From contig LUGL01000054.1 of NCBI GenBank assembly GCA_002796835.1, forward strand, positions 21,875 through 58,933: DNA of 37,059 bases. Reading direction: 5' to 3'. How positions within the stretch are numbered: the first letter of the stretch is position 1; each line of letters opens with the position of its first letter. Source of the stretch: Elainella saxicola E1. GTDB taxonomy: Bacteria; Cyanobacteriota; Cyanobacteriia; Elainellales; Elainellaceae. The translations under genes were made by a program, and so were the position numbers. Below, piece by piece: positions 1 through 37,059 of this stretch. The notes beneath the pieces are model-generated. The model made no database searches. It had not been told where the DNA came from and worked only from the letters and a program-made list of their open reading frames with translations.

Positions 1-795
1 ATCAACCTGCTAATTACGGGTTTGGTCTTGCTATCCTCGGCAATTTTTGTAGCAGAAACCTATCCACTCCAGGATTCGAGCCGCAGGCTTCTGAGCATAC
101 TCAACGATTTGATTTTGTTTGTGTTTACGATCGAATATGGGTTGCGGCTGTGGAGTGCGGAGAACAGGCTGCGATTTCTGGTCAATCCCTATTCTTTGAT
201 TGACCTCGTCGCCATTTTGCCCTTTCTGTTTACGCCCTTAGATATTCGCTTCATCCGCATCTTTCGCTGGTTTCGCATCCTTCGCCTGATCCGGTTCTTT
301 GAAGGCAAAACGGTGTTTGGCTATGTGACCCGTCAGGATAGCGCCATTTTTGCTCGCATTCTGTTCACGATTTTTACGATCGTGTTTATCTATTCGGGGT
401 TGATCTATCAGGTCGAACACCCGATTAATTCAGAGAAATTTGCCACATTTCTGGATGCGGTTTACTTCTCAGTAGCCACAATGACGACCGTGGGTTATGG
501 CGACATTACGCCGATCTCACAAGTTGGGCGGTTGCTGGCTGTACTAATGATTTTGACGGGCATTGCTTTGATCCCCTGGCAGGTCGGCGATCTGATCAAA
601 CAGCTGGTGAAAACTTCGAATCAGGTTGAAACACTCTGCACAAACTGCGGTCAAGAAACTCATGCAGATGATGCCAGATATTGCCGGATTTGCGGTTGGG
701 AACTGTCTAAAGTCGGCACCTTTTGTGAATTACCCACAATCCGGGCGACGGCGAAGGATTTGCAGGGAACTCGCTTCACGGATCGAGAGAATTAA
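1..795 (+). CDS. Voltage-gated potassium channel (Kv-like ion transporter) with C-terminal zinc ribbon, 5' end cut by window
   Basis: This is a six-transmembrane ion channel of the inner membrane, predicted to conduct K+. The reading frame is open to the first base of the window and the first visible residues are already a hydrophobic S1 helix, so the true start lies upstream; a TTG at 22 is only an internal possibility. S4 is clear (DIRFIRIFRWFRILRLIRFF) with arginine at every third position, the signature of a voltage sensor. The pore follows with the selectivity filter TVGYGD and a last transmembrane helix. After the pore come two CxxC pairs (CTNCGQ and CRICGW), a small zinc-ribbon module that most channels of this size lack. 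The next gene is on the other strand, so nothing in the context refines the role. K+ selectivity rests on the filter motif; the function of the zinc ribbon is unknown. Confidence 0.9.
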   Translation: MNLLITGLVLLSSAIFVAETYPLQDSSRRLLSILNDLILFVFTIEYGLRLWSAENRLRFLVNPYSLIDLVAILPFLFTPLDIRFIRIFRWFRILRLIRFFEGKTVFGYVTRQDSAIFARILFTIFTIVFIYSGLIYQVEHPINSEKFATFLDAVYFSVATMTTVGYGDITPISQVGRLLAVLMILTGIALIPWQVGDLIKQLVKTSNQVETLCTNCGQETHADDARYCRICGWELSKVGTFCELPTIRATAKDLQGTRFTDREN

Positions 796-831
796 TTCGA
801 GCCAGCTCATTCGAGAAAACTTATTGGAACA

Positions 832-2751
832 CTAACCGACTGCAAACCCTCGCTGGAGTTGTCGATCGCGAATAGCTTCCAGGTTGCCCGTGGGCACAGC
901 TGCAATCAACTGCTGAGTATAAGCCTGCTGAGGTTGGCGATAGATCTGCTCTGCGAAGCCAATTTCTTCAATCTTGCCGCGATTCATCACCATAATCCGA
1001 TCGCTCATAAACTTGACGACGCTGAGGTCATGGGAAATGAAAATATAGGTCAGGTTTAGCTCCTGCTGGAGTTCCTTCAACAAGTTCAGCACCTGCGCCT
1101 GCACCGACACGTCCAAGGCCGACACCGACTCATCGCAAATCATAAATTTGGGATTCAATGCCAAAGCGCGCGCAATGCAAATTCGCTGTCGCTGACCGCC
1201 CGAAAATTCATGGGGATAGCGCCGATTGCAGCTCGGATCAATGCCAACCCGATCGAGCAAATAGGACATGCGTTGCAGACGATCGCGTTCCGTTTGGCCA
1301 ATGCTGTGGATTTTGAGAGGTTCCATCACCGCTTCACCGATCGAAATCCGAGGATCAAGCGAGCTGAACGGATCCTGGAAGATAATCTGCATTTCCCGCC
1401 GGAGTTGCCGCAGCTCTTTGGGATTGAGGTGAGTAATCTCTTTGCCATCAAACTGAATTTTGCCACCCATCTCTTTGATCAGACGCAGCAGGGTGCGAGC
1501 CAAAGTTGACTTGCCACAACCCGATTCACCAACCAATCCGAGTGTTTCGCCAGGATAGACCTGAAACGAAACCCCATTGACTGCCATGGTATAGCGTTGG
1601 GTGCGGCCAAACATGCCCCGCACTGGAAAGCCCACCTGCAAATTTTCCACCGATAGCAACGGAACTTGCTGCATTAAGGTCTGACAGTGCTGCTCTGAAT
1701 CACTCGCGCTCATTTCTGTGTTGATGCGCAATGCCTGCTCAACGCTGAGGGGCTTTTCCTGAATGATGGGCTGCCCCTCTGGATCGATCGTCACTTCCAT
1801 AAAGTCCACGACCGTGGGCAGGTGTTTCATGCGGCGATTGAGCTGAGGCCGACAGGCCAGGAGTCCTTTAGTATAAGGATGCTGGGGGTTGGAGAAAATT
1901 TGCCACACCGATCCACATTCCACAATTTTGCCACGATACATCACTGCAACCGTATCAGCAATTTCAGCAATGATGCCCAAATCATGGGTAATGAACAGGA
2001 TCGACATGCCGCGTCGATCGCGTAACTCTCGCAGCAAATCCAGAATGCGGGCCTGCACCGTTACATCCAAGGCGGTGGTCGGCTCATCAGCAATCAGCAA
2101 AGTGGGATTGCAACAGATCGCCATGGCAATCATCACCCGTTGAATTTGGCCACCGGAAAGCTGGTGTGGATAGCGATCGAGCATGGCCTGTTTTTGCTGA
2201 TTCACCTGCTGCATCAGTTCCCGATCGGATAACTCGCGACCTGGATTGGCTTTCTGCCACTCTTCTAAGCAGCGCTGTTGCAGTTCCTCATCTGGGGATA
2301 GTAGCTTTACCTCCTGCAAAAGACCGATTGCCTGTTGCCTTGCCTGCGATGTTGAAATTTCTGGATAATGCTGCCGTAAGGCTTCGATGATCTGGTAGCC
2401 ACAGGTGTATACCGGGTTGAGCGAACTCAGGGGTTCCTGAAAGATCATGGAGATCTTGCCACCCCGATACTGGCGAAGTTGTTCTCTAGACAGGCTCAAT
2501 AAGTTAACGGGTTCGGCTGTTTCAGTTTCGCGAAACCAAATTTCCCCGCCTGCGACTCGACCAGGCGGACAGGGCACTAATCCCATGACCGTCAGCGCGG
2601 TGACTGATTTCCCCGAACCTGACTCGCCCACAATGCCGATCGTTTGTCCCCGTTTCAAGGTGAGTGAAATGTCATCAATTGCCCTGACAGGGGATTCACT
2701 AGATCGAAAGAGAACCTGCAACTTGCGGATATCGAGGATCGGATTGCTCAT
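832..2751 (-). CDS. Oligopeptide/dipeptide-type ABC transporter, fused double ATP-binding protein
   Basis: This 639-residue cytoplasmic protein contains two complete ABC ATPase domains in one chain, as in the YejF/GsiA type that powers peptide or related importers. Domain 1 has Walker A GESGSGKS (about residues 42-49), signature LSGGQ (198-202) and Walker B LLIADEP. Domain 2 has Walker A GESGCGKS (408-415), signature FSGGQ (516-520) and Walker B FMICDES. The proline that usually follows the catalytic glutamate is serine in domain 2 (DES instead of DEP). Domain 1 carries about 40 extra charged residues (about 151-192) between the Q-loop and the signature. Each domain is followed by the usual oligopeptide-family tail (HPYTKGLL, and QAYTQQL in the second). 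No permease or substrate-binding protein gene lies nearby, so this is an orphan ATPase whose partners must be encoded elsewhere. The substrate cannot be told from the sequence. Confidence 0.93.
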   Translation of the reverse strand: MSNPILDIRKLQVLFRSSESPVRAIDDISLTLKRGQTIGIVGESGSGKSVTALTVMGLVPCPPGRVAGGEIWFRETETAEPVNLLSLSREQLRQYRGGKISMIFQEPLSSLNPVYTCGYQIIEALRQHYPEISTSQARQQAIGLLQEVKLLSPDEELQQRCLEEWQKANPGRELSDRELMQQVNQQKQAMLDRYPHQLSGGQIQRVMIAMAICCNPTLLIADEPTTALDVTVQARILDLLRELRDRRGMSILFITHDLGIIAEIADTVAVMYRGKIVECGSVWQIFSNPQHPYTKGLLACRPQLNRRMKHLPTVVDFMEVTIDPEGQPIIQEKPLSVEQALRINTEMSASDSEQHCQTLMQQVPLLSVENLQVGFPVRGMFGRTQRYTMAVNGVSFQVYPGETLGLVGESGCGKSTLARTLLRLIKEMGGKIQFDGKEITHLNPKELRQLRREMQIIFQDPFSSLDPRISIGEAVMEPLKIHSIGQTERDRLQRMSYLLDRVGIDPSCNRRYPHEFSGGQRQRICIARALALNPKFMICDESVSALDVSVQAQVLNLLKELQQELNLTYIFISHDLSVVKFMSDRIMVMNRGKIEEIGFAEQIYRQPQQAYTQQLIAAVPTGNLEAIRDRQLQRGFAVG

Positions 2752-2944
2752 GGGTTGACAGCCAAAGGAGTAGCAAACAAAGGTTGCACTTTACTGATTG
2801 GAATTAGCTGGATTGTAGCAGTGCCCAGTCTATTCATGCTGTGACTATTACAGCGAATCTGGCTGCTGCTTCATTGCTCTGCCTGTATACATTGCCAAGC
2901 TGCTCTTACCGGGAATTGGTCATCGGATTGATATATCTAAAAAA

Positions 2945-2972
2945 TTGACGATTGATAGCAATAAGATATCAT
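2945..2972 (+). promoter_or_regulatory. Candidate sigma-70-type promoter for the small Lys/Asp/Glu-rich protein
   Basis: TTGACG (2945-2950) and TATCAT (2967-2972) are separated by 16 bases, a fair match to -35 and -10 boxes. A start near 2979 would give an untranslated leader of about 157 bases before the gene at 3136. This is the best promoter-like pair in the 384-base gap 2752-3135; I see no other structured element there. Confidence 0.35.
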
Positions 2973-3135
2973 TGAATAGTATCAGGCTTCGGGATTTACG
3001 AGTCTCTTCTGTTAAGGCCAGCATAAAGCTATCAGTGAAATCGCGGAGGTACTGCATTTTTGCTTCAATGCATTGCGGAACGATCGAGTCTGTTAGTGAA
3101 TCTATCAGTAAAATTACAGGGGGTATAACCAGAAC

Positions 3136-3396
3136 ATGGAATTCCTTCTATTAGCAGTATTAGGATTAGTTGCTTTTGGTACTACAGCAGCTACATCATC
3201 GGATGATGACATCTCTCAGTCTGGAGACAAATCCTCTGATAAAAAAGGAAAAGATAAAGGTAAGGATAAGGACAAAGAAGAGGAGAAACCCAAATCTCCT
3301 GAGCAAAAGCTAATGGAAGCGATCGCAGAATATGAGGCCAATCCACCCAAGGATAAAAAGATCAAAATTTCTTTTGAAGTTCAAGATCGCGATTAG
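3136..3396 (+). CDS. Small membrane-anchored or secreted protein with a lysine/acid-rich region
   Basis: I do not recognise the family of this 86-residue protein. Residues 1-20 are a hydrophobic stretch (LLLAVLGLVAFGTTAA) with only one charged residue, which could be a membrane anchor or a signal segment without the usual basic N-terminus. Residues 23-55 are a highly charged low-complexity segment of alternating K, D, G and E that is likely disordered. The C-terminal third (PEQKLMEAIAEYEANPP, then a short beta-like KIKISFEV) looks like a small folded tail. A G-rich stretch (GGGGGT, about 14 bases upstream of the ATG) may act as ribosome binding site. The gene stands alone between two minus-strand genes and converges on the next one. 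Confidence that it is coding rests on the promoter-like boxes, the clear N-terminal helix and compositional coherence. Confidence 0.6.
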   Translation: MEFLLLAVLGLVAFGTTAATSSDDDISQSGDKSSDKKGKDKGKDKDKEEEKPKSPEQKLMEAIAEYEANPPKDKKIKISFEVQDRD

Positions 3397-3443
3397 GCTG
3401 CCTTAAAGCAGGCTCACCCCATCATTCAACCATACGAAAAATT

Positions 3444-3466
3444 TGGAGTGAGCATTGCCCACTCCA
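3444..3466. terminator. Hairpin between convergent genes, likely bidirectional terminator
   Basis: TGGAGTG (3444-3450) is the perfect reverse complement of CACTCCA (3460-3466), with a 9-base loop. Downstream on the plus strand is TAAAAAATA; read on the minus strand the hairpin is followed by AATTTTTCG. The minus-strand reading fits intrinsic termination better, but that direction also belongs to transcripts leaving the gene that ends at 3484. Confidence 0.45.
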
Positions 3467-3483
3467 TAAAAAATAGGTTCAGT

Positions 3484-3876
3484 TTATTCTGGACTGATCG
3501 ACAACGTATAAGTGTAATTGCCCTGGTTTTGGTTGCCTACAAAAATAGAATAGCTGCCTTGTGCCCATACTCCGGGAACATCGATCGCGGAACCGGGTGT
3601 CATGACACAGCGATTGACAGGACCCTTGATCCATAAGGTCGGTTGGCCATCTCCTTGCAATGTAAACCGTAACGGCGTGGGCTGATCGACCACCACGACT
3701 TGAGCCGGGGCACCGGAGTTGTAGCCACACTCGCTTTGAACCTGACCGGAATTGCCAGAGACCGTTACGGTTGATACTAATGGTGTTTTGACAGTATCAG
3801 CAGCGGCCATCGTGATCATGGCCAAAGTCGCTGCGATCGCAGTTGGAACGATCGCCCAATTAATAGGTTGTTTCAT
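3484..3876 (-). CDS. Small secreted protein, uncharacterised
   Basis: The protein is predicted to be exported. The ATG at 3876 is chosen because a strong ribosome binding site (GGAGGGGA) lies about 8 bases upstream; an in-frame ATG 36 bases further upstream would put extra residues before the signal peptide. From 3876 the 130-residue product starts MKQPINW, followed by a hydrophobic stretch ending AMITMAAADT, a good Sec signal peptide with cleavage likely after an alanine near residue 26. The mature part is about 105 residues, rich in beta-forming residues, with two cysteines (in QSECGY and NRCVMT) that could form one disulfide. It contains GYNSGAPAQ, WIKGPVNRC and a final NYTYTLSIS strand, which suggests a beta-sandwich such as a PPC-like or carbohydrate-binding fold. 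I cannot name a family. Confidence 0.75.
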   Translation of the reverse strand: MKQPINWAIVPTAIAATLAMITMAAADTVKTPLVSTVTVSGNSGQVQSECGYNSGAPAQVVVVDQPTPLRFTLQGDGQPTLWIKGPVNRCVMTPGSAIDVPGVWAQGSYSIFVGNQNQGNYTYTLSISPE

Positions 3877-4048
3877 CACACTCCCCTCCGTCCACATGGA
3901 ATAAAACTGCAAAAAATGCTGGAGTTGATAAGTGACTTGTTAGATAAGCAGAGAATGCAACGTCGTGCAACCCTCTCTACCTCAAATCTTAGCGATCGCA
4001 TCTGAAGATCGGCGGCTAACCCTGTGCCAGTTTTCAGATTGCGTGATT

Positions 4049-4966
4049 CTAAAAAGATTCCAAATGCTTTTGCCAAGCCAATTTGGCTGCCCCGACCATC
4101 CCTGCCTGGTTGCCTAATTCAGCAATCAAGAGTTGTAAATTCGATCGCGAACTGATCAGTACTCGCCGCTCTAGCTCCTGTTGCACCGCCGGTAAGAAAA
4201 ACTCAGCGCTGGCACTAATGCCGCCGCCAAGAATAACAGCCTCTGGCGTCAAAACATAGATGAGGCTGGCCAGTCCCGCACCCAGATCGCGACCATAGGT
4301 TTGCCAAAAGGCCAGCGCAACGTGATCTCCTGCTTTGGCTCTTGCGCCTAACTCATCCGGCTCCAGGCCAGTGCGGCGACGAATTGCCCGAATCGAAGCG
4401 TATTGCTCCAGCGAGCCATTATTGCCACTATTGCATTCAGGTCCATCGGGATTCAGCGTGATCAACCCCAGTTCACCAGCACAACCTTCATGACCAACAA
4501 ATAGCTTGCCGTCCAGAATAATTGCGCCACCCACGCCAGTCCCTAACGTCAGCAAAATCACATTGCGAAAATGACGTCCGGCTCCCAGCCAATATTCGCC
4601 CATGCCTGCACAATTGGCGTCGTTCGCGAGTACTGTCACCCGTCCAGTTTTGGCTTCTAACCAATCGGCTAATGGAATATCCTGCCAGCCCTCTAGATTG
4701 ATCGCCACTCTGGCAATGCGTCCAGCAGCGTCTGCGGGTCCGGGTGTGCCAACCCCAATCGCCACCGTTTTATGCTCAGGGTCAAGTTGTTCGATCGCAG
4801 CGACGATCGCCATCATCACAGCTTCTGGATAGGCAGGTTGAGGAGTAGGAACGGTAAGGGACTGAATGCAATTTCCCTTCCAATCGAATCGACCAAGCTT
4901 GATAGCAGTGCCGCCCAGGTCAATTCCCACTACCTCTTCGGCGTAAAATTCTGTCGATGCTGTCAT
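4049..4966 (-). CDS. ROK-family sugar kinase (glucokinase-like)
   Basis: This is an ATP-dependent sugar kinase of the ROK family; glucose is the likeliest substrate, by resemblance to cyanobacterial ROK glucokinases. The start at 4966 gives 305 residues and has a good ribosome binding site (GAGAGGTGAT directly upstream). A longer in-frame start at 5158 would add 64 residues unlike any kinase and run through an 18-base tandem repeat, so I reject it. Visible motifs: phosphate loop DLGGTAIKLG (16-25), catalytic Asp in LANDANC (D116), the second phosphate motif LGTGVGG (141-147), and H159 in VGHEGCAGELG. The usual zinc-binding motif CxCGxxGCxE is changed to CNSGNNGSLE (178-187): only the first cysteine remains. 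The enzyme is therefore probably not built around the standard ROK zinc site. It is divergent from the HAD gene at 5185. Confidence 0.9.
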   Translation of the reverse strand: MTASTEFYAEEVVGIDLGGTAIKLGRFDWKGNCIQSLTVPTPQPAYPEAVMMAIVAAIEQLDPEHKTVAIGVGTPGPADAAGRIARVAINLEGWQDIPLADWLEAKTGRVTVLANDANCAGMGEYWLGAGRHFRNVILLTLGTGVGGAIILDGKLFVGHEGCAGELGLITLNPDGPECNSGNNGSLEQYASIRAIRRRTGLEPDELGARAKAGDHVALAFWQTYGRDLGAGLASLIYVLTPEAVILGGGISASAEFFLPAVQQELERRVLISSRSNLQLLIAELGNQAGMVGAAKLAWQKHLESF

Positions 4967-5055
4967 ATCACCTCTCGTAACCCTGGCTTTCGGTTCCAGA
5001 AGACTCAGTTGCTCTATTGTCGATCGAGCTATCCCCTTTACAACCTCCCTGGACT

Positions 5056-5091
5056 TAAAGTTTTGCGGAGTGGTAAAGTTTTGCGGAGTGG
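5056..5091. repeat. Perfect 18-base tandem duplication
   Basis: The unit TAAAGTTTTGCGGAGTGG occurs twice head to tail (5056-5073 and 5074-5091) with no mismatch. It lies in the 218-base gap between the divergent sugar-kinase and HAD genes, 90-125 bases upstream of the kinase start. It could be a recent slippage event or a doubled regulator site; there is no third copy nearby. Confidence 0.85.
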
Positions 5092-5131
5092 TATCAATCG
5101 GCCTCTCCTCGGTAAAGGCAACAGGAGACGA

Positions 5132-5137
5132 TATAAT
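5132..5137 (+). promoter_or_regulatory. Candidate -10 box of the HAD gene
   Basis: A consensus TATAAT lies 48 bases upstream of the HAD start codon. The -35 region at the expected spacing (around 5109-5114) is a poor match, so either an activator is needed or this is chance. The sequence also lies in the divergent promoter region of the sugar kinase. Confidence 0.35.
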
Positions 5138-5184
5138 CCTGGCAGGATCAGAATTCATGCGCTATCAACTCGCGATTTTGCAAC

Positions 5185-5910
5185 ATGGCTCTCAAGGCGG
5201 TTCTGTTTGACTTTAATGGAGTAATTATTAACGATGAGCCGCTCCACCAAAAGTTGATTGAACAACTCTTGATTGAAGAGAACCTGCGGCCTAAGCCGGA
5301 AGAATTTCGGGAAATTTGTTTAGGGCGGAGCGATCGAGCTTGTTTGACTGAATTATTAGCACGACGGGGCCGGGTTGTTTCTGAAGAATATTTGAGTGGA
5401 TTAATTGCTCGAAAAGCCCAAGCCTATGCTCAGCAATTGGCCCAGATTGAGAAAATTCCCTCCTATCCCGGTCTCACAGATTTGATTTTTCGAATCCGAT
5501 CGGCCCAATTGCCGTTGGCGGTTGTGAGCGGCGCAATTCGCTCTGAAATTGAGCTAGTGTTGCATCGCCTTGAGCTGGCCAACGCTTTTTCGGTGATTGT
5601 GGCCGGAGATGAAATCACGACCAGCAAACCCAACCCCGCCGGATATTTGCTAGCCGTTGATCGGCTCAACCAGCTCCAGCCCAATTTACAGCTCCAACCT
5701 CAAGACTGTTTAGCGATCGAAGATACCTTTGCGGGAATTCAGGCCGCTAAGGCAGCTGGAATGCAGGTCGTTGGAGTGGCCAATTCTTACCCATTCCACA
5801 TGATGCAGCGGGTTTCAAACTGGGCCGTTGATTACCTTTCTGATTTGGAACTCGATCGGGTGCAACAAGTTTTTGCAGGCGAAGGAATACTGGCTCAAAG
5901 TGTGGAATAA
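5185..5910 (+). CDS. HAD-superfamily hydrolase, beta-phosphoglucomutase-like, with altered catalytic Asp
   Basis: This 241-residue protein has the fold of the HAD family with an alpha-helical cap (subclass IA), related to beta-phosphoglucomutases and sugar-phosphate phosphatases. Motif I is LFDFNGVIIND: the nucleophile D9 is present, but the second catalytic Asp, the general acid/base in DxDG phosphatases, is Asn (N11). Motif II is VVSGA, motif III the lysine in TSKPNPAGY, and motif IV AIEDTFAGIQAA carries the Mg2+-binding acidic residues. The helical cap lies between motifs I and II. The gene is divergent from the ROK sugar kinase, so a shared role in sugar-phosphate handling is possible but is inference. 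The N11 change suggests a weak or altered hydrolase; I believe DFNG variants recur in cyanobacteria, so it may be a conserved subfamily rather than a decayed gene. Confidence 0.88.
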   Translation: MALKAVLFDFNGVIINDEPLHQKLIEQLLIEENLRPKPEEFREICLGRSDRACLTELLARRGRVVSEEYLSGLIARKAQAYAQQLAQIEKIPSYPGLTDLIFRIRSAQLPLAVVSGAIRSEIELVLHRLELANAFSVIVAGDEITTSKPNPAGYLLAVDRLNQLQPNLQLQPQDCLAIEDTFAGIQAAKAAGMQVVGVANSYPFHMMQRVSNWAVDYLSDLELDRVQQVFAGEGILAQSVE

Positions 5911-5918
5911 ACGCAAAA

Positions 5919-7115
5919 CTACAAAAGTCCCATTTCTTCTAAGCCTCGCTGCAGCCTTTCTGCTTCTGCGGCATTTGAATGTTGATGCAGTTCGATCGCC
6001 CGTCGAAAGGCAGCTAAACTTTCGGTGACCCGTCCAACTTTGAGTAAAACCACGCCCAAATTTTGGTGGGCTTCAGCGTAATTTGGATCAAGCTGAATGG
6101 CCTTCTGATAATGGTCCATCGCGGCTGCCATTTGGCCCATTGCCTTGAACGTGGCTCCCAGATTACAGTGACCGATCGCAAAAGTTGGATCGATCATCAC
6201 ACAGGTTTGATAGAACTGCTGTGCCTTAATCAGATTGCCTTGCGCTTTCAGGAGTCCGGCTAGGTTGTTATAGGCTCCGAGCTTGAGGCGATCGAGAATG
6301 GGCTGCTGCGTCGCCAGATGATAATGCAAGGCGGCTGGTTCAATTTGCTGCGACCGACTGTAGGCAATCCCCAAGTGATAGTGCAGTTCGTATAGTACAG
6401 GAGCATCCGCACCAACTAACTGACTCGATTGCAAGCCTTGCTTCAATAGGTTGATGCCTTTAGGTAAATTGCCCATTTCGACATAGAGTGCGCCGAGCTT
6501 GCTGCATACATAAGGATCGTCTGGATGGGCTGCATAGAAGCCTTCCATCGTGGTTTTAGCTTTTTGCAGCTTATCGCGATCGGCGATCGCACCCGGTTCA
6601 TACCCATAGTGCAGAATCGCTACATCGGGACAGTCCACGATCTGCCAATCCGGTTCCTTTTGCAACAGCAGGGCTACGCTATCGTCCACCATGGCGTGAT
6701 AGGGGCGGGTGAAGTAAAGGTCGGGATGATGGCGAAACAGCCGTGACACCAGAGAATAGGGCGATTGGGTCGCCCCAATTTCTTGTCGCATTAGATTAAT
6801 TACCAAGGCTCGCTCTTGCCGAATCGCTTTTTTCAGGACTGGACCGATCGCAGGTACCAAGACCTCATCCGCATCCAGAACCAGCACCCAATCTGCCGTG
6901 ACATACTTCAGGGCCTTATTACGAGCCGCAGAAAAATCGTGACACCAGGCAAAATGATGGACTTTCGCCCCGTGCGATCGAGCAATGGCAGGTGTGGCGT
7001 CGGTTGAGCCGGTATCGAGCACAATCATTTCATCCACGATGCCTCTGACGCTTTCCAGGCAGCGAGACAGACTGGCCGCTTCATCTTTGACAATCATGCA
7101 CAGGCTCAATCGCAT
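5919..7115 (-). CDS. Family 2 glycosyltransferase with C-terminal TPR repeats
   Basis: The 398-residue protein has an N-terminal GT-A fold of family GT2 (about residues 1-230) and tetratricopeptide repeats after it. The donor-binding region is seen in LCMIVKDEAASL, VLDTGSTDAT and the metal-binding DxD as LVLDADEVL (D81-A-D83). The C-terminal part contains about three TPRs, clearest in the segments beginning IGHCNLGATFKAMGQ and EAHQNLGVVLLKVGR, a scaffold for protein binding. Enzymes of this layout transfer sugars to proteins or glycans; neither donor nor acceptor can be read here. There is no signal peptide or membrane helix, so it is probably cytoplasmic. It ends 8 bases from the convergent HAD gene. 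Confidence 0.9.
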   Translation of the reverse strand: MRLSLCMIVKDEAASLSRCLESVRGIVDEMIVLDTGSTDATPAIARSHGAKVHHFAWCHDFSAARNKALKYVTADWVLVLDADEVLVPAIGPVLKKAIRQERALVINLMRQEIGATQSPYSLVSRLFRHHPDLYFTRPYHAMVDDSVALLLQKEPDWQIVDCPDVAILHYGYEPGAIADRDKLQKAKTTMEGFYAAHPDDPYVCSKLGALYVEMGNLPKGINLLKQGLQSSQLVGADAPVLYELHYHLGIAYSRSQQIEPAALHYHLATQQPILDRLKLGAYNNLAGLLKAQGNLIKAQQFYQTCVMIDPTFAIGHCNLGATFKAMGQMAAAMDHYQKAIQLDPNYAEAHQNLGVVLLKVGRVTESLAAFRRAIELHQHSNAAEAERLQRGLEEMGLL

Positions 7116-7219
7116 GGGTTTTTGCCGATCTGCTCGCTTGCGTTGTAAGGAATTCGTGATAGGAGATTACCGTCCAGCATCCAGTCTATCTTGCTACCCA
7201 TTTTCCATGCAGCTGGCGA

Positions 7220-7996
7220 TTAGGGAGAAAGCCGTGCCTTCTTCGCGCGACTCGTTTCATACCAATTGGCAATCTCCGGCACCCAGGCTTTGAAGTGCTG
7301 CCACATCAGCTCACAGAGTTGCTGGGCTTCCAACTGAGCATCGAGTTTCCAGCGCAGATCCAAGAGGTGCATGAACGATCGCACATTGGCAGACATCACC
7401 CAATGCTGCCGCACATCAAAGGCAATCAGGCCACGAGCATGCTCTTCTGAAAACCCTTGCTGAATCCGTTCGGCATAGCGATGACACCCTTGCAGGCACC
7501 ATTCCAGGTCTTGCTGCCGCAGGTCTTGAGTGTACTCGTAGCGTTTGCCTTGACGATCGCTATAAAAACCGATCGGACGCAGGTAGAAAACTTCTTCGAT
7601 GTCGCGTCTGCCTTCGACTACATCAATTAGTCGCTGCCCTGTATAACGGAAGGACTGAACATCAAAACTGACGCCGACGCGATGAGTCCGCATTTGCTGC
7701 ATGGTTGAGTGGGGAAAAAAGCCGCAGTTCAACACAATTTGCGGATGCTCTAAAGGGCCATAGTGGCCTCGTCCGCCCGCCAGCAAGTGTTTAATCACCA
7801 ACTCGCCTGCTTTTGTTTCATCAGGGAATTGATCTCGCTCATCCCAAACAAAAGATTCCGCATAGTCCTGATGCATGGCGGCATAGATTACTTGCTGCGG
7901 ATTAACCGTTTGGGAAATCACTTCAACCCGAAAGAAAGGATCGATCGGTTCAGATGAAGTGGTAGGGAGATTAGAGTTTGGGGAAATCAACTGCAT
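7220..7996 (-). CDS. thyX: Flavin-dependent thymidylate synthase ThyX
   Basis: ThyX makes dTMP from dUMP using methylene-tetrahydrofolate, with FAD and NADPH as reductant, and replaces ThyA in many cyanobacteria. The diagnostic ThyX motif is present as THRVGVSFDVQSFRY (residues 104-118), with the conserved His, Arg, the two Ser and the final Arg in place. Further family features are LLAGGRGHYGPLEHPQ near residue 72 and the C-terminal helix with MSANVRSFMHLLDLR, which holds the dUMP/FAD-binding arginines and the conserved His. The length of 258 residues includes a roughly 20-residue N-terminal extension before FFRVEVIS. No clear Shine-Dalgarno precedes the ATG, so a slightly later start is possible. 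Confidence 0.95.
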   Translation of the reverse strand: MQLISPNSNLPTTSSEPIDPFFRVEVISQTVNPQQVIYAAMHQDYAESFVWDERDQFPDETKAGELVIKHLLAGGRGHYGPLEHPQIVLNCGFFPHSTMQQMRTHRVGVSFDVQSFRYTGQRLIDVVEGRRDIEEVFYLRPIGFYSDRQGKRYEYTQDLRQQDLEWCLQGCHRYAERIQQGFSEEHARGLIAFDVRQHWVMSANVRSFMHLLDLRWKLDAQLEAQQLCELMWQHFKAWVPEIANWYETSRAKKARLSP

Positions 7997-8103
7997 GGGT
8001 CTCAGTGCTTCGGCAAAAAGTAGAGTTTGAATGGTAGCTCAAATTTTTTTTGCTGCACCGTAGAGTTTTAGATTTGCAATGCTCTACCTAATCCCATGCT
8101 CAG

Positions 8104-8907
8104 CTAATCTTCGGTACTAAATTGCTGAGCTACTTTGGTTTTGGCAGGCGATCGCATCGTCACAGGCGATAGTTGGGTGCCTTCTAGCTGCCGGGTTGTG
8201 TTGAGCATCTGCAAACTTTCAATCAGCGCATTGCAAACGATCGCTTCAGTTTCCCGATCGAGCATCAGCCGGAAGCAGTCGGCCAACTCAGCCGCAGTCA
8301 TGGGTAAGGGCAAATGAGCCGCCATAACGGCACGGGTGGTTTGCCGTACGGCGATCAGGCGTTTTAGCGGATCAGTATGGGAGAAATCAGCCAGCCATTG
8401 TTGAAACTGAGTCTCTGGGCCAAAGTAAATGGGAGTGCGGCGGCTGAAAAACTGCCACACCAAAAAGCTGCCGATCGCCAAAATTCCCAACCCTTCCAGC
8501 AAGATACTGGTTGCCAGCCAATGCTGATCCGCTTCTACCCAAACTGCCGTTGCCAAGTAGGTGCTGCCCAAGGCTGCAAAGCCTGCTAAAGTCGCCAATG
8601 TGAGCGATCGGTTCGATCGGTTGACCAGTTTGCGCCAGCCCTGCCAGGGCAATTTTAATCGTCTTTGCTGCGCTAAATACACGCCGCTCATCACGCCCAA
8701 TCCAACAGCGATCGACAGAAACCACTGCCAGATCAAAACCCAGAGCAGCAACAAACCTAAGCTGCCCAAGATCCAACTTTTTTGGGACGCAATCCGACGC
8801 GACAAGCGCTGTAGCCGCTTTTGGGAGGCAGGCGGTAGAATGGCTTGCAGTTGATGCATCTGGTGATGCAGCTCGGACGAAATCCGGGTTAAGGCGTTGG
8901 TTTTCAC
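8104..8907 (-). CDS. Uncharacterised multi-pass membrane protein
   Basis: This 267-residue protein has a basic, helical N-terminus (about residues 1-45, many Arg/Gln/Leu), then about four transmembrane helices: two closely spaced at 46-80 (WILGSLGLLLLWVL and FLSIAVGLGVMSGVYLAQ), one near 103-125 (LATLAGFAALGSTYLATAV) and one near 133-155 (LLEGLGILAIGSFLVWQFF). The C-terminal 110 residues are soluble and helical (DPLKRLIAVRQTTRAVM, ADCFRLMLDRETEAIVCNALIE), like an armadillo/HEAT-type fold. I believe related proteins occur throughout cyanobacteria without known function. It lies upstream of thyX on the same strand with a 107-base gap, so co-transcription is possible but not shown. Confidence 0.8.
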   Translation of the reverse strand: MKTNALTRISSELHHQMHQLQAILPPASQKRLQRLSRRIASQKSWILGSLGLLLLWVLIWQWFLSIAVGLGVMSGVYLAQQRRLKLPWQGWRKLVNRSNRSLTLATLAGFAALGSTYLATAVWVEADQHWLATSILLEGLGILAIGSFLVWQFFSRRTPIYFGPETQFQQWLADFSHTDPLKRLIAVRQTTRAVMAAHLPLPMTAAELADCFRLMLDRETEAIVCNALIESLQMLNTTRQLEGTQLSPVTMRSPAKTKVAQQFSTED

Positions 8908-9035
8908 GGGGACTGCGGTTAAATCAATTTGAATCGGCTTTTGATTAAGAGCATACCAAGGCTACCTGCTATCCCGCACGTTTCAACCTAATCCGTTTAA
9001 GAAAATCAATTAGGAAGCTTAGAGAGGGGCGATCG

Positions 9036-9392
9036 ATGTCGGCTTATGATGTAATTTACACGATCGTCCAACAAATTCCGGTCGGCAAAGTCGCTACCTA
9101 TGGTCAGATCGCTGAGTTAGCCAACATGCCAGGACAGGCCCGATTAGTCGGTTATGCACTTTATCGAGTGGCCCCCCATCAAGCAGTTCCTTGGCATCGG
9201 GTAATCAACGCTAAAGGGGAAATCTCTCAGTCTCCCTTTCGACATGGCGATGATAATTTGCAGCGAGCCTTACTGGAACAAGAGGGAATTCAATTTTCTC
9301 CATCAGGAAAGATTCGCTTACGGGATTACCGTTGGCAGCCAATCGATCTGCATCCTGACTTAACTTCTGAAACGAGCTACCAGTCTTCCTGA
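9036..9392 (+). CDS. Alkyltransferase-like (ATL) protein, MGMT family without active-site cysteine
   Basis: This 118-residue protein is the DNA-binding and lesion-binding domain of O6-alkylguanine DNA alkyltransferases. The active-site motif PCHRV is PWHRV (W53 instead of Cys), so it cannot accept an alkyl group. ATL proteins of this kind bind O6-alkylguanine and pass the lesion to nucleotide excision repair. Supporting features are VPVGKVATYGQIA-like start (IPVGKVATYGQIA, with the DNA-intercalating Tyr22), the arginine finger in ARLVGYAL (R36) and the HRVINAKGEIS strand. The ATG at 9036 is preceded by GAGGGGCG at good spacing. The 3' end overlaps the convergent gene by 16 bases. Confidence 0.92.
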   Translation: MSAYDVIYTIVQQIPVGKVATYGQIAELANMPGQARLVGYALYRVAPHQAVPWHRVINAKGEISQSPFRHGDDNLQRALLEQEGIQFSPSGKIRLRDYRWQPIDLHPDLTSETSYQSS

Positions 9393-10177
9393 TTGCGCCG
9401 CCGCTTTTCGATCGCGCCTTTTTCCGGTGCTGGTGGGCGGTTAGGGCGTCTGGGTCCATTGCGTCTGGGTTCATCACGCTGATCCGGATAATAACGGTCT
9501 GCTCGATCGCGGTCATCTTGAGAGTAAGCGTCTGGGGGTTGATTCAAACGGCGGCTGACTTCCAGGAAAATATCTTTACGCACATAGGGATAATCCGAGA
9601 CCCAAACATCGGAATCGGAAACATAAACATCCGAAATCTGCATAATTCGGCTTAAGTCAGGCCGATTGGAGAGCACCAGCATTTCGGCAATGTCACCCCG
9701 TCGGATCGATCGATGCGCTTTTTGCAGAGGAGCCTGAACCGTCGTAACGAATCCAGTATCGTCTTCGATCTCCAAATTGATCCGACGTTCGCGGTTTTCA
9801 ATGACGACAAGATCGCCCTGCTTATTGACTGTTTCTTCCTGCCCGACCAATTCTTCAGTAATGAAAAGATCTACTACTTCACCCCGAAAAAAGCCGCTAT
9901 ATTTGTACTTACGAAACTCAAGATTCTGTCGAGTAGCGTGATAGACTGGCTGCCACAACCAATACAACCCCGTTGCGCTTCCCAAAAAAGCAAAGATGAT
10001 TTGGAACTGATCATCCGAGAAATAGGCAAGAATTAAGACTACAACAACTGATGCGACCGAGATGAGGACACGCTGCAAAATATCTTGGAACTTGCCCCAA
10101 TAGTGGCGGTATTGGTCGGCAGTTGCGGTGCGAGGAACGAGTTCTTCAAACTTTTTGCGTGTAATCGGGATTAACAT
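9377..10177 (-). CDS. Conserved cyanobacterial two-helix membrane protein, function unknown
   Basis: The start is placed at MLIPITRKKFEELVP (10177), five codons inside the longest frame, because this N-terminus looks like that of related cyanobacterial proteins as I remember them; the first in-frame ATG at 10192 is the alternative. The product has about 266 residues. After a soluble N-terminus there are two adjacent membrane helices (VLISVASVVVVLILAYFSD and FQIIFAFLGSATGLYWLW), then a soluble beta-rich domain with INLEIEDDTGFVTTVQAP and an SDVYVSDSDVWVSDYPYV stretch. The last 50 residues are low-complexity and rich in Arg, Asp and Pro. Such proteins are sometimes labelled phosphate ABC transporter permease, but I see no permease features. 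Its 3' end overlaps the ATL gene by 16 bases. Confidence 0.8.
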   Translation of the reverse strand: MLIPITRKKFEELVPRTATADQYRHYWGKFQDILQRVLISVASVVVVLILAYFSDDQFQIIFAFLGSATGLYWLWQPVYHATRQNLEFRKYKYSGFFRGEVVDLFITEELVGQEETVNKQGDLVVIENRERRINLEIEDDTGFVTTVQAPLQKAHRSIRRGDIAEMLVLSNRPDLSRIMQISDVYVSDSDVWVSDYPYVRKDIFLEVSRRLNQPPDAYSQDDRDRADRYYPDQRDEPRRNGPRRPNRPPAPEKGAIEKRRRNQEDW

Positions 10178-10329
10178 AGCCAGCTGAATCAAGAGCCAAA
10201 CGTGAGTTGCCTGATGATACTACCTTACTGTGTTGGTTCTGAAATTGGCGCGATCGTCTTTAGTAAAGCACCGATCGCCCAAACGATAAAGGTAGAAACA
10301 CTGATTTTTCGGCAGCCACTACAAAATTG

Positions 10330-10525
10330 GGCCTGAAAGTTCCGTATATCTTTCGACGTGAGAATCAGGCTGGAAAAGACAGAATGAACTCACTTCTGGA
10401 GAACGCGATTCGGACGGCCAGACAACTAGGGGGCAATTGAGTTGTCTGTGTTCTTCCGGCTAGGAAAGCGTCCTTACAGGTGGACTGCCTGACCTTGGGG
10501 GCTTATGAGGTCAGGCAATTTTTTA
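10330..10525 (+). ncRNA. Candidate structured RNA: attenuator-like leader or small RNA with twin GGGGGC loops
   Basis: The 447-base gap 10193-10639 has no plausible gene but ends in a strong plus-strand terminator with no gene upstream on that strand, which implies a short RNA. Hairpin A: CAGACAACT (10419-10427) pairs perfectly with AGTTGTCTG (10440-10448). Hairpin B is the terminator: TGCCTGACCT (10486-10495) pairs with AGGTCAGGCA (10508-10517). Both loops are exactly 12 bases and alike: AGGGGGCAATTG and TGGGGGCTTATG. A possible outer stem joins GGACG (10412-10416) to CGTCC (10469-10473) around hairpin A. In addition GCCTGA (10331-10336), TCAGGC (10365-10370), GCCTGA (10487-10492) and TCAGGC (10511-10516) alternate, so the second could pair with the third and block the terminator. 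I found no convincing promoter; TATATC at 10345-10350 is the only -10-like box. The extent is approximate. Confidence 0.5.
10486..10525 (+). terminator. Strong Rho-independent terminator
   Basis: A perfect 10-base-pair stem (10486-10495 with 10508-10517) and a 12-base loop are followed by ATTTTTTATT (10518-10527). It stands 115 bases upstream of the sulfotransferase-glycosyltransferase gene and has no plus-strand protein gene before it. An in-frame ATG at 10505 would lie in the loop of this hairpin, which argues against it being the start of the following gene. Confidence 0.9.
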
Positions 10526-10639
10526 TTGACCCTTCAGTCTGTTGTTCGAAACATCAAATTTAGTTTCTGCGAATCTCGCTCCAAGATTAATGCAGAGACT
10601 CCTTGTTACTTCTGCATTTCAAGTCAATTCTGGGTTGTT

Positions 10640-12556
10640 ATGTCAGGTCAGCAGTTTCCCCGCCGCACTCCTCACTTCATCATTATTGGGGCCCAAAAGT
10701 GCGGAACAACTTCTTTCTATCGAAATTTACTGAGACATCCACAGATAGTGTCTGCCTCTAAGAAAGAAGTGCATTTTTTTGATGTGAACTTTGCTCAGGG
10801 AATTGATTGGTATTTAGATCATTTTCCACCCATTGCAGCTGATGATCCTCTGATTACAGGTGAAGCTAGCCCTTACTACCTGTTCCATCCGCTTGTTCCA
10901 GAGCGAGTCGCAAAGTTTTCTCCAGCTATCCGCTTGATTGTGCTACTTCGAAATCCGATCGATCGGGCAATTTCTCATTACTATCACCAACATCGCCGAG
11001 GTGAAGAAACTCAAACTTTTTTATCTGCAATTGAGCTCGAAAATCAAAGACTTGAAAAAGAAGAAGCACGAATTCTTGCGGATCATGACTACGAAAGTAA
11101 TACTCATCGAAACTGTAGTTATCTTACTCGTGGTCGCTATATCGAACAGCTCCAGCGCTGGATGAAGTTCTTTCCAAAAGAACAATTCCTAATTCTGAAA
11201 AGCGAAACTTTGTTTGCTGACCCAACCGCCATCATGCAGCAAAGCTTTCAATTTTTAGGGCTGGAACCTTACGATCTTGACCAATTTGAAGTCTTTAATC
11301 AAGGCAATTACGAACCCCTAGATACTCAGACACGACGCAGATTAGCTGAGTATTTTCAACCCTATAATCAAAAACTCGAACAATTTTTACAAATGCAATT
11401 CGATTGGGAAATGACTAATCCAAACTCGCTCGAAATGCAGCAACAGACGGGCCAGGTATCTCATCAAAAGCCTGCGCTGACTCTAGAGCGAGCTAAACAA
11501 AAGTTAGAGCAATCCCGAGTTTGGCTGAATCAATTTCAATCTAGCTCATTTGAAATCCCATCTATAGCTAAAACTGAGATCAAAAACTTGCCAAATCTAG
11601 CTTTCATTACCTGTATTGAACCAGGCTATTTGGAAGCACAATCCCTGCTGCTCTATGAGAGTATTCGTCGTCATACAGGCCGATTTCGTCATTGTCCGAT
11701 CTATGCGTTTTCTCCTAGACCGGGCTACACACTCTCACACATAATGCGCAAACGGTTAGAACAGTTAGAGGTGATTTATAGCGATCGACCCTTAAATACC
11801 CGACTACCCTTTTTTTCAATGGCAAATAAAGCTGCCGCTTGTGCAGAAGTTGAAGCGCAAGGACAGCATGAAATCCTGGTGTGGCTAGATAGCGATACGT
11901 TATTCTTCCGGGAACCTCAACAATTTGACTTACCTGATTTTTTTGATGTTGCAGTACGACCAATCAATCGAAAACGAAACTGCACCTCTGGCCTAGTCAA
12001 TCATCCATTTGATGCTTATTGGCGAACGCTCTGCCAATATGGGCAACTCGACTACAACGACCTGCCGTTTCTCGAAACCTGTGTAGATAGAAAGATTATC
12101 AAAGCCTGTTACAACGCCGGTTTAATTGTTGTGCGTTCCCAGAAGGCCATTTTCAGGCAATGGTTTGAGTTATTACAAAAAAGCGTTGATGGAGGCTTCG
12201 ACCCAAGAGTGGATTTGGTGTGGGATAACGATCAACCTGCTTTATCGATCGCGATTTGGAGAAATACGAAAAAAGTTAATATCCTTGAGCCTGTTTATAA
12301 CTACAACATTCGAGCAATTGACAATCCACCTCAGCAGAAAATGCTCGAAAGCTCTCTCCCATTAGTTCATATCCACTATCACAAGACGTTCAATTTCGAA
12401 TATCTCGACAGGAACCCTCTGTTGCAGCCTGATTTTGAACTGGAGGAATCTCTGAAGTCATGGCTGCTACCCAGGTTGCCCATTGATAAACCATTTCCTG
12501 AAACTGACTTATCTCAGTCCTCTCTTTGCTTCACTTCTAGTCTGCTTCACTCCTAG
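10640..12556 (+). CDS. Sulfotransferase-glycosyltransferase fusion protein
   Basis: Two enzymes are fused in about 638 residues. The N-terminal half is a PAPS-dependent sulfotransferase of the Sulfotransfer_1/heparan type: the 5'-phosphosulfate loop is IIGAQKCGTTSFYRNLL (about 14-30) and the 3'-phosphate motif is VLLRNPIDRAISHYY (101-115). A short helix with LEQSRVWLNQFQ (from residue 289) links it to a C-terminal domain that begins LAFITCIEPGYLEAQSLLL and has WLDSDTLFF with a DxD motif (417-419), typical of a GT-A glycosyltransferase. The likely job is to sulfate and build a surface glycan or glycolipid. The start at 10640 (MSGQQFPRRT) is chosen because the sulfotransferase fold begins there and a longer frame would start inside the terminator at 10486-10525; the ribosome binding site is weak. 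The next gene follows after 23 bases and has the same two domain types in reverse order. Confidence 0.88.
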   Translation: MSGQQFPRRTPHFIIIGAQKCGTTSFYRNLLRHPQIVSASKKEVHFFDVNFAQGIDWYLDHFPPIAADDPLITGEASPYYLFHPLVPERVAKFSPAIRLIVLLRNPIDRAISHYYHQHRRGEETQTFLSAIELENQRLEKEEARILADHDYESNTHRNCSYLTRGRYIEQLQRWMKFFPKEQFLILKSETLFADPTAIMQQSFQFLGLEPYDLDQFEVFNQGNYEPLDTQTRRRLAEYFQPYNQKLEQFLQMQFDWEMTNPNSLEMQQQTGQVSHQKPALTLERAKQKLEQSRVWLNQFQSSSFEIPSIAKTEIKNLPNLAFITCIEPGYLEAQSLLLYESIRRHTGRFRHCPIYAFSPRPGYTLSHIMRKRLEQLEVIYSDRPLNTRLPFFSMANKAAACAEVEAQGQHEILVWLDSDTLFFREPQQFDLPDFFDVAVRPINRKRNCTSGLVNHPFDAYWRTLCQYGQLDYNDLPFLETCVDRKIIKACYNAGLIVVRSQKAIFRQWFELLQKSVDGGFDPRVDLVWDNDQPALSIAIWRNTKKVNILEPVYNYNIRAIDNPPQQKMLESSLPLVHIHYHKTFNFEYLDRNPLLQPDFELEESLKSWLLPRLPIDKPFPETDLSQSSLCFTSSLLHS

Positions 12557-12579
12557 TCTATTGAGTCATCTTTAATATT

Positions 12580-14487
12580 ATGCGGATCGTAGCTTTACTC
12601 ACTGTTAGAAATGAAGAACTGCATCTAGCCAGATGTCTGAAGCACTTGCAGCATGAAGGCATTGAAACCTGTTTGATCGACAATGGCTCAACCGATCGCA
12701 CGTTAGAAATTGCTCAACAATTTATTGGTCATGGTGTAGTCAGGATCGAGCGCATTCCTTACACTGGCGCTTTTGATTTAGAAGCAATTTTGAAAAATGA
12801 GGAGCGATTAGCCCAGGAAATTGACGCAGACTGGTTTATTCATCATGATGCAGATGAAATTCGGCAGGCTCCTTCGCCATACTCAACGCTTCGGGAAGCC
12901 ATTGCAGCAGTCGATGCCCAGGGATATAACGCGATCAATTTTGATGAATTCGTCTTTTTGCCAACCCAAAGGAACGAGGCTTTTGAACAAACAGACTATG
13001 TTCAAACCATGCGTTATTACTATTTTTTTGAGCCCTACCCAATACGACGAGTTAACGCCTGGAAGAAAAATCAGGCCCTGAACTTGCATCGTTCGGGAGG
13101 CCATCATGTGGAATTTGCTGATCAAAAAATATTTCCCAGTTCCTTTATCCTACGGCATTACATTGTGCTCAGCCGTGCCCATGCGCTGAGGAAGTATGCA
13201 GGCTGCGTCTATGCCAAAACTCAGTTAGACCAGGGACAATCTTTGAAGCGAGCTGCTTTTTCACCGGACAAACTTTGTTTTCCTACCAAAGATCGACTTA
13301 AAGAAATATCCAATCATCAGGAATGGGATAGATCCGATCCTTGGAAAGAACATGAGTTTATCAATCCTGTCGGCGCAAATGCTGATTGCTCTGCTGACTA
13401 TATTAGAAGAGGCTTCCCGTGGAACATCTCTGCCAATGCCAACACGACTAATTTGACGTATGACATTACGAGTCCGGGTTGGGCAATGCCCATTATTGTA
13501 GGAGCACCGAGATCAGGAACAACACTGCTCCGTTTAATGCTGGATGCGCATCCTGATCTGGCGATTCCACCCGAAACTCACTTCATTCCTACGTTGCAAC
13601 ATCTCGATTCCAAGCAACCTCAGCGGGAAGCCTTTTACCACCGCTTGGTTACAGATATCCGATGGCAAGATTTTCACCTGTCCAATCAGGAGTTCTACGA
13701 TGCATTAATGGAAATCGAACCCTTTACCCTTTCCGCAGGACTGCGTTGTTTTTATCGGCTGTATACAGCTCGGTTAGGGAAACAGCGTTGGGGAGATAAA
13801 ACTCCTCCCTATGTGCTATCCCTTCAACAAATTCAGACGTTGCTACCAGAAGCGCATTTTATTCATATCATTCGAGATGGCAGAGATGCTGCTTTGTCGC
13901 TGCAAAATCTTTGGTGGGGGCCAGGACATGACCCAGAAGCGCAAGCGGCCCGCTGGCTATGGCGAATCCGGGAAGGAAGACAACAGGGACAATATTGTGC
14001 TCATTATCTGGAAGTGCGCTACGAAGAGCTAATTACCAATACAACCAAAGTTCTTCAAACCATTTGCGATTTTATCCAGCTGCCTTACCACCCGAATATG
14101 GAGGGTTATTATCAGTCAGCTGGCGATCGGCTAGATGAGTTTACTGACATTCGGGAGGGAGGGATCCTGCGAACCAAATCTGCTCGACTCGCATTATTTC
14201 AGCGAACAGCATCTCCACCCGATCCAACCCGGATTGGCCGTTGGCGATCGGAAATGAGTGCAACCGATCGAGCTAAATTTGAAGCGGTTGCGGGTCCAAT
14301 GCTGCGAGATTTAGGCTACATTCCCCCCTATCAGGCGATGGAATTGAAGCCACTGAGGTGGCAGTCCTTGTGTCCATCCTCGACTCATTTACAGGCAATC
14401 AAAGCAGATTTAGAGCGATCGCGCATCTGGCTCCAGCAAGTGCAAATGCACCTCAATCCGTCGAGCTACTCTTGCTTAGCAAAATAA
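12580..14487 (+). CDS. Glycosyltransferase (GT2)-sulfotransferase fusion protein
   Basis: In this 635-residue protein the order of the previous gene is reversed. Residues 1 to about 290 are a GT2-like glycosyltransferase: [20 protein letters not shown], the nucleotide motif [10 protein letters not shown] and a DxD as HHDADEI (D90, D92). From about residue 300 a sulfotransferase domain follows: PAPS loop [17 protein letters not shown] (305-321) and 3'-phosphate motif [14 protein letters not shown]. The C-terminus carries [12 protein letters not shown] (from residue 611), nearly the same helix as LEQSRVWLNQFQ after the sulfotransferase domain of the upstream gene. The 23-base gap suggests one transcript. 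The role is probably synthesis of a sulfated glycan or glycolipid; the substrate is unknown. The last 22 bases overlap the convergent moaC. Confidence 0.9.
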
Positions 14488-14984
14488 TCGCCTGACTTGC
14501 CGCCCGTTTTCTGAACGAGGTGAATTCCTTCAATCTGTATCGATTTTTCCAGAGCTTTTGCCATGTCATAGAGCGTTAAGGCTGCTACTGAAACTGCGGT
14601 GAGGGCTTCCATTTCTACGCCTGTTTCCGCTTTCGTTCTCACCTCAGCCTGAATCTGGTAGCCCGGTAAGCTGGGATCGGCTGTAATTTGCACCTCAACT
14701 TTGCTGATAGGCAGCGGATGACAAAGCGGGATGAGATTGGCGGTTTGCTTGGCTGCCATGATACCAGCCAGTCTTGCTGTGCCTAACACGTCACCTTTAG
14801 GCGCATTGCCTGCTTCGATCGTCTCCAGGGTGCTAGTCAGCATTCGGACCTGAGCTGTTGCAATAGCCGATCGAACGGTACTCTGCTTTTCAGTCACATC
14901 GACCATTTGGGCTTGGCCTTGGCGATCGAGGTGAGTCAGGGTAGCTGGAGCATTGCGAATAGAAGAATCGGGCAAATCAGCCAT
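14466..14984 (-). CDS. moaC: Cyclic pyranopterin monophosphate synthase MoaC
   Basis: MoaC acts after MoaA in molybdenum-cofactor synthesis and forms cyclic pyranopterin monophosphate. The 172-residue product has the full set of family motifs: [14 protein letters not shown], the catalytic-lysine segment [25 protein letters not shown], the [21 protein letters not shown] helix that holds the catalytic Asp, and KTGGKSGD near the end. A ribosome binding site (AAGGCAAC) precedes the ATG. No other moa or moe gene is in the window. The gene is divergent from rpmG and overlaps the preceding fusion gene tail to tail by 22 bases. Confidence 0.96.
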
Positions 14985-15060
14985 GGTGTTGCCTTGTGAG
15001 AGATGAACTATCTAAACCAATGTAGCGAACTCAAAGTTTGCTTTCCGATCGATCTGGCTG

Positions 15061-15107
15061 ATTGGTTGGACCAATATTTGCACAACTGAAGAATCGTATG
15101 AAATAAT
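15061..15107 (+). promoter_or_regulatory. Candidate promoter of the rpmG-rpsR-RNase cluster with adjacent inverted repeat
   Basis: TTGCAC (15078-15083) and AATAAT (15102-15107) are 18 bases apart and resemble -35 and -10 boxes; transcription would start near 15114, 36 bases before rpmG. Directly upstream is the perfect inverted repeat ATTGGT-TGG-ACCAAT (15061-15075), which could bind a regulator for this promoter or for divergent moaC. Confidence 0.4.
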
Positions 15108-15149
15108 AGGAGATTGTGTTTAATTGTCGCCAAGCGCAGTTTTAGAGAT

Positions 15150-15341
15150 ATGGCTAAGAAGGGCAACCGCATTACTATCACGTTGGAGTGCACCGAGTGC
15201 CGGACGAATCCTGACAAGCGATCGCCCGGGGTTTCGCGCTACACTTCCTCCAAAAACCGTCGAACCACGACTGGTCGTCTGGAATTGAAAAAATTCTGTC
15301 CCCATTGCAACAAGCACACGACTCATAAGGAAATCAAGTAA
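15150..15341 (+). CDS. rpmG: 50S ribosomal protein L33
   Basis: L33 is a small protein of the large ribosomal subunit near the E site. The ATG at 15150 gives the expected 63 residues starting [14 protein letters not shown], with AGAG just upstream as ribosome binding site. Two cysteine pairs are present (CTEC and CPHC), so this is the zinc-binding form. The usual central segment TSSKNRRTT and the basic C-terminus KHTTHKEIK are intact. It is followed by rpsR after 122 bases, a common cyanobacterial arrangement. Confidence 0.97.
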
Positions 15342-15463
15342 TTCTGGGATAGGGCGGTAATGATCAGTCTTGCCAGCTCAGCACCAACTATCCGCACTTG
15401 AAGAAGCTGCGGCTTGTTTTGTATCGGTTAATTTTTTGTAGATTCAAAGCTAGGACACTCTCT

Positions 15464-15679
15464 ATGACTTATTTTCGTCGTCGCGTTTCTCCCATCAAAC
15501 CCGGTGAGCCGATTGATTACAAAGATGTCGATCTGCTACGCAAGTTCATCACCGAGCGTGGTAAAATTTTGCCCCGCCGTATTACTGGTCTGACTGCAAA
15601 ACAGCAGCGTGATCTGACTCAGGCGATCAAGCGGGCTCGCATTGTGGCATTGTTGCCGTTTATTAACCGTGAGGGCTAG
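15464..15679 (+). CDS. rpsR: 30S ribosomal protein S18
   Basis: S18 binds the platform of the small subunit next to S6. The start at 15464 ([14 protein letters not shown]) gives 71 residues, the normal length, and has AGGA about 10 bases upstream. The family core is clear: [33 protein letters not shown], followed by the basic helix [13 protein letters not shown]. It is the middle gene of rpmG-rpsR-exonuclease. Confidence 0.97.
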
Positions 15680-15773
15680 GAAAATCCAGGTAGGGGACTG
15701 GACAAACTGCATCTCATCAGGCTGGACCGATCGATCGTAATCACTTTCGTTTACCCCACACCCGCGCAAACTC

Positions 15774-17816
15774 ATGGAGAAGGGAACTTTAGTTGAATTT
15801 CGATTGCAAGGTGATACTTCTTCAGAGAAGTCGCGCCAGCCTCGGTTGGCAGTGGTCGATCGTCCAGAAGGGAAAAAGCATTGGATCGCGATCGATGAAC
15901 GGGGGCAGGCTCACACGCTTCACCCTCGACAGATCACTTATGCCATCGTAGGCCAAAACTATAAGCCTGCTGATATTCCGGCATTTTGGCAGGAGATTCA
16001 ACCCTATCTCGACCCAGCTAGCTTAGAAGTTGCCTGGGAGCTACTGGTGGAAGATGGCGAGTCGGTCGATCCAGCAGAGATGGCGCTGCTGCTTTTTTCT
16101 GAACAAAGCCCCTCGCTTTGCTATGCCGCTTACTATTTACTGTCGAGTGATCGATTTTATTTCAAGCAGAAAGGCGATCGATTTGAGCCTCGCTCTGCTT
16201 CCCAAGTCTTAGAGCTAAAGCGCCAACTTGAGCTGGAATCCCAACGTCAGCTTGAAGGGCAAGAGTTCTTAACCAGAGTCCAACGGGTTCTGGAGGGAGA
16301 GCAGGTAGAATGGCATAATAGCGATCGACCTCGCCTTGAAGCTTTAGAAAAGTTTGCTGTCTTTGGTGACGAAGCGAATCACCGTACACTTGCCCTAGAG
16401 ACTCTATCGGCTTTGGGACGATCGGAGACCGCTCAGGCCGCGTTTCAGCTTTTAGTGGATCTCAAGCTTTGGAGTCCCCACGAAAATTTGTTTTTGCGGC
16501 GTAGTCAGGTTCCCATCCAATTCTCCAGTAGGATTCTTGACATGTCTCAACGTCGCCTTTTAGAGCCGCCAGCCGATCCAGATATTAATCGGCTTGATTT
16601 GACGCATCTAAAGGTTTATACGATTGACGACGAGAGCACTCGTGAGATTGATGATGGATTGAGCGTCGAGTTTTTGGAGGATGGGCTTGAGCAGCTATGG
16701 ATCCATATCGCAGATCCAACTCGCTGGGTAATACCGGGAGATGAGCTGGACTTAGAAGCCCGTCGGCGATCGACCACGCTTTATTTACCGACGGGCATGG
16801 TGCCCATGTTTCCGCCAGAATTGGCAACCGGACCCATGAGTTTAAACCAGGGTCAGGTTTGTACGGCGCTCAGTTTCGGAGTTATTTTAGACGAAGATGG
16901 GGCGATCCTGGATTATCAAATCTATGCCAGCCTGATTAAACCCACCTATCGACTCACCTATGAAGATGTCGATGAGATGCTGGAATTGGGGATTCAAGCT
17001 GAGCCGGAACTGCATGCGATCGCGGCTTGGGCCAAACGACGGGAAAGTTGGCGACGATCGCAAGGGGCGATTAGCATCCACATGCCAGAGTCTTCCATTA
17101 AAGTTGAGGATGACGAAATCATCATTAATGTTTTAGATGATTCTCCATCCCGAACCCTCGTAGCCGAAATGATGATTTTGGCGGGTGAAGTTGCAGGACG
17201 ATATGGTGAACTGCATGGCTTGGCGTTGCCTTTCCGGGGCCAGTCGCAGCCTGAATTGCCACCTGAAGAAGAGTTGTTGAAACTGCCGCCGGGACCAGTG
17301 CGAGATTGTGCAATTCGTCGCTGTATGCCGCGCAGTGAGGTAAGTATTACGCCGAGTCGTCATGCAAGTTTGGGGTTAAACACCTACACGCAGGTGACTT
17401 CACCGATTCGCCGCTATGCGGATTTGCTAGCCCATTTTCAGCTTAAGGCCCATTTGCGGGGTGATGAACTGCCGTTTTCGATTGAGGCGACGAAAGAGCT
17501 AATTCAGGCTGTGAGTAATACGGCCTATGAAGCCACATTGGTTGAGCGACAAACCAACCGCTACTGGAGTTTGGAATATCTCCGTCGTCATTCGGCTGAA
17601 GTGTGGCAAGCCGTGATGTTGCGCTGGTTGAGGGAACATGAAAACCTTGGCTTGGTGTTGCTGGAAGATTTGGGATTAGAGATGGCAATGCGGTTTAATC
17701 GATCGGTCGAACCGGGCGATCGACTAGATGTGAAGGTGGTTTATGTCGATCCACGTCAGGATATTATCCAGTTTGCCGAATCTATTCAGTCAGTTGAATC
17801 AGCGGCAATGAACTAA
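15774..17816 (+). CDS. Ribonuclease II/R family 3'-5' exoribonuclease
   Basis: This 680-residue enzyme degrades RNA from the 3' end. The N-terminus (MEKGTLVEFRLQ) is a small OB-like domain. The catalytic RNB domain starts near residue 275: TIDDESTREIDDGLS holds the Mg2+-binding acidic residues (D285, E291, D293, D294); the position that is usually a further Asp is Glu291, a conservative change. Further RNB motifs are WIHIADPTRWV, RRSTTLYLPTGMVPMFP and the late segment YTQVTSPIRRYADLLAH. The last 60 residues (NLGLVLLEDLGLEMAM to the end) form a short S1/OB-like RNA-binding domain. The gene is 94 bases behind rpsR on the same strand, so it is likely co-transcribed. No clear Shine-Dalgarno precedes the ATG. 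Confidence 0.94.
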   Translation: MEKGTLVEFRLQGDTSSEKSRQPRLAVVDRPEGKKHWIAIDERGQAHTLHPRQITYAIVGQNYKPADIPAFWQEIQPYLDPASLEVAWELLVEDGESVDPAEMALLLFSEQSPSLCYAAYYLLSSDRFYFKQKGDRFEPRSASQVLELKRQLELESQRQLEGQEFLTRVQRVLEGEQVEWHNSDRPRLEALEKFAVFGDEANHRTLALETLSALGRSETAQAAFQLLVDLKLWSPHENLFLRRSQVPIQFSSRILDMSQRRLLEPPADPDINRLDLTHLKVYTIDDESTREIDDGLSVEFLEDGLEQLWIHIADPTRWVIPGDELDLEARRRSTTLYLPTGMVPMFPPELATGPMSLNQGQVCTALSFGVILDEDGAILDYQIYASLIKPTYRLTYEDVDEMLELGIQAEPELHAIAAWAKRRESWRRSQGAISIHMPESSIKVEDDEIIINVLDDSPSRTLVAEMMILAGEVAGRYGELHGLALPFRGQSQPELPPEEELLKLPPGPVRDCAIRRCMPRSEVSITPSRHASLGLNTYTQVTSPIRRYADLLAHFQLKAHLRGDELPFSIEATKELIQAVSNTAYEATLVERQTNRYWSLEYLRRHSAEVWQAVMLRWLREHENLGLVLLEDLGLEMAMRFNRSVEPGDRLDVKVVYVDPRQDIIQFAESIQSVESAAMN

Positions 17817-17907
17817 AGAGCTTCTGGCTACCTGCTTTGCTCGGAATAGAGGTCAATCTCAGCACCTTCCCACTGGTCGTAATTCAATTAGCTCCCAGAC
17901 CAGCAAC

Positions 17908-17927
17908 TTCTCAAAATTTGTTGAGAA
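17908..17927. repeat. Inverted repeat in the gap after the exoribonuclease
   Basis: TTCTCAA (17908-17914) and TTGAGAA (17921-17927) form a perfect 7-base inverted repeat with a 6-base loop. There is no T-tract after it, so it is not a typical intrinsic terminator. It could be an operator for the gene at 18044 or a processing site. Confidence 0.35.
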
Positions 17928-18043
17928 CTGTCCTGAAGAACAGCATAGACCTGGATCAACAATGTAGGAGCATCCCTATTTGGCTGGATGCACAGCTTGT
18001 CAATCACGGTGTTTCCTGAAGACAGTCGCGGAGTTGGACCATC

Positions 18044-19129
18044 ATGGAACATTTATCGCAGCGGAATGTGATTTCACCATTTCCTTCAGAGCGGATTGGT
18101 ATTCATAAAGATGTTCGTGGCTTGCTGGAACGGGATAAACGCCAAAAAATGGTTCGGGTCCGGTTCGCTGCCCGCAGTCAATTCACGGCGATTTTAAGCA
18201 ATACCCGACGAGATACAAACGTTAACTTAGAGATTCTGGATAGTCAAAACCGAATTGTTGCGGCTTCTCGACGACTTGCTAATAAGCCCGAGCAAATTGA
18301 TCTGGCAAAACTGGCCCCTGGCACCTATTACGTTAAACCAGTTTTAGCGCGAGGGAAATGGAGCCGTTTTCGATTACGGGTCGATACTACTCCGATCGCG
18401 GATGCAGGCAATGAGGCGAGTACAGCCCGTTTCTTGGATGTCACGGCTAACGCGCTCAGTATTGATGAATTTGTTGGAGCAGAAGACAGCAGCGATTATT
18501 ATGCTTTCCAGGTTGGCAATACGGGTTTTCCTACTGGACAACTCAAACTACAGCTAACCGGAACCAATGGCGATTTGCTAGATGGGAATGTTACTCTCAA
18601 AATCCGCGATAGCCAGCTTAAAGTTGTTAAACAGCAAACTTCAACAGGCCGGATTGGCTTCAGCTGGGATGAGCCGCTTGCTGCTGGGACTTATTTTATT
18701 CAAGTCACACCCGATCGCCCTACACTCGATCAAACGGACTATCGTCTAACCCTATCGGCAACCACCATTGCTGATTTAGCCGGAAACACACCCAATGCAG
18801 CCCAAGATGTCACGCTAGATAGTACAGATAGCCTGTTTCGCGATTTTGTCGGCACAGGAGATTTGCAAGATTACTACAAATTCACGCTACCCAAGAGCAA
18901 GTTTAATCTGCAATTGACCGGACCAAACGGCAATCTATTGAATGGAGAGGTCACCGTTCGTTTGCGAGATCAGGTGAATACAGTGCTTGAGCAAGAAACA
19001 GCAAGCAATGGAGTCGGAATTGCGATCGACAATAAAGCCCTGACAGCGGGTACTTACCTGATCCAAATTTCAACCACTTCTAAGCTAGTAAACTATCAGT
19101 TGCTGATGAGCGCAGAACCGACTCCGTAA
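18044..19129 (+). CDS. Protein with three PPC-like beta-sandwich repeats
   Basis: This 361-residue protein is made of three related blocks of about 100-110 residues that look like bacterial pre-peptidase C-terminal (PPC) domains. Signs of the repeat are the closing strands LAPGTYYVKPV, LAAGTYFIQVT and LTAGTYLIQIS, and the block openings with DEFVGAEDSSDYYAFQV and RDFVGTGDLQDYYKFTL. The paired lines LQLTGTNGDLLDGNVTLKIRD and LQLTGPNGNLLNGEVTVRLRD show recent internal duplication. The N-terminus (MEHLSQRNVIS) has no signal peptide and no catalytic domain is attached, although PPC domains usually accompany secreted enzymes; non-classical export or a cytoplasmic role both remain open. No partner gene is nearby. 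Confidence 0.8.
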   Translation: MEHLSQRNVISPFPSERIGIHKDVRGLLERDKRQKMVRVRFAARSQFTAILSNTRRDTNVNLEILDSQNRIVAASRRLANKPEQIDLAKLAPGTYYVKPVLARGKWSRFRLRVDTTPIADAGNEASTARFLDVTANALSIDEFVGAEDSSDYYAFQVGNTGFPTGQLKLQLTGTNGDLLDGNVTLKIRDSQLKVVKQQTSTGRIGFSWDEPLAAGTYFIQVTPDRPTLDQTDYRLTLSATTIADLAGNTPNAAQDVTLDSTDSLFRDFVGTGDLQDYYKFTLPKSKFNLQLTGPNGNLLNGEVTVRLRDQVNTVLEQETASNGVGIAIDNKALTAGTYLIQISTTSKLVNYQLLMSAEPTP

Positions 19130-19251
19130 ACTTCAGAAGCTACAAGAGAGTACAGAAAGTCATAGAGCATATGCATTGTGGAGCTTATGCAGCCCCACAT
19201 TCCCCATCTGTTTGATGATGTTTGATCACGGGTGGTATTTAGTCGTGATAG

Positions 19252-20418
19252 CTATCTGCTGTCCGTACTTAACAGCTCAACGATCGCCCGATGTTCTGCT
19301 GGGGGATCGGTAGGCATCGTTTGGCGGGTATCTGTAATCAACCAATCCAATGCAGCTGCTTGAACATCGATCGCCGCCCCGGTTTTGTCTACACAATAGC
19401 GACCAAACACGAGCTTATCGACCAGTCTTACCCCTGCGCCCAAGCGAGAATATTCGAAGATGACGCTGTTATCGACGGTTGCGTTGCTGCAAATGTGACA
19501 GCTTGGCCCAATCATGGCAGGACCAATGATCGTTGCTCCATCTTCAATACAGGTCATTCCACCAATATAAACTGGACCTTGAATCTTAACCTTGTCCCAG
19601 TTCACTGCAACATTCAATCCAGTATAAATTCCGGGTGCTACTTCATGACCTGGAATCTCAACATTTTTTACTTTGCCAGCCAATACATCTCGGATGGCTT
19701 GCCAGTAGTCAGGAACTTTCCCAATATCAACCCACTCAAAATCCATAGCAATGCTGTAGAAGGGTGCGCCTTCCGCCACGAGTTTTGGGAAAAGTTCTCC
19801 ACCAATGTCATATTCAACACCAGGAGGAATGTATTTAAAGATCTCTGGTTCAAAAATATAAATCCCAGTGTTGATGTTAGTGCTGAGGGCTTCTTCAACG
19901 GACGGCTTTTCCTGGAAAGCTTTAATTCGCCCGTCCTCATCGGTCACAACCACCCCGTAGCTGGAAACTTCTTCTTTCGGGACAGTTTTAGTGATCACTG
20001 TTGCGATCGCCCCTTTTGCCCGATGTTGACGCACTGCTTCAGTCAAGTCGAGATCAATCAATGCATCTCCACAAAGCACGACAAACGTGTCGTCAAAGAA
20101 AGGGCTGAAATCTTGAATGCGCCGCATTCCACCCGCAGAACCAAGCGCCTCTCCCACTAGCTCACCATCTACAATCCTGCCTTCAAAGGAATAGGCAATT
20201 TGTACCCCAAAGCGCTGCCCATCCCGGAAATAGCTTTCAATTTCAGTGGCAAGATGGCTGACATTGACCATGATCTGGTCAAACCCGTGCTGCCTCAGAA
20301 GTTCCAACAGGAATTCCATGACTGGTTTTTGCAGGATTGGAATCATCGGTTTGGGAATGGTATAAGTAATCGGACGAACCCGAGTTCCTTTACCGGCTGC
20401 CAGAATCATGGCTTTCAT
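19252..20418 (-). CDS. NDP-sugar pyrophosphorylase with left-handed beta-helix domain
   Basis: This 388-residue nucleotidyltransferase makes an activated sugar from a sugar-1-phosphate and an NTP. The Rossmann-like N-terminal domain has LAAGKGTRVRP (6-16) and PKPMIPILQKP, then VLCGDALIDLDL (metal-binding Asp), FQEKP and FEWVDIGKVPDY. From about residue 255 a hexapeptide-repeat (left-handed beta-helix) region follows: VYIGGMTCIEDGATIIGPAMIGPSC and onwards. The layout fits mannose-1-phosphate guanylyltransferase-like or glucose-1-phosphate transferases; the exact NTP and sugar are not certain. GAGGAC lies about 12 bases before the ATG. A 26-codon open frame with a strong ribosome binding site ends 6 bases upstream. 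It would supply donors for glycosyltransferases such as those in this window (inference). Confidence 0.92.
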   Translation of the reverse strand: MKAMILAAGKGTRVRPITYTIPKPMIPILQKPVMEFLLELLRQHGFDQIMVNVSHLATEIESYFRDGQRFGVQIAYSFEGRIVDGELVGEALGSAGGMRRIQDFSPFFDDTFVVLCGDALIDLDLTEAVRQHRAKGAIATVITKTVPKEEVSSYGVVVTDEDGRIKAFQEKPSVEEALSTNINTGIYIFEPEIFKYIPPGVEYDIGGELFPKLVAEGAPFYSIAMDFEWVDIGKVPDYWQAIRDVLAGKVKNVEIPGHEVAPGIYTGLNVAVNWDKVKIQGPVYIGGMTCIEDGATIIGPAMIGPSCHICSNATVDNSVIFEYSRLGAGVRLVDKLVFGRYCVDKTGAAIDVQAAALDWLITDTRQTMPTDPPAEHRAIVELLSTDSR

Positions 20419-20424
20419 ACACTT

Positions 20425-20505
20425 TTAGTCCTCTACAACCTTAGCTACTGATGGTGGGCGACACCCTGAATTGAATGACGCGGATAACTCTCTCCAGTTT
20501 TTCAT
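20425..20505 (-). CDS. Possible 26-residue leader peptide upstream of the NDP-sugar synthase
   Basis: An open frame of 26 codons (MKNWRELSASF... ending VAKVVED) begins directly after GAGGAGGATT, one of the best ribosome binding sites in the window, although the spacing to the ATG is short. It ends 6 bases before the start codon of the NDP-sugar gene. Translation of it would place ribosomes at the next start and could couple the two. There is no run of one amino acid as in classical attenuation peptides. It is short enough to be chance, and I know of no family. Confidence 0.3.
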   Translation of the reverse strand: MKNWRELSASFNSGCRPPSVAKVVED

Positions 20506-20521
20506 AATCCTCCTCAAAAGA

Positions 20522-20535
20522 TCAGGCTGGCCTGA
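20522..20535 (-). terminator. Weak hairpin after scpA
   Basis: TCAGG-CTGG-CCTGA is a 5-base-pair hairpin 64 bases beyond the scpA stop. On the minus strand it is followed by only TCTTTTG, so termination would be partial and some read-through into the NDP-sugar gene is possible. Confidence 0.25.
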
Positions 20536-20598
20536 GTATTTTTGTAGAATTTACATGGAGATAAAGAAAATCATTTTGATCAAGTAATGCTTCCAAAA

Positions 20599-21471
20599 TC
20601 AGTCCGGAGGGGGAACCGCAGAAATTTCAGCTGCATCTGTCGATTCATTAGCTAGAAAGCTGCGAATCCTAAGATCTTGATAGAATTCCTGTTGTTCAAG
20701 TTCCACTTTAGACTGAGCAGATAAGAACAGGAGCGCCCAAAAAACTCCTACTCGATCGTGAATCGTTGGGGTTGGTGGTTCAGTATCGAGAACTTTCACC
20801 TTGGTAGGGCGAGATGATTTCTCTTCGGCCTGGGCAACTGACCAAAATTCCAGCAAGCTCTCAAAGTTGAGCCAGTCTTGAGCAGAGCCAAATTGCTGCC
20901 AATGATCGGCCAGAAAGGCCTCTAAAACGGCTGCGATCTCAGACAGGTTTTCTTCGTGGGCCAGTTGAGCAATGGTGCGCATTGCCTGACTGCGGGATTG
21001 AGGACGGGGTCGGCGCACCGCTGCTCGTCGTGGCTGGGGATCAGCCATTGCTGTCGCAATCAGATTGAGCTGGGCAATCAGCTCTTGCAATGTGACACGC
21101 CTGCGTTGTACCGGCGGGGCAGTCGCTCGTCTGCGGATCTGTTGCTCTAAGTTCAATAGCAAAGGGCGCTCGATGCCAACCCCATCTTCTAACAGTTCTG
21201 TTTCAGGTGGATTGGATTGGTCTGCTTCTAGGCGTGCCAGACTGTCGGCTTTCAACAACAGCAGCATAGAAGCATACAGGAAAGCCTGCCCTGACTGAGA
21301 CAGATCGGCCTCATAGGGGGCACGCCCTTCTTCACGCACCTCGGTAGGCTTCAATTTACTTAAAAAGCGATCGATCACCTCAATCACCTGGACATCCCAG
21401 GGGTCAATCTCTCCCCGCTCAGCCAGATCAATGAGCATAGCAATGGCGTTCTGAGCCAGAGAGAGAGTCAT
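20599..21471 (-). CDS. scpA: Segregation and condensation protein A (kleisin)
   Basis: ScpA is the kleisin subunit that bridges the heads of the SMC dimer in chromosome segregation. The N-terminal SMC-neck-binding helix domain is recognisable: MLIDLAERGEIDPWDVQVIEVIDRFL (first 45 residues) and FLYASMLLLLKADSLARLE. The middle is variable and Arg-rich (QQIRRRATAPPVQRRRV, RRAAVRRPRPQSRSQA). The C-terminal winged-helix part that contacts the SMC cap is seen as DRVGVFWALLFLSAQSKVELEQQEFYQDLRI. The length of 290 residues is usual for cyanobacteria. It is the last gene of a minus-strand group that begins with two very small genes, the nearer ending 30 bases upstream. No scpB or smc is in the window. 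Confidence 0.93.
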   Translation of the reverse strand: MTLSLAQNAIAMLIDLAERGEIDPWDVQVIEVIDRFLSKLKPTEVREEGRAPYEADLSQSGQAFLYASMLLLLKADSLARLEADQSNPPETELLEDGVGIERPLLLNLEQQIRRRATAPPVQRRRVTLQELIAQLNLIATAMADPQPRRAAVRRPRPQSRSQAMRTIAQLAHEENLSEIAAVLEAFLADHWQQFGSAQDWLNFESLLEFWSVAQAEEKSSRPTKVKVLDTEPPTPTIHDRVGVFWALLFLSAQSKVELEQQEFYQDLRIRSFLANESTDAAEISAVPPPD

Positions 21472-21501
21472 GGCATGGGGAAGGTCGGCAACGAGGGACT
21501 A

Positions 21502-21618
21502 TTATTTGATACTAACGCGAATAAAATAAATTGCTGCCAGGAGAATTAAACCTAGCAGACTGAAGGGAACCCAGAGGCTCCAAAGACTTAAGGGATTGAA
21601 AAACGCCGACCCATCCAT
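21502..21618 (-). CDS. 38-residue single-pass membrane protein, translationally coupled
   Basis: This tiny gene encodes a 38-residue protein starting MDGSAFFNPLSLW, with one strong membrane helix (about residues 12-34, WVPFSLLGLILLAAIYFI) and a short basic end (RVSIK). Its ATG overlaps the TGA of the preceding 70-residue gene as TGATG, the classic sign of translational coupling, and scpA begins 30 bases after its stop. I compared it from memory with small photosystem and cytochrome b6f subunits (PsaM, PsaX, PsbX, PsbY, PsbN, Psb30, PetL, PetM, PetN) and it fits none. The coupling and the clean helix make it more than a chance frame. Function unknown. Confidence 0.65.
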   Translation of the reverse strand: MDGSAFFNPLSLWSLWVPFSLLGLILLAAIYFIRVSIK

Positions 21619-21830
21619 CAAGTCGATTTGAATTTAGGCACTTGTCGCTGCTTTTGCACCATCGCCTGCAAGCGTTCTAAAGGGTATTCTGCAATAAAGC
21701 TTTCCCATCGCTTGGCATGTCCTGCAGCATTGTAAACGTATAATACACCGCCGATCGTTCGACTGGAAGTAATCAGATCAAGCGCTCTGGCTAAGTTTAA
21801 GCATTGAGTGAACTCGTTCGGAGTGAGCAT
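21618..21830 (-). CDS. 70-residue uncharacterised protein upstream of scpA
   Basis: The protein (MLTPNEFTQCLNLARALDL...) is predicted soluble. It has a helical N-terminus, a short beta element (TIGGVLYVYNAAG) and a second helix with KRWESFIAEYPLERLQAMVQKQ, ending in a basic tail. I do not recognise the family. It is probably the first gene of a three-gene unit with the 38-residue membrane protein (overlapping by one base) and scpA. No clear Shine-Dalgarno stands before the ATG. Confidence 0.65.
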   Translation of the reverse strand: MLTPNEFTQCLNLARALDLITSSRTIGGVLYVYNAAGHAKRWESFIAEYPLERLQAMVQKQRQVPKFKST

Positions 21831-21927
21831 TTTTGCAAGGGGTATCTAAATTTTAAATAGGTAAAAGAAAAATGAGCCTGCCAGAACACAGTAGAGGCGG
21901 CAGATACTCTGCAACCATAAATCAAGT

Positions 21928-22155
21928 ATGCAATCGAGCTACATCAGCTCTTTGGATAAAAGGCGCTTTGGGAGAAGGCGCGAACCTGGTGTTTGCTCGA
22001 ACTGCCCTGATTCTAAAGTAACTAGATTTTGCCATGTTTGCCGAGATTTGATTGCTAAGTTAGTTAACGCAAATTTTCCTCAAGTAAACTTTGGTGGTCT
22101 AGATCTTCGGACAGCAGTCCCTCGAGGTTTGCTCTCGGTTGCAGCAATACTATAG
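21928..22155 (+). CDS. Doubtful 75-residue open frame with CxxC-x8-CxxC
   Basis: The frame encodes an arginine-rich N-terminus and then CSNC, eight residues, CHVC, which is zinc-ribbon spacing. There is no ribosome binding site before the ATG, no promoter-like sequence, and the C-terminal half has no visible fold. It could be a small zinc protein or chance. It is the only plus-strand coding candidate in 21831-22628. Confidence 0.25.
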   Translation: MQSSYISSLDKRRFGRRREPGVCSNCPDSKVTRFCHVCRDLIAKLVNANFPQVNFGGLDLRTAVPRGLLSVAAIL

Positions 22156-22628
22156 ATGAATTGCCTGTGATCGGTTGATAAACAGTGAGAAACTGAGAAA
22201 AATTGACATTGACGTAAAAGTGATACAGAAGTCATAACCGCACAGTGGTGGCCCGATCGCTAATTCATCAGTCAGTGTCCATAGCAGGATCGCAAGATGG
22301 GAGGAAGCTGCTGTAGCTTACCTGGAATGAAGGCGTAAAGTATTTTTGCCTAGAGCAGCCTAAAGCAAACTAAATTACATTTATGCCTTTCTAGTGATTA
22401 AAATCGATGGATTTGCCAGTCATCATTAGATCTTATCGATTCATGAATTAATGAGAGCCTGTTCCTATTTCTGTCATGAATGGCTTGTAAATTTTTGCCT
22501 TAACCCAGTAGGGTGTAGATTGGGGTTACTTTAGGTCTTCGCAACCGAAAGCCCATTTCTCACACTCTATAGGAGTGATTGGATCAATAGAGAATCGGCA
22601 TAGTTTTACCGAGGAGACGACGGACTTT
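22156..22628 (+). promoter_or_regulatory. 473-base region upstream of ado
   Basis: There is no gene here. A TTGACA stands at 22203-22208, but no good -10 box follows at the normal distance. TTGCCT (22495-22500) and TAGATT (22516-22521) are 15 bases apart and are a weak promoter candidate for ado, giving a leader of about 100 bases. CACTC-TATAG-GAGTG is a small hairpin about 50 bases before the ado start. GAGGAG, about 12 bases before the ATG, is a plausible ribosome binding site. Nothing else is clear. Confidence 0.3.
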
Positions 22629-23324
22629 ATGCAGCAGCTTGAAATCAGCCCTGATATTGATTTTCACAGCGAAACTTACAAAGACGCCTACAGTCGCATT
22701 AATGCGATCGTCATTGAGGGCGAGTTAGAGGCCAATGCGAATTACCAGAAGCTAGCGGAATTGCTGCCAGATCAGGCCGAGCAGCTCCAGAGCCTCGCCA
22801 AAATGGAAAGTCGCCATATGAAAGGATTCCAGGCTTGTGGCCGGAACTTGAGCGTCACGCCAGACATGGAGTTTGCCCGTCAGTTTTTTGCAGATTTGCA
22901 TAACAACTTTCAAGAGGCTGCCGCTGCTGGGAAGATTGTCACCTGTCTGCTGATTCAGTCGCTCATCATTGAGTGCTTTGCAATTTCGGCCTACAACATT
23001 TATATTCCGGTTGCGGACGATTTCGCTCGCAAGATCACCGAAGGCGTGGTCAAAGATGAGTACATGCACCTCAATTTTGGCGAAGAATGGCTAAAAGCCA
23101 ACTTTGAGACCTCTAAGGCAGAGCTAGAAGAAGCGAATAAACAGAATCTACCGATCGTTTGGCGGATGCTAAATGAAGTAGCAGACGATGCTCGTAAACT
23201 TGCCATGGAAAAAGAAGCGCTGGTCGAAGACTTCATGATCAGTTACGGTGAAGCACTGAGCAACATTGGCTTCGGTCCGCGTGACATTATGCGGATGTCG
23301 GCCCATGGTTTGGCGGCTGCCTAG
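22629..23324 (+). CDS. ado: Aldehyde-deformylating oxygenase (alkane synthesis)
   Basis: ADO converts fatty aldehydes to alkanes (mainly C15/C17) plus formate, using O2 and a di-iron centre; it is essentially a cyanobacterial enzyme. The ATG at 22629 gives 231 residues, the standard length. All six metal ligands are at their usual numbers: E32 (IEGELEAN), E60 and H63 (KMESRHMKG), E115 (SLIIECFA), E144 and H147 (KDEYMHLNF). The C-terminus [25 protein letters not shown] is typical. A longer frame from a GTG at 22575 adds residues absent from known ADOs. A strong terminator follows, then a convergent alpha-mannosidase. The acyl-ACP reductase gene (aar), which normally lies next to ado and supplies the aldehyde, is not adjacent and not anywhere in this window. 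Confidence 0.97.
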
Positions 23325-23363
23325 GCCGATTTTGGATTTCGAAAGCTAATCAAAAAGGATTAG

Positions 23364-23388
23364 GGGTACTGCGACAGTACCCTTTTTT
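23364..23388 (+). terminator. Intrinsic terminator of ado
   Basis: GGGTACTG (23364-23371) pairs perfectly with CAGTACCC (23375-23382) across a 3-base loop, followed directly by six T. It is 40 bases after the ado stop and shows that ado is transcribed as the last, probably the only, gene of its unit. Confidence 0.93.
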
Positions 23389-23393
23389 ATGCG

Positions 23394-26300
23394 CTACGTT
23401 GGCTGATTGAATCGGTAGGACATGATTTTCCATGGGGCGATCGTTCCTGCCGATCCAGACACAGGTTGCTCTAACGCATTCGTGATCTGGGCCGTTGCAG
23501 GATCGAGCACAGAGCGCAGCATTGGACTAAATTGGGTTGACCAGTTTGGGGTCGCGTTCATGCCGTGACATTCGTACAGCCGCAGGATCCATTGACGCGG
23601 ATTGTCTTCCGAGATTTTCAAGGCTGAAAGCATCAGATTGGCGGGTAAGTTGAGAAATTCACCGCTGGTGGGCAGAGCGGCAGTGGCCGATCGCAGTGAA
23701 TTCGGATCAAGTACCAAAGTTCGCAGAGGCTGATTCAGCTCATAGCCACGACGCACCGTTTGAGCGGTTTTCCAGTCGCGATCGTGCGGATAGACGGCAT
23801 AGGTGAACTGGTGTTGACCGCGATCGGAGTTTGGGTCTGGCCATTCAGAGCCGCGCAGCAAGGAGAGTCTGAGCTGATCGGGCTTGGCATCGTAGCCATG
23901 CTTATAGTCACTCAGAATGCTGATGCCGTAAGAATCGCCGCTAGCAGTATCGCTGAGATCGGCCCAGCGCAGGGCAGGCACTTCCCATTTCGCCTTTTCT
24001 GCATCAGTTTGAGGCCGGGTGGTTCGTTGAATTGCGCCGCAGGCAATTTCGTAGGTGGCAACCGCAGCATTGATATTAAAAGGAAAATTAGCTTTGACGA
24101 GCGTCTTGCGCTCTTGCCAGTCCACGCGTGTTTCAATCTTGAGCATGGCTGAACCTTTGTCCAGAATATAGACCTGGTTGAAGGTAGACTGGCCGATCTG
24201 GCGGATTACGCGAATTCGAGTCGTGAGGTTACCTCGATCCTCATAGAAGATTTGTAGCAGTTTGGCCGCTGGTAAAGGATTTTGCGCATAGTTGGGTGCA
24301 ATATCCCAAGCGTCCCAATATTGACCGCTATCTCGAAACGATTGCAGCTCATTGCCCGCTCGACTCAGCAAGTCCCGGTTGTAGCGTTTGTCAAACAGTC
24401 CGGACAGGTTGCCTGTGGCGCGATCGATCGTCACCCGCAGCCAATCATTCTCCAACACAAAACCAGAAGCTGCTGTAGAAGGGACCGGATTGCCTGAACT
24501 ACGCGGCAGCAGCCAGAAGCAACGATAGCCCGTGGCCGGAATGTCGGCCTGGAAAAAAATCTGGCAATAGGTTTTGCCGCCTTCTCGCCAACAGTGAGGC
24601 TGAGAGGCAATTTCCCGACCTGCCATGTCTTGAATTTGCCAGAAGCAAGCTCGCTCATCTTGCGTTTGTTCTGCTGAAACCGCTATTACCTCCGAGCGCG
24701 CCCAGCTCAGCGGATTAAAAACGGTAATGAGCTTGGCCTGAGGATGGGGAGTGGTTGGTCGGTCGATCGCCGCCACAAGGCCTTCCATCGCCTGCTTGCG
24801 CACGTTCCAACCCGTATCCAAAGCTGCCTGCCAATCCCGATTCGCATCCACAAACACCTGCGGGATCGAGGTTCCCGGCAAGATGTCATGAAACTGATTC
24901 AGCAAGACCTTTTTCCAGGCCGCTTCCAGGTCTGCTTTAGGATAGGCTGCTCCCGTAATTAACGTTCTGAGAGAGGCAAACAGCTCAGCCTCATGCAGCG
25001 TATCTTCACAACGGCGATTGAAGGATTTTTGATCGGCATGGTTGATATAGCAGCCGCGATGCAGCTCCAGATAAAGCTCTGAGTTCCAAACGGGCGGTGT
25101 TGGTGTGGTAGTTTGCCGCAGGGATTCCAGATAGCTCTTGGCAGAAGTAAAAGCCAATTTAGGAAAGAAGGGAGATTGCTGCCAGCGCCGCGCCACCTCC
25201 AGCATGTCTCGCGTGGGACCACCGCCATGATCGCCCACTCCTGGCAACCAGAAAGCGATCGATCGTCCGGTGTTGCGTTCCCAATCACAGATATAGCGGG
25301 CCATTTTCACCGGATCAATCCCTTCACCGATCGGGGCAGACTGGAGACTAGGAATCTGGCTGCCATCCGGAGACTGCCACTGATGCCACTGATAAGGAAA
25401 TCGGGTCGTGTCATTCCAGCGCAGTTTTTGGGTAACAAAAAACTCTACACCACCCTGCCGCAAGAGTTGAGGCAACTGCCAGTTAAACCCAAACGTGTCG
25501 GGTAACCAGGCGATCGTGCCTTGACTGCCAAATTTTTGCTGCAGATAACGCTGACCATAGAGCAACTGACGGGCGATCGACTCCCCGTTCACCACATTCA
25601 TTTCTGGCTCAATCCACAGAGGCGCAACCGAGACATCCCAAGTGCCCGCCTTCACCTTGGCTTGAATTGCTGCAAACAGATCGGGCCGATTTTGCTCGAT
25701 CCAGGCATAAAGGGCTGGAGAGGTATGGCAAAAAATCAGCTCTGGAAAATCTTTTTGCAAACTCAAGACCGATCGAAAGGTGCGTTCTGCCACCTGCCAG
25801 GTTTCATTGATCGGCCATAACCAGGCCATATCCAGATGAGCATGGCCCACCATTTGAATTTGCCGCTGTTTCACCAGGGGACTAAAGGACTGGAGCTGCT
25901 GTCGCAAACTCACCAATCCTGCGTCAAAACTCTGGCGATCAGTCACCATCAGCACGGACCAGGGTAACTTAGCAACGGCAGCCGCCAAAGTATTCAACTG
26001 AGTCGGCGCAAACGCATTCAAAAATTCCTGAAGCACCGCCAATTCATCAGCCACAAAAGCAGGTTCCGCCGTGGGATTGACGGCTTGTGATGCTAGCTCA
26101 TAGAGACAGATTGATCGGACCAGAGACCCATCTGCATGGCCCGGACTTTCCAGTCGAATCGCCACTTCGATCGCATCGCCAATTTTGACTGATCGATTCA
26201 GCAAGATCCGCGTCACGCTGTCGAACAGGTCGCCTTCCTGCACCAGCACTGTATCTACATATATTTGAGCTGAGCTGGCCCACCAGGTGAGGCCCAACCG

Positions 26301-26603
26301 CAGCGTTAATCCCTGAAGATAGTAGCCTTGCAAATTATGCGGCACCACAATCCGCTGGCCCAGCCACAAAACTTGCTTGCCTTTCGGCCAGATGATCTGA
26401 TTATTGGCATTCGGTTTGACAGGACTCCAGCTCTGCCAGGTGCTCGATTGGGTAGCCAACGCAGGCGACAGATCGCCCGAATAGCTGCGCCAACCCGCCT
26501 GCACATCTAATTGATTCAGCTGCCTTAACCGCCGAATCGCCTCAGAGATTTGGGTATTGGTGGCTGAAGCTTGCACCGCAGAAGGAATCGCCGAGTAAGT
26601 CAT
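23394..26603 (-). CDS. Alpha-mannosidase, glycoside hydrolase family 38
   Basis: This 1069-residue enzyme removes alpha-linked mannose by the retaining mechanism of GH38 with a catalytic metal ion. The metal-binding motif is VGHAHLDMAWLWP (H256 and D258) and the catalytic nucleophile is D369 in AWLPDTFGFNWQLP. APLWIEPEMNVVNGES lies between them, where GH38 enzymes have a Glu-Pro-Asp-Met segment. The N-terminal 200 residues are a beta-rich accessory domain (RIVVPHNLQGYYLQGLTLRL) and the second half is the long beta-sandwich region of the family (about 640-1060), with GFVLENDWLRVTIDRATGNLSGL near its start. No signal peptide is seen, so a cytoplasmic role in recycling mannosyl compounds is likelier than secretion. 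The gene is divergent from the one at 26751; I see no sugar transporter next to it. Confidence 0.94.
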   Translation of the reverse strand: MTYSAIPSAVQASATNTQISEAIRRLRQLNQLDVQAGWRSYSGDLSPALATQSSTWQSWSPVKPNANNQIIWPKGKQVLWLGQRIVVPHNLQGYYLQGLTLRLGLTWWASSAQIYVDTVLVQEGDLFDSVTRILLNRSVKIGDAIEVAIRLESPGHADGSLVRSICLYELASQAVNPTAEPAFVADELAVLQEFLNAFAPTQLNTLAAAVAKLPWSVLMVTDRQSFDAGLVSLRQQLQSFSPLVKQRQIQMVGHAHLDMAWLWPINETWQVAERTFRSVLSLQKDFPELIFCHTSPALYAWIEQNRPDLFAAIQAKVKAGTWDVSVAPLWIEPEMNVVNGESIARQLLYGQRYLQQKFGSQGTIAWLPDTFGFNWQLPQLLRQGGVEFFVTQKLRWNDTTRFPYQWHQWQSPDGSQIPSLQSAPIGEGIDPVKMARYICDWERNTGRSIAFWLPGVGDHGGGPTRDMLEVARRWQQSPFFPKLAFTSAKSYLESLRQTTTPTPPVWNSELYLELHRGCYINHADQKSFNRRCEDTLHEAELFASLRTLITGAAYPKADLEAAWKKVLLNQFHDILPGTSIPQVFVDANRDWQAALDTGWNVRKQAMEGLVAAIDRPTTPHPQAKLITVFNPLSWARSEVIAVSAEQTQDERACFWQIQDMAGREIASQPHCWREGGKTYCQIFFQADIPATGYRCFWLLPRSSGNPVPSTAASGFVLENDWLRVTIDRATGNLSGLFDKRYNRDLLSRAGNELQSFRDSGQYWDAWDIAPNYAQNPLPAAKLLQIFYEDRGNLTTRIRVIRQIGQSTFNQVYILDKGSAMLKIETRVDWQERKTLVKANFPFNINAAVATYEIACGAIQRTTRPQTDAEKAKWEVPALRWADLSDTASGDSYGISILSDYKHGYDAKPDQLRLSLLRGSEWPDPNSDRGQHQFTYAVYPHDRDWKTAQTVRRGYELNQPLRTLVLDPNSLRSATAALPTSGEFLNLPANLMLSALKISEDNPRQWILRLYECHGMNATPNWSTQFSPMLRSVLDPATAQITNALEQPVSGSAGTIAPWKIMSYRFNQPT

Positions 26604-26750
26604 ATTTCCGGTTAGAATCAGGGCAGAAAGGCCGAATGGAGCCTCCCCTTATTTTCGCTAGGTCATCTGGTTTTCGATCGGGTGGTTCTCCCCTCTTCAG
26701 CCCTTTTTTCTGTTAAGAGATGTTTTTCTGCGTCCTGTCGCTCCCTGATC

Positions 26751-28571
26751 ATGTCTGGACGGTACAACAGCAAAGTTTTCAACTTCTTCTCGCGGCAGTC
26801 TCTCCGGTTGCGGGACCAGTCGGCTCAGACCTGGCGAAATGTAAAGCTGGCCGCAGTCTGGGGGGTGCAGATTTTGCTGTACCCGATCTATGTAGGATTT
26901 CAGGCAACTCGTTTAATTGGCAAACAGTTACAGCAAAGCGGACGGCAGGTCTTACCTCGATTGCGATCGGCTGGAAAGCGCGTTTTCAGTCCCGAATCGA
27001 TTGCTCTCACCACTAGCGATCGCCCGATTCAGCAAACCTTACAGTCTGTTGCGGCCTTGCCCGTTCATTCCTCTCAAGGCCAGGAAGTGTTGCTGTTGCC
27101 CGCTGAAACCAAACCGGATGTCGAACGAGAACTAGCGCTGTATTTGCGGCAGCATTCTACTGACCCGACTGCGGATTTATCCGCTTCAGCGATCGTCACT
27201 TCATCGGCTGAGACTACACCAGATATTGCAGCCGTTCGCATTCAGGGTGTGGCTTCTCTGCTGGAAACGCGCGGCATTGTGTTAGTTACAACTCGTAACC
27301 AAATTCTCGACATTCTCACCTTAGAGCAGCAAACTCAATTGGCTCGACGCATTGTGGCAGAAACAGCAAACTATCTGCGACAGCAACGGTTATTTATGCC
27401 GCCTCGGGCCAATCGACTTTTTGTCTCGAATGCCCTGCCGCTGCCGAAAGAATCCCCCAATGCTCTGCTGCCCATTCGGCTATTTCAAAAAGCAATGGCC
27501 TGGATGCAGCGTGGTTCCGTGGCGGTGTCTGCCGATCTGTTCCAGGAATCTCAGTTAGCTTTGCCTGCTTCTTCTCAAACCCTGGCCCTTGCAGAGGCAA
27601 ACTCATTCGAGCAATTACGATCGGCCCAACCTTCCTGGGTGTCAGTTGAAGCTCAGTTTTATGATTGGCTAGAGCAGACCGGACGAGTCGCCAATCGGAC
27701 CTTGATTGCGGGGCTGGAACAAGGATTATCACTGCTTACTTATTTAACGGATAGACAGCCTAACCATCGTTTCCCCAATCCACCGCAACTGCCAGAGCTA
27801 TCACCAGGCCAGTTACCAGCACCATTGCCAGACCAGGCAGCACCGAGACTGACTCTGCCTCCAGCGCAGCCTGACTGGATGAATCGGATCGATCGCTGGT
27901 TAAGTAAAATTCCGGGATTACAAACCCCTCCGGCTTCACCTTCCCAGTTGGATGCAGAAGTGGGATTTCAACAAAATGTTGCTGGCCAGATGGCTGCTTC
28001 AGGTCAGGCTCCAGGTCAAATGGTCCAAGTTGATGTTCCAGGCTCAAGTCTCGTTCCATCTTCGATCGGTCAGGCTAATCCAATAGAACCGAAAGTTGGG
28101 GTAGGACAAAGTTTTCGCAACTGGATCCAGAATTCTCTACGGCAAATTTTGCCAAGTCGCACAGCTCTGTCGCGAACCGAGCGCGCCACTCAATGGGAAT
28201 TGACGGATACGGCTGATCTAGAGAAGGCGATTAAACTGTCCTGGAACAAATCCCAATCGCCTGCCGCACCTACCTCTCCTGCCTCTGCTTCCCTGACTGC
28301 CCAACCGCGATCGATCCCGGTAGCTGCGACACGAGTGACACAGGAACACAAGCTAGAGGTTCGATCCAAGGCTGCTACAGATCTAGTATCCAATCCTGCT
28401 GAAGAGGCCGCAATTATGCCGTCGCAAAATTGGATCGAAACTGAGGCACAACTCGTCGGCTATGTGAAACATCCGCTGGAACAGCTTTTGGAGTGGCTCG
28501 ATCAGGGGATGCTGTGGTTGGAAGAGCGATTTGCCCAGATCTGGCAGTGGTTCACTCGTTCACGGGGCTAA
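26751..28571 (+). CDS. Large uncharacterised protein with Pro/Gln-rich middle
   Basis: The product has about 606 residues from the ATG at 26751 (MSGRYNSKVFNFF); a GTG 69 bases upstream would extend it, with neither start well supported by a ribosome binding site. The N-terminal part is basic with one hydrophobic stretch (LAAVWGVQILLYPIYVGF, about 33-50), a possible membrane-association helix. Residues up to about 350 are mixed helical. From about 350 to 440 the chain is rich in Pro, Leu and Gln (LPELSPGQLPAPLPDQAAP) and likely disordered. The C-terminus is again helical and acidic, rich in Trp (EQLLEWLDQGMLWLEERFAQIWQWF). I think it belongs to a cyanobacteria-restricted family; its role is unknown. 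Confidence 0.7.
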   Translation: MSGRYNSKVFNFFSRQSLRLRDQSAQTWRNVKLAAVWGVQILLYPIYVGFQATRLIGKQLQQSGRQVLPRLRSAGKRVFSPESIALTTSDRPIQQTLQSVAALPVHSSQGQEVLLLPAETKPDVERELALYLRQHSTDPTADLSASAIVTSSAETTPDIAAVRIQGVASLLETRGIVLVTTRNQILDILTLEQQTQLARRIVAETANYLRQQRLFMPPRANRLFVSNALPLPKESPNALLPIRLFQKAMAWMQRGSVAVSADLFQESQLALPASSQTLALAEANSFEQLRSAQPSWVSVEAQFYDWLEQTGRVANRTLIAGLEQGLSLLTYLTDRQPNHRFPNPPQLPELSPGQLPAPLPDQAAPRLTLPPAQPDWMNRIDRWLSKIPGLQTPPASPSQLDAEVGFQQNVAGQMAASGQAPGQMVQVDVPGSSLVPSSIGQANPIEPKVGVGQSFRNWIQNSLRQILPSRTALSRTERATQWELTDTADLEKAIKLSWNKSQSPAAPTSPASASLTAQPRSIPVAATRVTQEHKLEVRSKAATDLVSNPAEEAAIMPSQNWIETEAQLVGYVKHPLEQLLEWLDQGMLWLEERFAQIWQWFTRSRG

Positions 28572-29208
28572 ATTCTTGCCCTACTCAGAAATTTCTATGC
28601 AGCTGAGCGAATTCGGCTGTCGAATTCAGATGAAAGAATTCAAAATTTCTTGTGGAAATCTAACAGAGAATTAAGCTTCTGAAACAAGCTGAAAGTAATT
28701 TGCAAACCATGTTCTAATTAGGCGAAGTAACCTGTTTGAAATTGTGCAAGAAATTCAGTCCGATGATAGATGAATGTTCAGTCAAGGCGATTAAAGATTT
28801 TTAATAAGTTATCAAATTATTAATTACGATACTGTCAATCTCACGGAAATACTAAGCTGATATTCACGATCGAATTCTATAAGGGAAAAACTTGTCCGAG
28901 ATCTAGAATTCTCTGGTGCAAATTTTAAGAGAAACGAGTTACATTGCTCTCGCAACTCTTGTGCTGGTTTGTGAAAAATGCGATTGATCGAGGCTGGAGA
29001 GACTGACCTTTGGGCGGGTGAGGCTCCTAGACTTCAACGAATTTGTAAGGGTTAATCAAGGTTGAATTTCAAAACTTTTCTAGACGATTAATCAGCAATG
29101 TTTGCCTGATTTTCTACTACTTAATTTAGGGTTCTGATAGGGATTTTGTATCAGTGCTTGACAAAAAGATGTCACGATCGGGTTTCAGTTAAAACTGATA
29201 TTTGAAAT
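28572..29208 (+). promoter_or_regulatory. 637-base AT-rich region upstream of the fructose PTS operon
   Basis: No coding sequence is seen. The region is clearly more AT-rich than its surroundings and holds five GAATTC hexamers (28609, 28622, 28636, 28872, 28906), three of them within 33 bases. A short G-rich block (TTTGGGCGGGTGAGGCTCC, about 29010-29028) stands out from the AT-rich background and could be part of a structured leader, but I cannot fold it convincingly. The last 80 bases carry the operator and promoter candidates listed separately. Confidence 0.4.
29134..29198 (+). promoter_or_regulatory. Candidate control region of the fructose PTS operon
   Basis: Two inverted repeats flank a perfect TTGACA (29158-29163). 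Upstream, CTGATA (29134-29139) mirrors TATCAG (29149-29154). Downstream, TCAGTT-AA-AACTGA (29185-29198) is a perfect 14-base palindrome ending 10 bases before the start codon of the first PTS gene. A bound protein there would block RNA polymerase or ribosome entry. No -10 box sits at the ideal distance from TTGACA. Neither repeat matches the E. coli Cra/FruR operator consensus, and no regulator gene is in the cluster. Confidence 0.45.
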
Positions 29209-31659
29209 ATGCTCAATTTAGGAATTAATAGCATTAAGATCGGTGCTTCTGCTACGAATAAAGCAGATGCCATTCGGCAAGTTGGCAATCTTTTGGTCAG
29301 CGCAGGTCAGATGCAGCCAGAATATGTCAACAGCATGATGGAGCGGGAAAAAGTTGCCAATACCTATTTGGGAAATGGCATTGCCATTCCGCATGGATTA
29401 CCTGTCGATCGCGATTTGATTGTTGAAACGGGAATTGCCGTTTTGCAACTGCCCACTGGGGTGGAATGGAATCCGGGAGAACAGGTGCGCCTTGTTGTCG
29501 GCATTGCTGCCAAGTCAGATGAGCACATCGAAATTCTCACTAACCTGACCCATATTTTGGGAGACGAAGCAGCCGTCCAGCAGATTGCAACGACCACGGA
29601 CCCGACCGCGATTATCCAGCGTTTAACCCAGCCCGAAACTCCAACTGCACCCGCCTCTACAGGTCCAGATTTTGCCAAATTCGTCGATGTGGCGATTCCA
29701 GGGAAAGCAGGACTGCACGCCCGTCCGGCTACCGCCTTAGTCAATTTGGCCAAAGAATTTACTGCCGAAATTCGGGTCCGTTATAGGGATCGAACGGCCA
29801 ATGCCAAAAGTCTGGTTGCTCTCTTGCAGCTTGGGGTTGAAGGCGGCCAAACAATTCGGGTGATGGCTCAGGGGAGTGATGAAGACCGGGCATTGCAGGC
29901 ATTACAGGTGGCGATCGCTGCTGGCCTAGAGGATGAGGATGAGGCTGCTGCCACAGTTCAGCTCGGACGCACGCTTGATCTGGAAACTGCTGCTATCGCA
30001 GGCATTTCAGCCTCTCCCGGATTAGCGATCGGCAGGGTCTATCAGCTCAAACGCGGCAAGATTGTGTTTGAAGCGACGGCTCACGATAGCAATCAAGAAA
30101 CTCACAAACTGAAACAGGCGATCGAAGCGGCGAAAGTCCAGTTGCAAGACCTGTATGAATCCGTCAAAGCCAAAACAGGTGGAACGCAAGCCGCAATTTT
30201 TCTAGCTCATCAGGAATTTTTGGATGATCCAGAGCTACAGCAAATCGCCATCGATCACATCAGCAAGGAGCACAGTGCGGCCTGGAGTTGGCAACAGGCC
30301 TATGAAGATCGGGCGATCGTGCTGGAACAACTTTCCGATCCGCTGTTAGCCGGACGCGCGACGGATCTACGCGATGTGGGCCAACGGGTTTTACGGCTTT
30401 TGGCAAGTAAGGTAGAAGCGGCTCCCCAACTGCCCGATCAGCCAATTATTCTGATTGCGGAAGATCTGACGCCTTCTGACACGGCTGGGCTTGATCCGGC
30501 TTTGACGCTGGGGTTTTGCACGGCCTACGGTGGACCCACTTCCCATTCGGCTATCATTGCCCGATCGCTCGACATTCCAGCCATTGTTGGGGCGGGACCT
30601 GCGGCGCTAAATTTGGCTGATGGCACACTATGCATTCTGGATGGTGAAGGCGGTAATCTTTACCCCAACCCCAGTGCAACTGATTTAGATCGAGCGAAAG
30701 CAGCTCAACAAGACTTACAGACCCAACGAGAGGCAGAGAAACTGGCTTGCTATCAGCCTGCAATCCTCACCGACGGGCATCGGGTAGAGGTGGTGGCCAA
30801 TATCGGGGCAGCCAGTGAAGCAGAACAGGCGGTTAATGCAGGGGCAGAGGGAGTTGGTTTGCTGCGGACAGAGTTCCTGTTTTTGAATCGATCGCAGCCG
30901 CCCTCTGAAGATGAACAGGTCGCAGCCTACAGGCAAATGACGCAGGCCCTAAATGGGTTGCCGCTGATTATTCGCACGCTGGATATTGGCGGGGATAAGG
31001 CGGTGCCCTATCTAAATTTGCCAGCAGAAGAAAATCCCTTTTTGGGCGTCCGAGGAGTAAGGCTCTGTTTTCAGCGACCCGATCTGTTCAAAACGCAGTT
31101 ACGCGCCATTTTTCGGGCGGCTCAAACGGGTCCCGTCAAAATCATGTTTCCCATGATTGCCACGCTGGAAGATTTTCAGCAAGCGCGACAAATAGCCGAA
31201 TCGGTGCGATCGGAAATCGGCGCTGACCCGGTCGATTACGGCATGATGATCGAAGTGCCTGCTGCTGTGCTGATGGCCAATGAATTTGCCCAAGAAGTGG
31301 CCTTTTTTTCGATCGGCACCAATGATTTGACCCAATATGTGCTGGCGATGGATCGAGGTCATCCAGTGCTGGCAAAGCAGGCAGATGGTTTACACCCAGC
31401 CATACTCCGTATGATTCACCAAACTGTACAGGCGGCTCAGCGGCAAGGAAAATGGGTGGGCGTTTGCGGTGGTGTGGCTGGCGATCCATTAGGTGCGGCC
31501 ATCCTAACCGGTTTAGGCGTGACCGAACTGAGCGTCAGCATTCCCAGTGTTGCAGCCGTTAAAGCAAAACTGCGGGGTCTTTCCCTTTCAACTGTTCAAA
31601 ACCTGGCTCAACGCGCACTCCAATGCCGGAACGCGCAAGAAGTAAGGGCTCTACGATAA
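29209..31659 (+). CDS. fruB: Multiphosphoryl transfer protein: fused PTS IIA(Fru)-HPr-Enzyme I
   Basis: This 816-residue cytoplasmic protein carries the whole soluble phosphate relay of a fructose phosphotransferase system, moving phosphate from PEP through Enzyme I and HPr to IIA. Domain order is IIA-HPr-EI. IIA (about 1-140) has its phosphorylated histidine in GIAIPHGLP (H62). HPr (about 158-245) has H170 in GKAGLHARPA and a serine at the usual regulatory position (S201 in NAKSLVAL). Enzyme I (about 262-816) has the phospho-His in GGPTSHSAIIARS (H446), the PEP-binding GVGLLRTEFLFL and GVRGVRLC segments, and the catalytic Cys in GVCGGVAGDP. FruK and FruA follow after 18 and 24 bases, a tight operon. 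The combined IIA/HPr/EI chain means no separate ptsH or ptsI is needed. The name fruB is used by analogy. Confidence 0.96.
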   Translation: MLNLGINSIKIGASATNKADAIRQVGNLLVSAGQMQPEYVNSMMEREKVANTYLGNGIAIPHGLPVDRDLIVETGIAVLQLPTGVEWNPGEQVRLVVGIAAKSDEHIEILTNLTHILGDEAAVQQIATTTDPTAIIQRLTQPETPTAPASTGPDFAKFVDVAIPGKAGLHARPATALVNLAKEFTAEIRVRYRDRTANAKSLVALLQLGVEGGQTIRVMAQGSDEDRALQALQVAIAAGLEDEDEAAATVQLGRTLDLETAAIAGISASPGLAIGRVYQLKRGKIVFEATAHDSNQETHKLKQAIEAAKVQLQDLYESVKAKTGGTQAAIFLAHQEFLDDPELQQIAIDHISKEHSAAWSWQQAYEDRAIVLEQLSDPLLAGRATDLRDVGQRVLRLLASKVEAAPQLPDQPIILIAEDLTPSDTAGLDPALTLGFCTAYGGPTSHSAIIARSLDIPAIVGAGPAALNLADGTLCILDGEGGNLYPNPSATDLDRAKAAQQDLQTQREAEKLACYQPAILTDGHRVEVVANIGAASEAEQAVNAGAEGVGLLRTEFLFLNRSQPPSEDEQVAAYRQMTQALNGLPLIIRTLDIGGDKAVPYLNLPAEENPFLGVRGVRLCFQRPDLFKTQLRAIFRAAQTGPVKIMFPMIATLEDFQQARQIAESVRSEIGADPVDYGMMIEVPAAVLMANEFAQEVAFFSIGTNDLTQYVLAMDRGHPVLAKQADGLHPAILRMIHQTVQAAQRQGKWVGVCGGVAGDPLGAAILTGLGVTELSVSIPSVAAVKAKLRGLSLSTVQNLAQRALQCRNAQEVRALR

Positions 31660-31677
31660 CTAGGAGAATCATCCATT

Positions 31678-32667
31678 ATGTTCACCGATCTTCCAACCAG
31701 CATTCCGACCCGTGTTGCTACAGTCACACTCAACCCGGCGATCGATCACACTTTTGCGGTCTCTAATTTCACCATCGACGCCGTGAATCGGGCTGGCAGT
31801 GCAGGACAGTCGGATCCAGGTGGGAAGGGCGTGAATGTGGCTTCATTCCTGTCTGATTTCGGCATTTCAGTTAGTGTGACTGGATTTTTGGGCCAGGAGA
31901 ATGCGGATGTGTTTCAAACCTTCTTCTACCGCAAAGGTATTCGCAATCGGTTTGTCCCAATTCCTGGCAAAACTCGTACGAACCTCAAAATTATTGACGA
32001 GGCGCAAGATCAGGTCACAGATATTAACTTCCCAGGACAACGTCCAACGGCTGAAGATGTTGAGACGCTCTACCGCACGATCGATGAATTAGCAGTCGAT
32101 CATGATTGGTTTGTCTTAGCAGGCAGCGTTCCTAAAAATATGTCGATGGATATTTATGCAGATTTAACGAATCGCCTCAAAGCTCAAGGCAAAACGGTGA
32201 TTGTCGATGCAAGTGGAGAAAGCTTGCTGAAGACTATTCCAGCCACCCCTTATGCCATTAAACCCAACGTTGCTGAACTGCAAGAGGCTCTCGGTCGATC
32301 GCTTCCCAATACCGATGCAGTGGTAGAAGCAGCTCAAGATTTGCTGCGGCAGGGGGTTCATTCGGTTGTCATTTCGATGGGAGCGCAGGGAGCCATTTTT
32401 GTGGAAGCCGATCGAGCTCTGTGGGCACGTCCGCCGCGAGTGGATGTGGTGAGCACGGTAGGGGCAGGGGATGCCATGGTGACAGGTTTGATTGTCGGTA
32501 AGCTGCGTGGATTTAGTTTAGACGACTGTGCCCGTCTGGCTACGGCCTGCTCAGTTGGAGCATTGAGCCAAATTGGTCCTTATCTGCCGCCCCTCAGCGA
32601 AGTCGAGTCGATCGCCCATCAAGTTACCATCGATTCTGTAATGTTGACCGCTCTAAACGCAACATAA
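31678..32667 (+). CDS. fruK: 1-phosphofructokinase FruK
   Basis: FruK phosphorylates the fructose-1-phosphate made by the transporter to fructose-1,6-bisphosphate, feeding glycolysis. The 329-residue protein belongs to the PfkB/ribokinase family: ATVTLNPAIDHTF at the N-terminus, the sugar-binding DPGGKGVNVASFL (47-58) and the ATP/anion-hole motif STVGAGDAMVTGL with catalytic Asp265. TAGGAG about 13 bases before the ATG can serve as ribosome binding site. It is the middle gene of the PTS operon. Confidence 0.95.
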   Translation: MFTDLPTSIPTRVATVTLNPAIDHTFAVSNFTIDAVNRAGSAGQSDPGGKGVNVASFLSDFGISVSVTGFLGQENADVFQTFFYRKGIRNRFVPIPGKTRTNLKIIDEAQDQVTDINFPGQRPTAEDVETLYRTIDELAVDHDWFVLAGSVPKNMSMDIYADLTNRLKAQGKTVIVDASGESLLKTIPATPYAIKPNVAELQEALGRSLPNTDAVVEAAQDLLRQGVHSVVISMGAQGAIFVEADRALWARPPRVDVVSTVGAGDAMVTGLIVGKLRGFSLDDCARLATACSVGALSQIGPYLPPLSEVESIAHQVTIDSVMLTALNAT

Positions 32668-32691
32668 AAAAGACAATATAAGGAACGTAAA

Positions 32692-34524
32692 ATGACCACC
32701 ATTCAGCAAATTGTCGCGGTAACTGCCTGCCCGACAGGAATTGCCCATACGGTAATGGCAGCAGAAGCGTTGAAGAAAACAGCTCAGCTCATGGGCTATG
32801 ACATTCGAGTGGAAACACAAGGGGCAGATGGGATCAAACACACCTTGTCAGGTGCTGAAATTGCGACGGCGGATCTGGTGATTGTAGCAGCGGATATTTA
32901 TGTCGATCTCGATCGGTTTAAAGGCAAACCCGTTTATGCCGTTTCGACCAGCAAGGCAATTCGCGACACTCGTGCTGTGATTGAAGCAGCGATCGCTGAA
33001 GCGCAACAGGTAGCCGTCGAAACCCCTGTCGAAACGAGCGTGCCGCAACCGTCATCAAGTCCTGCCGTGATGTCATCAGATTCTGCGCCTAAATATCTGG
33101 TGGGAATCACCTCCTGTCCGACTGGCATTGCCCACACCTTTATGGCTGCTGAAGCCCTCCGTAAAGCCGCGATCGAATTGGGACATGAAATCAAGGTGGA
33201 AACGCAGGGATCGGTGGGGGCCAAAAATCAACTCACTGCTGAAGACATTGCCCGTGCGGATGCCGTGGCGATCGCTGCTGATACCCATGTAGACCTGTCT
33301 CGCTTTGGTGGCAAGCGGCTCTATCAAACCTCCACAAAGCAGGCCCTGAAAGACGGCAAGAGTGTGATCCAGTCTGCGCTGGCCATGCCCCTGCCCAATG
33401 CGGAATCGACTGCGAACGGCAGCTACTTAGAATCGGTGCAGCAGGCAAAAGCAGAACAGTCAGCCAGACGATCGGGCCCTTACAAGCATTTGCTGACGGG
33501 GGTTTCCTACATGCTGCCGGTAATCGTCGCTGGTGGTTTGATCATCGCTCTTTCCTTTGTGTTTGGCCTAAAGCCAGAAGAAGGAAGTATTGGATATAAT
33601 TTGATGCAAATTGGCGGCAAGTCAGCTTTTGCACTCATTGTGCCCGTGCTGTCTGGATTCATCGCGTTTTCGATCGCCGATCGGCCAGGACTGGCTCCCG
33701 GCTTAGTGGGCGGTATGTTGGCTTCCACTCTAGGGATGGGCTTTCTCGGCGGTATTCTTTCTGGTTTCCTAGCTGGATATATTGCGCTGTTCCTGCGGGA
33801 GAAAATCAATTTACCCGCTAACTTTGAAGGACTCAAGCCTGTTCTGATCATTCCCCTGCTGTCTACTCTGGCGGTGGGCTTGCTGCTGATTTACGTGTTT
33901 GGGGGGCCGGTGAAAGCCATTCTGGATGGATTGACAGCTTTCCTCCAAAACATGGGACAAACCAATGCTGTCATTCTTGGCTTAATTTTAGGCGGTATGA
34001 TGGCCGTGGATATGGGTGGTCCGGTCAACAAAGCTGCCTACACGTTTGCTGTGGGTCTGCTTGCAACCAACATCTATGCGCCCATGGCAGCTGTAATGGC
34101 GGCTGGCATGACCCCTCCCCTTGGATTAGCGCTGGCGACCTTTCTATCTAAACGCCAATTCACAGAAGAAGAGCGGCAGGCCGGTAAAGTGGCAACCGTC
34201 TTAGGCATTTCATTCATTACTGAGGGAGCGATTCCCTTTGCTGCCAAGGATCCGCTGCGGGTTCTGCCTGCCTGTATTGCTGGATCAGCCGTGACTGGAG
34301 CCTTATCCATGCTGTTTGGCTGTACCTTGCGAGCACCCCATGGTGGTGTTTTTGTGCTGGCCATTCCTAATGCCGTAGGACAAGGTGGATTATACGTTGT
34401 GGCGATCGCGATCGGTACATTGATCACCGCACTTACCGTCACTCAACTCAAGCGCTGGCAGCCCAAGCCTAAAGCCCAAGGCCAACAAGCATCTGAACCT
34501 GAATTAGTTTCCTCTGCTCGTTAA
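32692..34524 (+). CDS. fruA: PTS fructose transporter FruA, IIB-IIB-IIC
   Basis: FruA transports fructose through the inner membrane and phosphorylates it at carbon 1. The 610-residue chain has two tandem IIB domains and one IIC. Each IIB has the phosphorylated cysteine in the same motif, [17 protein letters not shown] (C13) and [17 protein letters not shown] (C142), so both could be active, whereas in enterobacterial FruA I recall the first copy as degenerate. The IIC channel covers about residues 265-590: hydrophobic helices beginning [22 protein letters not shown], with [14 protein letters not shown] and [14 protein letters not shown] near the substrate site. The IIA function is supplied by the first gene of the operon. 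AAGGAACG precedes the ATG. A terminator lies about 50 bases after the stop, so the operon ends here. Confidence 0.96.
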
Positions 34525-34572
34525 TTCAAAAAGAACAAGAGACTATTCAGCAATTTTAGACTTCTCATACTC

Positions 34573-34613
34573 ATGCCCATTAACGCGGATGTTTTTGGGC
34601 ATTTCTGTTTTTT
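34573..34613 (+). terminator. Terminator of the fructose PTS operon
   Basis: ATGCCCA (34573-34579) pairs perfectly with TGGGCAT (34596-34602), with a 16-base loop, followed by TTCTGTTTTTT. It reaches the stop codon of the convergent anti-sigma gene. On the minus strand there is no T-tract, so it works for the plus strand only. Confidence 0.75.
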
Positions 34614-35382
34614 ATACCCGGCTCTTCATCACCAGATCCCCTTGTGGAACTGGAGGTGCCGTTGCTGACTCTGCCGTAATCAAAAGCTGAGCAGGGTTGC
34701 GGCTACAAATAGTTTTCGGTGCAGCCCAGCCGATCGCCACATGCCCTGCTGCATTGCTGTTAAACTGACCACAATAAGCAGGCTGTTTTGAATTCTTTGG
34801 CATCGCCCAGATACGGTAGGCCTGTCCTTCAGGCAACTGCGGCAAATTTTGTGCCACGATCAGCAGGCGTTGCTGTTGCGGATCCAAAACAATACTGCCA
34901 GCAGCTTGAGTTGCCTGTTCCGTCCCTTCGATCGCAAAAAGCTGTGCATCCGGCTGTTGTAATGCGGCGATGATGGCCCGATCGGATTCAGCAACTTGAC
35001 GTAATCGATAATTATCGACTGCCAGCGCCACTAACGTTACAGCCGCAAGAGTGCCAACCACACCTAACCATTGTCGCGATCGAGAACGGAAACCTTGTCG
35101 CTTTGCCCCCGTTGTTTCAGGCGGGGCTTCTGCCAGAACGGGTGGTCTCTCTGCCGCAGCAGCCTCCAGGATTGTGTTTCGCAAATGAGCAGGCGGTTCA
35201 TGCTCAGGCAAAGCATAGGGCATCAGGGCAAAAACCTCCTGAAGGCGATCGACCTCGGTGATCAGTTCGGGATGTTCGGCCAGGATTTGTTGCAGCGCTT
35301 CGGCTTCTTCGGGGGATAAATCTCCTAGAGCATAGCCTGCAATCAAGTCTTGCCAATTGTCGGGTTGCGCTGCGCGGCTCAT
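34612..35382 (-). CDS. Anti-sigma factor, RskA-like
   Basis: This 256-residue single-pass membrane protein probably holds the neighbouring ECF sigma factor inactive at the membrane. The N-terminal cytoplasmic part (about 1-95) has the helix pattern of anti-sigma domains (DLIAGYALGDLSPEEAEALQ, then FALMPYALPEHEPPAHLR). No HxxxCxxC zinc motif is seen, so it is the non-zinc RskA type. One transmembrane helix lies near 105-122 (WLGVVGTLAAVTLVALAV). The outer part is a beta-rich RskA domain with LLIVAQNLPQLPEGQAYRIWAM and the end PPVPQGDLVMKSRV. It follows the sigma gene after 70 bases on the same strand, the standard sigma/anti-sigma arrangement. The signal it senses is unknown. Confidence 0.9.
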   Translation of the reverse strand: MSRAAQPDNWQDLIAGYALGDLSPEEAEALQQILAEHPELITEVDRLQEVFALMPYALPEHEPPAHLRNTILEAAAAERPPVLAEAPPETTGAKRQGFRSRSRQWLGVVGTLAAVTLVALAVDNYRLRQVAESDRAIIAALQQPDAQLFAIEGTEQATQAAGSIVLDPQQQRLLIVAQNLPQLPEGQAYRIWAMPKNSKQPAYCGQFNSNAAGHVAIGWAAPKTICSRNPAQLLITAESATAPPVPQGDLVMKSRV

Positions 35383-35452
35383 AGAACAATAACGGGGCGA
35401 GTTGAATTTCGAGTGCTGAGTCAGAGGGGTCAGGGGATTGGCTTAAATGGGC

Positions 35453-36052
35453 TTAAACATAATCTTGTAAGGTCTGGCGTAGTTTAAGTAAGCCTTGCCG
35501 GGAACGAGTTTTGACAGTCCCCAAAGGAATATCGAGACGCTGGGCAATTTCTGACTGGCTGAGTCCTTCATAGTAGGCAATCTCCAACACTTGACGCTCG
35601 GATTGAGAGAGTTGAGATAAAGCGTCACGAATGAGTTGCGATCGTTCTCCCATGGAAGCATGATCTAAGGGTGAAGGGGCATTGCTTTCGGTTTGCACGA
35701 TTCCTTGTAGACGCTGAATCACTCGTAGGCGGGCATTTTTCGATCGCACTTTGTCAATAGCCCGAGAACGACTCATGGTGGTGAGAAAGCTGCTTAAGGA
35801 TCCTCGATTCACATCATAGGTATTGCGTCGCCAGAGGGTGAGAAATACTTCCTGAGTAATATCTTCGGCTTCTTCAGAGTTTTCTAAAATTCTGTAGGCG
35901 ATGCTGTAAACCAGTCTGGAATAACGATCATAGAGGATGCCCAGGGCATTGACTTGGCCTTTTGCCATGGCCGCTAACACTTCAAGGTCAGACATGGCGG
36001 ATGGAGCTGATGAGGGGGCTGACGATTTAAGCGCAGAGGAATCCGAGTTCAT
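35453..36052 (-). CDS. ECF-type RNA polymerase sigma factor
   Basis: This alternative sigma factor has region 2 (GILYDRYSRLVYSIAYRIL, then SEEAEDITQEVFLTLWRR, which contacts core polymerase and the -10 element) and region 4 (LSQSERQVLEIAYYEGLSQSEIAQRLDIPLGTVKTRSRQGLLKLR, a helix-turn-helix for the -35 element). Only these two regions are present, as expected for group 4 sigma factors. With the RskA-like gene downstream it resembles cyanobacterial SigG-type systems, but I do not assign the name. The start is uncertain: 36052 (MNSDSSALK) gives 199 residues; 36178 would add 42 residues of atypical composition but has AGGG upstream; 35995 is also possible. Confidence 0.92.
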   Translation of the reverse strand: MNSDSSALKSSAPSSAPSAMSDLEVLAAMAKGQVNALGILYDRYSRLVYSIAYRILENSEEAEDITQEVFLTLWRRNTYDVNRGSLSSFLTTMSRSRAIDKVRSKNARLRVIQRLQGIVQTESNAPSPLDHASMGERSQLIRDALSQLSQSERQVLEIAYYEGLSQSEIAQRLDIPLGTVKTRSRQGLLKLRQTLQDYV

Positions 36053-36187
36053 GTGCTTGAGTAAAACGGCGCCGAGGCTGGGAAGGAACCAATCAAAGGG
36101 GACAATCCCAATCTCGCTTGACTTCCTGATATACGTGCGAAAACTCACTCTGGATTGGTCAATCAGAGATGAATTCATCCAACCCTA

Positions 36188-36820
36188 TCAGCCCAATTGA
36201 GATCTCAGTGCTCGCAACATCCGGCTTGTGCCTTGATCGATCGCCTGTCGCACCAGTTGAGGGATCAGCTCAATTAGCGGCAGATCGGGCAGTGTTGGAC
36301 TCGTGGAAACTTGGTGATAAGCCCCTGCCTCAAGCATATAAATCTTGAGAGTTGAGTTGCGATAAACCCAAACTTCCGGCACCTGCATGGCTTGATAAGC
36401 ATTGATAGTTGTTGTTGAAGTGAGATCGGCTTCGATCGCCAGATCTGGAGGTGGGTACTGGTCTAAATCGAGATCGGTGCAGCCATGCATTAAAGCAGCG
36501 TTTTGGATGTAGAAACAGGTATCTGGTTCAATTCCAGCAACTTGGGGGCGTTTCAGCCTGGTAGAGCCAAAATCTTCCCAATCCCGTCCCTGCGCATCCA
36601 GAATTGTTTTGAGAATATCAGCAATGATGCGATGAGGTCTTTCGTGCAGTGCTAGAGGTGCCATGAGTTCTAAAGTGCCTCGGTAATAAGCAACACGAAG
36701 ATGGCAATGCTCGCCCAATTCAAGTAAGAGTGTTTCAAAATCTTGCCAGGATAAATTGTGAATACTGACAGTGCTGCCGGGAGTCAGTTCGATCGCATGA
36801 ATCGGAACGGTGATCGTCAT
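36188..36820 (-). CDS. Uma2-family (DUF820) PD-(D/E)xK nuclease-like protein
   Basis: The 210-residue protein belongs to a family that is greatly expanded in cyanobacteria and has a restriction-nuclease-like fold; biological roles are mostly unknown. Family marks are the N-terminal strand YRGTLELMAPLALHERPHRII, GIEPDTCFYI and PDLAIEADLTS with the acidic residues of the fold, and VPEVWVYRNSTLKIY. In the stretch between (STTTINAYQAM) the Lys seen in some members is not present at the expected place, so activity is uncertain. The start codon overlaps the stop of the preceding creatininase-family gene as ATGA, so the two are translationally coupled. The sigma factor lies downstream. Confidence 0.88.
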   Translation of the reverse strand: MTITVPIHAIELTPGSTVSIHNLSWQDFETLLLELGEHCHLRVAYYRGTLELMAPLALHERPHRIIADILKTILDAQGRDWEDFGSTRLKRPQVAGIEPDTCFYIQNAALMHGCTDLDLDQYPPPDLAIEADLTSTTTINAYQAMQVPEVWVYRNSTLKIYMLEAGAYHQVSTSPTLPDLPLIELIPQLVRQAIDQGTSRMLRALRSQLG

Positions 36821-37059
36821 TGAGAGGCCTCCGAAGAACGAGTTGATTTCCAGGCTTTAGGCTGTTGAAAAGCGTAAAGATCTCGAATCACCTGCACCCA
36901 GCTTGTTGCCAAAGACGCCAAAATTCGATCGCCCTTTTCAGCCGTTGCCGCTCTTGGATCGCCCAAGACACCGCTGTGGCTCAGATCACGAGTTGTCCAG
37001 GCAAAAGGCAAATTGCCTTCCATACTCAAGAGGCTGTTTTGCGGCAGGTCCTGCGGATA
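36817..37059 (-). CDS. Creatininase-family amidohydrolase, C-terminal fragment cut by window end
   Basis: Only the last 80 residues are in the window; the frame stays open to the right edge (visible start YPQDLPQNSLLSMEGNLPFAW), so the gene begins outside. The segment LSHSGVLGDPRAATAEKGDRIL is the typical C-terminal motif of creatinine amidohydrolase-like enzymes, in which GDP/GDA..ATAEKG closes the barrel. Such proteins hydrolyse cyclic amides in creatinine, riboflavin or F420 pathways, and many have no assigned substrate. An internal ATG at 37029 is not the real start. The stop overlaps the start of the Uma2-family gene by four bases. Confidence 0.85.
   Translation of the reverse strand, partial: YPQDLPQNSLLSMEGNLPFAWTTRDLSHSGVLGDPRAATAEKGDRILASLATSWVQVIRDLYAFQQPKAWKSTRSSEASQ

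Follow-up and report, generated by a model that had tools for sequence, protein, structure and literature searches.

We identified what is apparently an undescribed small RNA family of cyanobacteria within the window, a 37,059-nucleotide stretch of the Elainella saxicola E1 genome (Table 1). Sequence comparison indicates that evolution has preserved this RNA in well over 100 species of cyanobacteria. We put the probability at roughly 0.55 that it is a single-copy, independently transcribed, trans-acting sRNA of about 133 nt whose two hairpin loops recognize GCCCCC sites in mRNAs by base pairing.

Table 1. Features of the predicted small RNA gene (coordinates refer to the window)
Feature	Position	Strand	Evidence
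Distal upstream DNA element, relatives' consensus GTAAATnTACGGATTT; degenerate here: GTAGAAACACTGATTTTT	10292..10309	+	
Proximal upstream DNA element AAGTTCCGTATATCTTTCGACGT, with inverted TACGGA core copy	10337..10359	+	homolog alignment
-10 box CAGAAT (consensus sAnAAT)	10380..10385	+	position 2 A 1.00 and position 6 T 1.00 in 101 homologs
Small RNA gene, about 133 nt	10392..10524	+	conserved block and covariance model; start inferred, end set by U-tract
P1 5' strand, long-range helix around hairpin 1 (CTGGAGAACGC)	10396..10406	+	RNAalifold consensus, pair counts, centroid fold
Hairpin 1 (P2), 9-bp stem, loop AGGGGGCAATTG	10419..10448	+	two-sided changes, loop conservation
P1 3' strand, long-range helix around hairpin 1 (GCGTCCTTACAG)	10468..10479	+	RNAalifold consensus, pair counts, centroid fold
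Hairpin 2 (P3, terminator), 10-bp stem, loop TGGGGGCTTATG	10486..10517	+	pairing, loop conservation, terminator scan
U-tract of intrinsic terminator	10519..10524	+	T 0.60-1.00 in homologs

The sequence-only reading had described two hairpins with G-rich loops on perfect stems of 9 and 10 base pairs, and inspection of the sequence places both exactly. The loop AGGGGGCAATTG (10428-10439) is closed by arms at 10419-10427 and 10440-10448, and the loop TGGGGGCTTATG (10496-10507) by arms at 10486-10495 and 10508-10517, after which come an A and six T. The second hairpin had been called a terminator, and a terminator scan also scores it as an intrinsic one. The RNA is predicted to fold in three parts: a long-range helix (P1), an extended hairpin 1 inside it (P2), and the terminator (P3). 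This fold is only moderately better than that of shuffled sequences (z -2.3 to -2.6), and GGGGGC occurs 11 times in the window where shuffles give 17.5, so the G-run alone is not unusual. The case for an RNA thus depends on comparison among genomes.

At E <= 1, a nucleotide search matched 52 of 60 relatives. About 41 of the matches are clear (E 1e-6 or better), nearly all of them ending at the U-tract, and the others are short chance matches. We built a covariance model from the 41 aligned sequences and ran it on 390 Cyanobacteriia genomes of at least 90% completeness. The RNA was found in 126 genomes from ten families, nearly always in one copy. Carriers recognized by a pattern scan include Elainella sp. 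Prado103, Oculatella sp. LEGE 06141, Phormidium tenue FACHB-886, Drouetiella hepatica, Pegethrix bostrychoides, Kaiparowitsia implicata, and Leptolyngbya sp. DLM2.Bin15. A broader model with laxer filters, run on one or two genomes from each family without a match, added one family that BLAST had already found. It gave nothing above noise in 15 sampled families (one or two genomes each), and the distribution therefore looks patchy by family rather than an artefact of sensitivity. Judged from these sequences, conservation lifts the element far above chance.

Base pairing is preserved through sequence change. In a plain MAFFT alignment of the 41 clear homologs, 19 of 29 pairs already show compensatory change. 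A later alignment of 101 homologs, which was fitted to the covariance model and so leans towards structure, has two-sided changes in 26 of the 29 pairs, a level reached in 0 of 500 shuffles. Across these 101 homologs, 93.2% of cells are paired (80.7% when shuffled) and 413 cells carry a two-sided change (113 when shuffled); sliding the alignment by one column lowers pairing to about 51%. The covariation in orthologous regions that the sequence-only reading had named as a check is thus present. The two helices of P1 are paired in 95-97% of cells and include two-sided changes, each pair of the hairpin 1 stem has a two-sided change in some homologs, and the hairpin 2 stem is 99.4% paired with compensatory changes.

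The loops, by contrast with the stems, are nearly fixed, and the conservation in relatives on which the sequence-only reading had staked its proposal was found. The hairpin 1 loop core GGGG(G)CA is kept in 99 of 101 homologs and the GGGGGC of the hairpin 2 loop in all 101, within consensus loops WGGGGGCAWYU and NGGGGGCUU, respectively. Information content is 1.77 bits per base in the loop 1 core and 1.87 in the loop 2 core, versus 0.4-0.5 in the arms of the hairpin 1 stem. Fixed loops on variable stems resemble exposed recognition bases held on a structural scaffold, and on this ground we take the loops to be the recognition sites. Sequence is conserved in the P1 strands as well, at about 1.35 bits per base. 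Both exceptions to the loop 1 core are tandem copies in a single genome (locus L105, G045:C19, 2433-2579 and 3001-3139), about 570 bases apart. Hairpin 1 keeps its position in both copies and has lost its G-run, and the terminator loop retains GGGGGC.

We considered whether the predicted transcript could be a short, structured mRNA for a small protein. A GGAG lies near the 5' end, and cyanobacteria offer a precedent: the sRNA ncl0160 probably codes for a peptide of 23-25 aa (PMC4734099). Against this, the homologs share no reading frame: their longest ORFs have between 0 and 29 codons, with differing starts in those inspected, and indels do not come in threes. We regard a small-protein gene as hardly credible.

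Upstream of the RNA, conserved DNA delimits a putative promoter. The sequence-only reading had begun the element at 10330, which is too far upstream: positions 10337-10385 are promoter DNA, and transcription most likely starts at A10392. This probable start is suggested by the -10 box and by the near-invariance of that A, seven bases beyond it. The proximal element is probably a regulator site or a -35 region. The spacing of the distal element is kept in most homologs, including those with a different neighbouring gene. Because these elements, with their inverted TACGGA cores, are kept when the neighbour changes, they probably belong to the RNA gene. Inspection by eye of the DNA upstream of the RNA revealed no NtcA-type GTAN8TAC site. 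A regulon search with the upstream elements returned few other sites, in front of mixed genes. Sites of the GTAAATnTACGGA type also lie upstream of other genes (L259, L253, and L262, near position 1500), whose products, judged by reading, resemble phosphoglycerate mutase, an invertase-like glycosidase, and a helix-turn-helix protein; these sites possibly share the regulator of the RNA.

The sequence-only reading had left a choice between a leader and a small RNA. In this genome, a + strand gene begins about 115 bases past the terminator, at about 10640, and the RNA might be its 5' leader, riboswitch, or attenuator. This gene and the next (10640-12556 and 12580-14487) follow each other and encode large proteins, both with sulfotransferase domains; the second protein has a glycosyltransferase domain in addition. 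The two genes occupy the place that dapB has in many relatives, and the gene at about 10640 is not common to the relatives. The downstream neighbour in 17 of 40 loci is instead dapB (named from reading the sequence rather than from a family scan), on the opposite strand. On the upstream side, 16 of 40 loci have a hypothetical protein gene pointing away from the RNA, which in the window is the gene for a 271-aa protein with no Pfam match (9377-10192, - strand); the sequence-only reading was thus right that no same-strand gene lies upstream. Because the genes that usually flank it run in the opposite direction, a leader is not supported. It also stays put where neighbours change, and the consensus structure has no alternative antiterminator pairing. 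Membership in a cis-regulatory leader or riboswitch class, which would call for the same gene downstream on the same strand, was rejected because the shared gene is the opposite-strand dapB. Synteny thus largely refutes the leader reading, which we consider very improbable. The small RNA half of the choice is strongly supported: covariation, nearly fixed loops, a promoter and a terminator of its own, and the missing Rfam match all speak for a free-standing gene.

Several observations bear on whether this RNA has been described before. First, Rfam 15 has no family above its gathering threshold in the window, including 6S, SRP, tmRNA, RNase P, and Yfr-type RNAs, none of which the sequence-only reading had recognized either. 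Cyano-1 and Cyano-2, which it had wanted scanned together with the Yfr families, are likewise unmatched, as are glnA and psaA. A relaxed threshold gave a single chance snoRNA match in the window, and in 20 divergent homologs the only matches were chance ones to miRNA and rli42, far below threshold. Second, none of the relevant papers in the literature searched contains the loop sequences. The RNA could still be a homolog of a published cyanobacterial sRNA such as PsrR1, or be listed in a transcriptome supplement, but we think this improbable. PsrR1 adjoins genes other than dapB. Finally, NsrR1 was weighed and rejected as an identity. NsrR1 lies between alr1709 and all1710, is described as restricted to heterocystous strains plus two closely related unicellular ones, and has a -10 box overlapped by an NtcA site (PMC6166021). 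Carriers of the RNA described here include Leptolyngbya, Elainella, Oculatella, Drouetiella, and others, where it lies beside dapB and a hypothetical gene, and it is set apart from NsrR1 by this described context and range. The missing Rfam match, the absence of the loops from relevant papers, and the differences from NsrR1 together point to a new family, with some chance that it has been recorded elsewhere.

In general design, the RNA resembles NsrR1 of Nostoc sp. PCC 7120 (112 nt), which is likewise a conserved, stand-alone RNA, alone in its intergenic region, with its own promoter and a Rho-independent terminator. Like the Yfr1 and Yfr2 families, which are widely conserved cyanobacterial sRNAs, it combines an invariant unpaired motif with variable stems; the motif of Yfr1, however, is CACUCCUCACACC (PMC4734099) rather than GGGGGC, and no Rfam model matched. 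Compared by description, it may share with NsiR4 of Synechocystis the character of a regulated, trans-acting sRNA, although inspection by eye showed no NtcA-type site upstream.

At the sequence level, the gene has what is expected of a trans-acting sRNA: its own promoter, an intrinsic terminator, an intergenic position, no coding capacity, and a conserved exposed seed. We propose that the promoter, with its conserved -10 box and upstream inverted pair of TACGGA type, probably switches the RNA on under some condition. In the transcript, P1 would enclose the extended hairpin with its GGGGGCA loop, followed by the terminator hairpin with its GGGGGCUU loop. Both unpaired G5C loops would then base-pair with target mRNAs at GCCCCC sites, in kissing-loop or seed style, and so alter their translation or stability. 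With two copies of the seed, one RNA could hold two sites or two mRNAs.

The main rival is a protein-binding RNA that titrates or scaffolds in the manner of CsrB or RsmZ, its G5C loops binding an RNA-binding protein and controlling that protein's availability. Such RNAs (CsrB, RsmY, RsmZ) also repeat identical G-rich hairpin loops, and two features of the family would suit this role: the same hexamer sits in two hairpin loops and is kept almost letter for letter, and the P1 strands are conserved beyond the needs of pairing. Two sites are few for titration, however; the loop flanks differ (GGGGGCA vs GGGGGCUU), as expected of two seeds; and the L105 copies have lost the hairpin 1 G-run yet retain loop 2. 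A CsrA/RsmA-titrating RNA was rejected, since it would need GGA in several hairpin loops, and neither loop consensus contains GGA; binding of the CsrA type is therefore unlikely. We see protein binding as the less likely of the two, with a modest chance of being correct. Pairing with mRNA is favoured because characterized cyanobacterial sRNAs act in this way, including NsrR1 on nblA (PMC6166021) and NsiR4 (PMC9196836), and because the two loops continue differently past the G-run, as expected of two seeds.

Scans of limited scope turned up no conserved C-rich target sites. Perfect loop 1 complements in 12 genomes exceeded the reversed control; they were rejected as targets, being accounted for by the gene itself, chance matches in coding sequence, and a dispersed CCCCCTAAATCCCCC repeat. 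Loop 2 complements showed no excess over control. A scan for TGCCCCC near a Shine-Dalgarno sequence and ATG gave 70 sites, 31 with an ORF, and no recurring ortholog; the reversed control is unfair here, since it reverses the Shine-Dalgarno sequence and ATG too. We also observed a dispersed intergenic repeat, CCCCCTAAATCCCCCATT...GGGGGACTTTG, near the matched site in several relatives (L199, L209, L220, L212, L219, and L221), which can pair with loop 1 by chance.

A wider reading, which we advance tentatively and at somewhat less than even odds, is that this is an old, undescribed, two-headed sRNA family whose G5C loops, one of them in the terminator itself, grip C-rich mRNA sites under an inverted-TACGGA regulator, and which is missing from many families, perhaps including the usual model strains. 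If so, the two loops would each hold one C-rich site, either both on one mRNA or on different ones. Known cyanobacterial small RNAs come mostly from a few model strains, while this RNA, with its nearly fixed loops, spans at least ten families. As Rfam lacks it and the 15 other families sampled gave no match, studies of the usual model strains may never have come across it. The covariance model and the promoter elements would offer direct handles on its trigger and its targets.
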